Source: an uncultured Burkholderiales bacterium
GTDB lineage: Bacteria > Pseudomonadota > Gammaproteobacteria > Burkholderiales > Burkholderiaceae_C
NCBI GenBank assembly: GCA_903933115.1
Contig: CAIZIT010000063.1
Span: forward strand, 62,001-126,000
Length of the DNA: 64,000 nucleotides
Direction: 5' to 3'
Shown: positions 1 to 64,000 of the stretch, piece after piece
Numbering within the stretch: the first letter of the stretch is position 1
Layout of the letters: each line of letters starts with the position of its first letter
Program-made: the position numbers and the translations under genes
Notes under the pieces: generated by a model
Told to the model about the DNA's origin: nothing
Seen by the model: the letters and a program-made list of their open reading frames with translations, nothing else
Database searches by the model: none

Positions 1-2
1 TC

Positions 3-575
3 GTTGCGCAAGACGATGTCGAGAACGAGCAAGAGGAGGAGGAGCTTGTTGCGGAGAGCAGTGGCGGCTTCAAGGCCTTGCAAGGTGAGATTTATTTGCG
101 CGCACCTCAAATGTCTGTCTTTTTGATCAATCCTGAGGGGCGCATTGAGCACGAGGAAGGCGGTTGGCATTCAACAGGTGACCTTGGCTATTTCGACCAC
201 AAGGGGCGGCTCATGCTCACAGGTCGTATTGCCGATGTCATCAAAACGGGTGGCTACCGAGTCAACCCCGATGAGATTGAATTGTTGCTTGTCGGCTCGA
301 CTGCTTGGGATTACGTCTGCATCACCTCCTTGCCCTCAGAGTATTGGGGAGAGGTGATCATTGCGGTGGTTGAAGGCCCCAAGGAGGGGTACTCAGAGGA
401 GATGCAACAAAGGCTCAAAGCCTTGTCCAAATACAAGCAACCTCGAATCACTGTCAGTTTTAAAGCCTTACCCCGAAACCCGCAGGGAAAAATTAGCCGC
501 AAAAAAGTTCGCGAGCTTGTGCTCTCTCAGTATCAATTTATGGATGGACCTTACCCAAAGCTCGAGCCCATTTGA
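3..575 (+). CDS. Acyl-CoA synthetase / AMP-binding enzyme, C-terminal part (5' end outside window)
   Basis: The reading frame is open from base 3, so the gene starts upstream of the window; about 190 C-terminal residues are visible. It shows the end of the adenylate-forming domain (STGDLGYFD, then the hinge LTGRIADVIKTGGYRVNP) and the AMP-binding C-terminal domain with the PRNPQGKISRKKV segment carrying the catalytic lysine. Family members activate a carboxylic acid with ATP and CoA. The first visible residues form a very acidic Glu/Gln-rich stretch just before GEIYLRAP, longer than usual for this loop. The substrate cannot be named. Its position beside CoA-transferases and acyl-CoA enzymes suggests an organic-acid pathway. 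It is convergent with the Bug receptor gene that follows. Confidence 0.85.
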   Translation, partial: VAQDDVENEQEEEELVAESSGGFKALQGEIYLRAPQMSVFLINPEGRIEHEEGGWHSTGDLGYFDHKGRLMLTGRIADVIKTGGYRVNPDEIELLLVGSTAWDYVCITSLPSEYWGEVIIAVVEGPKEGYSEEMQQRLKALSKYKQPRITVSFKALPRNPQGKISRKKVRELVLSQYQFMDGPYPKLEPI

Positions 576-583
576 ATGGATGC

Positions 584-1642
584 TCAGGTGTCCAATTTGA
601 TGCTGTTTTTCTTGATCACATCAGCAAATGCAGTTTTGATGTTTTTCAAGTACTTGATGAACTCATCGCTTCTTCTGTAATCAATCTCCAAAGCGATGGT
701 GTTGAAGGCTTGCTTGACCTCGTTAGAGGACATGGCTTTTTCTGTGGCAATGGCTATTTTTTCGATCACTTCCTTGGGTGTTCCGGTGGGCACCATCAGA
801 CCCAACCACGCGCCCATGTCAAATCCAGGCAAGTCCAGACTGCTTGCCATGGCCACAATACCAGGGGCAACAGAGCTGCCCTTTTCAAGAGAGACGCCGT
901 AAGCTTTGAGTTTTCCAGCTCGTATCAATGGCATCACCGATGCTGCCGTTTCGATGCAGTAGTGAACTTGTCCGCTCACCACATCGGTGAGAGCGGGAAT
1001 GGAGCCCTTGTAGGGGATGTGAACGCCTTGTATGCCCAAGGCTGCGTTGAAGGCCTCCGTGATCAAATGTGCAGTTGCACCAGTGCCTGAAGTGGCAAAG
1101 GTGTACTTTCCTGGATTGGCTTTGAACAGTTCCACCAGTTCTTTGATGTCTTTGGCAGGGAAATTCATGGCGGTGACCAATACGTAGGGCGATAAGCCCA
1201 GCATGGCCACTGGGATCAATTCTCGCTCAACATCGTAGGGCGTCTTTTGCAGCAACGGACTGACGGTCACTGGACCACTCGATCCTGCCAAAATGGTGTA
1301 GCCATCGGGTGGGGACTTGGCCACAGCATCGGTTCCGATGCCTCCCCCTGCACCAGCCTTGTTATCGATGATGATTTGGGTGCCAATCAACTTGGACATC
1401 TCTTGGCTCAACACCCTTGCCGCCAAATCGGTGGCTTGGCCGGGAGGCCAGGGTACGATCATTTTGATCGGTCTGGTGGGATAGCTGACTTTACTTGTTT
1501 CGGCTGCAAGACTCAGGCCTGAGGAGAGCGCACCCGTGCTGGCCAAGGCCAAGGCAAGGTGAGTTTTAAGGTGAAGTCTTCTGTGCTCGTTCACAGACAG
1601 TTTTTCAATCGGGGCCTGGCTATTGGGGTGGTGCTTGGGCAT
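584..1642 (-). CDS. Periplasmic Bug/TctC-family solute receptor
   Basis: A protein of 352 residues with an N-terminal hydrophobic stretch (about residues 29-46, ending SLAAE) that fits a signal peptide. It then has the Bug family hallmarks: YPTRPIKMIVPWPPGQATD near the mature N-terminus, AKSPPDGYT in the middle, and a HIPYKGS motif. These receptors bind carboxylates in the periplasm; many are orphans without TctAB membrane partners, as here. The length is slightly above the usual 320-330 because of a long region before the signal peptide, so the true start may be downstream. It is divergent from the CoA-transferase operon at 1987. Confidence 0.9.
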   Translation of the reverse strand: MPKHHPNSQAPIEKLSVNEHRRLHLKTHLALALASTGALSSGLSLAAETSKVSYPTRPIKMIVPWPPGQATDLAARVLSQEMSKLIGTQIIIDNKAGAGGGIGTDAVAKSPPDGYTILAGSSGPVTVSPLLQKTPYDVERELIPVAMLGLSPYVLVTAMNFPAKDIKELVELFKANPGKYTFATSGTGATAHLITEAFNAALGIQGVHIPYKGSIPALTDVVSGQVHYCIETAASVMPLIRAGKLKAYGVSLEKGSSVAPGIVAMASSLDLPGFDMGAWLGLMVPTGTPKEVIEKIAIATEKAMSSNEVKQAFNTIALEIDYRRSDEFIKYLKNIKTAFADVIKKNSIKLDT

Positions 1643-1986
1643 GATGTTGAAGAGGAAGGATTATGAAAAGAAGAGCAATGAAGCAACTGGTTAAATCTTG
1701 ATTCAAAAAGTACAAGAACTGGCCCCTTTTTCCTAGAGATGGTGGCTTCACCAAGGACTGCAAAGCCACCAAAAGGGGGGGAGCGGATATTCAAGGATTA
1801 GATCATTGAGATCGGAATTTTTGCTGAGTACAAAACCCATTGACACAGGTTTGAAGCTCCCTAGAATGAGTTGCTTGTTTTAAAAAACACCCTTCAAAGC
1901 CTGACTTGAAGTGAATCAGATCTTGATTTTCGGTATTTCCAGTTCAAGCCATCCACCCTCTTTGCGCTTGTCTTCTCAATAGCCCC
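1643..1986. other. Divergent intergenic region with large imperfect hairpin
   Basis: No credible gene lies in these 344 bases between the divergent Bug receptor and CoA-transferase genes. There is a long inverted structure: CCCCTTTT at 1723-1730 and GGTGGCTT at 1741-1748 pair with AAGCCACC at 1763-1770 and AAAAGGGG at 1771-1778, with a 10-nt bulge on one side. It lies upstream of the Bug gene and could be an operator or a leader structure. A sigma-70-like promoter facing right follows and is listed separately. Confidence 0.5.
1840..1867 (+). promoter_or_regulatory. Sigma-70-like promoter for the CoA-transferase operon
   Basis: A perfect -35 hexamer TTGACA at 1840-1845 and a -10 TAGAAT at 1862-1867 are separated by 16 bases. 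Transcription would start near 1874, giving a leader of about 113 nt before the ATG at 1987. It is the best promoter match seen in the catabolic region and would drive the run of genes up to about 8 kb. Confidence 0.6.
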
Positions 1987-3162
1987 ATGACACCACGCCC
2001 TATTTTTTCTGAAGCCTTTAAAGACCTTGTGGTCGTGGAGTTGGGCAGCAGTGTAGCTGCACCCTATGCCGCTCAAATCCTGTCCGAGTTGGGTGCAAAC
2101 GTCATCAAGGTTGAAAAGCCGCAGGGTGATGATGCCAGACGTTGGGGCCCCCCGTTTTGGGAAGGTGCCTCAGCTTTTTTCCAAGCGCTCAATCGAAACA
2201 AGAGCTCAGTCGTTTGTGAATTGAGAGACAAAGAGCAAAAGGCAGCGCTGGTGGACTTGATTGTTCAGCATGCGGACATCGTTCTTCAAAATTTACGCCC
2301 TGGTCATGTCGAAGAACTCGGCCTAGATGGCCCCTCGTTGCTTAAGCTTAAACCGAGCTTGATTTACTGTAATTTAGGTGCTTTTGGTCAGCACGGTCCA
2401 TTGAAATCCAAGCCTGGATACGACCCATTGATGCAAGCCTTTGGTGGCATCATGAGTACCACGGGCGAGGTGGATCGACCATCGGTCAGGGTAGGGGCAT
2501 CGATTGTTGATATGGGAACCGGGATGTGGTCCGTGATCGGGATCTTAACGGCGCTCTTGAGCAGACGTGACACCGGCCTTGGTCAATGCATTGATGTGTC
2601 TTTGTATGAGACTTCTACGCAATGGGTGTCCTTGCTGGCGGCTCAATTTCTTGCAAGTGGTGAACTCAGCCCTAAACAAGGCTCAGGTGCCCCAGGCATT
2701 GTGCCTTACAAGGCCTACCAAGTCTCAGATGGCGAGTTGGTCATCGCCGCGGGCAGCGACTCGCTCTTCAAAGCGCTGTCTGAGGCCCTGGGTCATTCGG
2801 AGTGGGCGAGTGATGAGCGATTTCTGACCAATCCTGATCGCGTGAAGAACAGCAAAGTGCTCTACGAAATGATTGATGCCCTGTTGATTCAAAACACATC
2901 TTCTCATTGGCAAGCTGTGCTTGAAGCCAAAGGGGTGCCTTGTGCCCCTGTTCAAAATCTAAAGCAAATGCTCCATCACCCTCAAACGCAAGCTTTGGGC
3001 TTGGTGCAAGATGTACCGGGTACAGAGATGAAATTCTTGGGCTTGCCGATCAGTTTTAATGGTATACGCCCGAACGCTTATTCAGCCCCTCCCAAGTTGG
3101 GAGAGGATACAGAGCAGTGGCTTGGTGAGCATTCTTCCATGGATAAAAAGGTCAATCCTTAA
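1987..3162 (+). CDS. CaiB/BaiF family III CoA-transferase (first copy)
   Basis: 391 residues, the usual length for class III CoA-transferases, which move CoA between an acyl-CoA donor and a free acid in the cytoplasm. Visible family features are the N-terminal VVELGSSVAAPYAAQILSELGA and VIKVEKPQGDDARRWGPP, the GYDPLMQAFGG segment, and SIVDMGTG, whose Asp matches the catalytic aspartate of formyl-CoA transferase. First gene of a run with MmgE/PrpD, acyl-CoA dehydrogenase, a second CoA-transferase and a crotonase. The pairing suggests activation of a dicarboxylic or branched acid, but the substrate is not determinable. Confidence 0.9.
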   Translation: MTPRPIFSEAFKDLVVVELGSSVAAPYAAQILSELGANVIKVEKPQGDDARRWGPPFWEGASAFFQALNRNKSSVVCELRDKEQKAALVDLIVQHADIVLQNLRPGHVEELGLDGPSLLKLKPSLIYCNLGAFGQHGPLKSKPGYDPLMQAFGGIMSTTGEVDRPSVRVGASIVDMGTGMWSVIGILTALLSRRDTGLGQCIDVSLYETSTQWVSLLAAQFLASGELSPKQGSGAPGIVPYKAYQVSDGELVIAAGSDSLFKALSEALGHSEWASDERFLTNPDRVKNSKVLYEMIDALLIQNTSSHWQAVLEAKGVPCAPVQNLKQMLHHPQTQALGLVQDVPGTEMKFLGLPISFNGIRPNAYSAPPKLGEDTEQWLGEHSSMDKKVNP

Positions 3163-3209
3163 TATCGCCACGACCGCATGCCCATCTTTCTCTACCTATC
3201 AAATTCTGG

Positions 3210-4655
3210 ATGTTTCGTATGAGCCAAATGGGTTTATCTGCCGAGTTGGGTCAATTCATCAGCAGTCCTTTCTTTTGCAAGTCGGACGTCTCCTCTCATG
3301 GCCCAGAGCTCAGCGAATTGCGCACCCAGGCATTTGAGATCATCAAAATGGGCTTGACCGACACCGTGGCCACCATGTTTGCAGGAAGAGATGAAGAGGT
3401 TGCAAAAATACTGTTTAACATTTTGAAAGAGCAAGAACCTGCAAACGAACCAACACGTTTTCTTGATCACTCGGCCTCAAAGCTAGCTCCAGTTCCCGCT
3501 TTTGGCACACAGTTGAGTGTTCTCAATGCTGCATTTTTAAATTCAACGTTGGGACATGCCTTGGACTATGACGATGTCGCTTTGTCTGGTCATCCGAGTG
3601 TGGTTTTGGGGCCAGCCGTACTTGCAGTTGCACACGCTTTGAATGCCTCAGGTGAACGAGCTCTGGAGGCTTACTGGGTTGGTTACGAGGTCTGGGCTGA
3701 GTTGTTGGGTCGAGAAAGTGATCCCTACCATCTCAAAGGCTGGCATCCTACGGCAGTTCTCGGTACTGTGGCGTGTGCCGCAGCGGTCGCCAACCTCTAC
3801 AGATTAAATGCGAGCCTTTCAACACATGTCATTTCCTTGGCTGCGAGCATGGCCAGCGGACTGACTGCTAATTTTGGCTCGATGTCCAAGCCCATGCAAG
3901 CTGGAAGAGCAGTCTCTAATGCCATCATGGCCGTCAACTATGTTTTGAATGGCATGCGTGCCTCCAGTGCTGTATTTGAGTCCAAGGCTGGATTTTTGAA
4001 TGCAATTTCTCCACATGGGCGTGTTGATTTACAAAGTGGAGCGAAATGCTTGAGTGCTTCAACGTTATTGAATTCAAGATTGTCCATCAAGCAGTATCCC
4101 ATGTGCTACTCGGCGCACAGAGTGATTGATGGGGTCTTAGATGCTATAGAGCTGCATGGGTTCAAGTCTCAAGATGTTGTTCATGTGAAAGCATGGATTG
4201 GCCCGGCTCAGGCCTCTATGTTGAGAAACCCATTGCCACAAAATGCTTTGCAAGCCAAATTCAGCTTAGAGTTTGCAGTTGCGTGTTCACTGATGACCAA
4301 GAGAGTCAGTTTGTCGGAGCTGAATGATGAATTTGTTTTGAGGGAAGAAACACAAAACTTGATGAAACGAGTCAAAGTAGAAATCGTTCAAACCGTTTGT
4401 CCTATTGATCCAGCATTCTCCCTGCACGATAGAGTCCTCATTCAATTGAACAATGGCGTAGAGATTGACTCAGGGGATATTCGATTTCCACGAGGCAATG
4501 CCTATTTACCTCTGACACAAGAGGCGTTAAAACAGAAATTTTTAGAATGCTGTGATTATGGTCAATTCAGTGACCGTGAACAAAGTCTTCAGTTATACAA
4601 AAAATTAACCCATCTGGAAAACCTCCAAAGTATCCGAACTTTATTTAGTGATTAA
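3210..4655 (+). CDS. MmgE/PrpD family protein
   Basis: 481 residues. The family includes 2-methylcitrate dehydratase PrpD and aconitate decarboxylase. The sequence shows the typical N-terminal all-helical region with LGHALDYDD, GHPSVVLGPAVLA and the KGWHPTAVLGT segment, followed by GLTANFGSMSKPMQAGRA and later KQYPMCYSAHR. Starts at 3219 or 3228 (Met codons inside MSQMGLSAEL) are also possible; 3219 has a weak GGA upstream. It lies 47 bases after the CoA-transferase and 21 before the acyl-CoA dehydrogenase, in the same operon. It probably acts as a dehydratase or decarboxylase on a tricarboxylate-like acid; the exact reaction is unknown. Confidence 0.85.
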   Translation: MFRMSQMGLSAELGQFISSPFFCKSDVSSHGPELSELRTQAFEIIKMGLTDTVATMFAGRDEEVAKILFNILKEQEPANEPTRFLDHSASKLAPVPAFGTQLSVLNAAFLNSTLGHALDYDDVALSGHPSVVLGPAVLAVAHALNASGERALEAYWVGYEVWAELLGRESDPYHLKGWHPTAVLGTVACAAAVANLYRLNASLSTHVISLAASMASGLTANFGSMSKPMQAGRAVSNAIMAVNYVLNGMRASSAVFESKAGFLNAISPHGRVDLQSGAKCLSASTLLNSRLSIKQYPMCYSAHRVIDGVLDAIELHGFKSQDVVHVKAWIGPAQASMLRNPLPQNALQAKFSLEFAVACSLMTKRVSLSELNDEFVLREETQNLMKRVKVEIVQTVCPIDPAFSLHDRVLIQLNNGVEIDSGDIRFPRGNAYLPLTQEALKQKFLECCDYGQFSDREQSLQLYKKLTHLENLQSIRTLFSD

Positions 4656-4676
4656 AAAAGCGATCCGTACCAACAT

Positions 4677-5870
4677 ATGTCTACACTGAACGAAAACCAA
4701 ACTGATGCACAAATGTCACTTGCTCGCGATTACCCTGAGCTGAGAGATGCGGTACAACGCATTTGTAGCCAATTCCCAGGTAGTTACTGGAGAGCGCTCG
4801 AAAGGGACTCCAGTTATCCCACGGAATTCATCACTGCGCTAACTCAAGCAGGTTTTTTGGCTTCTTTGATCCCTGAGGAGTACGGTGGATCGGGTCTACC
4901 CCTTCGAGCAGCGGCGGTAATCCTAGAGGAAATCAATGCCAGTGGATGTGTGGCAAGTCCTGGACACGCTCAGATGTACATCATGGGTACCTTGCTAAGG
5001 CATGGCAATGAAACACAAAAAAGCTACTATTTGCCAAAAATTGCGAGTGGTGAGCTCAGGCTGCAAGCTTTTGGTGTGACCGAGCCCAGCTCTGGCTCAG
5101 ACACCACCAGTTTGAAAACGACCGCCACCAAGAAAGGCGATCATTACGAAGTGAATGGACAAAAGGTATGGACCTCCAGAGCTTTGCATTCTGATTTGAT
5201 GCTTTTACTGGCCAGAACGACTCCACTCAGCGAGGTGACTAAAAAGACCGACGGACTATCGGTTTTTATTGTGGACTTGAAAAAGAGTTTGGGACACGGC
5301 GTAGAGATTCGCCCTATCGATGCCATGATCAATCATGGTGCAACAGAAGTCTTTTTCGATCAGCTTCAAGTGCCGGTTGAAAATTTGATTGGGCAAGAAG
5401 GCAAGGGGTTCAAATACATCTTAGACGGTATGAATGCCGAGCGCATTCTCGTCGGTACAGAAGCCGTTGGAGATGGACGTTGGTGCTTGAACCATGCAGT
5501 CAAATATGCCAACGACCGAAAGGTCTTTGGTCGAAGCATTGGTAAAAATCAAGGTGTTCAATTTCCCCTTGCAAGAGCTCACGTTGATTTAGAGGTGGCA
5601 GATACAATGTGCCGTAAAGCAGCGGCACAATTTGATGCGCAAATGGAGTGTGGTGAAGCCGCCAACATTGCAAAGTTGGTGGCGTCGGAGGCTGCATTCA
5701 AGGCCGCTGATGTGGCCATGCAAACACTGGGCGGGTTCTCGTTTGCCAAAGAATATGAGTTGGAGAGAAAGTGGCGTGAGTCGCGTTTGTATCAAATTGC
5801 CCCTATCTCAACAAACATGATTTTGTCCTACATAGCACAACATGTTCTCGGTCTAGAAAGATCTTACTGA
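4677..5870 (+). CDS. Acyl-CoA dehydrogenase family protein (atypical active-site region)
   Basis: 397 residues with the acyl-CoA dehydrogenase fold: helical N-terminus, the FAD-binding middle domain (FGVTEPSSGSDTT, YEVNGQKVWTSRA) and the C-terminal helical domain (YANDRKVFGRSIGKNQGVQFPLA, QTLGGFSFAKEYELER). These flavoenzymes introduce a double bond next to the CoA thioester. At the position where medium-chain enzymes have the catalytic Glu (YEGT-like), this protein reads YQIAPIST, so the base is either elsewhere, as in isovaleryl-CoA dehydrogenase, or absent. It sits inside the CoA-transferase/MmgE operon. Confidence 0.88.
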   Translation: MSTLNENQTDAQMSLARDYPELRDAVQRICSQFPGSYWRALERDSSYPTEFITALTQAGFLASLIPEEYGGSGLPLRAAAVILEEINASGCVASPGHAQMYIMGTLLRHGNETQKSYYLPKIASGELRLQAFGVTEPSSGSDTTSLKTTATKKGDHYEVNGQKVWTSRALHSDLMLLLARTTPLSEVTKKTDGLSVFIVDLKKSLGHGVEIRPIDAMINHGATEVFFDQLQVPVENLIGQEGKGFKYILDGMNAERILVGTEAVGDGRWCLNHAVKYANDRKVFGRSIGKNQGVQFPLARAHVDLEVADTMCRKAAAQFDAQMECGEAANIAKLVASEAAFKAADVAMQTLGGFSFAKEYELERKWRESRLYQIAPISTNMILSYIAQHVLGLERSY

Positions 5871-5951
5871 GATCTTAGGTGTTGACTGAAATCAACTTGA
5901 GGATTAAAGCTCACTGTTAGAGTTGAACAATCAACCAAAGAATGAAATGGC

Positions 5952-7178
5952 ATGACCTTGAAGCATTTACTATCACACGTTAAAGTTTTGGATTTGAGCC
6001 GAGTGCTCGCTGGTCCTTGGTCTGGTCAAATATTGGCCGATTTAGGTGCTGAAGTGATCAAAGTGGAGCGCCCAGGTGCAGGGGATGATACACGTGCTTG
6101 GGGGCCTCCTTTTTTAAAAGATGAAAACGGTGCGAACTCTAAGGAGTCAGGTTATTACTTGGGGGTCAATCGAGGGAAAAAATCCATTACTGTCGATATC
6201 TCAAAACCCAAGGGACAAGAAATCATCAAAGCATTGGCCAAAGAGGCCGATGTCATCTTGGAAAACTACAAGGTAGGCACCTTGGATCGCTATCATTTGG
6301 ATTATGAGAGCATCCGCAAAATCAACCCCAAAATCATCTATTGCTCTATTACCGGATTTGGGCAAACTGGCCCAAAGGCCAACCATCTCGCATATGATTT
6401 TTTGATCCAAGCCATGGGTGGATTAATGAGTGTCACAGGTGAAAAAGATCAAAAGCCTGGAGGAGGGCCTCAAAAAGTTGGCATACCCATCATTGATTTG
6501 ATTACAGGAAGCTATGCGACCATTGGTATATTGGCTGCTTTATCAAATCGTGCGGTCACTGGCGAGGGGGAGTACATCGATATGTCAATGCTTGACGTTC
6601 AGGTGGGACTGCTTTCCAACCAAGCCATGAATTATCTGATGACAGGCAAAACCCCTGAGCGTGGTGGCAATGCTCATCCCAATATTCAGCCCCAAGATGT
6701 GTTCAAGTGTTCAGATGGCCAAGTGGTTTTGGCGGTTGGAAATGATGGGCAGTTTGAAAAGTTATGCGCAGCAATGGGGTTTCCTGAGTGGTCTAAAGAT
6801 GAGCGCTTTAAGACCAATGCCCAAAGGGTTAAACATCAATCAGAACTTCGACCTTTATTGGACAGCGCTTTTATCACTCAGTCGCGTGCTTATTGGACAG
6901 AAAAGATGGAGCAAGCTGAGGTGCCTTGTGGTCCCATCAATTCAGTGGCCGAAGCCCTCCATGATCCTCAAATCGTTCATCGCAACATGGTCAGGACCTT
7001 GGATCATCCTGTCTCAGGCACTGTGCCGCAAGTGATGACGCCATTTCACTTTAAAAATGCAAGTATCAAGGCCGACACGGCGCCACCTTTGTTGGGCCAA
7101 CACACGTTGAATATATTGCAAGAACTCGGTTATTCGCAAGAAGGCATTGAAAAATTGAGGAGTGATGGTGTTGTCTAA
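5952..7178 (+). CDS. CaiB/BaiF family III CoA-transferase (second copy)
   Basis: 408 residues, a second class III CoA-transferase in the same operon. Motifs: VLDLSRVLAGPWSGQILADLGA, EVIKVERPGAGDDTRAWGPP, YDFLIQAMGGLMSVTGE, and IPIIDLITG with the probable catalytic Asp. It is clearly diverged from the first copy, so it is not a recent duplicate. It closely resembles the succinyl-CoA- or glutarate/itaconate-type CoA-transferases of Burkholderiales in overall motif pattern, but that does not fix the substrate. It is followed 29 bases later by a crotonase gene. Confidence 0.9.
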   Translation: MTLKHLLSHVKVLDLSRVLAGPWSGQILADLGAEVIKVERPGAGDDTRAWGPPFLKDENGANSKESGYYLGVNRGKKSITVDISKPKGQEIIKALAKEADVILENYKVGTLDRYHLDYESIRKINPKIIYCSITGFGQTGPKANHLAYDFLIQAMGGLMSVTGEKDQKPGGGPQKVGIPIIDLITGSYATIGILAALSNRAVTGEGEYIDMSMLDVQVGLLSNQAMNYLMTGKTPERGGNAHPNIQPQDVFKCSDGQVVLAVGNDGQFEKLCAAMGFPEWSKDERFKTNAQRVKHQSELRPLLDSAFITQSRAYWTEKMEQAEVPCGPINSVAEALHDPQIVHRNMVRTLDHPVSGTVPQVMTPFHFKNASIKADTAPPLLGQHTLNILQELGYSQEGIEKLRSDGVV

Positions 7179-7207
7179 TCATTATCAATTAATTGTGAAA
7201 GTTCAAT

Positions 7208-7984
7208 ATGTTTGAATTCAAAGAGCTGGAAGTTATTGTTGCAGAGCATGTTGCAGTTTTAACAATGAACAATCCCCCCGTTAACGCCTTGAGCAGAACA
7301 TTGAACGATGAGCTCACCATGGCGCTCGATCAAATCTCTGAGTTGGATGAAATCAGGGCAGTGGTATTGACCGCCAAAGGCAAAGTGTTTTGTGCAGGGG
7401 CTGACCTCAAGGGCAGATCTGAAAACATCAAGGGTCCAGGCGATCTCATGGCGCATTCCAGAAGAACCAGAGAGTGTTTCCATGCCATCAGAGAATGTGC
7501 CAAGCCCGTCATCGTTGCGATCAATGGTGCGGCATTGGGATCGGGCATGGCCATGATTGCTTCTGCGGATATTTTGATTGCATCGGAAAATGCCACGGTT
7601 GGATTGCCGGAGGTTGATGTCGGTCTTCTCGGCGGATGTAAGCACGCGGAGCGCTTGTTCAGTCACTCCAGGTTGAGAAGAATGGCATTAACAGGCTACC
7701 GAGTGGATGCCCAAGAGTTGTATCGACTCGGTGTGATCGAATTTTGTGTTCCCCAAGAGGATTTGATGGCAAAAGCGCTGGAGATGGCAAGATCTATCGC
7801 TTCAAAGAGTCCAGTATCCACCAAAATGATCAAACACACGTTGAACGTTGTTGAGGACTTGAGTTTGAGGGATGGATACCGCTATGAACAAGACATGACC
7901 TCAATCATTTCAAAAACAGATGACGCCAAAGAGGCTCAAGCCGCTTTTAAAGAAAAGAGAAAAGCCAACTTTGTTGGGCACTGA
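7208..7984 (+). CDS. Enoyl-CoA hydratase/isomerase (crotonase) family protein
   Basis: 258 residues, the usual crotonase length. The oxyanion-hole segments are AGADLKGR and GAALGSGMAMIASADI, and GLPEVDVGLLGG carries the second conserved Glu (equivalent to rat Glu164). The first catalytic Glu of true hydratases (CELA in the rat enzyme) is replaced, since the segment reads GSGMAMIA. The protein may therefore be an isomerase, hydrolase or other crotonase rather than a classical hydratase. Last intact gene of the CoA operon; the fused fragment at 7998 follows directly. Confidence 0.87.
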   Translation: MFEFKELEVIVAEHVAVLTMNNPPVNALSRTLNDELTMALDQISELDEIRAVVLTAKGKVFCAGADLKGRSENIKGPGDLMAHSRRTRECFHAIRECAKPVIVAINGAALGSGMAMIASADILIASENATVGLPEVDVGLLGGCKHAERLFSHSRLRRMALTGYRVDAQELYRLGVIEFCVPQEDLMAKALEMARSIASKSPVSTKMIKHTLNVVEDLSLRDGYRYEQDMTSIISKTDDAKEAQAAFKEKRKANFVGH

Positions 7985-7997
7985 AATGGAAATGAAA

Positions 7998-8306
7998 ATG
8001 AAACTTCATTGGTCTCCCAAGTCACCTTACGTCCGCAAAGTCATGATCGCTCTAGAGGAGTTGGGAGCACAATCCGACTTGACCCTCATCAGATCGGTTG
8101 CCGCCAATGGAACACCTTCAGCAATCACTCAAAAAATGAGAGAAGCCTTGACCATCACACTCAACACACCATCTGTTAAAAATCAAATTGCCGCTCAAGG
8201 TGCAATCGCAACCGTGACGACACCCGATGAGTACAAAAAGTTAATGCAACAAGAGTCTGCGAAATGGGCGTTGGTTTTGAAAAAGGGACAGATCACTTTG
8301 GAATAA
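7998..8306 (+). pseudogene. In-frame remnant: glutathione S-transferase N-terminus joined to Bug receptor C-terminus
   Basis: The 102-codon frame begins MKLHWSPKSPYVRKVMIAL, a typical start of a glutathione S-transferase N-terminal (thioredoxin-like) domain, and runs to about residue 36 (LTLIRSVAA). From NGTPSAITQKMREAL to the end it is instead the last 65-70 residues of a Bug/TctC receptor (TPDEYKKLMQQESAKWALV, ending GQITLE). Neither domain is complete and no signal peptide exists, so the product should be non-functional. It is best explained by a deletion that removed most of a GST gene and most of a rightward bug gene. Met codons at 7986 and 7992 are in the same frame. Confidence 0.75.
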
Positions 8307-8334
8307 ATGATCAGTGAAGACTTCACTGGGGGGG

Positions 8335-9318
8335 TCAATCCATCGTGATGTTCATTTTTCGGATCATTTCTGTCCACTTCAAAGACTCGGAATGAATCAT
8401 CTGGTTGAACTCTTCCGGTGAAGAGCTTGTAGCTTCAATTCCTAAGTCAAACAATTGCTGTTTGATTGCCGAGGTTGACATGATTTTGACCACAGCTGCA
8501 TTGAGCGACTTGACCGTTTCTTGGGGTAAGCCTATGGGTGCAACCAAGCCCAGCCAGTTGGAGACTTCATAGCCTTGAACACCCGATTCAGCGATGGTGG
8601 GTGTATTGGGTAACCAAGGCATTCTTTTTTTCGAAGTGATGGCAATGAGTCTTAATTTTCCTGATCGGATGTGTTCTTCATAGACGGCATATGCATCAAA
8701 GGCCATATCCAGTCGAGCTGCCAGCAAATCGGTCAATAGCAATGAGCTTCCCTTGTAGGGAATGTGCAGCAGATCAACTTTACCCAAGCTCTCAAAAAGT
8801 GCGCCAGACAAGTGACTAGAACTCCCGTTTCCAGCAGATCCATAGGTCAATTGACCAGGTTTTTTTTGTGCATAGGCCACCAAGTCGGAAACAGATTTGA
8901 TCGGTAAGTTGGCGTTCACAACCAAAACACGTGGTGTTAAATGCGTCAAGGAAATGGGTGTAAAGTCTTTGAAAGGATCGTATTTGAGCTTGGGGTACAG
9001 ACTCGGATTGATCGACATCACGCCCATGGTTGCCAACAAAAGTGTTGTACCGTCTGAAGGGCTGTGGGCCACATATTCAGCAGCAATCGATCCGCCTGCT
9101 CCCCCCTTGTTCTCGACCACAACGGTTTGGTCCAACTCATTGCTCAGTCCTTGAGCTAAGCCTCGGGCCATGATGTCTGTTGCTCCTCCTGCAGGAAAGG
9201 GAACGATCAGACGAATTGTTTTCTTGCTTAAATTCGCTTCGAGGCTGTTTTTATGAAATCCAGAGAGTAAAAGTCCCATCAAAAGAGAGCGTCTCAAGGC
9301 GGTAAAGCGTTTGGTCAT
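8335..9318 (-). CDS. Periplasmic Bug/TctC-family solute receptor
   Basis: 327 residues with an N-terminal hydrophobic region (LRRSLLMGLLLSGF) as a likely signal peptide, then KKTIRLIVPFPAGGATD, AHSPSDGTTLL, GSAGNGSSSHLSGALF and HIPYKGS, all standard for Bug receptors. It presumably binds a carboxylate in the periplasm. Its start overlaps the stop of the amidohydrolase gene by 4 bases (ATGA), so it is translationally coupled as the third gene of a leftward operon with the carboxymuconolactone-decarboxylase-like and amidohydrolase genes. The ligand is therefore likely a substrate of those enzymes. Confidence 0.92.
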   Translation of the reverse strand: MTKRFTALRRSLLMGLLLSGFHKNSLEANLSKKTIRLIVPFPAGGATDIMARGLAQGLSNELDQTVVVENKGGAGGSIAAEYVAHSPSDGTTLLLATMGVMSINPSLYPKLKYDPFKDFTPISLTHLTPRVLVVNANLPIKSVSDLVAYAQKKPGQLTYGSAGNGSSSHLSGALFESLGKVDLLHIPYKGSSLLLTDLLAARLDMAFDAYAVYEEHIRSGKLRLIAITSKKRMPWLPNTPTIAESGVQGYEVSNWLGLVAPIGLPQETVKSLNAAVVKIMSTSAIKQQLFDLGIEATSSSPEEFNQMIHSESLKWTEMIRKMNITMD

Positions 9319-10121
9319 TCGTACAATTCACTGGGGTTGCTAGAGAGGATTTTTTGCAGCACACGTTCATTGGGTGTCCACCCGACAAGGGTATCTAAAA
9401 GGGATTGGGTAGAGGGGGGTGGTGAAACATTAAGATGAGGCCAATCTGTGCCCCAAACCAACCGATCGGGGTTGGTGGCAATCAGCTTTTCATGAAAGGG
9501 TCGACCGTTATCGATATGGCTCTCTTGGAGTAAATTCCTATAAGCGCAGAGCTTTAACCAAACTTTTCCTGAATTCATCAGCCGCAGCAGGCATTGAAAA
9601 CCTGGATCTTGGATGCCTGAGTTGACATCAAAGCCACCCATGTGATCAATCACAACGGGTACAGGGGAGTTGAGCAATTCCAATTCGAGTTGAGGAAGCA
9701 TTTTGCAGTCCGTCCAGAGCTCCGCATGAAGTCCAGAGTCACTCAATCGGTGCTTCAATTGGGTAAAGTCATCAAAACTCGCACTTCCAAAGAAGTTTGC
9801 ACTCGAGCCGCTCCTGGCACTGAAACGTGCAGCTCTCACACCCTTTGCTCTTAGCGCTTTGAGCTCAATGGGGGTGTTGGCGTTGATCACAATCACACCG
9901 CGCAACGACTTCTCTTGTTGTAGGCAGTCCAGCAAGAGTTCGTAGTTTGATCCATAAGCACTGGGATGAACCAAAACACCTTTGTTTAGACCTAAGCTTT
10001 GGAGCAAAGAGAGGTAGTTCCCGAGCAAAGCTTCATGGGGTGTGTAGCTTCTTCCCTCAGCCAAGGGGTATTTGCTGTATGGACCGAATACATGTGCATG
10101 GCAATCCCATTGATCGCTCAT
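9315..10121 (-). CDS. Amidohydrolase-2 family (LigI-like lactonase) protein
   Basis: 268 residues, TIM-barrel amidohydrolase of the family that includes 2-pyrone-4,6-dicarboxylate lactonase. Metal and active-site landmarks are WDCHAHVFGP near residue 8, VLVHPSAYGSNY around 50, VVIDHMGG in the middle and LVWGTDWPHLN near the end. It would hydrolyse a lactone or similar ring-cleavage product in the cytoplasm. It is coupled to the Bug gene downstream and lies 2 bases after the carboxymuconolactone-decarboxylase-like gene. That gene set points to the degradation of an aromatic or pyrone acid. Confidence 0.85.
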   Translation of the reverse strand: MSDQWDCHAHVFGPYSKYPLAEGRSYTPHEALLGNYLSLLQSLGLNKGVLVHPSAYGSNYELLLDCLQQEKSLRGVIVINANTPIELKALRAKGVRAARFSARSGSSANFFGSASFDDFTQLKHRLSDSGLHAELWTDCKMLPQLELELLNSPVPVVIDHMGGFDVNSGIQDPGFQCLLRLMNSGKVWLKLCAYRNLLQESHIDNGRPFHEKLIATNPDRLVWGTDWPHLNVSPPPSTQSLLDTLVGWTPNERVLQKILSSNPSELYE

Positions 10122-10123
10122 GA

Positions 10124-10690
10124 TCAGACGGCGTCCTGTGGCAGTGCAAAAGCTGGCGCAACACCTTCAGGTAAAGGTATTTCATGTGCGTTGAGCGTCA
10201 TGGCAACCATGGTGTAATAACCCACCAAAGCGGTTAACTCAACAACTGTTTTTTCTCCGAATTGAGCCAAGGCCTTTTTGTAGGTTGAATGGGATACGGA
10301 TTTCATGGCGCAGAGTTCATGCGCAAAATCAAAAACCAAAGCTTCTTGATCGTTCATGAGGGGGGACTTTTCAAGCTTGAGAATGTTCTCAATGATCTCT
10401 GGCTGAAGGCCTACTTTTTCGGCTTCAATTCGATGGGCGTACCACTCAAAGGGCGACTGTGAGGACTTTGCTGTGACCAGGATCGCAATTTCTGATAAGC
10501 GGGGGGTCAAAGACGTGTTGTAGCGCAACAAGGCACCCAGTGCTTGCCATCGGTCAGCAAGTTCCGCATTGTGAATGGCGGCCCGAATTGGGCCTTGTAC
10601 TTTCCCTCTAGGTCCGGTGATCATTTTGTTGAAGACCTTCAACTGGTCTTCATTCATGTCTTCAGGTGAGGGGAGTGTTATTCTGGGCAT
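10124..10690 (-). CDS. Carboxymuconolactone decarboxylase (CMD/AhpD-like) family protein
   Basis: 188 residues, all-helical. The core SEIAILVTAKSSQSPFEWYAHRIEAEKVGL matches the CMD domain pattern with conserved Glu, Trp and His, but there is no CxxC, so it is not a peroxidase-type AhpD. Related proteins decarboxylate or isomerise lactones, though many have no known reaction. First gene of the leftward operon with the LigI-like amidohydrolase and a Bug receptor, 2 bases upstream of the former. Confidence 0.83.
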   Translation of the reverse strand: MPRITLPSPEDMNEDQLKVFNKMITGPRGKVQGPIRAAIHNAELADRWQALGALLRYNTSLTPRLSEIAILVTAKSSQSPFEWYAHRIEAEKVGLQPEIIENILKLEKSPLMNDQEALVFDFAHELCAMKSVSHSTYKKALAQFGEKTVVELTALVGYYTMVAMTLNAHEIPLPEGVAPAFALPQDAV

Positions 10691-10895
10691 GTCTGCTTTT
10701 CAAAATGATGAATTCAAAAGATGAATGAATTTTTCTATTCTACTCATAAATTATTTTTTACTTTTATTGATCAAATTTGCTATTGTGTAAACCCCTAGGT
10801 TGGAATCATTTTTAACGAATCGAATTTGTATTGAACTCATGTAATATGGGTCAACTTCAATCTGAATACCGGTCAAAGCACTCAAGGGCGAATTG
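10691..10895. promoter_or_regulatory. AT-rich divergent promoter region
   Basis: This 205-base spacer separates the leftward CMD operon from the rightward flavin reductase-like gene. The stretch 10741-10790 is strongly AT-rich. A rightward promoter could use TTTACT at 10757-10762 and TATTGT at 10781-10786 with an 18-base spacer, and the palindrome TTGATCAA lies between them and might be an operator core. The match is weak and based on eye inspection only. Confidence 0.3.
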
Positions 10896-11543
10896 ATGAA
10901 AAAGTTTATTTATGTTCCCGCTAAGGGGTTGGATACGGCTCAGGCCTATAAGTTGGTCGTTGGATGTGTAGTGCCTCGTCCTGTAGCTTGGATCACAACC
11001 ATGGGATTGAATGGTCTTGTCAACGCCGCTCCTTTCAGCTCCTACAACTACGTTGCAACTGATCCACCCATGCTGGCCATCAATATCGCTGAGCGAGCAG
11101 GGGTGATGAAGGATACGGCAAGAAACATTCTTGAAACGGGAGAGTTTGTGGTCAATGTCTCGGATGAAGACAATCTTGATCAAATGCACGCCAGCGCGCA
11201 GGAGTATCCACCTGAAACGAGTGAGATTGACGAGTTGGGCATTGAGTTGTTGAAAAGTGAAATGGTGCGTCCCCCACGCATTGCGAGCAGCCCAGTTCAC
11301 ATGGAGTGCAAACTGGATCAAAAGGTTGTTTTAGGAGCCGGTAGAAACGTTTTGTACATTGGTGAGGTTGTCGCTTTTCACTTGCGGGACGATATTTACG
11401 ATGGCAACAGGGTCGACTCGATCAAGATGAGACCCATTGCTCGTATGGGTGGCCCGTACTATGCAAAGATGGGCGAAATTGTTGAAAAACCCATGCTTCA
11501 AAAGCCTCCTGGCGGTGAAGGTTGGATCAATCAAAACAAGTAA
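10896..11543 (+). CDS. Flavin reductase-like FMN-binding domain protein
   Basis: 215 residues from ATG 10896, chosen because AAGGGCG lies 5 bases upstream; a TTG two codons... one codon earlier (10893) is in frame. The protein has the flavin reductase-like fold signature: VGCVVPRPVAWITTMG near the N-terminus, NAAPFSSYNYVATDPPMLAINI, then TARNILETGEFVVNVSDE. Such proteins bind FMN and either reduce flavin for a partner oxygenase or act as small oxidoreductases. The next gene (Bug receptor) starts 17 bases after its stop, so the two are probably one transcript. No partner oxygenase is nearby. Confidence 0.87.
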   Translation: MKKFIYVPAKGLDTAQAYKLVVGCVVPRPVAWITTMGLNGLVNAAPFSSYNYVATDPPMLAINIAERAGVMKDTARNILETGEFVVNVSDEDNLDQMHASAQEYPPETSEIDELGIELLKSEMVRPPRIASSPVHMECKLDQKVVLGAGRNVLYIGEVVAFHLRDDIYDGNRVDSIKMRPIARMGGPYYAKMGEIVEKPMLQKPPGGEGWINQNK

Positions 11544-11560
11544 CTTTATTGAGGTCTTCA

Positions 11561-12547
11561 ATGCGTCAATTCTCCAAACCGATCACCTTGGTGTTGCCAA
11601 TCATTGCGGCTTTCATGTTGGTGATGGCCCATATCAGTCATGCACAGTCTTGGCCTGAAAAGACGGTGAAGATCATCAATCCATATGCACCAGGTGGCCC
11701 ATCGGATAATATTGTGAGGATGTTGGCCGAGGGGCTCAGCACAGAGTTGGGGCAAGCGTTTATGGTTGAAAACAGGCCTGGTGGAGGTACCGTGATCGGT
11801 GCCAACGCAGTGGCCAAATCTTTGCCTGATGGCTATACCCTTTTATTGGCGACCGTCGCACCTTTAGTGGTTCAGTCGGTCATCAATCCAGCGCTCCCTT
11901 ATGACGCCAAAAGGGATTTTGTGATGGTGGCCATGTTTGCCACTGTTCCCAATTTGATTTCTGTTCACCCTTCCGTTGGCATCAACAATCTGGCTGAATT
12001 GATTGCGTTTTCAAAGAAATACCCCGGTAAACTCAATTATGCTTCTGCGGGTAATGGGACGGGACCACATTTGGGGGGGGAGTTGTTCAACAGCATGACT
12101 GGAGGAAAGCTCACTCATATTCCATTTGCTGGTGCTGCGCCTGCAGTGATGGCGGTTCTTAGCGGTCAAGTTGACGTTTCCTTTGTGAACATCACCCCTC
12201 AAATCCAACACATCAAGAGCGGCAAACTCAGGCCCATCGCCATGGGTGGGGCCAAGCGATCAATGCTTTTTCCCGATGTGCCCACTGTCGCCGAGTCGGG
12301 TTTGGCTGGTTATTTGTCTGAGTCATGGAATGGGCTGGCTGCTCCCCAAGGCACGCCTAAACCGGTCGTTGACAAGCTGTACAAATCGGTTGCAAAAATC
12401 ATGGCATCCGCCAAGGCGCAAGACTTGTTGATCACTCTTGGGGCTGAATCGACCGTCATGGGGCCTGAAGAATTTACGGCCTACGTCAGACAAGATGAGA
12501 GGCAATTGACGCCCATCATCAAATCTTTGAATTTAAGCAATTTTTGA
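11561..12547 (+). CDS. Periplasmic Bug/TctC-family solute receptor
   Basis: 328 residues from ATG 11561, which has GAGG at 11551-11554 and places a normal signal peptide (LVLPIIAAFMLVMAHISHAQ) at the start; the frame is also open upstream into the previous gene. Bug motifs: KIINPYAPGGPSD, AKSLPDGYTLLLA, NYASAGNGTGPHLGGELF and HIPFAGAAPA. Third intact Bug receptor in 12 kb, on the same transcript as the flavin reductase-like gene. Ligand unknown. Confidence 0.92.
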   Translation: MRQFSKPITLVLPIIAAFMLVMAHISHAQSWPEKTVKIINPYAPGGPSDNIVRMLAEGLSTELGQAFMVENRPGGGTVIGANAVAKSLPDGYTLLLATVAPLVVQSVINPALPYDAKRDFVMVAMFATVPNLISVHPSVGINNLAELIAFSKKYPGKLNYASAGNGTGPHLGGELFNSMTGGKLTHIPFAGAAPAVMAVLSGQVDVSFVNITPQIQHIKSGKLRPIAMGGAKRSMLFPDVPTVAESGLAGYLSESWNGLAAPQGTPKPVVDKLYKSVAKIMASAKAQDLLITLGAESTVMGPEEFTAYVRQDERQLTPIIKSLNLSNF

Positions 12548-12658
12548 GTTTTTAGGCCATTTCATTTAGACTTTTATCTGAGTTTCTCCTTTCGTTCGTG
12601 TACAGTGCGTTGGAATTCTTTTTCTAAACTCAAACTGTGTTGATCTTCGGGTATCGGT

Positions 12659-14026
12659 ATGTTTTGGCGAACTTTTGTCTTCAGTCTTTTTTTGCTTTTG
12701 GGGGTCATGGTCGGGGTGCTGCTGCTGCCCTTTAGCGACCCTTGGCACAGTGCCTTTTTGGCCTTGAGCTTGACGTGTTTGTTGCTTTTTATCGTGGACG
12801 TCAACCAAGCCAATAAAACACTTTTGTGGCTTAAGAGTGAAGAGCGCGGAGAGCCTCCCTTTTACCGTGGGGTGTGGGGAGAGTTGGCCGATCGAATCAT
12901 TCGATTGGTCAGAGCCAAAGACCGAGAAATCGTCAAGAGTGACGCCAGACTGACCGAGTTTTTGTCCGCTATTCAAGCCTCTCCACACGGGGTTTTGTTG
13001 ATCAACCCTGAGGGCCGAATTGAGTGGGCCAACGAGATGGCCAAGGTACATCTCGGAATTGATATCGAGCGAGACAAAGACCAACTCATTGGCAATTTGG
13101 TGCGTGATCCTGCCTACACGGCTTATGCCCACGACATGGTTTTTGACCATGAGGTGGTCATTGAGGGGGCACAAAATCAATTTCAACAACACTCTAAAAT
13201 TTCCCTGCAGTTGTTCCCATACGGCGAAAAGCGAAAATTGATGTTGACCCGAGACATCACGGCTTTGGAGCAAGCGGAGTTGATGAGGCGTGACTTTGTG
13301 GCCAACGTCTCTCATGAGATTCGCACGCCTTTGACGGTTTTGGCCGGTTTTGTGGAGACCATGCAAAATTTACGACTGGAGCCTCACGAGCAAACCAAGT
13401 ACCTGGCCTTGATGCAGCAACAAGCCTCTAGGATGCAAATTTTGGTTCAAGATTTGTTGACCCTCTCCAAATTGGAGGGCAGCCCTTTGCCCAGTGGTCT
13501 GGATTGGTTTGACTTGGACTTGGTTCTTAAGAGCTGTGAGGTCGAGGCTCGGGGCTTGTCCAAGACCTTGGTCCAAGCTGCAGAAAAGTCTCACGAATTG
13601 ATCTTTGAATACCTGGGCACAAGTGGCATAGAGATCTCGGGGAACAAAACCGAAATTCAAAGCGCCATGTCCAATTTGATCAGCAATGCCTTACGCTACA
13701 CCCCCTTGGGGGCGCAAGTCAGGGTGACTTGTCAGGTGTTGGCGGACGGTCAATGGCGTTTTGCGGTCAAGGACAATGGTGTGGGCATCGCGCCCGAGCA
13801 CCTTCCAAGGCTCACGGAGCGGTTTTACCGTGTGGACCGCAGTCGCTCGAGGGAGACGGGCGGTACGGGCTTGGGCTTGGCCATTGTCAAGCATGTGATT
13901 CAACGTCACGGGGGGGAGTTCCAAATTCAAAGCACCTTAGGAAAAGGGTCTGAGTTTTCTTGGGTTTTGCCCAAGAACAGAGTACGGTTTCAAAACAAGT
14001 CAGATGATCTAGCGCTCTTGGGTTGA
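12659..14026 (+). CDS. phoR: Phosphate regulon sensor histidine kinase PhoR
   Basis: 455 residues. Two N-terminal membrane helices (about residues 3-22 and 28-45) with almost no periplasmic loop, then a linker and PAS domain (FLSAIQASPHGVLLINPEGRIEWAN) and the kinase core. H-box FVANVSHEIRTPLTVLAGF, N-box NLISNALRYTP, G1 DNGVGI and the GTGLGLAIVKH lid are all present. This order is typical of PhoR, which senses phosphate via the Pst system and phosphorylates PhoB. No phoB or phoU is adjacent in this window; upstream is a Bug gene. Its last 18 bases overlap the convergent MATE gene. The Pho-box-like sites at 38-63 kb are its likely downstream targets. Confidence 0.85.
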   Translation: MFWRTFVFSLFLLLGVMVGVLLLPFSDPWHSAFLALSLTCLLLFIVDVNQANKTLLWLKSEERGEPPFYRGVWGELADRIIRLVRAKDREIVKSDARLTEFLSAIQASPHGVLLINPEGRIEWANEMAKVHLGIDIERDKDQLIGNLVRDPAYTAYAHDMVFDHEVVIEGAQNQFQQHSKISLQLFPYGEKRKLMLTRDITALEQAELMRRDFVANVSHEIRTPLTVLAGFVETMQNLRLEPHEQTKYLALMQQQASRMQILVQDLLTLSKLEGSPLPSGLDWFDLDLVLKSCEVEARGLSKTLVQAAEKSHELIFEYLGTSGIEISGNKTEIQSAMSNLISNALRYTPLGAQVRVTCQVLADGQWRFAVKDNGVGIAPEHLPRLTERFYRVDRSRSRETGGTGLGLAIVKHVIQRHGGEFQIQSTLGKGSEFSWVLPKNRVRFQNKSDDLALLG

Positions 14027-15370
14027 TTTCTTGGAGACCCAATTGAGCAAGGTCAGCATGCAAATGCTCACCGTGAAGACCGCAGCCGTGTTGCTCAGCC
14101 AAAAGGTCTTGGGTGATGGCATGGCTGGCCAATCGAAGATGCTCAATCCCTCGTAGGCCAAATGGTAGCCACCCATGAGCCCAACGCCCCACAAGAACAC
14201 GCAATAAAGGACCAAAGGCATGATGGTGATTTTGTAGCACCTGAGCATGAAAAAGCACATCACCTGTGTCGCGTCTCCCAGGTGATACAAGGACAGCCAA
14301 ATCAAAACGCCAGTTGCCGCACTCACCACCTCTGGGTTGGTGGAGAAGAGGGGAGCGATCCAGGGGTTCAGGAAAAAGATCAGCACGCTCACGATGCCCG
14401 CCAAACTCCAATCCAATAAAAAGCCCTGCTTCATCACCATACGAGCTTGCACGGGATCCAACGCTCCGAGCCAAAAGCTCACTCGTGCACTGGTGGCAAT
14501 CGACAAAGACAAAGGCGCCATGTAGAGCAGCGCCGCAAGACTGGTGATGATTTGGTGCGTGGCGGCTGCTGTGGTGCCTTGTCTAGCGATGAAGAGGGCC
14601 ATCAAGGTGAAAGAGGTCACCTCAACCGCCACCGACAACGCGTTTGGTAAACCAATGCGAAGCAATTCTCGAAGGCTTTTCCAATCGGGTCTCTCTAGGC
14701 TGGCCCAAATGTTAAAGGGCTTGTAGAGGGCTTGCTTTTGCAACAAAACCAGACAAAGCATCACCATGGCCAAGTTCACGCAAAAGGTCGCCCAAGCACA
14801 ACCCATCAGGCCCAGAGCTGCAAATTCAAACACCCCAAAGGTCAATGCAATGGAGAGGGGAATTTTAAGCAGCAGCCCAGTGATTTGAATCCAAGTCACC
14901 AGCTTGGGCTTGCCAATGCTTTGGTTCAAGGTGCTGAACATTCTAAAGAGCAAAGCCAGTGGCAGCCCCAGGCACTGAATGGCCAAATAGGAGGCGACTT
15001 CATGTTCGAGTGCCTTGGGCACTTGCGTCCATTGAAGGATCAGGTGAGGGTTCAATAAGATGGAGACCCCCAGTGCTGAACAGCTGAGGAACAGATAAAG
15101 GCCTTGTCGGAACTGACGCCCCACTTCAAGGGGTTTTTGTGCGCCATGCATCTCAGAGAGCACGGGCAACAAGGCTTGCAAGATCCCCATCAAAGCGACA
15201 AAGACGCTGATGTAAACGGCCGAACCCACCGACAAAGCGGCCAAGGCCTTTTGGTCGTATCGACCGGCCACCAAGGTGTCGGTGATGCCAAACGCCATGA
15301 CGGCCAGTTGCCCCACCAAAATCGTGGATGCGTGTTGGAAGATCAGGCGGCGCTCGGTTTTTTTGCTCAC
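14009..15370 (-). CDS. MATE family multidrug/sodium antiporter
   Basis: 453 residues, about 12 hydrophobic helices arranged in two halves, as expected for MATE exporters. Typical N-terminal features are QHASTILVGQLAVMAFGITDTLVAGRYD and, in the second half, GLPNALSVAVEVTSFTLMALFIARQGT. Such proteins export cationic drugs or metabolites in exchange for Na+ or H+. Convergent with and overlapping phoR by 18 bases; downstream of the membrane protein gene at 15383 with 12 bases between. Confidence 0.9.
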   Translation of the reverse strand: MSKKTERRLIFQHASTILVGQLAVMAFGITDTLVAGRYDQKALAALSVGSAVYISVFVALMGILQALLPVLSEMHGAQKPLEVGRQFRQGLYLFLSCSALGVSILLNPHLILQWTQVPKALEHEVASYLAIQCLGLPLALLFRMFSTLNQSIGKPKLVTWIQITGLLLKIPLSIALTFGVFEFAALGLMGCAWATFCVNLAMVMLCLVLLQKQALYKPFNIWASLERPDWKSLRELLRIGLPNALSVAVEVTSFTLMALFIARQGTTAAATHQIITSLAALLYMAPLSLSIATSARVSFWLGALDPVQARMVMKQGFLLDWSLAGIVSVLIFFLNPWIAPLFSTNPEVVSAATGVLIWLSLYHLGDATQVMCFFMLRCYKITIMPLVLYCVFLWGVGLMGGYHLAYEGLSIFDWPAMPSPKTFWLSNTAAVFTVSICMLTLLNWVSKKSTQER

Positions 15371-15382
15371 AACAAGAGGCCC

Positions 15383-17095
15383 TTAGGGCTTGATTTTTTG
15401 AAAGAGATCCATCTCTTGGTTGTCATCTGAGGGCCTGGGGATGGTCTTGATCCATTCATAGCCTTCGATTTGAAGTCCTGCTGGAGCAGTGGACTGGCTT
15501 TTGTGGTCACTCTCTGTGATCACCCATTCACAGTTTGCTGCGCTGGAAGGTGCAAAGCGTTGCACCTCTAAAGTGCTGTGGATCTTAAAGGCAGTGATGT
15601 GTGCCAAGCTCAAGTCTTTTGTGCAAACCACGTGGGTGGTCACGTTTTTCTCAACCTCCAGGACCATGGGCAGATAGCTTCTTGCGTAGTCCAAGAGCGG
15701 CAGCCATAAGCTCATCAAAAGCAGCCAACAAAGCGCTGCACCAGCCGCGGGCAGGACCAGGCTTTTCCAAATGGCTGAGCGGTGTTGTCCCGTTCTCCAC
15801 TTGACCAATCCCATCCAGGTGAGGGTGGCCAAGAGGGCAACCCCAAAAGCGCTCCAACCAAAACTTGGCACAAAACCCGGTAACAATCTTGCTACATTGG
15901 CTGCGGGTTGGGGGGGCCAACCCGTTTGCATGGCGAGCCAGACCACCCAGATGATGAAAGCACAGCCGCTGAAGAAGATCAGGGTGAACCAATCGATCAG
16001 GGCGCTCACGCTCCTTTGTAGGGTGGGCAGCGCCAAAGCGGCTAGGGCGGAGAAAAAGGGCAGTGACAAGAGCAAAACGCGCTCAGGTGGAACACTCACC
16101 AAGGCGGCCAGTGCGCAAAGGGTGCCCATGCTCAGTGGAATCAAGAGGTGTCGGCTTTGAGGGGACTCTAGCCAGTGATGGCGCCATCTCCAAAGCGTCC
16201 ACAAGGTCAGGGGCCAAACGGGCCAGGTGAACCACAACCACAGCCTCAGTTGCCCATGCCAATGGGCAAGCGTCATGGGGGGCCAAGCCAATCTCCAATG
16301 CCACATGTGCTGAGGGGTGAGTGCCGCAACGATCAAGGTCACTGCCAGCAAGATGAAAGCACTTTGACGACGGTGATCAAGTTCAGCATCTCTCAAACTG
16401 ACGATGAATGCGAGTACACCCAAGAGCCAGGCCAAGTTGGGTGCACCTGAGCAACTGAGGCCTGCGAGCCCAAGTCCCCAAAAAGCAAAACTCCAACGGC
16501 GGTGATAGGGCAAGTTGGCCAGCGCAGCAAAGCAGACGCTGATGAATGTGAATTGAGCCAGCATGGGGGTGACCTCATGCAGGGGTTGTGCGAGCCCTAA
16601 AGAGGAGATGAGGGCCAAGAGGGCGGCATCGGCCAGAGCTCTTGCATAGTCTTTGTGGTTGGCTTCACCCCCAAAGGCAAAGGCCACGGGTTTGGCGCCT
16701 TGGCTTTTGACTAGCGCGTAGACGGCGTACCACGTGGCCGATAGGCTTAAAAACGCCAAGCCCATGAAGGGCACTCGGACGGCTTGGGCTGCGGGCAACC
16801 AAGGGGTAAGTCCCTGAATGGCCCAAGCCCCAAGCCAATAAGGCAACAAAGCATCGAGCTCAGGTGTTTGGCCCAATAGCGTGGGGTGCCACCAATCACT
16901 TGCGCCTTGCGCCAAAGCCAACATGAAGCCCAAGGAGGTGAGATCGACCGACTTCCAAGCCTCTCGAAACCAAAAGCCTGGAATGACGTAAGCCATGCAA
17001 AACAAGTACAGGGCCAATCGGGGTAATCGGCGAACTGCGTCTTGGCTGACGATGGCGGGGGTGGCTTGTTTCAATTCAAAAGCACCTGAGGTCAT
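15383..17095 (-). CDS. Polytopic membrane protein, ArnT/GT-C glycosyltransferase-like
   Basis: About 570 residues from the ATG at 17095 (an ATG at 17110 is also in frame). There are roughly 11-12 membrane helices and a soluble C-terminal tail of about 90 residues. The N-terminal pattern (FREAWKSVDLTSLGFMLA, then WWHPTLLG and LDALLPYWLGA) is reminiscent of GT-C lipid-linked sugar transferases such as ArnT, with an acidic residue in the first outer loop. I could not confirm the family from motifs alone. It lies between rpmE and the MATE gene, both on the same strand. Function unproven. Confidence 0.6.
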   Translation of the reverse strand: MTSGAFELKQATPAIVSQDAVRRLPRLALYLFCMAYVIPGFWFREAWKSVDLTSLGFMLALAQGASDWWHPTLLGQTPELDALLPYWLGAWAIQGLTPWLPAAQAVRVPFMGLAFLSLSATWYAVYALVKSQGAKPVAFAFGGEANHKDYARALADAALLALISSLGLAQPLHEVTPMLAQFTFISVCFAALANLPYHRRWSFAFWGLGLAGLSCSGAPNLAWLLGVLAFIVSLRDAELDHRRQSAFILLAVTLIVAALTPQHMWHWRLAWPPMTLAHWHGQLRLWLWFTWPVWPLTLWTLWRWRHHWLESPQSRHLLIPLSMGTLCALAALVSVPPERVLLLSLPFFSALAALALPTLQRSVSALIDWFTLIFFSGCAFIIWVVWLAMQTGWPPQPAANVARLLPGFVPSFGWSAFGVALLATLTWMGLVKWRTGQHRSAIWKSLVLPAAGAALCWLLLMSLWLPLLDYARSYLPMVLEVEKNVTTHVVCTKDLSLAHITAFKIHSTLEVQRFAPSSAANCEWVITESDHKSQSTAPAGLQIEGYEWIKTIPRPSDDNQEMDLFQKIKP

Positions 17096-17200
17096 GGGGC
17101 AATGATGCATGTACAAAAAACAAAGGCAGCGCGGTTGAACCGTGCTGCCTTGAGGTTGACTGGAGCGAGGCCCCAGTCAGAAGGGGCTTGCCAGGAGCAA

Positions 17201-17458
17201 TTATTTTGCTGCTGTCTTGCCGTATTTGTTTCTAAAGCGCTCAACACGTCCACCCATGTTGTCCACAGATTTTTGTGTACCTGTGTAAAAGGGGTGTGAC
17301 TCGCTGGATGTATCCAATTTGTACAAAGGCAAATCGCGTCCGTCATCCATTTTGATGGTTTCTTTGGTGTTCGCGCATGAGCGGGTAACAAACTTAAAGC
17401 CATTGGACAAATCGACGAAGCAAACTTCGCGGTAATTGGGGTGAATGCCTTCTTTCAT
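17201..17458 (-). CDS. rpmE2: 50S ribosomal protein L31 type B
   Basis: 85 residues. The sequence [20 protein letters not shown], then [14 protein letters not shown] and [27 protein letters not shown] identify L31. It lacks the zinc-binding cysteines of the C+ form, so it is the type B (zinc-independent) paralogue. It follows rho on the same strand, a common arrangement in Burkholderiales. Confidence 0.95.
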
Positions 17459-17626
17459 TTTCTGATCCTTGGGGTAAAGCCGGCAGCCTCGTCAGCCAAT
17501 CTGACGCACTTTCCGTATAACCTTCTATTATAACAGGATTGTCACCAAGATCGTTCGAATCGATCTCGGTGGTGATTGCATTGGACAATAAACCCTGTTG
17601 GAAGAAGATTTTTGAGTACTAAAGAG

Positions 17627-18889
17627 TTATCCGCCTCGGCGCATGAGGTCAAAGAAGTCCACATTGGTTTTGGTCGAGCGCATGTTTTTGAGCATGAGCT
17701 CCATGGACTCGACTTCGTCCATGTTGTAAATGAATTGACGCAAGATGCGTGTTTTTTGCAAAATCTCGGGAGCGAGCAAGAGCTCCTCTCTTCTGGTGCC
17801 GCTTCGGTTGAGTTGGATGGCGGGAAAGACGCGTTTTTCATACAGTCGGCGATCCAAATGGATCTCACAGTTGCCGGTTCCTTTGAACTCTTCAAAGATC
17901 ACTTCATCCATGCGCGAGCCCGTATCGATCAGCGCGGTGGCGATGATGGTGAGGGAGCCGCCTTCTTCAATGTTTCGGGCTGCACCGAAGAATCTCTTGG
18001 GCCTTTGTAGGGCATTGGCATCCACACCACCGGTGAGAACCTTTCCAGAGCTGGGGACCACATTGTTGTAGGCCCTGGCCAAGCGGGTGATGGAGTCGAG
18101 CAAAATCACCACGTCTTTTTTGAGTTCGGTCAGGCGCTTTGCGCGCTCAATCACCATTTCAGCCACGTGCACGTGGCGTGCTGCAGGCTCATCGAAGGTG
18201 GAGGCTATCACCTCGCCTTTGACGCTTCTTTGCATTTCCGTGACTTCCTCGGGACGCTCATCCACGAGCAAGACCATCATGTGGGAGTCGGGGTAATTGG
18301 CGGTGATGGCATGTGCGATGTGTTGCATCATGACCGTTTTACCGCTCTTTGGAGGAGCCACCAACAGGGCACGTTGACCTTTTCCAATCGGGGCAATGAT
18401 GTCGATCATTCGACCGGTGATGTTTTCTTCGCTTTTGATGTCTCTCTCTAGACGCATTTGCTCTTTGGGAAAGAGGGGCGTCAAGTTCTCAAACATGATC
18501 TTGTGGCGATTGTTTTCAGGCAAATCTCCATTGACCTTGTCAAGCTTGGTCAACGCAAAATAGCGCTCACCGTCTTTGGGAATTCGCACCTCGCCTTCAA
18601 TCATGTCACCCGTGTGAAGATTAAAGCGTCGAACTTGGCTGGGACTGATGTAGATGTCGTCCGTGCTTGCTGTGTAGCTTGTGTCTGGACTTCTTAGGAA
18701 ACCGAAGCCATCGGGCAAAATTTCCAGCACACCATCGGCAAAAACTTGTTCGCCAGCTCGGGCTCTTTTTTTAATGATCGCAAACATGAGTTCTTGTTTG
18801 CGCATGCGTCCTGTGTTTTCAATTTCCAGGACTTCGGCTTGTTTGAGTACTTCAGACACATGCAGTGCCTTGAGTTCGTTCAGATGCAT
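17627..18889 (-). CDS. rho: Transcription termination factor Rho
   Basis: 420 residues, the normal length. N-terminal Rho domain ([19 protein letters not shown]), RNA-binding cold-shock-like domain ([28 protein letters not shown]), and the ATPase core with Walker A APPKSGKT and the Q-loop region [23 protein letters not shown]. Hexameric helicase that terminates untranslated transcripts. The order trxA-rho-rpmE2 is conserved in related genomes. A 419-base spacer precedes it and probably contains an autoregulatory leader. Confidence 0.97.
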
Positions 18890-19308
18890 GAAGAGACTCC
18901 AGATGGGAGTTCGTTGATAAGGTTTGGGGGATGGTCTAAATGCTGTGAGCCGAAGGCTCGAGACCGATTAATGATGCCAAGAAACGTGTTTGTCTTGGTC
19001 ACTGATGCATATTATGTCAGAGAAAACCGAATTTGTGAACAAGGGCCTCCACCAGGCACTCGGGCTGATGGAGCTTTGGCAAAGCCATGACAGCCACGAT
19101 GAGTTTGTCCCTTCGAAGAACTGTCTTATCGAACCTGCTCACATGGGATTTTAAAGCAGCGCTCCATTGAGGTCTTGAAGCGCAAATTTTGCTCCAATGG
19201 GACCAGATGAGGTAAAAGGTACTCACTTTAAAGGTTTGATGGACAAGAAAAAAAGGCACCTTTGAGGTGCCTTTATGGATGCTTGAGGGGGCTTGAAGGA
19301 GCTTGGGG
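18890..19308. other. trxA-rho spacer: terminator and rho leader, no credible gene
   Basis: These 419 bases separate trxA from rho on the minus strand. The trxA terminator lies at 19252-19274. Closer to rho there is a small perfect hairpin (GAGCC at 18947-18951 with GGCTC at 18955-18959). A 103-codon frame on the minus strand has no recognisable composition or start site and is not called. In E. coli the equivalent interval carries the rho leader used in autoregulation; that role here is inference. Confidence 0.5.
19252..19274 (-). terminator. Intrinsic terminator of trxA
   Basis: A 9-bp perfect stem (AAAGGCACC with GGTGCCTTT) around a 5-base loop. On the minus strand it is followed by a run of eight T residues overlapping the stem end. 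It lies about 35 bases after the trxA stop codon. Confidence 0.88.
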
Positions 19309-19641
19309 TCAGCCCAATTGTTGGTCAATGAAAGCGGTCAACTGCGCTTTGCTCAAGGCTCCCACTTTCGTTGCTGCCAATTGTCCGTCTTTGAACAGCA
19401 TGAGCGTTGGGATACCACGGATACCAAATTTGGCTGGGATTTCACGGTTTTCATCCACGTTCATTTTTGCAATTTGAAGTTTCCCTTCGTATCCCGTTGC
19501 AACCTCATCCAAGATGGGAGCAATCATCTTACAAGGACCACACCATTCGGCCCAGTAATCCACCAAGACGGGTTGGCTTGAGTGGAGGACGTCGGCCTCA
19601 AAGGTCGAGTCGGTGGTGTGCTTGATGAGTTCGTTGGCCAT
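19309..19641 (-). CDS. trxA: Thioredoxin 1
   Basis: 110 residues with the active-site WAEWCGPCK, the cis-proline [11 protein letters not shown] and the C-terminal [13 protein letters not shown] of thioredoxin. A cytoplasmic disulfide reductase working with thioredoxin reductase. Upstream of rho on the same strand and ended by a strong intrinsic terminator, so mostly a single-gene transcript. Confidence 0.97.
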
Positions 19642-19782
19642 TTGTATCTTTCAACTAGAGCAGTAAGTGACTGAGAAGTCTCTATTTTGACAGAAAGAAG
19701 GCGACAATGCGCAAGTCTTTAAAATTCCCACGTACTGCGTGGTTAAATTATCCTTTTTCTACCGTTGACCCAAGGATTCTCT

Positions 19783-20463
19783 ATGTCTATAGCACCCCAT
19801 TTGCCCCTGACCATCGATGTGTTATCGGACGTGGTCTGTCCTTGGTGCTTTATCGGCAAGAGGCGCTTGGAGAGTGCGCTCGAACTCTTTCAAACGGCCT
19901 ATCCTTTGGAGCCGGCCCCTTTGGTGAGGTGGTCAGCTTTTCAGCTCAATCCTGATTTGCCACTGGCAGGCATCGAGAGGGCGCAATACCTCAGCACTAA
20001 ATTTGGAGACCGAGCACCTTCCGTTTACGAACGTGTGAGCGCCGTTGGGCAATCGGTTGGGATTGATTTTCGATTTGATCTCATTGAGCGTCAGCCCAAC
20101 ACGCTCTTGGCTCACAGTTTGATTGCTCAAGCGCCGTCTCCACATGTTCAGTCTGTTTTGGTAGAGGCTTTGTTTCGGGCTTATTTTTTAGAGGCGCGAG
20201 ACTTGACCGACCAAAGTGTCTTGTTCTCCATTGCCCAAGGGGCAGGTTTGGCAGAACAAGAGATTCACGAGGGGCTACAAAATGTGCAAGCCCATCATGC
20301 GGTCTTAGAAAAAGAGAGGGCGGCCAGAGAATTGGGGATCAATGGGGTGCCTTTTTACATCATCAATTCCCAATTGGGCGTCTCTGGTGCTCAAGAGCCT
20401 GAGACCCTCCTAGAGGCCATGAAGGAGGCTTTGAGCGAGTCGAAGACGCCCTCGGCTTCATGA
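19783..20463 (+). CDS. DsbA-family oxidoreductase (FrnE/HCCA isomerase-like)
   Basis: 226 residues from ATG 19783, chosen because AAGGA lies at 19772-19776. It begins LTIDVLSDVVCPWCFIGKRRLE, with a CPWC redox motif, followed by a helical insert and the C-terminal GINGVPFYIIN cis-proline segment. This is the FrnE-like branch of the DsbA superfamily, cytoplasmic because there is no signal peptide. It may act as a disulfide isomerase or a GST-kappa-like enzyme. Convergent with the TonB receptor gene. Confidence 0.88.
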   Translation: MSIAPHLPLTIDVLSDVVCPWCFIGKRRLESALELFQTAYPLEPAPLVRWSAFQLNPDLPLAGIERAQYLSTKFGDRAPSVYERVSAVGQSVGIDFRFDLIERQPNTLLAHSLIAQAPSPHVQSVLVEALFRAYFLEARDLTDQSVLFSIAQGAGLAEQEIHEGLQNVQAHHAVLEKERAARELGINGVPFYIINSQLGVSGAQEPETLLEAMKEALSESKTPSAS

Positions 20464-20588
20464 GCGTCTTTTGAGTTCAAGGTCTGAGGTGAATGGGTCA
20501 AGCAAAATATAAATGTAAAAAATACATGTAAAAAAACGCATGCAACATTAAGCTAGGCTCCAAAGCTGGGGTTGACTTTCAAAATAAG

Positions 20589-20628
20589 CACTAAATCTCT
20601 CAAACCCTAAAGCCCTAAATCCCTAAAG
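20589..20628. repeat. Five octamer tandem repeats, CCCTAAAG/T type
   Basis: Three clean units (CCCTAAAG 20605-20612, CCCTAAAT 20613-20620, CCCTAAAG 20621-20628) are preceded by two degenerate units (CACTAAAT 20589-20596, CTCTCAAA 20597-20604). The array lies between the ends of two convergent genes. Resemblance to telomere repeats is superficial; slipped-strand origin is likely. Confidence 0.6.
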
Positions 20629-20663
20629 ACCCCATTCGTCTTCTTGGACCTCATGCTCAAAAA

Positions 20664-23222
20664 TCAATGCAGCTCAAAGCGTACGCGGATATTAAGCATC
20701 CTAGGGGCTCCAGGCGCTTCAAACAAGGTCCCTAGCCCCGAGTTGTTGAAACTGCCGTTGCTTGCAAAAGCATTGGGGCCCAGAGCACCCGAGGTGATGT
20801 ACCTCTTGTCCATCAAGTTGGTGATGTTGGCATAAATCGCACAATCATCGCTCACTCGCCAAGAACTGTTCCAGTTGAGTGTGGCGTAGCCAGGGATTTT
20901 GGCGCTGGCGACATTGTTTTCATTGCCTCTTACAAAGCTGGAGTCGACTGCGCTCATGGACAGCCCCGATTTCAAGCTGGGGGTCAATGCATATGCGAAC
21001 CTCGCATTGAGCAAATGACTTGGCATCAAAGGCATGGTGTTACCAGGCAAGATGTTGATTTGTCCTTGAGCATTGGCCAAAGGATTCAAACTGCTGATGA
21101 TGGACTCAGCGCTTTCATAAGTAGCATGCATGCTGGTGTAATTTAGCCCATATGTCCATTTTTGGCTGGCGCCTTTCACACTCATCTCAAAACCTTGACG
21201 TTGGGTTTGGCCGAAATTTTTAAAGTATCCAGACCCTGCGTTGGTGCTGCTAGCGACAAACAAAATATCGTCTTCATTGCGTGCGAGGAAGAGGGCGCCG
21301 CTCCACTGCCAAGAGTTGTCCAGGCTCTTACCCCTAGCTCCCAGCTCCCAAGTCTTGGTGACCACTTGCCTCAAGGGCGGGTCTCCTGCCATCGAGTTGG
21401 GCAGCCTGCAGTCGTAGTGAGGATCGGCACATCCAAGTTCAATGGAGGTGGGAGCGCGTGAACTTTCGCTGTAACCGACAAATGGATTGAAATACACATG
21501 GGGTGTGTATGACAGTCCAATGGAGGGGTTGAAGCGCTCAAAGCTGTTCGAGCCGGACAAAGTGCCACGCTCAAGCCCTGCCTGGGTGGCCAATGTGGAG
21601 TAATTGCTCGCGTAAGGAAAGAGCAGATCGGTATTTTCAATTCGTGTTCGAGTCCACATGCCTGCCGTGCTCAAGTGGAGGTTGTACTCAGAAAATTCCA
21701 GCGTGTTCATGGCCAGCAAATGGGTGTTGATGGAGCGCCCTTTTAGTTGAACACGTTGATCGAAGGCGGTTTCAGAGTTTTGTGACCCATCGGCATAGGC
21801 GCTCACAGCTTGTGCTGCTCGCTCGGGGCTGAGGTAGGCGAACTGTGTTTCTTGAGAAAAGTTCGATTGGGACAAGTCAAGCGCCGCGCCAAGGGTGAAA
21901 CGATTGGGCAGACCCCAAAGCGCTGCGCTTGAGCTCGCTTGTGCGTGAAAGCCAAAGCTTCTTTGCTGCGTTTGCGTGCGGTTGATCAGTGCATCGCACT
22001 TTTCATTGGGTTCGGTGTTCAGTCCCGCTTGGGCCAAACAGCGCAAATTGGGAAAGCCAAGGCCTTGTGCGCTGGGGCTGATGGCGATTGGACTGCTCGG
22101 GCTCAGGAGCTGATGGGCAAGAAGCCAGTTGCCCTCGGCAGTGTTGTAGCCATAAAGCTTTTCACCCAAGGCGTTGGTGTTCAAGTCGGCGTTGAGCGTG
22201 CTGCTGAGGATGTTCCTGTAAAACGCATTGCCGGACAAGGACCATACATCGCTCAACGCATGCTCAAACTCCAGGTTCAAGAGAGTGGATTTGTTCTGTG
22301 TTTGGTCGGGTTGTGTAAAGACACTGGCGTAATTTTGTGCGAGCAATTCTTGTTGTTGAAGCCCATTGCCAGTCAAAGCGGAGGAAAAGCTGGACATGGA
22401 GAGTTTGATGTCTGTCGCTCTCCCATGCCAGCCCACTTTGGCAAAGAGTTGTTGAACCCCAGAAGGGGAGTGATCCCGCCAGCCTTGATCTAAAAAATCC
22501 TTGAAGTTGAGATACGTGTGTAAACCGCTGTCAAAACTCTGGCCATGCTCAAACTCCAAACTTCTGCGTCCAAAGCTGCCGATGGCGCTTTCGATTTCAC
22601 TGCCTTGGTAGCTCCTACCGTCTTTGGTGGTGATGCTCAGAGCTCCACCGAGCGTGTTCATGCCAAAGACCGGATTGGAGCCTGAGAAAAGGCTCACCGT
22701 TTGGATGGCTGAGTTGGGTATCAAGTCCCACTGAACAATGTCTCCAAAGGGTTGGTTCATGCGCACGCCGTCCACATAGACGGAAATGCCTTGAGGGGTG
22801 CCCAGCAAGGGGGAAGCGCTGTAGCCCCTGTAATTCAAGTCCAGCTGAAAGGGGTTGCCTTGGTTGTCATTGATGTGGACACTTGCAAAGTTGTTGTTCA
22901 AAAAATCGGCCAAATTGAGCGATCCGGTGTTCTCGATTTGTTCACCGCTCGCGGTTTGAACGTTGGAGGCCAGGGTGTTTTTAGGGATGCGTGTCCCCAA
23001 GGTGGGCGTGCTTGCGATGATCTCAATGGTCTCTATGCTGTCAATTTCTTCCTGAGAGGCGCTTTTGGGGGGAGCCGCTTGAGCTGCACTGGCTCCAAAA
23101 TATCCAGCCATCACCATCAGGGTGGGCCAATACAGTGGAGAAGTCTTGAAACGTGTGTGCATGGGGACAATCAACTTAAAGGGCGCAAGGCTCAAATGCT
23201 GTTGAGCAAAAAGAGCATTCAT
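20664..23222 (-). CDS. TonB-dependent outer-membrane receptor
   Basis: About 852 residues from ATG 23222, which has a GGTGGGG sequence upstream; an ATG at 23162 gives a more standard signal peptide (LMVMAGYFGASAAQAAPP). After a short region with a TonB-box-like IETIEIIAS comes the plug (LNLADFLNNNF, GYSASPLLGTPQGISVYVDGV, RMNQPFGDIVQWDLIPNSAI) and the long beta-barrel. It would import a scarce large ligand using TonB energy. The ligand is unknown. A copper chaperone gene is divergent 120-140 bases away, which hints at metal but does not prove it. Confidence 0.88.
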   Translation of the reverse strand: MNALFAQQHLSLAPFKLIVPMHTRFKTSPLYWPTLMVMAGYFGASAAQAAPPKSASQEEIDSIETIEIIASTPTLGTRIPKNTLASNVQTASGEQIENTGSLNLADFLNNNFASVHINDNQGNPFQLDLNYRGYSASPLLGTPQGISVYVDGVRMNQPFGDIVQWDLIPNSAIQTVSLFSGSNPVFGMNTLGGALSITTKDGRSYQGSEIESAIGSFGRRSLEFEHGQSFDSGLHTYLNFKDFLDQGWRDHSPSGVQQLFAKVGWHGRATDIKLSMSSFSSALTGNGLQQQELLAQNYASVFTQPDQTQNKSTLLNLEFEHALSDVWSLSGNAFYRNILSSTLNADLNTNALGEKLYGYNTAEGNWLLAHQLLSPSSPIAISPSAQGLGFPNLRCLAQAGLNTEPNEKCDALINRTQTQQRSFGFHAQASSSAALWGLPNRFTLGAALDLSQSNFSQETQFAYLSPERAAQAVSAYADGSQNSETAFDQRVQLKGRSINTHLLAMNTLEFSEYNLHLSTAGMWTRTRIENTDLLFPYASNYSTLATQAGLERGTLSGSNSFERFNPSIGLSYTPHVYFNPFVGYSESSRAPTSIELGCADPHYDCRLPNSMAGDPPLRQVVTKTWELGARGKSLDNSWQWSGALFLARNEDDILFVASSTNAGSGYFKNFGQTQRQGFEMSVKGASQKWTYGLNYTSMHATYESAESIISSLNPLANAQGQINILPGNTMPLMPSHLLNARFAYALTPSLKSGLSMSAVDSSFVRGNENNVASAKIPGYATLNWNSSWRVSDDCAIYANITNLMDKRYITSGALGPNAFASNGSFNNSGLGTLFEAPGAPRMLNIRVRFELH

Positions 23223-23360
23223 TTTAGAAGTCCCCACCGGTTGATTTGACTCAGGTTTTCCCTTTAAGCCTCATGCAATGCGGTCTTTTTTGGCTATGGG
23301 ATAATGACCAACAATTGAGCATGATTTGCGTGGTCAAAGCTTGAATTCGAGAGGAATCAG

Positions 23361-23852
23361 ATGAACAAGTTGAACAGTTACTTTTTTGGCTGGGTGTTGT
23401 TGATCGCAAGCATTGGCGCTCAAGCTCAAAATGTCACGGTCTCCAACGCCTGGGCCCGTGTGAGCGTGAAGGGGCAAAGCGCCTCGGGTGTGTTCATGAG
23501 CTTGAAGGCGGTCAACACCACCAAGCTCGTGTCCGTGAGCACCTCAGTGGCCAAAGTGAGCCAGCTCCACCAAATGACCATGGACAACAATGTGATGAAG
23601 ATGAAAGCTTTGCCCAATGGCTTGGAGTTGAGCGCTGGCAATTTGGTGGAGTTGAAACCAGGTGGTTATCACATCATGTTGATGGATTTGCAAAAAGTTT
23701 TGGAAAAAGACAGCAAGATCGATTTGCAGTTGACCTTTGAAGACGAGTCAGGCAAGAGGTCCAAGATGGAGGTGAGTGTGCCCGTCTTGATGCAAGCGGC
23801 CATGAGCGAGAGCTCTCACGACATGCACGCAAAAGACCATCAGCATCACTGA
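23361..23852 (+). CDS. PCu(A)C-type periplasmic copper chaperone
   Basis: 163 residues. Signal peptide (FGWVLLIASIGAQAQ), then NVTVSNAWARVSVKGQSASGVFM, the typical PCu(A)C start. The copper site HQMTMDNNVMKMK and the later GGYHIMLMDL fit the H-x-M pattern. The C-terminus adds a His/Met-rich tail (SHDMHAKDHQHH), a second probable copper-binding site. These proteins deliver Cu(I) to cytochrome oxidase. No cytochrome oxidase gene is nearby. Confidence 0.9.
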   Translation: MNKLNSYFFGWVLLIASIGAQAQNVTVSNAWARVSVKGQSASGVFMSLKAVNTTKLVSVSTSVAKVSQLHQMTMDNNVMKMKALPNGLELSAGNLVELKPGGYHIMLMDLQKVLEKDSKIDLQLTFEDESGKRSKMEVSVPVLMQAAMSESSHDMHAKDHQHH

Positions 23853-23903
23853 TCTGAAGGTAGTGAAGAAAGAAGAGGCATCCCTTTCTTAGATCATTTG
23901 ACT

Positions 23904-24353
23904 TCAGGCTTTGGGGTCGTAGAAGGTGAGGCCTTCAAAGGCTTGGTCCTCTCCAGCCAAGAGCCGGCTCCTCAGCTCGATGGTGTTTTTATCGGGATCT
24001 CGTAAAAAGACAGAGACATGCCCGTCCCCAAAGCTCACTGGGCCTTGGGTGATGACAATACCATGGCGTTTGAGGTCCGCCAAGCAGCCCTGGAGATCGC
24101 TCACACCAAAGGCCACGTGGGTGATACCAGGGTGTTTTTCTTTCACATCCATGAGGATGTTTTTAGAGCCTAGTGTGTCTACGCCGTTGACCACCAAATT
24201 GAGCTCTACGCCTTGTGCGTTTTTAAGCACGATGACCGCATCGAAGTCCACCTCCAGCGCAACTTCAAAGCCCAATAAGGCATAAAAATCCAGTGCTCTT
24301 TGTCGCTCGGTGATGCGAATGCCAATGTGGTCGAAACGGTCTATCTTGATCAT
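23904..24353 (-). CDS. VOC family (glyoxalase/dioxygenase fold) protein
   Basis: 149 residues with two beta-alpha-beta-beta-beta modules. DRFDHIGIRITERQRALDFYALLGFEV carries the first metal-binding His, HPGITHVAFGVSDL a second, and SVFLRDPDKNTIELRSR the conserved Glu near the C-terminus. Metal-dependent lyase, dioxygenase or resistance protein; the substrate cannot be inferred. It ends convergently with the copper chaperone gene. Confidence 0.85.
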   Translation of the reverse strand: MIKIDRFDHIGIRITERQRALDFYALLGFEVALEVDFDAVIVLKNAQGVELNLVVNGVDTLGSKNILMDVKEKHPGITHVAFGVSDLQGCLADLKRHGIVITQGPVSFGDGHVSVFLRDPDKNTIELRSRLLAGEDQAFEGLTFYDPKA

Positions 24354-24520
24354 GGGGTTTGAATTCGATCAGAAGTGATCTGAAGGGGTTAAGCCAAGTG
24401 CATGGAGCGCGCGAGGCGCTTGAGCAGAGCTCCGCATCAAAGGGCCAGCCTGTGGGTGGGCATCATGTCAGTCACAAGGGTGTTTCTAGGTGACGAGATT
24501 AGAGTGCGGGTGAATTGAAA

Positions 24521-24614
24521 GACGAGCCTTGACCCCGGCACTGGCTCCACAGTTAGGGCTGCTTGGTTCCCCACCTGACCCGGTTGGCCGCTTTACCATG
24601 CGGGAAGGCCCGTC
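24521..24614 (-). ncRNA. ffs: 4.5S signal recognition particle RNA (small bacterial type)
   Basis: The minus strand contains the diagnostic SRP core GGGTCAGGTGGGGAACCAAG followed by CAGCCC. The ends GACGGGCCTT (from 24614 downwards) and AAGGCTCGTC (ending at 24521) pair over 10 bases with one G-U, giving a closed hairpin RNA of about 94 nt. It binds Ffh and targets ribosomes to the membrane. It lies just upstream of dnaX, as in other betaproteobacteria, but points away from it. Exact ends are inferred from base pairing. Confidence 0.9.
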
Positions 24615-24621
24615 ACTGCTT

Positions 24622-24627
24622 ATTGTA
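24622..24627 (-). promoter_or_regulatory. ffs: -10 element of the 4.5S RNA promoter
   Basis: Reading on the minus strand, TACAAT lies 7 bases before the inferred first base of the 4.5S RNA (24614), the right place for a -10 box. No good -35 hexamer was seen at the expected distance. Confidence 0.55.
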
Positions 24628-24770
24628 CGAGGATTTGAGAAGGATCATGGGCAGGTTGCGTATTTTGTTCGTGTGTTTGGGGTGAATGGGTTTTTATCTG
24701 GTCGTTGAATATTTAGCGGGGCTTTAGGAAATGGCTCATTTTTGCTGTTTTCACGCCTTAGAATGTCGCC

Positions 24771-26909
24771 ATGTCTTACCTTGTATTGGCCCGAAAGTAC
24801 CGCCCTAAAAACTTCACCGAGTTGGTGGGGCAGCCGCACGTGGTTCAAGCCTTGACCAACGCTTTGACCCAGCAGCGTTTGCATCACGCCTACCTCTTCA
24901 CGGGAACGAGGGGCGTGGGAAAGACCACCGTCTCTCGAATCTTGGCCAAATCCCTCAACTGCGAGCAAGGCATTACTGCGGTACCTTGTGGGGTCTGTGA
25001 AAACTGCATGGCCATTGATATTGGTCGATTTGTAGACTACACAGAGCTTGACGCGGCTTCCAATAGGGGGGTTGAGGAAGTTCAAAATCTGATCGAGCAA
25101 GCTGTTTATAAGCCTGTGACTGGAAGATTCAAAGTCTTCATGATCGATGAAGTTCACATGCTCAGCAACCACGCTTTCAACGCCATATTGAAAACGCTTG
25201 AAGAGCCTCCCGAATATTTGAAGTTTGTACTGGCCACAACCGATCCTCAAAAAGTACCTGTCACGGTTTTGTCCAGATGCTTACAGTTCAATTTGCGTCC
25301 CATGGCGCCAGAGACCATTCTTGAGCACTTGGAGCATGTGTTGAGTCTAGAGAACATCTCGGCTCAAAAGAGTGCCCTTTTCAGTCTTGCCCGCGCAGCC
25401 AGGGGCTCCATGCGCGATGCCCTGTCGTTGACGGATCAGGCCATTGCTTACACGGGCTCTGAAATCCAAGACGAACAAGTTCGTCAAATGCTTGGAAGTG
25501 TCGACAAGGACCATGTCTATGGCCTGATCGATGCTTTGGCAAAGGGACAAGGACAATTGGTCATCGAAATTTGTGAACAACTCCGCGACCAAGGCTTGAG
25601 CGCCTCCCAGGCCCTTGAGGACATCTCTTATGTGCTGCAAAGGATGGCGGTCTTTCAATTCGCATCCAACAAAGCAGCTGACTCCCAAGCGATCGATCCC
25701 GATGTGGCCAGAACCCAGGCATTGTCTGAGCGAATGCCCAAGGACGAGACCCAGTTGCTTTATTCCATTTGCCTCAAAGGGCGCTCGGAGATCGGCTTGG
25801 CACCTGACGAGTATGCGGGTCTCACCATGATCCTTTTGAGGTTGTTGGCCTTCAAGGACACGGACCCCAACGTGAGCAACGCCACTTCCGATCCAAGTCA
25901 CAATCAGAGCTCAGTAGAGCAAGAGGCTCAAAAAAAAACTCTTGAATCCGTAACCAGCAGCTCAAAAGTCTCGAACACAGGGGATTTTTCAGCCGTCTCG
26001 CCCCCCCATGATCCCCCAGCCCCAGCCTCAGCCCCAGCGCAAGGTGTTGCAGTGGATCAGCCTACAGTGCCTGTGCTTGATCAAGGGCACGATCAGGGGC
26101 TTGATCAGGGAACCAAAAGCGAGCTCGGCCACGAGCAAGAGCAGGCACAGCGAGGTCGAATTGGCGACTCCAGTTCGCTGACCCCAAACGCTGCCCAAGG
26201 TGCAGGCTTTAATTTGCCGGTCATCGACATGGCCTCTCGTCCCAAGGCCCCATTGATCGAAGTGCCTGCACGAGCGCTCTCAGATGAGGAGATGGAGCAA
26301 GCTTATGTTTTTGAAGAGGTGGATGAAGTCGACAGGTGGGCGCAAGATGAAGAGCCCTCGATGGCCAAAAGGCCGAGTCCCATTGTCAGTCCATCGGCTC
26401 AAGAAGCTCAACTGATCAATGAGCCCCCTTCTGGAGCCGTGCAAGTCTCGGTTCGTCAAGCTTCACAAAACGCAGATAAAGGCTCGACGGAAGCCAAGGA
26501 GCAGTTCAAAACCAAGTTAAAGCCCACAGAGGAGGGTGATTTCTGGCTGGGCATTGTGCAAGAATTGATTCAATCGGAATTGATTCAGTCTTTGGCCAGG
26601 GAGTTGGCTCTACAGTCACAGTTGATTGCGCGTGAGCCAGACAGTTGGTTGCTGAGAATTGAGAGAGAGTCTTTGCGAACCGTTAATTCGGTTGAACGAC
26701 TCACCAAAGGTTTGGCACAGCTTGGGCACAATTTGGAGTTGCGTTTTGAACTCGCCCCCGTTCAAGACAGTCCAGCCATGCGACTGGCTCAAATCGCCTT
26801 TGAGAACCAACAAATTGCAGAGGCCAAAATTCTCAACGATCCATTCGTGCTGCAATTGATGCAAGAATTTGATGCCAAAATCGTTCCTGGCTCCATCAAG
26901 ATCATTTGA
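24771..26909 (+). CDS. dnaX: DNA polymerase III subunits gamma and tau
   Basis: 712 residues. The N-terminal AAA+ clamp-loader part (to about residue 365) has Walker A GTRGVGKT, four zinc-ligand cysteines ([16 protein letters not shown]), [13 protein letters not shown] and the LSRCLQF sensor region. A long low-complexity linker (about 366-590, rich in Pro, Ser, Gln and DQG repeats) leads to the tau-specific C-terminal domain. At codons 387-389 the mRNA reads CAA AAA AAA ACT, an A9 tract at 25930-25938. A -1 shift there meets TGA at 25943, and a +1 shift meets TAA at 25951. This would give a product of about 391 residues (gamma). First gene of dnaX-ybaB-recR. Confidence 0.95.
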
Positions 26910-26935
26910 TTTTATTCACAGAAAGAGAAAAACGT

Positions 26936-27268
26936 ATGTTTAACAAAGGACAGTTGGCAGGCTTGATGAAGCAAGCCCAAGCGATGCAAGACAATTTGAA
27001 AAAGGCTCAAGATGAGTTGGCATTCATTGAGGTCACCGGTGAGGCGGGCAATGGTCTTGTCAAAATCACCATCACTTGTAAGCACCAGGTTAAAAAGGTG
27101 GTGATTGATCCCAGTTTGATGGCCGATGACCATGAGATGCTTGAGGACTTGATCACGACAGCTTTCAACGATGCCGCTAAAAAGGCTGAACAAACTTCGG
27201 AAGAAAAAATGGGCAAGCTCACCTCGGGCATGCCTGGACTTCCTGGTGGCATGAAATTACCCTTTTAA
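26936..27268 (+). CDS. ybaB: YbaB/EbfC family nucleoid-associated protein
   Basis: 110 residues from ATG 26936 ([21 protein letters not shown]), preceded by GAAAGAG. An alpha/beta fold with [27 protein letters not shown] in the centre and a Gly/Pro-rich tail. It binds DNA as a dimer. It lies 26 bases after dnaX and 37 before recR, the classical dnaX-ybaB-recR order. Confidence 0.95.
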
Positions 27269-27305
27269 TGCTTCCACCCAATGCTCCAATCCAGCGTCTT
27301 GCACC

Positions 27306-27902
27306 ATGAGTGATTTGCCTGCTCTTGAGGCCTTGATACAGGCCTTAAAGCGTTTGCCGGGGGTCGGTGTGAAATCGGCTTCTCGCATGGCCTATCATCT
27401 CTTACAGCACGACCGTGCTGGTGCACAGCTCTTGTCACAAGCTTTGGGCCAAGCCGTTCAAGATGTCGGGCATTGTGAGATGTGCCACACTTTGACGCAA
27501 GAGCAAATTTGTTCCACTTGCAGTGATGAAAAAAGGGATGCGACTCGTTTGTGCATTGTGGAGTCCCCTTCTGATCAATCGGCCATTGAGAGGACCAATA
27601 CCTACAAGGGGCTGTATTTCGTGATGATGGGGGCGTTGAGCCCCTTAGACGGCCTAGGTCCCCAAGACTTGGGAGTCAAAACCTTGCTCGAGCGAGCCAG
27701 TGATGGCTTGGTTGAAGAGGTGATCTTGGCCACGAACTTCACTGCTGAGGGTGAAGCCAGCGCACATGTCCTGTCCAAAGCTTTGCAAAAAAGGGGGCTT
27801 CAAGTGACCCGTTTGGCCCGGGGAGTCCCTTTGGGCAGTGAGTTGGAGTATGTGGACTTGGGCACCATTGCCCACGCATTGGCTGATCGCAAGTCCACTT
27901 AA
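27306..27902 (+). CDS. recR: Recombination protein RecR
   Basis: 198 residues. N-terminal helix-hairpin-helix ([24 protein letters not shown]), a four-cysteine zinc finger ([16 protein letters not shown]), the Toprim domain ([28 protein letters not shown]) and the C-terminal [17 protein letters not shown]. It works with RecF and RecO in gap repair. Confidence 0.96.
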
Positions 27903-27987
27903 AGCCCAAACCCAGGGTGAGCGGTCTTGTCCCATCCTTGAATGGAGAAGACGACTCTTCTTGTCGACTTCAGCCATGCGTCACGGT

Positions 27988-29622
27988 TCAGCTTTTCTTG
28001 TGCGCAGATTTTTTGGGGCTTGCTTCCGCGTGGGTCTTGACGTTTCGTTTGTCAGCATCTGACTTGACAGGGCTTTTTTTCTTCGCTGAGGATTTCGTAT
28101 TCACAAAGAGTGAGAGCGTTTGGCCCACTTTCAGCTGTTGATTGACGGACAAATTGTTCCAAAGTGCAATTTCTTTGGTGCTGACGTGGTACTTGGCTGC
28201 AATCGATTGCCAAGTGTCTTTGGTAGAAATTTTATGGCTGATTTTTTTACCAAATTGCTCAGGTGACAAATCCAATTGCCCTTGCTCTGCAATGCTAAAG
28301 GAGACGTCTTCGTCTTTTTTTGCACCCCTAGGGATCAAAAGAGCAGAGCCAGCCTTGATCATCATTTTGGGAGGAATGTTGTTCAAAGCACGCAACTCAT
28401 CCTCTTTGAGTCCAAGGAGCTGGGCCGCATCCGCGACTTTGAGCGTTTTGGGGGCAATCCAAGCTGTCCAACTCGCCAATTTAGAGCCTGTGAAGTTGTC
28501 GTAGTTCTTTTGGAAGATCTCTGCATTGTCCCAGGGCAATAAAATTTGAGGCGTGCCTGCTGCCAATAAAACAGGACGATTGGCAGAAGGGTTGAGGGCC
28601 TTGAAGTCTTCAACTGGAATTTCAGCCAATTTCGAGACCAAGCTCACATCGATGTCTCTGAGCAAGGGGACGGATTGAAAATACGGGTGGTTGGGAATGT
28701 TGGCCAAATTGACCTGAAAATTTTGTGGATTGGCAATGATGTTTTTGACCGCTTGGAGCTTGGGCACGTAAAAGCGAGTTTCCATGGGCATGGAGAGTTC
28801 GCTGTAACTCACACCAAGGCCCAGGCGTTGATTTTTTGCAATCGATTTGCCCACATTGCCTTCACCCCAGTTGTAAGCTGCAAGTGCCAATTGCCAATCA
28901 CCAAACTGAGTGTAGAGTTTTTGTAAATAATCCAATGCAGCGCGTGTCGATGCCATCACATCTCGTCGGTCATCGCGAAAAGCGTTTTGTTTCAAGTCAA
29001 AGGTCTTGCCAGTTTGGGGCATGAATTGCCACATCCCACTTGCCCTGGCTGAGGAGACGGCTTGTGGGTTGAAGGCCGACTCCACAAAGGGAAGCAAAGC
29101 CAGTTCAGTGGGCATTTTTCTGCGCTCGAGCTCATCGACGATGTAGTACATGTACTTGGTGGACCGCTCTGTCATGCGTGTCAAATACTCGGGCCTGGCG
29201 CTGTACCACTGCTCTCGATCGCTCACCAGCTCACTTTGCAAGTCCGGCATGCCAAAGCCCTTTCGCACGCGCTCCCAAATGTCGTTGGGTAAACTCAGGT
29301 GCATCACTTCCGAAGTGGACAAGGATTTGTTGGCCAATGGAGAGAGTGGGGACAAGGTCGACAAGCCCGTTGAGTTCGAGTTGGAGCTCTTGTCGCTGTT
29401 GCCACCCCCCTTAAATCCCGAGCCCGTGTTGATCGCAGGCACCGATCCCGAGCCCCAAGAGCCCTGAGCATCTGGGCCTGAGAGGGAAACCGACTGACAT
29501 GCAACAAGCAGCGCACACCATGTAAGCATCACGAGCTTGAAGAGCCCGCCCAAGAGGCTTGACTTTTCTGCCCCAAGCACCAAAGAGCAAAAAGACTGCT
29601 TCTTCAAAATGTGTTTTTCCAT
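27988..29622 (-). CDS. mltD: Membrane-bound lytic murein transglycosylase D with LysM domains
   Basis: About 544 residues from ATG 29622. Lipoprotein signal with lipobox LLVACQ at about residue 42, a Ser/Gly-rich linker, then the lytic transglycosylase domain (ELALLPFVESAFNPQAVSSARASGMWQFMPQTG, with the catalytic Glu, and LALAAYNWGEGNV). Two LysM motifs follow (around LKVADAAQLLGLKEDELRAL and DTWQSIAAKYHVSTKEI) and a Lys-rich tail. It cleaves peptidoglycan at the outer-membrane inner face. Its start overlaps the end of gloB by 19 bases, so the two are cotranscribed. Confidence 0.92.
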   Translation of the reverse strand: MEKHILKKQSFCSLVLGAEKSSLLGGLFKLVMLTWCALLVACQSVSLSGPDAQGSWGSGSVPAINTGSGFKGGGNSDKSSNSNSTGLSTLSPLSPLANKSLSTSEVMHLSLPNDIWERVRKGFGMPDLQSELVSDREQWYSARPEYLTRMTERSTKYMYYIVDELERRKMPTELALLPFVESAFNPQAVSSARASGMWQFMPQTGKTFDLKQNAFRDDRRDVMASTRAALDYLQKLYTQFGDWQLALAAYNWGEGNVGKSIAKNQRLGLGVSYSELSMPMETRFYVPKLQAVKNIIANPQNFQVNLANIPNHPYFQSVPLLRDIDVSLVSKLAEIPVEDFKALNPSANRPVLLAAGTPQILLPWDNAEIFQKNYDNFTGSKLASWTAWIAPKTLKVADAAQLLGLKEDELRALNNIPPKMMIKAGSALLIPRGAKKDEDVSFSIAEQGQLDLSPEQFGKKISHKISTKDTWQSIAAKYHVSTKEIALWNNLSVNQQLKVGQTLSLFVNTKSSAKKKSPVKSDADKRNVKTHAEASPKKSAHKKS

Positions 29623-30377
29623 TCTCTGAGCGCAGCAAAACAACTCAACTCTTCATTGGCTTGATCGTCAAAGCTCTTTGCCGAAAGCTGCACTTGGGGT
29701 AAGTGGGCCCTTAGAAAGGGGTTGATTTGTTTTTCTAGACCCATGCTTGAGGGCAACGTTGGGCGGTTGTGTTCTCGAAGCATGAGGCAGTGTTTGTTGT
29801 AGTCCAGCAAGGCTTGGTTGTTGGGTTCGATGTGAAGAGCGAATTTCAAGTTCGACAGCGTGTACTCGTGAGCACAACAAACAAGGGTTTCGTCTGGCAG
29901 AGATTTGAATTTGCCAAGTGAGTTTAACATCTGAAGAGGCGAGCCCTCGAAGAGTCGCCCACACCCGCCAGAGAACAAGGTGTCGCCACAAAACAAGATC
30001 GGTGCTTGCTGGGTGGAGGATTGCTCAGCGACATAGGCCAAATGACTCAAGGTGTGTCCAGGCACGGCCAAGACTTTGAGGGTTTGCCCCAGCAACTCGA
30101 GGGTGTCCATGTCCTTCAGAACTTTGAAGGGCAATGGCATTTGTGGATGCTCTGGACCAAAGACCAAAGCCTGAGTTGCTTGATGCAATTCTTCGATGCC
30201 ACCAATATGGTCTTTGTGATGATGTGTGACTAAAATGGCATTCAACTTCAAGTTCAATGAGCCCAAGACGTCCAAAACCGGTTGAGCTTGTCCGGGATCC
30301 ACGACAATGGCCTGGTGCTCGTCGTGCCATAGCCATAGATAATTGTCATTAAACGCAGGTATTGCAACAAGTTTCAT
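29604..30377 (-). CDS. gloB: Hydroxyacylglutathione hydrolase (glyoxalase II)
   Basis: 257 residues from ATG 30377 (MKLVAIPAFNDNYLWLWHDE). The metallo-beta-lactamase metal motif VTHHHKDHIGG is present, followed by the GHTLSHLAYV and FCGDTLFSGGCGRLFEG segments with the remaining metal ligands. It hydrolyses S-lactoylglutathione to lactate and glutathione. The ATG shares the palindrome CATG with the divergent methyltransferase start, so its promoter must lie inside that gene. Confidence 0.93.
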   Translation of the reverse strand: MKLVAIPAFNDNYLWLWHDEHQAIVVDPGQAQPVLDVLGSLNLKLNAILVTHHHKDHIGGIEELHQATQALVFGPEHPQMPLPFKVLKDMDTLELLGQTLKVLAVPGHTLSHLAYVAEQSSTQQAPILFCGDTLFSGGCGRLFEGSPLQMLNSLGKFKSLPDETLVCCAHEYTLSNLKFALHIEPNNQALLDYNKHCLMLREHNRPTLPSSMGLEKQINPFLRAHLPQVQLSAKSFDDQANEELSCFAALREWKNTF

Positions 30378-31155
30378 GAGTGAAAAAAACAATGAATTGA
30401 TAAAGTGGCAGACTTGGTTGAGCTCACCTGCAGGTCAATACTTGATCGATTGGGAACAAAAGCAATTGGACGGCATGGTTGGTGATTTGTTTGGTTTTCA
30501 TGCGTTGCAGCTGGGCCTGTCTCAAGTGGATGCGCTCAGAGCCAATCGAATGCCCCACAAGTGGTTGGCCAGCTCAGAAGGTGAAAGCTCCAACGCCTCC
30601 TTGGGCACTGATTTTAGAGCACTGCCCTTTGCGGAGCAGAGTTTAGACTTAATTATTTTGCCCCACACGCTAGAGATTTATCCCGATCCCCACGCTACAC
30701 TCAGAGAGGTCGAGCGCGTCTTGGTGCCCGAGGGGCGGGTGATCGTTTGTGGCTTGAATCCTTTATCGCTTTGGGGTGCTCGGGTCATGAGAGAGCGTTT
30801 TTACGCCAGGATGGGTTCGAGAAACTCCTTCATGCCCATTCACAGCGAATTCATTGGGCCCCACCGGATGAAGGATTGGCTCACCTTGCTCGGCTTTGAG
30901 ATTGAGGGGGGAGGGTTTGGTTTGTACAAACCCTCCTTTGAGTCCAAGGGGTGGTTGTCTCGCCTAGACTGGATGGAATTGGCGGGCAACAGGTGGTGGC
31001 CTATTTTTGGTTCTGCTTACATTTTGACTGCTGTGAAGCGTGTGAGGGGCATGAGGCTCTTAGGACCCTCTTGGAAGTCACTAGCACCTCGTAGCCATTT
31101 GATCTCACAGCCCAGTGCCACAAGTCGGCAAGCCGCAAAGAAGCATAGCGAATAA
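30376..31155 (+). CDS. Class I SAM-dependent methyltransferase
   Basis: 259 residues from ATG 30376 (MSEKNNELIKWQTWLSSPAGQYL). The Rossmann core is loosened at motif I but shows ALPFAEQSLDLIILPHTLEIYPDPHATLREVERVLVPEGRVIVCGLNP, typical of methyltransferase-11-type proteins placed between gloB and rnhA in Burkholderiales. Substrate unknown. No clear ribosome-binding site is visible for this start, and its promoter must lie within gloB if the start is right. rnhA follows 43 bases later on the same strand. Confidence 0.83.
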   Translation: MSEKNNELIKWQTWLSSPAGQYLIDWEQKQLDGMVGDLFGFHALQLGLSQVDALRANRMPHKWLASSEGESSNASLGTDFRALPFAEQSLDLIILPHTLEIYPDPHATLREVERVLVPEGRVIVCGLNPLSLWGARVMRERFYARMGSRNSFMPIHSEFIGPHRMKDWLTLLGFEIEGGGFGLYKPSFESKGWLSRLDWMELAGNRWWPIFGSAYILTAVKRVRGMRLLGPSWKSLAPRSHLISQPSATSRQAAKKHSE

Positions 31156-31198
31156 AGAAGATCAACGAAAACCCAACAAGAAATAAAGCATATTGAAC

Positions 31199-31657
31199 AT
31201 GTCCATGAAAGAAGTGGTGATTTATACCGATGGTGCTTGCAAAGGCAATCCTGGCCCTGGAGGATGGGGCGCGTTTTTAACTTTTGGAGAGCACGAGAAA
31301 GAGCTCTACGGTGGAGAGATTTTGACGACCAACAACCAAATGGAGTTGATGGCGGTGATCAAAGCCTTGGCGTCTTTGAAAGAGAGCTGCAAGGTCAAGC
31401 TCTATTTGGACAGCCAATACGTGAGGCAAGGCATCACCGAGTGGATCCATGGCTGGAAATTGAAAGGTTGGAAAACAGCCTCCAAGCAGCCGGTCAAAAA
31501 TGCACAACTGTGGAAAGAGTTGGATGCATTGGTTCAAGAAAAAGGCCATGAAATTTCATGGCATTGGGTCAAAGGTCACTCGGGTGACCCGGGCAACGAA
31601 CGTGCCGACGAGTTGGCCAATCAAGGTGTGCTGATGGCCATCCAAGAGGCCTCTTGA
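31199..31657 (+). CDS. rnhA: Ribonuclease HI
   Basis: 152 residues from ATG 31199 (an ATG at 31205 is also possible). Catalytic acidic residues are in [45 protein letters not shown] and [16 protein letters not shown]. It removes RNA from RNA-DNA hybrids. In many relatives dnaQ follows, but here the convergent moeA gene comes next. Confidence 0.95.
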
Positions 31658-31725
31658 GTCGCCCCCTGATCTCTCACGCAGTCGTGCCTTGACCCCCTTG
31701 ATGCTTTGAAAGGGGCCTTGGGTTT

Positions 31726-33045
31726 TTATATCAAACCTTCTAAGGGCCAAACCTTGACCCATTCTTGGGCGATGACGCCCTCTTGGTCATGCGCCAAGAC
31801 GATCAAACAGTTGCCTTGAACCATGGAGCTCAAGATCCCCGAGCCTTGCTGCACACTTGGACTCACCCATAATTCTCCCCGGGCGTTGACTTGCATAACG
31901 CCTCTTTGAAATTCGGTGCGTCCTGGTTTTTTGACAATGTCCACTTCACACTGGGCTCGCAGCGATGAGTTCTCCAGTGCGTGCTCATCGCTCAAGCCCA
32001 TCAGTTCAAACAAGGCTGGTCTTACCAAGCTTAAAAAAGTCACCATCACCGCCACTGGGTTGCCTGGGAGTGCAAAAAACAAGCTCTTGCCAAGGGTGCC
32101 AAAAGCCAGGGGGCGTCCCGGGCGAATGGCAATTTTGCAAAAACGCACGTCGCCCATTTTTTTCATCAATGCATGGGTAAAGTCTGCATCTCCATCGCTC
32201 ACCCCCCCACTGGTGATGATGACATCACATGTCTGGGCGGCCTCACGGAGGGTGTGCTCCAATGCTGTCGCTTGATCGGGCACGATCCCCCAGTCCAACA
32301 CCTCGCAATCAAGGCGCTTTAAAAGTCCCATCAAGCTGAACCGATTGGAGTCATAAATCATGCTCTCCTTCAAGTCCTCTCCGGGCTTGAGCAACTCATT
32401 GCCGGTGGAAAAAACAGCCACACGCAGCTTTGCCTTGACCTGCACTTGTGCAAACCCGAGACTTGCAATCAAGCCCATGGAGGCCGCATGAAGTCGATGT
32501 CCCCTGGGGAGCACGCAATCACCCTTGGCAATGTCCTCACCCCGCAAGCGGCGATTGGCCCCAAGGTGAAATCGTGAGGTGTCAATGTCAATGAAATCTC
32601 CAATGCTGGCCTGTCCAGTGGACAGTCCATCAGAAGCAGGTTTTGAGGTTTCTACGGCCTCAAGAGGTGCAACGGTGTCCAAGGTGTTGGGCACCATGGC
32701 GCCCGTCATGATTTTGATGCACTCTTGAGGGCCTATCGTGCCCGTGAAGGGCTGACCAGCAAAACTCACCCCTACGATCTTAAAGCGTTGTACCTCGCCC
32801 CTTGGCGCCAGGGCCTTGGGCATTTGGAAAGCAAACCCATCCATGGCCGAATTGGTGTAAGCGGGGACATGGATGGGTGAGATGATCTCTTGAGCCAAGA
32901 CCCGACCAAAAGCATGTTCAAGTGCAACCGTTTGCGTTGGTGACATCTGCACGGAGAGAAAATTCTCGACGCAACTCGAAATGGCCTCTTGGGCTTGGGT
33001 GAGGCTCAATGGCTCATCATGGGAGGGGGTAAAGTTCAAAGTCAT
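31726..33045 (-). CDS. moeA: Molybdopterin molybdenumtransferase MoeA
   Basis: 439 residues. Domain I/II start with ALEHAFGRVLAQEI and PAYTNSAMDGFAF; the MoCF-binding core has VAVFSTGNELLKPGE, IYDSNRFSL, ITSGGVSDGDADF and FALPGNPVAVMVTFL; a C-terminal beta domain follows. It inserts molybdate into adenylylated molybdopterin. Last gene of the leftward set moaA-mobA-moeA, separated from mobA by 132 bases. Confidence 0.95.
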   Translation of the reverse strand: MTLNFTPSHDEPLSLTQAQEAISSCVENFLSVQMSPTQTVALEHAFGRVLAQEIISPIHVPAYTNSAMDGFAFQMPKALAPRGEVQRFKIVGVSFAGQPFTGTIGPQECIKIMTGAMVPNTLDTVAPLEAVETSKPASDGLSTGQASIGDFIDIDTSRFHLGANRRLRGEDIAKGDCVLPRGHRLHAASMGLIASLGFAQVQVKAKLRVAVFSTGNELLKPGEDLKESMIYDSNRFSLMGLLKRLDCEVLDWGIVPDQATALEHTLREAAQTCDVIITSGGVSDGDADFTHALMKKMGDVRFCKIAIRPGRPLAFGTLGKSLFFALPGNPVAVMVTFLSLVRPALFELMGLSDEHALENSSLRAQCEVDIVKKPGRTEFQRGVMQVNARGELWVSPSVQQGSGILSSMVQGNCLIVLAHDQEGVIAQEWVKVWPLEGLI

Positions 33046-33177
33046 GCGCTTGAGTGTTTTCTTGGCCTTTGTTGCTCAGAACCGTAAGAGCTGAAAGTCT
33101 TTGCATCCTCAAGCCTTGTGGGCGTTGGCAGGGGGATGACTTTGAGAGGTAGGAAGGAGAGGGGACCTAGTTGAACT

Positions 33178-33822
33178 TTACTCGAGCGCATGCAAGTCTT
33201 CAAGTGTGTTGAGGTTGGAAAACGCCTTGGGCTCATCGTTGGGTTGATCATAGTCGACCCAAACCGTATGAATTTCGCGGCTCCATGCGCTCACTTTACG
33301 CTCGCCACGAGTCATGAATTGTCGCAAGCGAGGCGCCAAGTGGCCCCTCATCATGCACAAAACGGGTTGGGCGCGAAGTGGGGGCGAGTCATCTTGGCTG
33401 CTCATCTTGGGGGAGTGATCCACGGATCTGACCACAGCCATGTCGGCCTGGGTTGAAGACATTGCCCTGTAGAGCCGTTCGCTCAAGTCCAAAGGGATGA
33501 GTGGGGTGTCGCAAGGCACGGTCATCAAGAAGGGGCGTTTTGCCTTTTCCAGTCCTACCAAAAAACCGGCCAAAGGACCAGCTAGCCCGGGCTCTTCATC
33601 GGCCCATACTTCATCACAAAACGAACGGTAAAGATCTAAATGCCTGTTGGCGTTGACCATCAAATGGGAGACTTGTGGGCCAAGTCGCTCCAACATGTGT
33701 TGCACCAGTGGCTTGCCTTTGAACATTTGAAGGCCTTTGTCCACGCCTCCCATTCGCAGGCCCTGTCCCGCACTGAGCACAATGGCGCTGATGTCGTCTT
33801 GAAAGAGCGCACTGGGTTGCAT
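33178..33822 (-). CDS. mobA: Molybdenum cofactor guanylyltransferase MobA
   Basis: 214 residues. The nucleotidyltransferase signature LSAGQGLRMGGVDKGLQMFKG is close to the N-terminus, followed by the VNANRHLDLY segment and EEPGLAGPLAGFLVGL. It transfers GMP to the molybdenum cofactor to give MGD for DMSO-reductase-type enzymes. Its ATG follows the moaA stop codon with no base between, so the two are translationally coupled. Confidence 0.93.
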   Translation of the reverse strand: MQPSALFQDDISAIVLSAGQGLRMGGVDKGLQMFKGKPLVQHMLERLGPQVSHLMVNANRHLDLYRSFCDEVWADEEPGLAGPLAGFLVGLEKAKRPFLMTVPCDTPLIPLDLSERLYRAMSSTQADMAVVRSVDHSPKMSSQDDSPPLRAQPVLCMMRGHLAPRLRQFMTRGERKVSAWSREIHTVWVDYDQPNDEPKAFSNLNTLEDLHALE

Positions 33823-35001
33823 TCAACCCCCAATGTAGCTCATCTCGACGCGTGGTTTGGTCAGGGAGTCCTTGGGCGCGCTCTCGCCCAAGGTGGTGGT
33901 GTGGGCGCGAATTTCTGAATACCGGTCTTGCCTTTGGCCCCAGACTTGGGCAATGGCAGACGTGAGCTCCTCATCGTTGGCACCCGAGCGCAGTAGACGC
34001 TTGAAGTCATAGCCTTCTGAGGCAAAAAGGCATAAAAAGAGCTTGCCCTCGGTGGAGAGTCGCGCACGGTTACAGTCACCGCAAAAAGCCTCCGTCACAC
34101 TGCTGATGACGCCAATCTCACCCAAAGAGGGGTCGAGTTGGCCCAATTTGTTTTTAAATCCAAAGCGCTTGGCGGTCTCTCCCGCCACTTGGCTCTGAAG
34201 GGGTTCAATGTCAAACGATTGAGCGACACGCTCAATCAACTCTTTCGAGGGGAGAACCTCTTTCATTTGCCAGCCGTTGGTGGAGCCCACATCCATGTAC
34301 TCTATGAATCGCAAAGACATCCCCTTGCCGTAGAAGTACCTGATCATGGGGAGGATTTCTTGGTCGTTGGTGCCGCGTTTGACGACCATGTTGATCTTCA
34401 AGCCACTGAAGTGTCCTTGGGCATCGAGCCCGAGCCCAGCTTTTTGAGCGCTTGCAATACCCGCCAAAACATCTTCAACCGGGTAGTCCACATCGTTCAT
34501 GCGTTTGAAAATCTGATCATCCATGGCATCAAGGCTCACCGTGATACGCTGAAGTCCCGCATCTTTCAATGACTGGGCTTTTTTGCTCAGCAAAGAGCCG
34601 TTGGTGGTGAGGGTGATGTCCAGTGGCCCTCCATCAGGCGTCTTGAGTCTTGAGAGTTGGGCAATCAAGACTTCGAGGTTTTTCCTGAGCAAAGGCTCTC
34701 CACCGGTTAGGCGAAGTTTTTTGACGCCATGGGCGACAAAGAGTTGGGACAAACGAGAGATTTCCTCAAAACTCAGCAAGTCAGCGTGAGGGAGATACTT
34801 GTAGTGCGTATCAAATACCTCTTTGGGCATGCAGTATTGGCATCTGAAATTACAACGGTCCGTGACGCTGATGCGCAGGTCTCGCAGAGGTCTTTGGCGT
34901 TGGTCGCTCAAGATGCCCTTGGCTTGCACAGCGTTTTGGGGCACCAAAAGTGGGTGCGTGAGGCTGCGCTCGTCAATGAGAGGAATGAATCTATCGGACA
35001 T
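33823..35001 (-). CDS. moaA: GTP 3',8-cyclase MoaA
   Basis: 392 residues, a radical SAM enzyme for the first step of molybdenum cofactor synthesis. The N-terminal cluster is [10 protein letters not shown] (CxxxCxxC), with [15 protein letters not shown] as the SAM-binding GGEP. The C-terminal second cluster is [20 protein letters not shown]. An N-terminal extension of about 40 residues precedes the conserved [11 protein letters not shown] start. Confidence 0.96.
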
Positions 35002-35096
35002 GGGTGCTATTTTGCACCATTAATGGGGCAGGGGACTTCGCGATACCCACAATGATGGACAAGATGCAGGGTCTTCTTGGCGGAGCCCAAATTGAA

Positions 35097-35119
35097 GGGA
35101 GGTCCCCTATAGACCTCCC
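35097..35119 (-). terminator. Hairpin after hppA (weak intrinsic terminator)
   Basis: GGGAGGTC at 35097-35104 pairs with GACCTCCC at 35112-35119 around a 7-base loop, 31 bases after the hppA stop. On the minus strand it is followed by TTCAATTT, a poor T-tract, so it may act only partly, between hppA and moaA. Confidence 0.4.
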
Positions 35120-35149
35120 GGTTTGGACTGAAAAACCTCTAACGGGTCT

Positions 35150-37354
35150 TCACTTCACATCGGCGAAGGAAGAGCCCGAGGCAGATGCAGCAGGATTTAA
35201 GGGTGCTTTTTCTCCCATCGCTGGGGAGTTGGTCGTATCCGGTGCGCTCACCCCAGTTGGTGTCTTCAGGTGCGCGCCTGGGTTGGTGTTGGCAGGAGAG
35301 ATGGGCAACAAAGGCACGAGCAAAAGCGCAACAATGTTGATGATCTTGATGAGGGGATTGACCGCCGGGCCGGCCGTGTCCTTGTAGGGGTCCCCCACGG
35401 TGTCTCCCGTGACTGCGGCCTTGTGGGCTTCACTGCCTTTGCCGCCAAAGTGACCGTCTTCAATGTATTTTTTAGCATTGTCCCAAGCGCCTCCCCCCGT
35501 GCACATCGATATGGCGACGAAGAGCCCCGTGACGATGGTGCCCATCAAGAGTCCCCCCAGTGCTTTGGGGCCCAGAATCAAGCCCACCAAGATGGGCACC
35601 ACAACGGGCAAGAGCGAGGGGATCATCATCTCTTTGATCGCAGCAGTGGTCAGCATGTCCACCGCACGGCCGTATTCTGGCTTGGCCGTGCCGTCCATGA
35701 TGCCCTTGATGTCTCTGAATTGTCTTCGGACCTCCTCTACGACAGCGCTGGCCGAACGGCCAACGGCCTCCATGGCCATGGCGCCAAAGAGGTAGGGGAT
35801 CATGCCACCAATGAAGAGGCCCACAATGACCATGGGGTCCGACAAGTCAAAGGTGATGTCTTGACCCACACTCTCGAGCTTATGGGTATAGTCTGCAAAA
35901 AGTACCAAGGCGGCCAAGCCTGCGGATCCAATGGCATAACCTTTGGTCACGGCTTTGGTGGTGTTGCCGACTGCATCCAAAGGATCGGTCACCTCACGCA
36001 CACTCGAGGGCAGTTCGGCCATCTCTGCAATGCCACCTGCGTTGTCTGTGATGGGTCCATAGGCGTCCAATGCCACAATGATGCCGGCCATGCTGAGCAT
36101 GGCCGTGGCTGCAATCGCGATACCGTAGAGGCCTGCCATGGCGTGAGCGGCCAAAATGGCCAAGCAAACTGAGAGCACGGGGTAGGCGGTTGACTTCATG
36201 GACACACCAATGCCTGCAATGATGTTGGTGGCATGCCCAGTGGTGGAGGCCTCTGCCACGTGTTTGACCGGTGGATAGTCTGTGCCTGTGTAGTACTCGG
36301 TGATCCAAACGAGTGCGGCCGTCAGTGCCAGTCCAACTGCGCATGAACCAAAGAGGGCCAAGCGAGAACCACTGGACTTGATGGCATCATCGGGCATCAT
36401 GCTCCAGGTCACCCAGGCAAAGGCTGCAAGGCTCAGAGTGCCCGCCACGATCAAACCTTTGTAGAGAGCGGGCATGACATTTTTCATGCCTGGAGAAGCT
36501 TTGACGAAGAAGCAACCCACGATGGATGCGATGATCGACACCCCTCCCAAGACCAGGGGGTAGAGGGCTGCTTGGGTGGGGGCGGAGCTCACCACCAAGG
36601 CCCCCAAAAGCATCGTGGCAATCAAGGTCACGGCATAGGTCTCAAAAAGGTCTGCGGCCATTCCAGCGCAGTCTCCCACGTTATCCCCCACGTTGTCGGC
36701 AATGACCGCTGGGTTCCTCGGGTCGTCCTCAGGGATCCCCGCTTCCACTTTGCCCACCAAGTCCGCTCCCACATCAGCACCTTTGGTGAAGATACCGCCC
36801 CCCAGTCTTGCAAAAATGGAAATCAAGGACGAGCCAAAAGCCAGACCAATCAAGGGGTTCAAAAGGTCTGCGAGATGTTGATGGGCGCTGACCTCTTCAC
36901 TGCCTGCTAAAAACCAATAAAACCCGCCCACCCCCAACAAGCCCAGTCCGACCACCAACATGCCTGTGATGGCACCTCCTCTAAAGGCCACTTCGAGGGC
37001 AGGGGCAATGCCACCCGTAGCTGCTTGTGCCGTTCGAACATTGGCTTTCACAGAGACGTTCATGCCAATAAAACCACAAGCCCCAGAGAGCACCGCACCC
37101 ACGATAAAACCAAGAGCTGTGGTGGGGCTCAGGAAAAGACCAATGAGGATCGCGAGGATCACGCCAACAAAGGCGATGGTTCGGTATTGACGTGCCAAAT
37201 AGGCAGCGGCGCCTTGCTCAATGGCCGCTGCAATTTCTTGCATTCGGGCGTTGCCCGGATCCATGGATAAAATGGACGAGCGCGCCCAAAAACCGTAAAC
37301 GACGGCGAGAACTCCACAAGCGAGTGAGAAAAATAGCGCTGTATGGGCAAACAT
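35150..37354 (-). CDS. hppA: Membrane-bound proton-translocating pyrophosphatase
   Basis: 734 residues from ATG 37354, chosen for the strong AAGGAGAA upstream. About 16 membrane helices. Substrate-binding motifs include [41 protein letters not shown] and, near the end, [22 protein letters not shown]. The motif [13 protein letters not shown] has Lys where K+-dependent enzymes have Ala, so this should be the K+-independent proton pump. It hydrolyses PPi and pumps H+. Divergent from the soluble pyrophosphatase gene with about 260 bases between. A Pro/Ala/Ser-rich C-terminal tail follows the last motif. Confidence 0.95.
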
Positions 37355-37613
37355 AAATTCTCCTTGGTCAGTGAAAATGGGCTTGGATGCACCCCTCGCT
37401 CTCAAAAAAACTCAGAGTGCACAAGGGGCATTGAATCTGGTTTTCATGGCTTTCTTTTGATTCTTATCAAATGAATTGAAAAACAGTCCATAAACCTCAG
37501 ATTCAAAACTCAATGTAATTGATATATCCATCCCATTGGGTAAGATTTGCCCCTGGTTGGGCTTAAAATAGGGGTTAATCCCGACTTTAATTTCATTGGA
37601 GAAACATAAAAAA

Positions 37614-38150
37614 ATGTCTTTAGATAACGTCACCCCAGGCAAAGATGCTCCTAATTTTTTCAACGTCATCATCGAAATTCCGATGAATGCCGATCCCGTG
37701 AAGTACGAAGTCGATAAAGAGACCGGTGCGATTTTTGTGGACCGTTTCATGAGCACGTCCATGCATTACCCCACCAACTACGGCTATGTGCCCCAGACCA
37801 TCAGTGGAGATGGAGACCCTGTTGACGTGTTGGTGATCACCCCAGTTCCTTTGATCCCGGGTGTGGTAGTGACTTGCAGGCCCATTGGCATTTTGAACAT
37901 GGAAGATGAGGCTGGAATGGACGGAAAGGTCTTGGCGGTTCCAACCGATAAGATTTTGTCGATTTATACCCAATGGCAAAAACCTGAAGATCTCAATCCC
38001 TTGAGGTTAAAGACCATTGCGCACTTCTTTGAGCATTACAAAGATTTAGAAGCGGGCAAATGGGTCAAGATCCTTGGATGGGAAGGCCCAGATGCAGCTC
38101 GAGCAGAGGTCCTTGAGGGCATGAACAACTACAAAAAGTTGGCCAAATAA
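37614..38150 (+). CDS. ppa: Inorganic pyrophosphatase (soluble, family I)
   Basis: 178 residues from ATG 37614; GGAGAA at 37598-37603 is its ribosome-binding site, so the longer in-frame start is rejected. Motifs: [45 protein letters not shown] (with the catalytic Asp triad) and [16 protein letters not shown]. It hydrolyses cytoplasmic PPi to phosphate. Divergent from hppA and followed by a strong terminator. Confidence 0.96.
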
Positions 38151-38262
38151 TCGATAGGAGCCACAGCTGAGGTACTAGGGATGCTTTAGTTCTCTAAGTG
38201 GCCCAATAGATGCCATTTTGATCTTCGAGATGGCGAGCTTACTTTTACAGTCCGAATCATTT

Positions 38263-38298
38263 GAACACCTTCATCATCCGATGAGGGTGTTCTTTTTT
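38263..38298 (+). terminator. ppa: Intrinsic terminator of ppa
   Basis: A 13-bp stem (38263-38275 with 38280-38292, one G-T pair) around loop ATCC, followed by TTTTTTG. It starts 112 bases after the ppa stop codon. Confidence 0.9.
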
Positions 38299-38598
38299 GA
38301 GTACTGCACTTGTTGAAAGCGCCCAATCGGTAAGGAGTGCATCGAGTCAAAGGATGGCTCTAAGATGTTCCTCCATATTGCATAAGAAACATTGCAAAGT
38401 GGTTTTGAACATTTCAAGAAACGGTTTTTAAAGTATCAGTTGGGTGCAGTCATGAGACCCTTCCAATGGTCCAAACGCTTGAGCTCGAGCAGTCGTTATT
38501 TTTTAACCGATTGTTTCAATCTTTGAGCAATATCAATTTCATGTGAATATTTTTCCAGTGGCGGTTGGATGTATTTATGTTAAAGTGAATTTAACTCG

Positions 38599-38637
38599 TA
38601 AACCCCTTGGTTTACAGAGCTCAAACAATTTGTTTGT
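38599..38637 (+). promoter_or_regulatory. Two adjacent perfect hairpins in the leader of the 83-residue protein gene
   Basis: GTAAACC (38599-38605) pairs with GGTTTAC (38610-38616) around CCTT, and CAAACAA (38623-38629) pairs with TTGTTTG (38631-38637) around one base. They end 5 bases before the ribosome-binding site AGAAAGG (38642-38648). Their place suggests control of translation or mRNA stability; this is inference. Confidence 0.45.
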
Positions 38638-38655
38638 CGCTTAGAAAGGTGTCAT

Positions 38656-38907
38656 ATGCGCGCAGTCAAGAAGTTAAAAAAAATCATCCAAGACAGCCCT
38701 CAGTCCCCGCAGTCCAAGATCTACACGAAATTGATTTTGATGCTCGAGACAGAGGAGGATAACCCGATCAAAGACCTGTACAGACTTGATCAAGAAGAGT
38801 TCGAATTGGCCATATCTTTATTGAAAGAGTGGAGAATCGACCGTTTTTATGTGGGCAAGTCCAAAGTCTTTGATGTGGCATTTCATGCCAACGAGCTCAG
38901 TGCCTAA
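38656..38907 (+). CDS. Small conserved-looking hypothetical protein
   Basis: 83 residues, highly charged, with a basic start (MRAVKKLKKIIQ) and a probable helical bundle (KIYTKLILMLETEED, then DLYRLDQEEFELAISLLKEW). No signal peptide, membrane helix or motif that I recognise. The coding call is supported by a good ribosome-binding site (AGAAAGG 8 bases upstream of ATG), natural codon use and a structured leader. It stands alone between ppa and lplT. Function unknown. Confidence 0.75.
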   Translation: MRAVKKLKKIIQDSPQSPQSKIYTKLILMLETEEDNPIKDLYRLDQEEFELAISLLKEWRIDRFYVGKSKVFDVAFHANELSA

Positions 38908-38981
38908 ATTTGCGACGAGACCTTGAGTTATTCAAAAAGTGTTGTTTCTCGACTCCGTTAGGCAGTAAGAATTCACAAGGA

Positions 38982-39015
38982 TTGTCACCTTAAATTCATT
39001 TTTTTGTCATATTTT
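38982..39015 (+). promoter_or_regulatory. Pho-box-like promoter upstream of lplT-GT4
   Basis: TTGTCAC-CTTA-AATTCAT at 38982-38999 fits the two 7-mers of the Pho box (CTGTCAT, N4, CTGTCAY) at 10 of 14 positions. It is followed after exactly 10 bases by TATTTT (39010-39015), the spacing seen in PhoB-activated promoters where the box replaces the -35. This would put lplT and the GT4 gene under phosphate control. Confidence 0.5.
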
Positions 39016-39056
39016 TATGGTCTAGTTCTCTTTGAATTAAAAAGAACTAGAACCAT

Positions 39057-40283
39057 TTGAATCATCAATTTTTCATTCTCCTTTTGACCCAATTCATTGT
39101 CGGGATTTGTGACAATGCATTGATCTTGGTCGTCATCGCTCTCTTGCAAGAGCAGTCATACCCCCCTTGGTGGATACCCATCCTTAAAGCGGTCTTTACC
39201 GTTTCGTTTGTACTTTTTGCACCTTTTGTCGGGCACACCTCGGACATCCGTCCTAAGAGGCGGGTGATGATGGGTGCGACCCTCCTTAAATGGGGCGCCT
39301 GTGTCTTATTGCTTTTTGGCCTCCACCCTTTTTTGTGTCTATTGCTTGCTGGAATCGGGGCTTGCATCTATTCTCCAGCCAAGTATGGGCTGGCCACTGA
39401 GATGGTGGAGTTGGGGCATTTGGTCAAAGCCAATGCTTGGCTGGAGGTCAGCACAGTGCTCGCGTCAATTTTTGGGTTTCTTTTAGGTGGACTTTTGGTT
39501 AGCGAAGCTTTTAGGCAAAGTACCTGGGCCGAGGGACTCAGCAAGTTGCTTCAAGAGTCTGGCAGTTTGAACCTGTCCATTTTGATCTTAATTGGGTTGC
39601 TGACATTGGCGAGCGTTTTGACGCGATTTTTACCCGTTAGTGGTTTCATCAAAACCCAGCGTGTGGATCACCTGATTGAGCATTTGAGAGAGTTTGTGCG
39701 CAGTTTAGGGCAGTTGTGGCTTGATCCCATGGGCAGAGTGTCACTTTGTGTGACCACTTTGTTTTGGGGGGTGGGTTCAACAATGCAATTGCTGGTTTTG
39801 GTCTGGGCTCAGGAGCAACTTGGGTTTACCTTGTCACAATCTTCGTATTTTCAAGTCACTGGTGCCGTGGGTATGGTCTTGGGTGCGGTCCTTGCGGCTT
39901 CTTTCATCAAAGTCAAAGATGCCATCAAGTTGACAAAATTGGGTTTTATCATCGGATTGATGATGGTGGTGATGGGTTGGGTTCAAGAGCCTTGGGGTGC
40001 CTCAGCGTTGATGGTTGGAATTGGGATGGTATGTGCTTTGTTGATTGTTCCCTTTAACGCACTTCTTCAGCACAGGGGCAAAGAGATTTTATTTCCTGGT
40101 CAATCCATAGCGGTACAGAACTTTTGTGAAAACTTGAGTGTCTTGCTGATGGCACTGGGCTACAGCGCTTTGTTGGCTTATGGTGTGTCCTTGAATTTCT
40201 TGATGGTTCTCTTTGGCCTATTGATTATCGTGGTGATCTATTTCATCATGAACTTGAGTCGATCACATCAGACCTCACTTTGA
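39057..40283 (+). CDS. lplT: Lysophospholipid transporter LplT (MFS)
   Basis: 408 residues with about 12 membrane helices. The N-terminus FFILLLTQFIVGICDNALIL and the segment YSPAKYGLATEMVELGHLVKANAWLE are characteristic of LplT, which flips lysophospholipids across the inner membrane for re-acylation. A TTG start at 39057 is used because no ATG lies nearby; the ribosome-binding site is weak. The usual partner acyltransferase gene (aas) is not adjacent; instead a GT4 glycosyltransferase follows after 34 bases. A Pho-box-like promoter lies upstream. Confidence 0.88.
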   Translation: MNHQFFILLLTQFIVGICDNALILVVIALLQEQSYPPWWIPILKAVFTVSFVLFAPFVGHTSDIRPKRRVMMGATLLKWGACVLLLFGLHPFLCLLLAGIGACIYSPAKYGLATEMVELGHLVKANAWLEVSTVLASIFGFLLGGLLVSEAFRQSTWAEGLSKLLQESGSLNLSILILIGLLTLASVLTRFLPVSGFIKTQRVDHLIEHLREFVRSLGQLWLDPMGRVSLCVTTLFWGVGSTMQLLVLVWAQEQLGFTLSQSSYFQVTGAVGMVLGAVLAASFIKVKDAIKLTKLGFIIGLMMVVMGWVQEPWGASALMVGIGMVCALLIVPFNALLQHRGKEILFPGQSIAVQNFCENLSVLLMALGYSALLAYGVSLNFLMVLFGLLIIVVIYFIMNLSRSHQTSL

Positions 40284-40317
40284 AAGCCTTGCTTGGCCTT
40301 CCTTTGATGTTCATTGA

Positions 40318-41337
40318 ATGGGAATGAAAATGAAAATTTTGATCGTGACAGATGCTTGGGAGCCACAAATCAATGGCGTTGTCAGAACCTTAAAGATGAC
40401 TCAAAGAGAGCTTGCGAAGTTGGGTCATGAGGTGGTCTTTCTTACACCCTTGGACTTCAAGTCCATTCCTTGCCCCACTTATCCAGAGATCTCTCTGGCT
40501 CTTGCGAGCACCAAAACTGTCAAGACCTTGATCGAGTCGATCAAGCCCGATTGCTTGCACATCGCAACCGAGGGTCCTCTGGGATGGAGCGCCAGGCGTA
40601 TTGCAATACAAAAGGGATGGAAATTCACTTCCGCCTACCATAGTCGTTTTCCAGAATATGTGAATGCCAGGTTCAAGATCCCCACCTCTTGGACCTACGC
40701 TCTTTTGCGAAAATTTCACAATAAAGCCCAGTTCAACTTGACGCCAACCCCAGCCATAGTTGAGGATTTGAGGGCCAGGGGATTTCACAATCCAAGGCTT
40801 TGGACCAGAGGTGTCGATAAAGATATCTTCACCCCCATAGGTCCGAAACAATACCCTGAGCGGTCTGATCACCCCGTTTTCTTGCATGTGGGCCGTTTGG
40901 CTGTAGAAAAAAATGTGGATGATTTTCTAAAGCTGGATTTACCAGGCGAGAAATGGGTCGCAGGAGATGGGCCAGAGCGGGCAAGATTGGAGAAAACCTA
41001 CAAGGATGTTCGCTGGTTTGGTGTTCTCGATGGATTGTCTTTGGCCACTTTGTACCGAAGCGCAGATGTGTTTGTCTTTCCAAGTGTCACCGATACCTTT
41101 GGACTGGTGATGCTCGAGTCCATGTCCTGTGGGACACCCGTAGCGGCTTATCCCGTTCCTGGACCTATCGATGTTGTTCAAAATCAGGTCTCAGGAGCGC
41201 TGAACAAGGACTTGCGTCAAGCTTGCTTAGAGGCTCTGAAAATGAGTCGAACCGATGTGTATCAACACGCCTTGAATTTCACATGGGAGAAAGCGAGCCA
41301 ACAGTTCTTGAGCTCATTGCAGCAAATCAGTCATTGA
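40318..41337 (+). CDS. GT4 family glycosyltransferase
   Basis: 339 residues, GT-B fold. The N-terminal domain opens KMKILIVTDAWEPQINGVVRTL. The C-terminal nucleotide-sugar domain has FLHVGRLAVEKNVDDFL, VAGDGPERARLE, FGVLDGLSLATLYRSADVFVFPS and TDTFGLVMLESMSCGTPVAAYPVPGP with the conserved Glu pair. This is the pattern of lipid mannosyl/glucosyl transferases acting at the inner membrane. Cotranscribed with lplT; ugd, which would supply UDP-glucuronate, is next and convergent. A role in making glycolipids under phosphate limitation is inference. ATG codons at 40318, 40324 and 40330 are all possible starts. Confidence 0.87.
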   Translation: MGMKMKILIVTDAWEPQINGVVRTLKMTQRELAKLGHEVVFLTPLDFKSIPCPTYPEISLALASTKTVKTLIESIKPDCLHIATEGPLGWSARRIAIQKGWKFTSAYHSRFPEYVNARFKIPTSWTYALLRKFHNKAQFNLTPTPAIVEDLRARGFHNPRLWTRGVDKDIFTPIGPKQYPERSDHPVFLHVGRLAVEKNVDDFLKLDLPGEKWVAGDGPERARLEKTYKDVRWFGVLDGLSLATLYRSADVFVFPSVTDTFGLVMLESMSCGTPVAAYPVPGPIDVVQNQVSGALNKDLRQACLEALKMSRTDVYQHALNFTWEKASQQFLSSLQQISH

Positions 41338-41407
41338 CTGTATGAGACGACTCAAATAACGGATTAGCGCATCGCAGGACCTGACGACCCTGCGATCAAT
41401 GCATGGA

Positions 41408-42835
41408 TCATGCTGCTTGTGTTGCTTTCGTGTCGTCTTTTTGCTCGAACAACTGAGCAGAACTGTTGAGACGGCCGACACCATAATACTCAAAACAGCG
41501 CTCTGCAATCGTCTCTGGTTCAAAGAGGTTTCGTCCATCAAAGATCACTGCTGACTTTAACTCCTTGCGAATTTGTTCAAAGTCAGGACTCTTGAACTCT
41601 TTCCACTCCGTCACAATCAGAAGGGCATCAGCGTCCTTTAAGACCTCGTATTGATGGCCAATGAATTCAACTCGATTCAAGAGCTCAGGGTGATCAACCA
41701 ACTCATGAGACAGCGCTGTTTTCGCAGCCGAGAGCGATACGGGATCATAAACTCGTAGGCTTGCGCCGCCTTGTAGGAGTCCTTGAATCATTTTTAAACT
41801 GGGTGCTTCACGCATGTCGTCCGTGCCGGGCTTGAACGCCAAGCCCCAAAGGGCAAATGTTTTTCCGCTCAAATCTGCGCCAAAGCGTTTGGTGATTTTT
41901 TGAACCATGATTTGCTTTTGATGGTCATTGACCAACTCGACCGACTTCAATATCTCCAAAGTCAAGCCGTGGCTGGCGGCAGTACTCTGAAGTGCTTTGA
42001 TGTCTTTTGGAAAACAAGATCCTCCGTAACCGACTCCTGCGTACAAAAAACTGTATCCAATGCGGGGGTCTGCACCCATGCCCTTTCTCACCGATTCGAT
42101 ATCAACATGGATTTTTTCAGCCAAATTGGCCAGTTCATTCATGAATGAGATGCGAGTGGCCAGCATGGCGTTGGAGGCGTATTTGGTGAATTCTGCAGAA
42201 CGAACATTCATCACCAATGTACGCTCATGGTGTCGATTGAAGGGGGCGTAAAGACGGTGCATCAACTCTTTGGCTTCTAGGTCGTGTTTGCCTCGGTCGA
42301 TGCCAAGGATGATTCGATCTGGGCGCATGAAGTCATCGACGGCACACCCCTCTTTTAAAAACTCTGGATTGGAGACAACGGTGAAGTCGAACTTCGGGGA
42401 TTCTTGTGGAGCACTCTTATTCATTTGCGTTTGAATAATATCTTGCACCATATCTGCAGTTCCAACAGGGACGGTGGATTTGTTCACAATGACTTTGTAC
42501 TCGTTGATCCAATGGCCAATGTTGGCTGCAGAAGCTTGGACCTGACTCAAATCAGCTGCACCCGTCGCTGTGGTGGGCGTGCCCACAGCAATGAAGATGA
42601 TTTTTCCATGTTGAATTGACTTCTCAATTTGGGTTGAGAAGTGAAGTCGATTGGCTTGTAGATTTTTTTTAATGATGCTCTCAAGCCCTACTTCATAGAT
42701 CGGACAGATGCCTTCGTTGAGAAGTTTGATTTTTTCTTCATCTATATCAAAGCAAATCACATCGTTACCGAGTTCGGCCAAGCACGCACCTGTCACCAAT
42801 CCTACATAACCTGTACCCAATACGGTTACTTTCAT
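41408..42835 (-). CDS. ugd: UDP-glucose 6-dehydrogenase
   Basis: 475 residues. NAD-binding KVTVLGTGYVGLVTGACLAE, YEVGLESII, central FTKYASNAMLATRISFMNEL and the catalytic Cys in YGGSCFPKDIKAL are all present, followed by the C-terminal UDP-binding domain (FALWGLAFKPGTDDMREAPS). It oxidises UDP-glucose to UDP-glucuronate. A short extra tail (about 30 residues) follows the last conserved region. It is divergent from phoD, and a Pho-box-like repeat lies upstream at 42909-42926. Confidence 0.95.
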   Translation of the reverse strand: MKVTVLGTGYVGLVTGACLAELGNDVICFDIDEEKIKLLNEGICPIYEVGLESIIKKNLQANRLHFSTQIEKSIQHGKIIFIAVGTPTTATGAADLSQVQASAANIGHWINEYKVIVNKSTVPVGTADMVQDIIQTQMNKSAPQESPKFDFTVVSNPEFLKEGCAVDDFMRPDRIILGIDRGKHDLEAKELMHRLYAPFNRHHERTLVMNVRSAEFTKYASNAMLATRISFMNELANLAEKIHVDIESVRKGMGADPRIGYSFLYAGVGYGGSCFPKDIKALQSTAASHGLTLEILKSVELVNDHQKQIMVQKITKRFGADLSGKTFALWGLAFKPGTDDMREAPSLKMIQGLLQGGASLRVYDPVSLSAAKTALSHELVDHPELLNRVEFIGHQYEVLKDADALLIVTEWKEFKSPDFEQIRKELKSAVIFDGRNLFEPETIAERCFEYYGVGRLNSSAQLFEQKDDTKATQAA

Positions 42836-42908
42836 CGCTAATCTCCCATCGTGTGTTCTGAATGTTTCAGACTATGTCCTCGCGGTATGACTTTTTAATG
42901 AGAAATCT

Positions 42909-42926
42909 GTGAATATTGAGTGACAT
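42909..42926 (-). promoter_or_regulatory. Pho-box-like repeat between ugd and phoD
   Basis: On the minus strand ATGTCAC-TCAA-TATTCAC fits the Pho-box 7-mers at about 10 of 14 positions with the right 11-base period, 74 bases upstream of ugd. AT-rich candidate -10 sequences (TTAAAA at 42898-42893) follow after 10 bases. It may serve ugd, phoD or both; no better site was seen on the plus strand. Confidence 0.4.
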
Positions 42927-43016
42927 TCAAAATTATTAGGAATTTAACTTCTGAAATACTTTTGCAATCTGAGTGGGATAAAGTAATGAAAATTAATTTT
43001 TAATGAACCATTGATC

Positions 43017-44630
43017 ATGCAAAACGACACCAAGCCCTCAAGAAGACTTTTTTTGCAAAAAGGCGCTCCTTTTTTGGTGGGTGTCAGTGGTGGATTGAGT
43101 TCTATACTTGGTCACGCTCAAGCGCCTTCTCTGGTGAGCTCAGAGGCATCTCGCCCCAAAATTCTTCATGGCGTTCAAAGTGGCGACACTTTCAACGGCT
43201 CTGGGATGGTGTGGTCAAGGTCCGATCGCGAGTCGAAAATGTGGGTGCAATGGGATACGGTTGAAAAATTCACCAACCCAAGACAAGTTGCTGCACCCTA
43301 TGCACTTGAGGATACTGACTTTACGGCTCGACTAGATTTGTCGTCTTTGCCGGCAGGTGAAAATATTTTTTACAAAATTCAATTCGAGGACCTCAAAACA
43401 GGTGTCATGAGTGAAGAGGTCATGGGTCACTTTCGCACCCCTAGTATGAGGAAAAAATCTATTCGATTTTTGTGGTCTGGTGACACCGCAGGACAAGGGT
43501 GGGGGATCAATTTGGAGCAAGGTGGCATGAAGTGCTACGAGGCGATGCGTTCGCTAAACCCTGATTTTTTCATTCATAGCGGTGACAATATTTACGCCGA
43601 TGGCCCCATCAAAGCCGAGGTCATGATCACAGAAGGTCCTCTAAAAGGGATGGTCTGGAAGAACTTGGTGACGCCAGAGAAGTCGAAAGTGGCTGAGACT
43701 CTGGGGGAATTCAGAGGCAACTACCGCTACAACATGATGGACCCCAATGTTCGTCGTTTCAACAGCGAGGTGAGCCAAATTTGGCAATGGGATGATCATG
43801 AGGTCATGAACAACTACTCTCCCAGCAAAGACATCTCAGCCGATAGCAGGTACACTGAAAAAAGCGTCCCGCTGCTGACCGCCAGAGCCCGAAAAGCTTT
43901 CATGGAATACGCTCCCATGCGCTGGTACAAGCAAACCGAGGAGCAGCGCATTTACAGAAAAATCTCCCAAGGCCCACTGCTCGACGTCTTCGTCATCGAT
44001 ATGCGCACTTACCGAGGTGGCAACAGCTTCAACCGTCAAGAGAGCTTGACTGTCGACTCTCAATACCTTGGTGCTGAGCAACTGGAGTGGTTAAAACGTG
44101 AACTGAAGGCCTCTAAAGCCGTTTGGAAAATCATCGCAGCCGATATGCCCATTGGTCTGCAAGTCGAGGATGGACTTGATCGACAGGGGCGCCCTGCATT
44201 TGAAGCGGTGGCCAATGGAGATGGAGCGGTCCTGGGGCGCGAGATTGAAATTGCACAACTTTTATCGTTCATAAAAAAGCAAAAGATCAGAAACACCGTC
44301 TGGATCACTGCAGATACGCACTACACCGCTGCCCATTATTACAACCCAAAATCAGCAGTGTTTAAAGACTTTGATCCCTTTTGGGAGTTCATGTCAGGAC
44401 CATTGAGCTCAGGAACATTTGGTCCCAACAAAACGGACAATACTTTTGGGATTGAGGTTAAATTTCAAAAGTACCCGCAAGATGGTCGAGTCAATCTCTC
44501 GCCAGCAGAAGGGCTACAGTTCTTTGGAGACATGCAAATTGATGCCAAGACCTCCGCATTGACGGTGCACTTGAGAGACATCTCTGCCCAGTCGCTTTGG
44601 TCCACCACGCTTGAGCCTCAGTGGGTTTGA
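43017..44630 (+). CDS. phoD: Alkaline phosphatase/phosphodiesterase PhoD family
   Basis: 537 residues from ATG 43017. The N-terminus SRRLFLQKGAPFLVGVSGG is a Tat signal, as PhoD is exported folded with its Fe/Ca cofactors. Family motifs: ILHGVQSGDTF (N-terminal Fn-like domain), WSGDTAG, FIHSGDNIYADGP, WQWDDHEVMNNYS and VWITADTHYTAAHYY. It releases phosphate from phosphoesters outside the cell. The ribosome-binding site is weak. Its neighbours are ugd (divergent) and an unknown periplasmic protein (convergent). Confidence 0.93.
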   Translation: MQNDTKPSRRLFLQKGAPFLVGVSGGLSSILGHAQAPSLVSSEASRPKILHGVQSGDTFNGSGMVWSRSDRESKMWVQWDTVEKFTNPRQVAAPYALEDTDFTARLDLSSLPAGENIFYKIQFEDLKTGVMSEEVMGHFRTPSMRKKSIRFLWSGDTAGQGWGINLEQGGMKCYEAMRSLNPDFFIHSGDNIYADGPIKAEVMITEGPLKGMVWKNLVTPEKSKVAETLGEFRGNYRYNMMDPNVRRFNSEVSQIWQWDDHEVMNNYSPSKDISADSRYTEKSVPLLTARARKAFMEYAPMRWYKQTEEQRIYRKISQGPLLDVFVIDMRTYRGGNSFNRQESLTVDSQYLGAEQLEWLKRELKASKAVWKIIAADMPIGLQVEDGLDRQGRPAFEAVANGDGAVLGREIEIAQLLSFIKKQKIRNTVWITADTHYTAAHYYNPKSAVFKDFDPFWEFMSGPLSSGTFGPNKTDNTFGIEVKFQKYPQDGRVNLSPAEGLQFFGDMQIDAKTSALTVHLRDISAQSLWSTTLEPQWV

Positions 44631-44657
44631 AGTGCGCGCTCCGTTAGGATGTGTATG

Positions 44658-44687
44658 TGGTGGGACTCTTTTTTTGAACTCCCACCA
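44658..44687. terminator. Hairpin between convergent phoD and unknown gene
   Basis: TGGTGGGA (44658-44665) pairs with TCCCACCA (44680-44687). The loop itself carries a T7 run, and no T-tract follows the stem, so it is not a standard terminator. It may still stop or stabilise transcripts arriving from both sides. Confidence 0.3.
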
Positions 44688-44707
44688 TATCGATTCAGGG
44701 AGCTCTT

Positions 44708-45427
44708 TTAGTCGACAAAATCAGAGTACACCTTGGGTGTGTAGGTGTTGATGTTTTTCCATTCCAAGGGGATTTCCTTGAGGGTTTGAGGTGAGAGCGT
44801 GATTTTGTGGTTTCTAGTGCCGATGAAGTTACCTCGTTCGATGATCAAGGGAATTGCATTTTTAAAATCAATCAAAATTCGCAAATAGTTTTCCTTGTCG
44901 TCACCCTCGTACCACTGAGTATTTGCGATGCTGGTGGTTCTAGATGTAGGCTTGAGAGCGGCATACTCTTGTGGAGTCATCATGTAATAGGCTCGCTCCC
45001 AAGATCCATCAAAGCCAATGGACGGATACTCTGATTTGGGAATACCAACTCGCACTTTGTCGTCGTGCTGTAAGAAGCTCAATCGAAGTTGCCCTTTCTC
45101 CATTTCCACCAACCTGGCGCCTTCCAAAGGGTCGAAGTGCTCATGGTCTGATCCTGATTTGGCTTTTCTTTTGGCAGGGACCATGGAAGGAATGATCCGC
45201 TCCACCCAAGCAGCAGACCCCTTTCTGACAAAATGCTCTTCTAAAAATGTGGTTCGAATAACCCCATCGTTGCCGATCACTTTGGTTTCGGTTTTCATTT
45301 TGACATCGAGATCCACCAGTTTGGTGAAGTTGAATTTGCCGTCCCCCTTGGGTTGGGCGATGGAGGAGCCGACAAAAAAGACCAAGGTGGTCAAGAAAGC
45401 AGCTATTTTTTTATGGTGAAGAATCAT
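44708..45427 (-). CDS. Unknown exported protein in the phosphatase cluster
   Basis: 239 residues with a clear signal peptide (KKIAAFLTTLVFFVGSSIAQ) and no further membrane helix, so periplasmic or secreted. The rest is rich in beta-like stretches (DVKMKTETKVIG, RTTFLEEHFVRKGSAAWVERI, ENYLRILIDF) without a motif I know. It starts 76 bases after the end of the phosphatase pair, behind their terminator, and is convergent with phoD. By context it may belong to phosphate acquisition. No function is assigned. Confidence 0.75.
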   Translation of the reverse strand: MILHHKKIAAFLTTLVFFVGSSIAQPKGDGKFNFTKLVDLDVKMKTETKVIGNDGVIRTTFLEEHFVRKGSAAWVERIIPSMVPAKRKAKSGSDHEHFDPLEGARLVEMEKGQLRLSFLQHDDKVRVGIPKSEYPSIGFDGSWERAYYMMTPQEYAALKPTSRTTSIANTQWYEGDDKENYLRILIDFKNAIPLIIERGNFIGTRNHKITLSPQTLKEIPLEWKNINTYTPKVYSDFVD

Positions 45428-45452
45428 GATCGATCAATTAGTGACTAAGAAA

Positions 45453-45478
45453 AAAAGGTACCCCGAGGGGTACCTTTT
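45453..45478 (-). terminator. Intrinsic terminator of the alkaline phosphatase pair
   Basis: AAAAGGTACCC (45453-45463) pairs with GGGTACCTTTT (45468-45478) around CGAG. On the minus strand the stem runs into a T7 tract. It lies about 25 bases after the stop of the second phosphatase gene and before the unknown exported protein gene. Confidence 0.88.
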
Positions 45479-45502
45479 AAGAAGCTACCGATGACTTAAA
45501 TT

Positions 45503-46957
45503 TTACAAGCCAAATGCGGTTTTGATGATGTTGTAAACATTGATGTTGGGCATGGTGCCTTTGAAGTTTTGTGCTGCTGCACCAGTTGCAAATAGCATGA
45601 CATCTCCAGAACCGTGGGTCTCGCCACCTGCGCTGGCTTTGACGACACCCTCTTGGAAATAGCCACCACCATCATTGAAGACATTGGCCGCCTTGTAGGT
45701 GCCAATGCTCTTGGCTTGATCGGATGTGACGTTGCTGCGTACTTTGGGTCTGTTGGGACTTTGTCCAAAAACCAAAGTGGTGTAAGCATTGCCATCTGAG
45801 TCAAGAACGGGTTTGTTGTCTGTACCGGTCACCACATCAAGCATGTTGTTGCCGCGCTTGGAGTAGCCGTTGAAGGCCATGGTGTGGTCGTGGTCAGCAG
45901 TCACAATGACCAAGGTGTTGGAGAGATCGACTTTGCTCAAAGCCATTTTGACCGCATTGTCAAATGCCAATGTGTCGGTCAAGGCTCTGGCGGCATTGGT
46001 GCCGTGCAGAGCATGATCGATTCGGCCGCCTTCAACCATCAAGAAGTAGCCGTTTGTATTTTTGGAGAGCACGTCAATGGCTTTTGAGGTCATTTCTGCA
46101 ATGCTGGGCTCGAGAGCAGGATTTCTGTCGAGCTCATAGCTCATGTGCACATCGTCAGTCGCTTGATCAAAAAGACCTAAAAGTTTAGATCCTGTTGTCG
46201 CTGGTGCTGCGAGCAAATCGTTTCTATTGGTCACATAGGTGTAGCCACTGGACTTCATAAGTCCGACCAAATCGCTGCCATCAGGACGTCCGGCTTGCTG
46301 CTCTGTTGTTCCAGCGGCGTTAACCGGCACAAAGTAACGGCTATTTCCACCCAAAATCACGTCAACACCCTTGCCCAATGCGGTGTTGTAGCTTTTGCTG
46401 CCAGGTGTCAACTGTGCCGCAATTTCATACTCTGCGTTTCTGTTGCAAACGTGAGCGTAGTTGACAGCAGGAGTGGCATGTGTGATGCGTGCAGTGCTCA
46501 CCACACCAGTTGCTTTGCCCTTGGCAATCGCTTGCTCCAAGAGCGTGGGGACGGATTTTCCGTTGCTGCCATCGGTTTTACAGTTGTTGATCCATGAGCC
46601 ACTCTTGGGGAAAGCAGGATCGGTAGAGGGTGAAGTGGGGTTGGTCTCAGGCGTCATGGAGATCACATTGTTTTTCATGCGAACGCCAGTCATGTAGCCG
46701 GCCATGCCAGGTGCAGAGTCGGTCGTTTGTGCGTCTGCTGAATAGGTGCGAATCTTGGCTGCATAGGGCAAAGTGTCCATGGCCAATTTGCCCGCTTCAC
46801 CGTAGCCGTAAATACGAGAAGCGGTGACCACCACTGGGCCCATGCCGTCGCCGAGGAAGAAGATCACGTTTTTGGCTTCACCTGCTGCTTGAGCTTGAAA
46901 GCAAAACGCACTGATGCTGGTCGCCAAGAGGCTAGCAATAATTTTTTTGTTCATCAT
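45503..46957 (-). CDS. PhoA-type alkaline phosphatase, soluble secreted form
   Basis: 484 residues. Signal peptide KKIIASLLATSISAFCFQAQA, then KNVIFFLGDGMG with the first metal Asp, the nucleophile Ser81 in TTDSAPGMAGYMTG, VSTARITHATPA, MVEGGRIDHALHG, VIVTADHDHTM and the final GETHGSGDVMLFATG with a zinc His. All key metal and catalytic positions of the alkaline phosphatase family are visible. It hydrolyses phosphomonoesters in the periplasm. It follows the lipoprotein paralogue after 17 bases and shares its transcript. Confidence 0.93.
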   Translation of the reverse strand: MMNKKIIASLLATSISAFCFQAQAAGEAKNVIFFLGDGMGPVVVTASRIYGYGEAGKLAMDTLPYAAKIRTYSADAQTTDSAPGMAGYMTGVRMKNNVISMTPETNPTSPSTDPAFPKSGSWINNCKTDGSNGKSVPTLLEQAIAKGKATGVVSTARITHATPAVNYAHVCNRNAEYEIAAQLTPGSKSYNTALGKGVDVILGGNSRYFVPVNAAGTTEQQAGRPDGSDLVGLMKSSGYTYVTNRNDLLAAPATTGSKLLGLFDQATDDVHMSYELDRNPALEPSIAEMTSKAIDVLSKNTNGYFLMVEGGRIDHALHGTNAARALTDTLAFDNAVKMALSKVDLSNTLVIVTADHDHTMAFNGYSKRGNNMLDVVTGTDNKPVLDSDGNAYTTLVFGQSPNRPKVRSNVTSDQAKSIGTYKAANVFNDGGGYFQEGVVKASAGGETHGSGDVMLFATGAAAQNFKGTMPNINVYNIIKTAFGL

Positions 46958-46974
46958 TTTCTCCTGGAATCAAT

Positions 46975-48447
46975 TTATAAACCGAGTGCTTTGACGATCA
47001 ATGGGAAAACTTCAATGTTTTCCAATGATCCTTTGAAGAGGCTGGAGTTCATGCCAATGGCACCCAACCAAACATCGCCACCACCGTGTGTTTCGCTCTC
47101 ACCTGCAAGGCGAATCGCGGATTCTTGTTGGTAGTTGTCAGCGCCCGTGATGGCATCCGTCAAAGGCGTCATTGCTGTTCTGTCAGACACTCTGTTGGGA
47201 CCATTGCCAAAGGCCAATACGCTGAATGTGGCGCCCTCAGCATCTTTTGCGGGTGTGGTGGGTGTGAGCCATTGCTTCAAAACACCCAAGATACCAGGGC
47301 TGTCTTTGGTGGTTTTTCCTGTCATAGCAGAGTAGCCTTGCATGACCATGGTGTGGTCGTGATCGGCTGTGACCACGATCAATGTGTTGGTCAGGTTGGG
47401 GTCTGTCAAGCGAACCTTGGCAATGGCTGCTGCGATGGCGTTGTCGAATGCGATGGTGTCTTGCAAGGCGCGCTTGGCGTTGGTTGCATGAAGCGCGTGG
47501 TCGATACGACCGCCTTCAACCACCAAGGTGTAGCCACTGTTCTTTTTAGCAGCCAAGATGTCCATGGCCTTGGTGGTCATTTCAGCCAAGCTGGGTTCTA
47601 CAGCTGGGTTTCTGTCCAAGTCGTAAGACATGTGGCCACCAGAGAAAGAAGCGTCCAATACGCCTTGGTCAAACAAACCGAGCACTTTGGTGCCGGAGTT
47701 GATCGAAACTGCATTCATGCTGGGCAGATCGTTCACGAAGGCGTAGCCTTGGGCTTTCATCTCTGAAATCAAATTTCTTCCATCGGGACGTCCAGCTTTT
47801 TCAAGGGCTGAGCCTGATGCATTGAAGGGGATGAAGTACTTGCTGTTGCCACCCATCATCACATCAACGCCATTGCCAAGTGCGCTGTTGAAGCCCGCAC
47901 CACCTGGGACGGCTTGTCTAGCGATGTCGTACTCAGCGTTTCTGTTGCAAATGTGGGAGAAAGTTGCAGCTGGTGTGGCATGGGTTAAGCGGGCTGTGGT
48001 CACAATACCTGTGCCCATGTTTTTGGCCTTTGCCAACTCAAGAAGTGTTTGAACTGGCTTGCCGTTGGTGGGCAAGCAGTTGTTCACGGCGTTGGAGACG
48101 CCTGTTGCTGCATCTTTGCCTGGGCTCACGCTCATGGTGTCAGAAGACATTGAGATCACGTCTTGGTTCATCTTGACACCGGTCATGTAGGCTGACATGG
48201 AAGGAGCGCTGTCCGTGACTTGGTAGTCCTGAGAGAATGTTTTGATGAAGGCGGTATCTGGCAAAGTGTCCATGGTCAATTGACCCTCTTCACCATAGCC
48301 ATAAATACGAGCAGCAGTTTGGACGGTGATGCCCATGCCGTCTCCTAAAAAGAAAATCACATTCTTTTGGGGGCTGTCGCTTGAAGAGCAAGCGGCCAAG
48401 AGGCCAATAGCGGCCACAGAACAAATTGCAGATAAATAATTTTTCAT
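46975..48447 (-). CDS. PhoA-type alkaline phosphatase, lipoprotein form
   Basis: 490 residues. A lipoprotein signal with lipobox LLAAC (lipid Cys20) replaces the cleavable signal of the neighbouring paralogue. The catalytic set is the same: NVIFFLGDGMG, Ser80 in VTDSAPSMSAYMTG, VTTARLTHATPA, VVEGGRIDHALHA, VVTADHDHTMV and SETHGGGDVWLG. It should be anchored to a membrane, probably the outer one. First gene of the tandem pair, under the Pho-box-like promoter at 48475-48508. The two copies align along their whole length, pointing to tandem duplication. Confidence 0.93.
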   Translation of the reverse strand: MKNYLSAICSVAAIGLLAACSSSDSPQKNVIFFLGDGMGITVQTAARIYGYGEEGQLTMDTLPDTAFIKTFSQDYQVTDSAPSMSAYMTGVKMNQDVISMSSDTMSVSPGKDAATGVSNAVNNCLPTNGKPVQTLLELAKAKNMGTGIVTTARLTHATPAATFSHICNRNAEYDIARQAVPGGAGFNSALGNGVDVMMGGNSKYFIPFNASGSALEKAGRPDGRNLISEMKAQGYAFVNDLPSMNAVSINSGTKVLGLFDQGVLDASFSGGHMSYDLDRNPAVEPSLAEMTTKAMDILAAKKNSGYTLVVEGGRIDHALHATNAKRALQDTIAFDNAIAAAIAKVRLTDPNLTNTLIVVTADHDHTMVMQGYSAMTGKTTKDSPGILGVLKQWLTPTTPAKDAEGATFSVLAFGNGPNRVSDRTAMTPLTDAITGADNYQQESAIRLAGESETHGGGDVWLGAIGMNSSLFKGSLENIEVFPLIVKALGL

Positions 48448-48474
48448 GGTTCACCTTAAAAAGTAGACCATTGG

Positions 48475-48508
48475 AGGTTAAGGTGGCACGATGAAAGTCC
48501 TGTGACAT
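48475..48508 (-). promoter_or_regulatory. Pho-box promoter of the alkaline phosphatase pair
   Basis: On the minus strand ATGTCAC-AGGA-CTTTCAT (48508-48491) matches the Pho-box 7-mers at 12 of 14 positions. After exactly 10 bases comes TAACCT (48480-48475), a possible -10. It lies back to back with the ppk2 Pho box. Confidence 0.65.
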
Positions 48509-48542
48509 TCAATCAAAGTATTTGGAATAGGCAAGGTTTTTA

Positions 48543-48576
48543 CTGTCATCAAAGTGTCATTTGAGATTCTTATGCT
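48543..48576 (+). promoter_or_regulatory. ppk2: Pho-box promoter of ppk2
   Basis: CTGTCAT-CAAA-GTGTCAT (48543-48560) matches the Pho-box 7-mers at 13 of 14 positions. TATGCT (48571-48576) follows after exactly 10 bases as -10. Transcription would start near 48583, 27 bases before the ATG. This is the best Pho box in the window. Confidence 0.75.
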
Positions 48577-48609
48577 AGAACCACTTTTTACTCACTTGGA
48601 TTAAATTTC

Positions 48610-49521
48610 ATGTCGACACCACTCCACCTCGATCCCGTGCAACTCCAGCGACTCAGAGACGACATCATGGACAGTCTTGACGAGGAAATCGAGAATGAGT
48701 TTGAGGATGTGGGGTTCGGGGACTCCACCTCACATTCCTCCCAGGATGTTGAATTCAGACGTTTTTACTTCAGAGAGCTCTTGAAATTGCAAGGTGAGTT
48801 GGTCAAGTTGCAAGACTGGGTGGTGGCCAACAAGCACCGCATGGTCATTATTTTTGAAGGACGAGATGCTGCGGGCAAAGGAGGCGTGATCAAACGCATC
48901 ACCCAGCGCTTGAATCCGCGCATTTGCAGGGTGGCTGCGCTTCCTGCGCCTAACGATCGCGAGAGAACGCAGTGGTACTTTCAGCGCTACGTCTCTCACT
49001 TGCCAGCGGCTGGTGAGATCGTGCTCTTTGACCGCAGTTGGTACAACCGAGCAGGTGTTGAGAAAGTGATGGGTTTTTGCTCAGATGAGGAGTACGAGGA
49101 GTTTTTCAAGTCTGCACCCGAATTTGAAAAGATGCTCACTCGAAGTGGCATTCAAATTGTCAAGTATTGGTTCTCCATCACCGATGATGAGCAGTACGCA
49201 AGGTTTTTAGGTCGAATTCACGATCCCCTCAAACAATGGAAGTTGAGTCCCATGGACTTGGAGAGTCGCCGTCGTTGGGAGGATTACACGCGGGCCAAAG
49301 AAACCATGATTGAGAGAACCCATATTCCTGAGGCACCTTGGTGGGTGGTCCAAGCGGTGGACAAGAAAAAGGCACGCTTGAATTGCATCAGCCACTTGCT
49401 CTCACAGGTCCAGTACACCGAGGTCCACCCACCTGAGATCGTGATGCCCGACCGCGTTCGAAACCCGGACTACATCCGACATGCCATCCCCCAAGGCATG
49501 ATCGTGCCCGAGAAATACTAA
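48610..49521 (+). CDS. ppk2: Polyphosphate kinase 2
   Basis: 303 residues, a single PPK2 domain. Walker A EGRDAAGKGGVIKRI lies at about residues 83-97, the lid region at RRWEDYTRAKE, and the Walker B-like DRSWYNRAGVEKVMGF around 145. It transfers phosphate between polyphosphate and nucleoside diphosphates, making NTP from stored polyphosphate. An acidic N-terminal segment (DSLDEEIENEFEDVG) precedes the domain. With a near-perfect Pho box upstream it is a likely PhoB target, divergent from the phosphatase pair. Confidence 0.94.
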   Translation: MSTPLHLDPVQLQRLRDDIMDSLDEEIENEFEDVGFGDSTSHSSQDVEFRRFYFRELLKLQGELVKLQDWVVANKHRMVIIFEGRDAAGKGGVIKRITQRLNPRICRVAALPAPNDRERTQWYFQRYVSHLPAAGEIVLFDRSWYNRAGVEKVMGFCSDEEYEEFFKSAPEFEKMLTRSGIQIVKYWFSITDDEQYARFLGRIHDPLKQWKLSPMDLESRRRWEDYTRAKETMIERTHIPEAPWWVVQAVDKKKARLNCISHLLSQVQYTEVHPPEIVMPDRVRNPDYIRHAIPQGMIVPEKY

Positions 49522-49555
49522 GGCGCCTTCATCAAACCTTATTCAAATCCTGGGG

Positions 49556-50758
49556 TCATGGCGTTTTAACGTGATTCAAGTCGGGCGTTTTGAGGGGACT
49601 GCGCTCTTGCAAGTGCTCTAAATAGTGCTCCACGTTTTGACCCTCTTGAGCCAAGAACTCATCAACGGCTTTTGCAAAAGACGGATGTGCAAGCCAATGC
49701 GCGCTGTGCGTTTTGACGGGCAGTAGCGCCCTGGCCATTTTGTGCTCTCCTTGTGCACCGCCCTCAAAGCGAGCCACGCCATGGGCGATGCACCACTCAA
49801 GGGGTTGGTAGTAGCAGGCCTCAAAGTGCAAACAGTCCACCCTCTCCAATGCTCCCCAGTAGCGTCCATAGGCCACCATGGGTTGGTGGCTCTCGCTCCT
49901 TTGTAAGGCGATCAAACTGCATGCGATGGGGCGATCCATTCGGTAGGCGATGAACATCACCCAGTTCTCAGGCATCTCATGGTGCATGCTTTGGAAGAAT
50001 TCTCGTGTGATGTAGGGCGCGTTGCCGTGCTCCAAATAGGTTTGTTCGTAGCAGCGGTAAAAAAACGCCCATTGCTCCTCTTGGATGTCTTGGCCTTCAA
50101 AGGTCTTGAAATGAACTTGGGCTTCAAAGACTTTTTTTCGCTCTTGTTTGATTTTTTTTCTTTTCTCCTGGTTCATGGAGTTCAAAAAACCATCAAAACT
50201 CTCAAAGGCTTGGCCATTGACATCGCTGTTGCTCCAGTGAAATTGAATGGTTTGTCTTTGAAGCATGTGGCATTGCTCTGCTGCGTCCATGTCCTCCAGG
50301 CTTGCATAAAGCATGTGCAAAGACGAAACGCCCCATTCAAGGCAAAGGTCCAAGACCGACTTCAAAAGCGCAACTCGGTGAGTGGGGTCGAGGGCCAGCA
50401 GGCGGCTACCCGGTACAGGGCTGAAAGGGGAGGCGATCAAAGCTTTGGGGTAATAGTGAAGCCCATGCCTTTGGTAGGCTTGTGCCCAGGCCCAGTCAAA
50501 AACATACTCTCCATAAGAGTGAGATTTGAGGTACAAAGGGCATGCTGCGAGCATTTTGCCCTCAACGCCTAGGGTCACATACTTGGGTGTCCAGCCGGTT
50601 TGGCTGACCGCACTGACACTCTCGTGCATGGCATTCAAGTACTCATACCTCAGGAATGGCGTCGGTACAGAATTGGACAACAAAAGCTGATTCCATTGTG
50701 TTTTTTCGATGCTGGCCATCGAATCGTGAACCTCGATGACATAATTGGATGGATTCAT
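49556..50758 (-). CDS. GNAT/FemAB-like acyltransferase (COG3146-type)
   Basis: 400 residues with the double GNAT-like architecture of the peptidoglycan-biosynthesis-type COG3146 proteins. Conserved stretches include TPFLRYEYLNAMHES near the start, SSLHMLYASLEDMD, a Lys/Arg/Glu-rich helix (NQEKRKKIKQERKKV), and RYWGALERVDCLHFEACYYQPLEWCIAHGVARFEGGAQGEHK. The real substrate is unknown. Its ATG lies only 14 bases from the divergent nadE ATG, so the promoters must overlap the opposite genes unless the start is internal (next ATG 50719). Confidence 0.8.
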   Translation of the reverse strand: MNPSNYVIEVHDSMASIEKTQWNQLLLSNSVPTPFLRYEYLNAMHESVSAVSQTGWTPKYVTLGVEGKMLAACPLYLKSHSYGEYVFDWAWAQAYQRHGLHYYPKALIASPFSPVPGSRLLALDPTHRVALLKSVLDLCLEWGVSSLHMLYASLEDMDAAEQCHMLQRQTIQFHWSNSDVNGQAFESFDGFLNSMNQEKRKKIKQERKKVFEAQVHFKTFEGQDIQEEQWAFFYRCYEQTYLEHGNAPYITREFFQSMHHEMPENWVMFIAYRMDRPIACSLIALQRSESHQPMVAYGRYWGALERVDCLHFEACYYQPLEWCIAHGVARFEGGAQGEHKMARALLPVKTHSAHWLAHPSFAKAVDEFLAQEGQNVEHYLEHLQERSPLKTPDLNHVKTP

Positions 50759-50772
50759 AACCGTATTTTTAT

Positions 50773-52805
<2,033 letters not shown>

Positions 52806-52855
52806 TCGGATCCTAGGGCGGTGGGTGTTATTGTGGTGCGCCCTGGTCCCTGATT

Positions 52856-53263
52856 TCAGCTGGTCAGGGTCCAAGGCCCCAAGCGTTGCCAAAGCGCACA
52901 AAGCCAAACGCCTATACAAAAAATGAGGCTGAGCAGCACAGCGGCAGAGCCCAAGTCCTTTGCTCTTTTGGACAACTCATGCCAATCTTGGCCATGGCGG
53001 TCAATGGCCGACTCGATAGCGGTGTTGAGCAACTCCACCACCAGCACCAAAGTCACGGTGCCAATCAAAAGACACACCTCCACCCAATTGGATCCCAACA
53101 AAAAAGCACACGGCAAGAGCACGATAAAAACCCATGCTTCTTGTTGAAAGGCGGGCTCGTACCATCCTGCTTTCAGACCTTCCAGTGAAAATCCAAAGGC
53201 ATGGTAGACGCGACTAAAGCCCCGTCTTTTCTTTTGAGGGTTGGAACTGTCGGTTTTTTTCAT
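52856..53263 (-). CDS. dgkA: Diacylglycerol kinase
   Basis: 135 residues, three membrane helices after a basic N-terminus. The signature VELLNTAIESAIDRHGQDWHELSKRAKDLGSAAV contains the catalytic Glu and Asn. It phosphorylates diacylglycerol to phosphatidate so that lipid backbone is recycled. Its neighbours are glnB (convergent) and the RDD gene; no operon is obvious. Confidence 0.93.
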   Translation of the reverse strand: MKKTDSSNPQKKRRGFSRVYHAFGFSLEGLKAGWYEPAFQQEAWVFIVLLPCAFLLGSNWVEVCLLIGTVTLVLVVELLNTAIESAIDRHGQDWHELSKRAKDLGSAAVLLSLIFCIGVWLCALWQRLGPWTLTS

Positions 53264-53338
53264 GCAAGGATTTTGATCCAGATGTATGACAGTTTTGTGA
53301 TCTGGAGATGAAGATTCGACGGGTCGAAACCCCAGGGT

Positions 53339-53857
53339 TCAAGTTTTTTTAGGTGCCTCAACCAATTGGGTCTTGGACCAAACATCGTGCCAAAATTGCT
53401 TTCCCGCCTGAAAGCGTGACAGAGTGGCCCAAACTGCAATCCATCCTAAACACAGCACGCTCCTCTCGGCGATGCTGAGCGCAAAAGGCGTTAAAGCCAT
53501 CAAGGGTGGGATGAACCACACCCAGGAGCTGATCCATCTCTTTAAGGCCACCGTTGTGCTCAAATGTTGGCCCTCCAAATCGAGGACCTGTATGTGCCAA
53601 GTTTTCATGGCCAAGGTCTGTCCCCGGCGCCAAAAGTAGATGAAGTAAGCCGTCAAAACACAAAAGATAAAGGCTTGAAAAACGGAGCGATAAGCCAAAG
53701 ATTTGGAGATGGGGTCGTTGGCGGAGCTGGGTAGGAGGCTGTCGGTCACGATGGTGAACAACAAGCCAGAGATGAAGACCACACCAAAGATTAGGATGCC
53801 CTCATAGGTGAAGCAAGCCATTCGTCTGAGGATGGAGGGGGTGGGCTGAGAGGTCAT
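53339..53857 (-). CDS. RDD family membrane protein
   Basis: 172 residues with an Arg-rich start (ILRRMACFTYEGILIFGVVF) and three or four membrane helices, the pattern of the RDD family. It has TWHIQVLDLEGQHLS and RFQAGKQFWHDVWSKT between and after the helices. The family is poorly understood; some members are Na+/H+ antiporters. It is the last gene of the leftward set sigma-DUF3619-DUF3106-RDD. Confidence 0.85.
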   Translation of the reverse strand: MTSQPTPSILRRMACFTYEGILIFGVVFISGLLFTIVTDSLLPSSANDPISKSLAYRSVFQAFIFCVLTAYFIYFWRRGQTLAMKTWHIQVLDLEGQHLSTTVALKRWISSWVWFIPPLMALTPFALSIAERSVLCLGWIAVWATLSRFQAGKQFWHDVWSKTQLVEAPKKT

Positions 53858-53968
53858 GGGTGAGGGGGGCGATAAAAGTAAGAAGCTTGGAGACCGAGTG
53901 GAGCATGTATCCCTTGCGCCGTCGGAGCTTGGGGTGGGGCGATGCTCAGCCCAAGCGTCATGTGTGCC

Positions 53969-54823
53969 TTAGGGTGCCGGTCTATTTTGCTTGGGCGGTA
54001 AAAGCGTATGGCTCGCGATTTGGTCAACTTGCAGCCTCAAGGGGCTGGGCTTATGGGCTGGAAGGTAAACCATGGAGTTGTTCGCGCCAATCGCTTTGGG
54101 TTTGGGCGAAATGGCAGCGCTATTGGGCATCACACTTAAATTTTGTGCCAGTTGGCTCTTTTTCTCTGGATCCAAGGCTTGGTACTCTTGCCATTTGTTG
54201 AGTCTTTCATCCCCTTGAAATTGCTGCACTTGGGCAAAAATGACTCGGGCTTGAGCCCTTTGCTGAGGACTCAAGACACTCCACTGAGACATTCTGGCTT
54301 GAAGTTTTTCTTGGTCTTTGCTGTTCAAATCAGAAAAGTTACTTGTCAGGGCTAGCCATTTTTTCTTTTGAATCTCACTCATCTCAGGCCATAAGTCCAA
54401 AAGGGGACGAAGAGCCAATTGCTGCTTGGCGCTCAAATCGGCCCACTTGGGTGAAGAAGATGAGGCAGAGGTGTTGCTCAAAACAGCTTTGGCCATCGTG
54501 TTGGCCTCAGGAGCCAAAGCCTCTGATTTGCTTGTGATTGGCGCCGAGCTGGCAGGCGTAGAAGCAGGGGAGGCGGGAGCGCTTAGGCCGGGTTGTGCAG
54601 CAAAACCGCTGACGGGGGCATCGGCTGGCGCGGTTTGCGCACTGGCCAAGAGGGGCATAACCCCCCAAAAAACCAACAGTTGCAGGGCTGTGGCTAGGGC
54701 CTTGGATTTGCTCTTGTGAATCAAACTCGCGCCTTTGTCCCTGGGGCATGAGCCCAACCTAAGCGCCTTGAGGGGGCTCAGTGTTAGGTTCAAAGCACTA
54801 CAAATGAGGCGACTTGGGCGCAT
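53969..54823 (-). CDS. DUF3106-family exported protein
   Basis: 284 residues. A long basic N-region of about 42 residues precedes a hydrophobic signal (ALATALQLLVFWGVMPLLASAQ), so the true start may be internal. After a Pro/Ala/Ser-rich linker it has repeated helical motifs typical of DUF3106 (WADLSAKQQLALRPLLDLWPEM, FSDLNSKDQEKLQARMSQW, LSPQQRAQARVIFAQVQQF). Function unknown; a periplasmic sensor role is suggested by the adjacent ECF sigma factor and membrane protein genes. It lies 2 bases after DUF3619. Confidence 0.8.
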   Translation of the reverse strand: MRPSRLICSALNLTLSPLKALRLGSCPRDKGASLIHKSKSKALATALQLLVFWGVMPLLASAQTAPADAPVSGFAAQPGLSAPASPASTPASSAPITSKSEALAPEANTMAKAVLSNTSASSSSPKWADLSAKQQLALRPLLDLWPEMSEIQKKKWLALTSNFSDLNSKDQEKLQARMSQWSVLSPQQRAQARVIFAQVQQFQGDERLNKWQEYQALDPEKKSQLAQNLSVMPNSAAISPKPKAIGANNSMVYLPAHKPSPLRLQVDQIASHTLLPPKQNRPAP

Positions 54824-54825
54824 TC

Positions 54826-55287
54826 TTATTGGGCGCCTTCGTGCTGGTCTGAAGGAACACTCAAGAATTTCAGAAATCCAGGGTCGGTGTAGGCGTCTGG
54901 GGGCAAATCGTCCAAAAGCAAAGCTTGGTCGACATCGGCCAGTTCACGAGCCCTCAGGTCGTTTTGGAATTCGTAAATGACCATCAAACCGAGTAAGAGC
55001 ACCATCAGGGGCAGGAAAGAGACAAGTTTTTCCCACAATTGCGAGCGACCTGAACCCAAGTCAGCACCCGATCCCATTGTCGCCACACCATTTTGAACTT
55101 GAATTGATGGAGCTTGGGCAGTTTGTTCGACGGGTCTTTTTTGCAAACCAAGTGCCCGCAGCCGAGCCACGCGCAGTCTTTCACTCACGTGGTGAGGTAA
55201 ATCCTCAAGAGAGGCGTCCAATTTGTGCACGACGCGTCGAGCGAAAACGTCTTGAGGGCTAAAAGTTGTTTTAAAACCAGTGGTCAT
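54826..55287 (-). CDS. DUF3619-family single-pass membrane protein, candidate anti-sigma factor
   Basis: 153 residues. About 90 cytoplasmic residues (FARRVVHKLDASLEDLPHHVSERL) lead to one membrane helix (LVSFLPLMVLLLGLMVIYEF) and a short acidic tail (DVDQALLLDDLPPDAYTDPG). The order and topology beside a sigma factor resemble an anti-sigma factor, but the family has no proven function. Its ATG overlaps the sigma stop codon (ATGA), so the two are translationally coupled. Confidence 0.82.
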   Translation of the reverse strand: MTTGFKTTFSPQDVFARRVVHKLDASLEDLPHHVSERLRVARLRALGLQKRPVEQTAQAPSIQVQNGVATMGSGADLGSGRSQLWEKLVSFLPLMVLLLGLMVIYEFQNDLRARELADVDQALLLDDLPPDAYTDPGFLKFLSVPSDQHEGAQ

Positions 55288-55910
55288 GGCTTAATTCCTT
55301 TGGCGGTTAATGCCGAATATAGTGCTTGAATGGCTCGAGAGCAATGTGTTTTTACACTTCCCTCTGAGCAACCCATTGCCGAGGCGGTTTCAGAAACGTC
55401 AAGCTCTTCCCAATAACGCAGAAGGAAGGCTTCTCGTTGACGTGCGGGCAACTTTTTTATCTCCTCTTCGATGCCTTGGACATTTTGGGTATGAGAAAAA
55501 TTCTGCTCAGCACTCTCACTCATCAAAGAATCGTTCTCTGAGGCCTTGATGTCCAAGAAATCCATCTCATCGGGGCCCGATTCGGCCTCAAATTCATTGA
55601 AATTGGTGAAAAGAGCGTTTTTCGTTTTTTGTCTTCTGAACCAATCAAGGGTGGTGTTGGAGAGAATCCTCTGAAAAAGCATGGGCAATTCGCCCGGTGG
55701 CTTTTCCGAGTAATGTTCAGCGAGTTTCATCATGCTGTCTTGAACGATATCGAGCGCCGCCTCCTCGTCCCTGACGTGGTAGATGGAGCGCTTGAAAGCA
55801 CGCTTTTCAACGCTTTTTAGAAAATCAGAGAGTTCTTTTTCTGTGGCCAAAGCGGGGTGATGTCCAAAAAACAGGTCCAAGAGGGGGCAAAAAGGCGACA
55901 ACCCGATCAA
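55284..55910 (-). CDS. ECF-type RNA polymerase sigma factor
   Basis: About 208 residues. Sigma region 2 is DEEAALDIVQDSMMKLAEHY with LDWFRRQKTKN; region 4 is EEEIKKLPARQREAFLLRYWEELDVSETASAMGCSEGSVKTHCSRAIQAL. A region between them is rich in acidic residues. The start is uncertain: TTG codons at 55910 and 55850 fit, and no ATG precedes the conserved part. It is coupled to DUF3619 downstream and would control this operon or envelope genes. Confidence 0.87.
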   Translation of the reverse strand: MIGLSPFCPLLDLFFGHHPALATEKELSDFLKSVEKRAFKRSIYHVRDEEAALDIVQDSMMKLAEHYSEKPPGELPMLFQRILSNTTLDWFRRQKTKNALFTNFNEFEAESGPDEMDFLDIKASENDSLMSESAEQNFSHTQNVQGIEEEIKKLPARQREAFLLRYWEELDVSETASAMGCSEGSVKTHCSRAIQALYSALTAKGIKP

Positions 55911-55968
55911 AGTCTGACGGGATTCAACGGAGAATTACATCATATTTATTCTAATTGATCCTTTTAAA

Positions 55969-55997
55969 TTTAAGTGGATCTAAAAAAATGTGATAAT
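55969..55997 (+). promoter_or_regulatory. Candidate promoter of ilvBHC
   Basis: An extended -10 (TGTGATAAT, hexamer GATAAT at 55992-55997) has a weak -35 TTTAAG at 55969-55974 with 17 bases between. It would give a leader of about 150 nt before ilvB. I saw no branched-chain-rich leader peptide or clear attenuator in that leader. Confidence 0.4.
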
Positions 55998-56153
55998 GGA
56001 GGGCTGTGTTCGATAAAAACACATAAAAAACGGGTCTGGGTTTGACGTATCGACGTCTATGGCTTCAGGTCTTAAGTCTTGACGTGATTTCAAAAGAATG
56101 CACGAAAAGGCACCCAAGGTTTTTCAGTCAGAAATTCACAAAGGTTTAAACGT

Positions 56154-57941
56154 ATGGACACAACCAAATCGCAAGCAACTGCAGTTGCTGCAAACCCACT
56201 TCATGCTTACAACGAGACACCAGTCGAATTGATGGGCTCAGAGGTGATGGTCAAGGCCTTGCAGGCCGAGGGCGTTAAACATGTATGGGGCTACCCTGGT
56301 GGTGCAGTGCTCTACATTTATGACGCGCTTTACAAACAAAACACCATTCAACACGTGCTTGTTCGCCACGAACAAGCTGCAGTACACGCCGCTGATGGCT
56401 ATGCAAGAGCCACTGGAGATGTGGGCGTCGCGCTCGTGACCTCAGGTCCAGGCGTGACCAATGCCATCACTGGGATTGCCACCGCTTACATGGACAGCAT
56501 TCCACTGGTGGTGATCACGGGCCAAGTGCCCACCCACGCCATTGGCCTAGATGCTTTCCAAGAGTGCGACACCGTAGGCATCACACGCCCCATCGTCAAG
56601 CACAACTTTTTGGTCAAAGACGTCAAGGATTTGGCGATCACGATCAAAAAAGCCTTTCACATCGCCAGAACAGGTCGTCCAGGACCTGTTGTGGTAGACA
56701 TTCCAAAGGACGTCTCTTTCAACAAAACCATGTACCACGGGTACCATGAAAGTGTTGAGATGCGCTCCTACAATCCCGTTAAAAAGGGCCATTCTGGCCA
56801 GATCAAAAAGGCTCTTCAGCTTCTTCAAAACGCCAAGCGTCCCTTCATTTACACGGGTGGTGGTGTCTTGATGAGCGAAGCCTCTCAAGAGCTCAGAACC
56901 TTGGTGGACATGCTGGGTGTGCCTTGCACGAGCACATTGATGGGCCTGGGCGCATACCCCGCCTCTGATCGAAAGTTTTTGGGCATGCTCGGTATGCATG
57001 GCACCATCGAGGCCAACAATGCGATGCAAAACTGTGATGTGTTGCTGGCTGTTGGGGCGCGTTTTGATGACCGTGTGATTGGAAACCCCAAGCACTTTGC
57101 TCAAAACGAGAGAAAAATCGTTCACATTGACATCGATCCTTCGAGCATTTCTAAACGTGTGAAGGTGGACGTGCCCATCGTGGGCGATGTCAAAGAGGTG
57201 CTGACCGAGATGATCGCCATGATCAGGGAGAGTTCGCAAAAAATCGACCCCAATGCACTGGCATCTTGGTGGGAGAGTTTGGAGCTTTTGCGTTCAAGAG
57301 ATTGCTTGAAATACGACCGAACCAACACCTCCGTCATCAAACCCCAATATGTCGTTGAGACCTTGTGGAACATGACCAAAGATGCGGATGCCTATGTGAC
57401 ATCCGATGTGGGGCAACACCAAATGTGGGCCGCACAGTATTACCGTTTCGATGAGCCAAGAAGGTGGATCAACTCTGGTGGTCTAGGCACCATGGGCGTG
57501 GGCATTCCCTACGCCATGGGCATTAAATTGGCCAAACCTGAGTCGGAAGTCTTTTGCGTGACAGGTGAAGGCTCAGTACAAATGTGTATTCAAGAGCTTT
57601 CGACTTGTTTGCAATACAACACGCCGATCAAAATCATGGCCTTGAACAACCGTTACCTCGGTATGGTCCGTCAATGGCAAGAGATTGAGTACTCCGGTCG
57701 CTACAGCAGCAGCTATATGGATGCTTTGCCCGACTTTGTGAAGCTGGCCCAAGCTTACGGTCATGTGGGCATGCTCATTGAGCGCCCTGAGGACGTCGAG
57801 CCTGCTCTCAGAGAGGCAAGGGCGCTCAAAGACAGAACGGTTTTCATGGACTTTAGAACCGATCCGACTGAGAACGTTTTCCCCATGGTTCAAGCCGGTA
57901 AGGGCATCACTGAGATGCTTTTGGGCAGCGAGGATCTTTGA
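56154..57941 (+). CDS. ilvB: Acetolactate synthase large subunit
   Basis: 595 residues, thiamine diphosphate enzyme for the first step of valine, leucine and isoleucine synthesis. N-terminal VKHVWGYPGGAVLYIYDAL, the catalytic Glu in HVLVRHEQAAVHAADGYAR, FAD domain (GMLGMHGTIEANNAM), and the ThDP-binding GEGSVQMCIQELSTCLQYNTP motif are present. AAAGG at 56139-56143 is the ribosome-binding site. First gene of ilvB-ilvH-ilvC. Confidence 0.96.
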   Translation: MDTTKSQATAVAANPLHAYNETPVELMGSEVMVKALQAEGVKHVWGYPGGAVLYIYDALYKQNTIQHVLVRHEQAAVHAADGYARATGDVGVALVTSGPGVTNAITGIATAYMDSIPLVVITGQVPTHAIGLDAFQECDTVGITRPIVKHNFLVKDVKDLAITIKKAFHIARTGRPGPVVVDIPKDVSFNKTMYHGYHESVEMRSYNPVKKGHSGQIKKALQLLQNAKRPFIYTGGGVLMSEASQELRTLVDMLGVPCTSTLMGLGAYPASDRKFLGMLGMHGTIEANNAMQNCDVLLAVGARFDDRVIGNPKHFAQNERKIVHIDIDPSSISKRVKVDVPIVGDVKEVLTEMIAMIRESSQKIDPNALASWWESLELLRSRDCLKYDRTNTSVIKPQYVVETLWNMTKDADAYVTSDVGQHQMWAAQYYRFDEPRRWINSGGLGTMGVGIPYAMGIKLAKPESEVFCVTGEGSVQMCIQELSTCLQYNTPIKIMALNNRYLGMVRQWQEIEYSGRYSSSYMDALPDFVKLAQAYGHVGMLIERPEDVEPALREARALKDRTVFMDFRTDPTENVFPMVQAGKGITEMLLGSEDL

Positions 57942-58051
57942 TTCGTACCTTGAGGGTATGAGGACCGATTTATTTTTTTGTTGAATCTATTGATGGCCAA
58001 GCCCATGTCTGACCCATTCGTGGGGGAGGGCCTCAAAAAGAGGAAGCCACT

Positions 58052-58543
58052 GTGAAACATATTATTTCTGTACTTTTAGAAAACGAACCTGGTGCTTTGT
58101 CACGCGTGGTTGGATTGTTCTCTGCTCGAGGCTACAACATCGAGTCTTTGACTGTCGCTCCCACTGAAGACCCCAGTTTATCGAGGATGACTCTTCAAAC
58201 CACGGGCTCAGACGATGTGATTGAACAAATCACCAAACATTTGAACCGATTGATTGAAGTGGTCAAGGTGGTGGATTTGACAGAGGGGCCCTACACAGAG
58301 CGTGAGTTGATGCTGGTGAAGGTTCGTGCGGTTGGCAAAGAGCGCGAGGAGATGAAGCGCATGGCGGATATCTTTCGCGGTCGCATCATTGATGTGACGG
58401 ACAAAAGCTATACCCTCGAGCTCACGGGCGACCAAGCGAAGAATGATGCATTTTTGCAAGCCGTTGACAGTTCTGCAATCCTTGAGACCGTTAGAACGGG
58501 ACCTTGTGGAATTGGCAGAGGCGAGCGGATTTTAAGAGTTTGA
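58052..58543 (+). CDS. ilvH: Acetolactate synthase small (regulatory) subunit
   Basis: 163 residues from GTG 58052 with AGAGGAAG just upstream. The N-terminal ACT domain KHIISVLLENEPGALSRVVG, with SARGYNIESLTVAPTEDP, binds valine for feedback inhibition. The C-terminal half activates the large subunit. It lies 110 bases after ilvB and 32 before ilvC. Confidence 0.96.
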   Translation: MKHIISVLLENEPGALSRVVGLFSARGYNIESLTVAPTEDPSLSRMTLQTTGSDDVIEQITKHLNRLIEVVKVVDLTEGPYTERELMLVKVRAVGKEREEMKRMADIFRGRIIDVTDKSYTLELTGDQAKNDAFLQAVDSSAILETVRTGPCGIGRGERILRV

Positions 58544-58548
58544 ATTAA

Positions 58549-59592
<1,044 letters not shown>

Positions 59593-59616
59593 TCTCGTTT
59601 TCAGTTCTTGGAGCAT

Positions 59617-59659
59617 AAAAAACCAGCCGAGGCTTTGAGGAGCTTTGGCTGGTTTTTTT
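59617..59659 (+). terminator. Intrinsic terminator of ilvBHC
   Basis: AAAAAACCAGCC (59617-59628) pairs with GGCTGGTTTTTT (59647-59658), and the T-run extends to 59659. It starts 25 bases after the ilvC stop codon. Confidence 0.9.
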
Positions 59660-59731
59660 GTTTGAGGACCATGAAGTCCGTCAAGGGCGCTATAGGTCAA
59701 ACACAATCATTTCTCCACTGAATTTTGCTTT

Positions 59732-61048
59732 TTAAAACAGCAAGAGACCAATCATCGCCGCTGACAAACAAGTGGACAATGTGCCAATCAGCAATGACTT
59801 TGCGCCCATTTGCACGATCTCCCTTTGTCTTTCAGGTGCCATGGAGCCCATTCCAGCGATGACAATGCCAAGACTGCCAAAGTTGGCAAACCCACAAAGC
59901 AAATAGGTCAATAAAACCCTCGAGTGTTCACTGATCGCGTCGGTGCTCAGTTTAGAGAGGTCCAAATAAGCGATGAATTCGTTCAGCACCAATTTCTCTC
60001 CCATCAATTGACCCGCCACTGCTGTGTCTCTCCACTCAATGCCGAGTGTCCAAGAAAAAGGTTGCATGATCCAGCCAATGATGCGCTGTATCGTGAGGGC
60101 TGAGCCATTCATATCGGGCAAGAGTTGAAGAATGCTGTTCCCTAAGGAAACCAAGGCGACCAAAACGATCAGCATCGCGATCACACTGGCCAAGAGTTTC
60201 ATGCCTTGGAAGGTGCCGTCGCTGATGGCATCCATGGTGCTTTGGTACTTTTTATGGGCGTCCGTGGTGTGGAGAAGAGCTTTGATGTAACTCTTGAGGC
60301 CATGGCCTTGAAGATCAGCATCATCGAGCTTGGAGGGTGGAGTTTCAAAAAGCACTTCTTTAGGAACCGCCACCAAGCTTAAAACGATCGCTCCAGGTGC
60401 ACTGATCAAGGAGGCGATGATCAGGTGAGTCACCACATGAGGTACAGCGTTTTGAAGAAAGCTTGCATAAATCACCAATACGGTACCAGAGATGGTAGAC
60501 ATGCCTGTGCTCATCACCACAAAGAGCTCTGCCTTGGACAATCCGGACAAGTAGGGCCTGATGAGCAAAGGCGCCTCTACTATTCCCACAAAGACAGTAG
60601 CAATGCTGGCAAAAGACGTGGCCCCAGTCACGTTCAGGACTTTTCCAAGAAGCCATGCAAATGCCCCGATGACCAGCGGCAAGACACGCCAGTAGTAGAG
60701 AAGGGAAGAAAGTGCGCTGAAGATCAAAATCATCGGCAAAGCTTGTAATCCAAGAATAAAGGACATGCCAGGGGTTTTTTCCTCAAAGGGCAAGGGTCCA
60801 CCCCCTAGGTAGCCAAAGACCAAGGACGTTCCGGCTTGAGTGGCTTTTTGAAGTTGGAGCACACTCTCATTCAAAGAGCCTAAAAAACTTTGAATGAAAG
60901 GCACTTTCAGTAAAATCAAAGCCAAAAGAAATTGGAACAACAAACCCTTGAGAAGATTTTTGTAATCGATGTTGGAACGATTGTCGCTAACAGCGATCGA
61001 GATCAACAAAATGATCACAATTCCAATGAGAGATTGATAATGATTCAT
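59732..61048 (-). CDS. CNT (NupC) family concentrative nucleoside transporter
   Basis: 438 residues from ATG 61048 (MNHYQSLIGIVIILLISIAV); a TTG at 61099 is in frame but less likely. About 10-12 membrane helices. Characteristic segments are FVGIVEAPLLIRPYLSGLSKAELFVVMSTGM and, in the second half, NEFIAYLDL and LTYLLCGFANFGSLGIVIAGMG. It imports nucleosides with H+ or Na+. It is the third gene of a leftward operon after the BtaA-like and GNAT-like genes, starting 47 bases after the latter's stop. Nucleoside transport beside a SAM-consuming transferase suggests handling of methylthioadenosine, which is inference. Confidence 0.88.
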   Translation of the reverse strand: MNHYQSLIGIVIILLISIAVSDNRSNIDYKNLLKGLLFQFLLALILLKVPFIQSFLGSLNESVLQLQKATQAGTSLVFGYLGGGPLPFEEKTPGMSFILGLQALPMILIFSALSSLLYYWRVLPLVIGAFAWLLGKVLNVTGATSFASIATVFVGIVEAPLLIRPYLSGLSKAELFVVMSTGMSTISGTVLVIYASFLQNAVPHVVTHLIIASLISAPGAIVLSLVAVPKEVLFETPPSKLDDADLQGHGLKSYIKALLHTTDAHKKYQSTMDAISDGTFQGMKLLASVIAMLIVLVALVSLGNSILQLLPDMNGSALTIQRIIGWIMQPFSWTLGIEWRDTAVAGQLMGEKLVLNEFIAYLDLSKLSTDAISEHSRVLLTYLLCGFANFGSLGIVIAGMGSMAPERQREIVQMGAKSLLIGTLSTCLSAAMIGLLLF

Positions 61049-61095
61049 GCCTAATGCCTTGAGCAAAACAAATGGAACCCGACGGGTCAAAACAC

Positions 61096-62136
61096 TCAAG
61101 CACCTCTTTGGATCAAATCTTGTTCGCTCAAGTGCTTGGTCCTTTTTGAAACCCAGTGCATCAATCGAGCTTTCCAGTTCAAAAAGGAGGAAGGTGTTTT
61201 GACCGCAGTATACTCAAGTCGACCCACTGCTCCTCGTTTACGTTTAAAGTCTCCAGCGCCTGAGCTGTAATTGAGCATCAGTTGATGCTCCAAGGTGTAG
61301 TTGAAAATGGCGGCAAATAAGAGTCTATAAATGCCTGGTCCGGACTCGCTTTCAATGTAGCCCAGAGCTGGGACCGTCAAGGTGTCGTCTATTTGGTGCA
61401 GAAGTGCAAATGCGACCGTCTCACCTTGTTCGTTTTTTAGGCACAATGAGGACATGTAAGCCGAATTGATCATGTCCCTGAAAAAAGTCGGCGTGTAGTT
61501 GGCGTTGAACACGCTGTGCTTTTGGATGTAAATCAAATCGTAGAGGTGTTGAAGCCACGTGGCCTCTTTTTCATCAACGACAGTGACGAGTTCGACCAAC
61601 AATTGCGATTTTTTAAGTGCGCCGATGTCCCGCATCAAATGAGAGGGCTTGCTCTTCATGCCCTGTCTTAAATCGAATTCATAAATCACACGAGCAGGTA
61701 AGAGCGCAAAGCCCAAGCTGATCAATTCTTCGATCAGTTGAGCGTGTTGATGAATCAATAAGTTGCGCACAAAAACAAAGCGCTGGCTTTGACTTTGCGC
61801 TTCCAAGCGGCATTTGTCTAGTATCTTCTTGTTTTCCTCAACAGGCCAAACATTGGTAGAGACAGGAAAGTTGCCAACGATGATGTTGCTGTTCAAACCC
61901 ATCAAATTTGCAAAATGCGAGAGCAGTTGGAGACCTTTTTTTAGTAAAAAGTGTCCTTTGACTTCCTCTGCGGCGTAATCGAACCAAGCTATTTTTGGGG
62001 AAGTGATGTAGCAGTTGGCTTTTGGCCCTTCCTCCTTTGTGATGGTGAGGGGCAGAGCGCTTTGTTCATAATGGAGCTCAGCGCCTGCATTCACCATCCA
62101 CTCTTGGAGGGAATGGCCCCACTGGGGCTCATTCAT
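61096..62136 (-). CDS. GNAT/FemAB-like acyltransferase coupled to the BtaA-like gene
   Basis: 346 residues from ATG 62136. This start overlaps the BtaA-like stop codon by one base (TGATG), so translation is coupled; longer frames read through the previous gene and are rejected. The C-terminal part (FRDMINSAYMSSLCLKNEQGETVAFALLHQ, then YIESESGPGIYRLLFAAIF and the basic GAGDFKRKRGAVGRLEYTAV) looks like the acetyl/acyl-transferase domain of BcsL/FemAB-type GNAT proteins. The N-terminal half is unclear. By context it may act on the lipid headgroup or chain made by the BtaA-like enzyme. Exact reaction unknown. Confidence 0.78.
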   Translation of the reverse strand: MNEPQWGHSLQEWMVNAGAELHYEQSALPLTITKEEGPKANCYITSPKIAWFDYAAEEVKGHFLLKKGLQLLSHFANLMGLNSNIIVGNFPVSTNVWPVEENKKILDKCRLEAQSQSQRFVFVRNLLIHQHAQLIEELISLGFALLPARVIYEFDLRQGMKSKPSHLMRDIGALKKSQLLVELVTVVDEKEATWLQHLYDLIYIQKHSVFNANYTPTFFRDMINSAYMSSLCLKNEQGETVAFALLHQIDDTLTVPALGYIESESGPGIYRLLFAAIFNYTLEHQLMLNYSSGAGDFKRKRGAVGRLEYTAVKTPSSFLNWKARLMHWVSKRTKHLSEQDLIQRGA

Positions 62137-63377
62137 CAAGGATTCAATCGATAAAGGTGAAGGGCACCGTAGATGCCTGATCGATCCAGAGGTCCAAGGC
62201 TGTCGCTGACTTGTGCGTCTCTTGTCCAACGATTGGCCAACGTGCCTGTGAGACACGCATCCACTGGGGATTGAGTGCCAGCCGTCCTGAAAATGACCCT
62301 GGCACCTGGTTTTGCCGCCACGGTGATGGCGTTCCACACAGCGGTCAATTCTTGAGGGGTCATCCAGTCTTGGGCATCCAACAAGTTCACGATATCGACC
62401 GATTGTGGGCCCAATTGAACCAGTTTTTCTCGAATGTTATTGTGCTCAATCGAAATCTTATGAACGCTGTCTCTTAAGAAGGCATAGTTTTCTTTGGCCA
62501 AATAGGGTGGAAGAGCACTTTGGCCCGTTTCATCGTATTTTCGTGCATAGGCTTGCCAAGCAAAGTAATTGTCCTTAATAGGAACAACCGTTGCCAGTTG
62601 ACGGGCACGTTGCTTTAAGATTTCAGACATTTGCTCGGGTTTGTTGTCACACAAAGCGAGGTGCTGGCTTGGAGGGATGCCAAGGTTGTAAAGCGCATAA
62701 GGACTGCTGCAAATTTTAGTCACCAATCTTGAGTCAAAGATCTTCGCAACTTTTTGATCAAACCAATTTTTTTGGTCTTCAACGGTCTTTTGTTCTAGCA
62801 ATTCAGACAACTTCACGCCATGGAGTTTTGCTCCCACATGAATGATGCCGATGATTTGCCCCAATAGCCCGTATTTGTAAAATCCCTTGGCGAACATTTG
62901 AATTCTCTTGGACCCCAAAGGACCGCTTTCCCAATATTGCCTGCTCTCGGCGTCCAAGACTGGTGCAATAATGGCGTTATAGATCCGAACATTGCTGGTT
63001 GATTTTGCGATGCCGAAAAATCTAAAGAAGTCCTCGTGGTACTCAAGCGTTTTGATGGCTGCAATTTTCAAGTTGTTCAAAGCAATATGCGCATGATTGA
63101 GATCAACCACTGAAATTTTGGCAGGATTGGCCATGAGGTAAGACAAAGCGTTGCATCCACCGGAAGCAATGGTCAGCATGTGGTCTGTATCCTTGATGGA
63201 CAGTGCTTTCATGTCAACAATCGGATCTTCCCAAATTTGGGTATAGACCAATCGATCAAACCACATGGCAAATATTTTGTCCTTGAGCGTTGCTTTAGAT
63301 TTGTGACCAAAGACTGCGTTGTCGAGAAGCACCTTTGATTTCTTCAAGCTTAGCGTTGGATTTTGAGTTGCATTCAT
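62136..63377 (-). CDS. btaA: BtaA-like (DUF3419) SAM:diacylglycerol 3-amino-3-carboxypropyltransferase
   Basis: 413 residues from ATG 63377 (MNATQNPTLSLK), with AAGGA 12 bases upstream; a further ATG at 63437 would lie before the likely transcription start. The signature RLVYTQIWEDPIVDMKALSI, LTIASGGCNALSYLM and VVDLNHAHIALNNLKIAAIK is that of BtaA, and VNLLDAQDWMTPQELTAVWNAI with GARVIFRTAG the second conserved block. BtaA moves the aminocarboxypropyl group of SAM to diacylglycerol, giving diacylglyceryl-homoserine and methylthioadenosine, the first step of phosphorus-free betaine lipids. The usual methyltransferase BtaB is absent; a GNAT-like and a nucleoside transporter gene follow. Confidence 0.85.
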   Translation of the reverse strand: MNATQNPTLSLKKSKVLLDNAVFGHKSKATLKDKIFAMWFDRLVYTQIWEDPIVDMKALSIKDTDHMLTIASGGCNALSYLMANPAKISVVDLNHAHIALNNLKIAAIKTLEYHEDFFRFFGIAKSTSNVRIYNAIIAPVLDAESRQYWESGPLGSKRIQMFAKGFYKYGLLGQIIGIIHVGAKLHGVKLSELLEQKTVEDQKNWFDQKVAKIFDSRLVTKICSSPYALYNLGIPPSQHLALCDNKPEQMSEILKQRARQLATVVPIKDNYFAWQAYARKYDETGQSALPPYLAKENYAFLRDSVHKISIEHNNIREKLVQLGPQSVDIVNLLDAQDWMTPQELTAVWNAITVAAKPGARVIFRTAGTQSPVDACLTGTLANRWTRDAQVSDSLGPLDRSGIYGALHLYRLNP

Positions 63378-63452
63378 GTTAGAAATAAATCCTTGTTGAT
63401 GTAAAGATGTGTCAATTGTGAACTTTGAATATTTCATTTGAATGTTGCTTTT

Positions 63453-63470
63453 GTGACTTCTTGGTGACGT
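63453..63470 (-). promoter_or_regulatory. Pho-box-like repeat upstream of the BtaA-like operon
   Basis: On the minus strand ACGTCAC-CAAG-AAGTCAC has two perfect GTCAC cores 11 bases apart, about 10 of 14 Pho-box positions. A -10-like TCAAAT (63441-63436) follows after 11 bases. Transcription would begin near 63428, which favours the ATG at 63377 as start of the BtaA-like gene. Confidence 0.4.
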
Positions 63471-63613
63471 AACAGTGTGTTGAATGTTTGATAAAGGTTT
63501 AAAAATATCAAATAAATGTTCGGTTTTTGACTTGCTTTCGTGAACACCAAGGCTTATGTCATCAAGTTTTAATTTAAGACAGGTAATATATTTGCCAAAT
63601 ATTGGTCATCAAA

Positions 63614-64000
63614 ATGTCAAATTACTTTTCAGCTCCAACTCGCCGATTGCTTTTGTCGCTCTTGGCTTTTGTTGCACTATCAGGTTGTGCAATCAATACC
63701 TTTTTGGTCGATCAAGTTGCCAAGTCGGTTGTGACCGAGGATGCGCAGGAGGAAGACTTGTTGCTGGCGCGCGATGCGAGTCCGTTTTATCTGAAATTGA
63801 CAGAAAATTTATTGTTGAGTTCTCCTGCAAATTTGAAGTTGGCTGAGTCGGTTTCTGCAGGTTTCACACAATACGCCTATGCCTTTATTGCCTTTGAGGC
63901 CGATAAGTTAGAGGCTCGCGATTACAAGGGTGCAGAAATTTTGAGGGAGCGTGCCTCCAAGATGTACGCACGTGCTTACCGACATGCCATGAAAACATGG
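63614..64000 (+). CDS. TatT-like (TRAP transporter T-component family) lipoprotein, 5' part
   Basis: 129 codons run to the window edge. The start MSNYFSAPTRRLLLSLLAFV leads to the lipobox ALSGC at about residues 21-25, so it is a lipoprotein. The pattern DLLLARDASPFYLKLTENLLL, then AGFTQYAYAFIAFEADKLE and ILRERASKMYARAYRHAM with helical repeats is typical of TatT proteins associated with TRAP transporters. In that system it is thought to be a periplasmic trimer near the substrate-binding protein. The rest, and any TRAP genes, are beyond the window. Confidence 0.8.
   Translation, partial: MSNYFSAPTRRLLLSLLAFVALSGCAINTFLVDQVAKSVVTEDAQEEDLLLARDASPFYLKLTENLLLSSPANLKLAESVSAGFTQYAYAFIAFEADKLEARDYKGAEILRERASKMYARAYRHAMKTW

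Follow-up and report, generated by a model that had tools for sequence, protein, structure and literature searches.

The window analysed here, a stretch of 64 000 nucleotides from a genus that includes Limnohabitans sp. B9-3, encodes on its reverse strand (62136–63377) a protein of 413 residues that is identified by homology as BtaA (DUF3419), a SAM:diacylglycerol 3-amino-3-carboxypropyltransferase. The match to PF11899 (score 332.5 bits, cut-off 28.2) confirms the identity given to this gene in the initial annotation and spans profile positions 7–384 of 385, so that the protein is of full length. It is the sole DUF3419 protein found in the 2.8 Mb host genome, which is 99.31% complete. The TGA of btaA overlaps, as TGATG, the ATG of a second reverse-strand gene (61096–62136), an overlap that had been noted initially and is present in the window sequence. 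This gene encodes a GNAT-like protein of 346 residues, predicted to be a double-GNAT transferase with the fold of the FemX/MprF catalytic domains; we propose that it modifies diacylglyceryl-homoserine (DGH) at its amino group. On the same strand, some 90 bases ahead of the btaA start, lies a Pho-box-like direct repeat, ACGTCACCAAGAAGTCAC (63453–63470), of the form GTCA-N7-GTCA.

The pair is followed on the reverse strand by a CNT (NupC/NupG-like) nucleoside transporter gene (59732 to ∼61048), which scores above the cut-offs of PF07662, PF01773 and PF07670 and below that of the NCBIfam nupC model (318 versus 442 bits). The initial annotation was correct in placing a transporter here, but the gene is not part of the conserved system: it adjoins the pair in six of 81 GNAT locus records (the stretches differ in length), corresponding to five distinct genomes, namely that of the window and those of its four nearest relatives. 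A role in the system, for example in methylthioadenosine recycling, was therefore rejected and the gene is regarded as a lineage-specific neighbour outside the conserved unit. Some 21 kb from btaA, on the forward strand, the gene for the lysophospholipid transporter LplT (39057–40283; NF008397, score 391 bits, cut-off 297) immediately precedes that of an Agt-like glycosyltransferase (40318–41337), which may serve phosphorus-free glycolipid synthesis. The latter protein exceeds the cut-offs of PF13439, PF13692 and PF00534 and matches the Agt-like protein of locus L030 with an E value of 6e-92; the name Agt is taken from the position beside PlcP in relatives and from resemblance, not from a characterised reference.

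Conservation of the BtaA–GNAT pair

A scan of named genomes with two peptide patterns derived from the GNAT alignment, and hence biased towards close family members, found a DUF3419 gene adjoining the GNAT homologue at 71 of 72 loci; the single remaining locus sits at a contig end. The two genes are co-oriented in 70 of these 71 loci, with intergenic gaps of −4 to 134 bases, and the pair is distributed over Burkholderiales, Thiomicrorhabdus, Zooshikella and Verrucomicrobiota, many of the bacteria apparently coming from lakes or fresh water; named carriers include Limnohabitans sp. B9-3, Polynucleobacter bastaniensis and Thiomicrorhabdus arctica DSM 13458. In a whole-genome search for the GNAT, the three best of six genomes have DUF3419 adjoining, while the relatives found by whole-genome searches only (G076 and the weaker G044, G316, G585 and G587) belong to genomes without a DUF3419 match. 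The neighbourhood thus recurs in other genomes, and homologues of the GNAT-like gene in the named loci are not mostly found away from DUF3419. The adjacency is not a product of chance, and it is very likely that the two proteins work in one pathway.

It had also been claimed that btaB is lacking at this locus and that a GNAT-like enzyme takes its place; both statements hold, and the arrangement is a conserved unit. A search of the host genome with a profile built from 13 BtaB sequences found no BtaB. The best match, at 57.7 bits, lies in the range of the best scores of five searched genus members without a DUF3419 match (42–63 bits), compared with 254–297 bits in six BtaA–BtaB genomes searched alongside. 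A BtaB-level match to this profile is likewise absent from all ten GNAT genomes searched, and 26 of 30 GNAT genomes contain no BtaB at E values up to 1e-20. The other four do contain BtaB, inside the locus in three of them, so the GNAT is not always a replacement. Two evenly drawn samples comprising 34 strong BtaA loci gave six with the GNAT, 28 with BtaB and none with both.

A set of 29 BtaB-linked BtaA proteins has 48 columns with an invariance of 95% or more, and the BtaA of the window retains 47 of these (one of which is the start methionine). Among GNAT-linked proteins the mean retention is 0.946 for 28 from proteobacteria and 0.956 for 39 from Verrucomicrobiota, against 0.460 in 14 distant DUF3419 proteins; a sequence search of solved structures with DUF3419 found no relative (best E value 0.42). 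The GNAT partners two BtaA lineages, between which the median identity is 27% and each of which is 40–42% identical to a BtaB-linked lineage. A single clade of all GNAT-linked BtaA was rejected (p-AU 7e-93). The tree for this test comprised 91 of 118 rows: the first tree had contained long branches, among them L168, L096, L034, L035 and L094, which were dropped, and the verrucomicrobial rows were thinned. The constraint held 48 rows together, made up of the GNAT-linked rows, the three that have BtaB in addition, and L030, which was included after inspection of the first tree. These sequence comparisons indicate that the GNAT joined two BtaA lineages separately.

Sequence and predicted fold of the GNAT-like enzyme

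At the sequence level the enzyme is poorly classified. PF13480, labelled as an acetyltransferase, matches 28 of 55 family members and falls below its cut-off for the window protein (19.6 versus 22 bits), and PF09924 is touched weakly by three of the 55 (best E value 0.085), with the window protein unmatched. Sequence searches with the GNAT found no FemX or MprF relatives, and a link to a solved family was rejected, the sole match (a dehydrogenase, E value 0.15) being taken as chance. In the predicted model (pLDDT 93.2) a double GNAT fills the 346-residue protein, and the best Foldseek match to the model is an L-PGS domain (PDB code 4v36; E value 1.1e-10). The first 21 of 50 VIA rows are of MprF type, FemX or Sbb17, with Z scores of 13.8–15.8 over 230–266 residues and r.m.s.d. 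values of 3.2–4.0 for MprF-type and Sbb17 structures and 4.3–4.5 for FemX. The next row is the CoA-type VipF, whose Z score of 13.6 is within 1 of the FemX rows and thus tied with them by the rule of the tool, the gap being in the r.m.s.d. (6.8). N-myristoyltransferase has a Z score of 11.9 and an r.m.s.d. of 5.6, and CoA GNATs with a single domain can be fitted to half of the model (Z scores of 11–12). According to the model, the enzyme carries a double-GNAT fold in the FemX/MprF arrangement; fold similarity in itself shows no function.

The predicted arrangement is the same as that of the MprF catalytic domain (lysyl-/alanyl-phosphatidylglycerol synthase, DUF2156; PDB code 7duw, Z score 15.7, 3.5 Å over 243 residues), and both enzymes are proposed to act on lipids. 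The window protein differs in that its 346 residues cannot also accommodate a membrane flippase domain, and it shares 12–15% identity with the MprF-type VIA rows and has BtaA as its neighbour. The modelled fold is also like that of the FemX/FemABX peptidyl-aminoacyl transferases and Sbb17 (Z scores of 15.8 for Sbb17 and 14.9 for FemX, PDB code 6snr), from which the enzyme is set apart by the lack of a sequence-level match and by a lipid context in place of peptidoglycan or antibiotic. A Phe298-Lys299 dyad is invariant in all 55 aligned members; the alignment reference begins at a TTG at 62139, whereas the ATG lies at 62136, so these numbers are one above those counted from the ATG. The dyad is reminiscent of Phe328-Lys329 of DhpH-C and of Lys305 of FemX as they are described in PMC12945691, and its lysine may be the counterpart of the catalytic lysine in those enzymes. 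HfsK from Caulobacter, compared by description, is likewise a tandem-GNAT relative of FemX in the account of PMC5362036, but it belongs to a polysaccharide holdfast context with c-di-GMP control.

Probable phosphate-starvation context

Genomic clusters of plcP with agt or btaAB are described as known phosphate-starvation clusters in PMC4796936. Like BtaA–BtaB clusters, part of the GNAT loci have plcP- or agt-like neighbours: a PlcP homologue lies inside the examined stretch in 33 of the 81 locus records, and BtaA, GNAT and PlcP are consecutive in L110, L123 and L124. PlcP was found in 28 of 32 genomes searched, that of the window's genome (73% identity) being encoded elsewhere on the contig, while the GNAT genomes G658, G659 and G677 contain none at E values up to 1e-20.

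Pho-box-like repeats, a second feature shared with BtaA–BtaB clusters, were assessed by comparing GTCA-N7-GTCA with the rest of each locus after dereplication, in place of a shuffle-based score that was too loose. Of the 28 proteobacterial GNAT loci tested, 12 contain the motif, only six of them in forward orientation (the window, L101–L104, which form one clade, and L116); it is also present in eight of 19 BtaB loci, all forward. It is absent from the three loci with both partners, from 11 proteobacterial and eight verrucomicrobial loci with neither and, in Verrucomicrobiota, from all 40 GNAT and all ten BtaB loci. A reverse-strand match in the window overlaps the start codon of a divergently oriented gene at 63614, and similar reverse matches occur in L097 and L098; given this position at a start codon, the reverse repeats may be coincidental. 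The forward repeat of the window stands as a Pho-box-like sequence. The plcP and agt genes beside some pairs and the repeats before some btaA genes make it likely that the unit serves phosphate-starvation lipid remodelling; the absence of the motif in Verrucomicrobiota and of PlcP from G658, G659 and G677 counts against this.

Two further ideas were rejected. Phosphatidylethanolamine synthesis has not been lost, as phosphatidylserine decarboxylase (Psd) is present in all 22 genomes searched, including that of the window; and Psd–BtaA–DgkA, seen in G010 and L030, is not a general theme, since a second psd also occurs in genus members without a DUF3419 match (G006, G015, G120 and G224).

Proposed pathway and alternatives

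The conserved pairing, the lack of a BtaB match, the BtaA residues, the predicted fold and the missing P-loop consensus (see below) were computed, and the substrate, donor, product and regulation of the unit are what we infer. PlcP and ordinary turnover would provide diacylglycerol, onto which BtaA would move the 3-amino-3-carboxypropyl group of SAM, yielding DGH and methylthioadenosine. Instead of trimethylation by BtaB, the double GNAT would modify the free α-amine of DGH, the donor most likely being aminoacyl-tRNA, as in MprF and FemX, and the product an aminoacyl-homoserine lipid. We give this scheme, as a phosphate-starvation unit, an even chance of being correct as a whole. Its parts differ in strength: the product is quite probably a phosphorus-free lipid other than DGTS, the GNAT probably acts on the BtaA product and aminoacyl-tRNA is a slightly favoured donor.

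More broadly, the pairing of BtaA with an enzyme shaped like tRNA-dependent lipid aminoacyltransferases suggests a membrane lipid without phosphorus that has yet to be described. Tentatively, Burkholderiales and Verrucomicrobiota, many apparently of fresh water, may, probably in response to phosphate stress, synthesise an aminoacyl-homoserine glycerolipid through BtaA and a free-standing FemX/MprF-like aminoacyl-tRNA enzyme, a phosphorus-free counterpart of lysyl- and alanyl-phosphatidylglycerol that would have become linked to betaine-lipid pathways on two or more occasions. In surveys of genomes and metagenomes, the presence of BtaA is usually taken to indicate DGTS. If the proposal is correct, some BtaA-bearing bacteria make another phosphorus-free lipid instead, lake lipidomes may contain an unassigned lipid class whose genes can now be named and the fields of betaine lipids and tRNA-dependent lipid aminoacylation are joined. 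No paper on the BtaA–GNAT pair was found among those listed in searches of the open-access PMC literature.

The initial annotation had suggested that the GNAT-like protein modifies DGH, for example by acylation. Modification agrees with the pairing in place of BtaB, but plain acylation has given way to aminoacylation. If acyl-ACP or acyl-CoA donated a fatty acyl or acetyl group, N-acylation would yield an N-acyl-homoserine lipid that has three chains or is anionic. The fold and the PF13480 matches of the GNAT suit this alternative, and OlsB-type GNATs, as presented in PMC11631085, likewise form an amide when they N-acylate the amino acid of other aminolipids without phosphorus (ornithine, glutamine and glycine lipids). 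Those enzymes, however, acylate the amino acid first and add the ester-linked chain later, and they carry PF13444 (PMC11631085), a family common to known aminolipid N-acyltransferases; the 55 members together match 17 families at E values up to 1, and PF13444 is not one of them. Moreover, the CoA P-loop consensus Q/R-x-x-G-x-G/A between β4 and α3 is found in none of the 55, and CoA-type double GNATs fit the model at clearly worse r.m.s.d. According to PMC4964394 the P-loop is atypical in some genuine CoA GNATs, so the absence of the consensus only lowers the likelihood of CoA use, and use of acyl-ACP would be compatible with it. We consider N-acylation rather unlikely: the missing P-loop, together with a predicted fold nearest to aminoacyl-tRNA-dependent transferases, makes aminoacylation the better guess, and the best reading is that the GNAT adds an amino acid to DGH, an acyl group being less likely.

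A GNAT acting on something other than a lipid, such as methylthioadenosine or a protein, would leave DGH as the end product, or DGTS formed by an unrecognised methyltransferase. It would accommodate G010, a MAG of 89% completeness in which BtaA is adjoined by neither GNAT nor BtaB and the genome gave no GNAT match, as well as the weak BtaB-profile matches (generic methyltransferases) in all 22 genomes searched, but it is improbable given that GNAT and BtaB alternate as the BtaA partner and that the methyltransferases of the host score like those of btaA-less genomes. Similarly improbable is a GNAT that works alongside BtaA by aminoacylating diacylglycerol or some other lipid, as LysX and AlaDAGS do, and shares with it only a substrate pool and regulation: MprF homologues that aminoacylate diacylglycerol are reported in PMC10580965 and the genomes with both GNAT and BtaB would fit parallel lipids, but the near-constant position of the GNAT beside DUF3419 and its two separate partnerships with BtaA point to a BtaA-specific substrate.

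Distribution of the BtaA-GNAT pair

Three minus-strand genes close the window. The stop codon of the first, BtaA (DUF3419, PF11899; 62136-63377), overlaps the ATG of a gene for a double-GNAT transferase of 346 residues (61096-62136), and the third, at 59732 to about 61048, encodes a CNT transporter. No second DUF3419 gene was found in this genome. The initial annotation proposed that the GNAT and the transporter replace BtaB, the usual N-methyltransferase partner, and DUF3419 genes neighboured by the GNAT instead of BtaB were indeed recovered: among 72 named-genome loci found with the GNAT alignment, BtaA adjoins the GNAT in 71, the exception (L156) lying at a contig end. Both genes share a strand in all but one of these 71 pairs, and the spacing between them ranges from -4 to 134 bases. 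A CNT gene after the pair is confined to the window and loci L097-L100. Several metagenome-assembled genomes (MAGs) in this set are titled Rhizobium, Klebsiella pneumoniae or Akkermansia muciniphila (L109, L157, L121 and others); their BtaA groups with Burkholderiales or broad Verrucomicrobiota, and the titles look like loose labels.

Within the genus (25 genomes, many of them incomplete MAGs), DUF3419 is present in seven and the GNAT in six, always adjoining DUF3419, with 44-65% identity to the window protein in the five other carriers. In one genus member (L030, 8394-11048), the neighbours of BtaA are a phosphatidylserine decarboxylase on one side and a homologue of diacylglycerol kinase on the other, and both the GNAT and BtaB are missing from the locus. 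The family sample (250 genomes) gave six genomes with DUF3419 and six with a GNAT match; the two are side by side in the window's genome, G180, G264 and G210 (25-34% GNAT identity to the window protein for the latter three), while G076 and G044 have GNAT matches and no DUF3419 match and G194 and G244 the reverse. The GNAT profile matched six of 339 class genomes, adjoining DUF3419 in the window's genome, G480 and G347 (a locus broken by a contig end); the matches in G316, G585 and G587 are weaker and their genomes have no DUF3419 match. Another relative (L037, 9376-10401), with no DUF3419 match in its genome's sample entry, has different gene neighbours, among them a probable ketosynthase III.

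DUF3419 loci scoring above 300 bits numbered 21 in the class sample (369 genomes; three with the GNAT, in the window's genome, G480 and G347, and 18 with BtaB) and 13 in the verrucomicrobial phylum sample (288 genomes; three with the GNAT, in G655, G944 and G769, and ten with BtaB). The window's genome and G655 were sample centres, and without them the division is four to 28 of 32. None of the 34 loci has both partners, and neither partner was seen at the lower-scoring, distant DUF3419 loci read. Of 22 chosen genomes, the six with BtaB scored 254-297 bits against the BtaB profile. Scores did not exceed 63 bits in the remaining 16, which comprise ten with the GNAT, five in which DUF3419 had no match, and G010. 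BtaB at E values up to 1e-20 was absent from 26 of 30 genomes of named GNAT loci and present in four, three of which had been chosen with BtaB already visible in the locus. Because of these locus counts and searches, we conclude that the GNAT usually takes the place of BtaB, yet both can coexist.

BtaA lineages joined by the GNAT

A tree built from 118 BtaA sequences gives two PARTNERSHIPS: the proteobacterial GNAT-linked BtaAs join the BtaB-linked L083, L084, L085 and L087, and the verrucomicrobial ones join a different BtaB-linked set. The median identity of each group to its BtaB-linked set is 40% and 42%, respectively, but between the two GNAT-linked groups it is 27%. A single clade was rejected: on a thinned set of 91 BtaAs, leaving out five long-branch rows, uniting the 48 GNAT-linked rows (with L030) cost 225.6 log-likelihood units (p-AU 7e-93). 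That one GNAT family teams with separate BtaA lineages is most readily accounted for by a common substrate, the product of BtaA. In Zooshikella (L168) the partner is a very divergent DUF3419 whose tree position is unsure.

Other distant DUF3419 proteins have neighbourhoods of their own. In L095 (5672-8165) and L096 (4224-6801), a short protein (318-324 residues) has as neighbours a small GNAT from a different family (PF13527) and a CADD/BesC-like iron enzyme of haem-oxygenase-like type (PF14518; families scanned on L095); this is a second DUF3419-GNAT neighbourhood, unrelated to the BtaA-GNAT pair. In L090 (3515-7274) and L091 (3126-6925), DUF3419 comes straight after a phosphoenolpyruvate-synthase-like/PigC-like protein, as scanned on L090, the L091 gene beginning alike; across 14 distant DUF3419 proteins, an average of 46% of the columns invariant in BtaA is retained.

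Nature of the GNAT and its probable donor

The BtaA family converts diacylglycerol to diacylglycerol-O-homoserine with release of methylthioadenosine (excerpt of PMC6302742). The free amine of this product would be a natural acceptor for a transferase, and in the few genomes that also have BtaB one pool could feed two lipids. The CNT transporter might, speculatively, serve nucleoside recycling from the methylthioadenosine.

An AlphaFold2 model built on 55 family members (mean pLDDT 93.2) gave as top Foldseek matches in the PDB the MprF lysyl-/alanyl-phosphatidylglycerol synthase domains (4v36, E 1.1e-10), with FemX (4ii9) at 8.6e-9. In the VIA structure comparison, the first 21 of 50 rows are Sbb17, MprF-type domains and FemX (Z 15.8 to 13.8; r.m.s.d. 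3.2-4.0 for Sbb17 and MprF, 4.3-4.5 for FemX). CoA-type VipF comes next, its Z of 13.6 tied with the last of those rows but with an r.m.s.d. of 6.8; N-myristoyltransferase has a lower Z (11.9, r.m.s.d. 5.6), and single-domain CoA GNATs match one half of the model (Z near 11-12). The P-loop consensus of CoA GNATs, as worded in an excerpt of PMC4964394, is found at the β4-α3 loop in none of the 55 members. Aminolipid N-acyltransferases bear PF13444 (excerpt of PMC11631085), whereas none of the 55 does. The fold and the missing P-loop lead us to favour aminoacyl-tRNA as the probable donor. The main rival donor is acyl-ACP or acyl-CoA, the initial annotation having suggested acylation of the amine as one example.

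Invariant in the 55-member alignment are N290, S292-G296, F298, K299, R302, G303 and E309 (numbered from TTG 62139). Lys305 of FemX and Lys329 of DhpH-C are catalytic, with a contribution from Phe328 (review PMC12945691, in excerpt), and F298-K299 may be the equivalent of FemX Lys305 and DhpH-C Phe328-Lys329. The family has a median pI of 9.43 (above 8 in 53 of 55), that of the window protein being just 7.77. Of the components, BtaA, PlcP and Agt have been described before, as has tRNA-dependent aminoacylation of lipids; a search of the open-access literature, with subscription papers outside its scope, listed no report of BtaA paired with a GNAT or of a homoserine lipid that is aminoacylated.

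Probable phosphate-starvation context

Marine bacteria have phosphate-starvation gene clusters in which PlcP is combined with Agt or BtaAB (excerpt of PMC4796936). The window holds an LplT-Agt-like pair (39057-41337), and elsewhere on its contig, beyond the window, there is a PlcP homologue (73% identity). The reference protein for this search was named from its matches to calcineurin-like phosphoesterases and from what we take to be a resemblance to PlcP. Of 32 genomes searched, 28 have PlcP, the others being G017 (no DUF3419 match) and the GNAT genomes G658, G659 and G677. PlcP lies inside the locus stretch in 33 of 81 GNAT and six of 29 BtaB records, counts in which some genomes appear twice and stretch lengths vary; BtaA, GNAT and PlcP are consecutive in L110, L123 and L124.

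The window btaA has a GTCA-N7-GTCA repeat some 90 bases upstream. Among proteobacterial GNAT loci, 12 of 28 have such a repeat upstream, as do eight of 19 BtaB loci; the remainder of the loci would predict 0.017 and 0.011, respectively, per 300 bases. None of 40 verrucomicrobial GNAT loci has it. Just six of the 12 have it in the forward orientation, and these six are not all independent. The intergenic region is common to btaA and a divergent gene (63614-64000) whose L025 counterpart encodes the T-component of a TRAP transporter (PF16811); the L025 genes beyond it presumably represent the remainder of the TRAP transporter.
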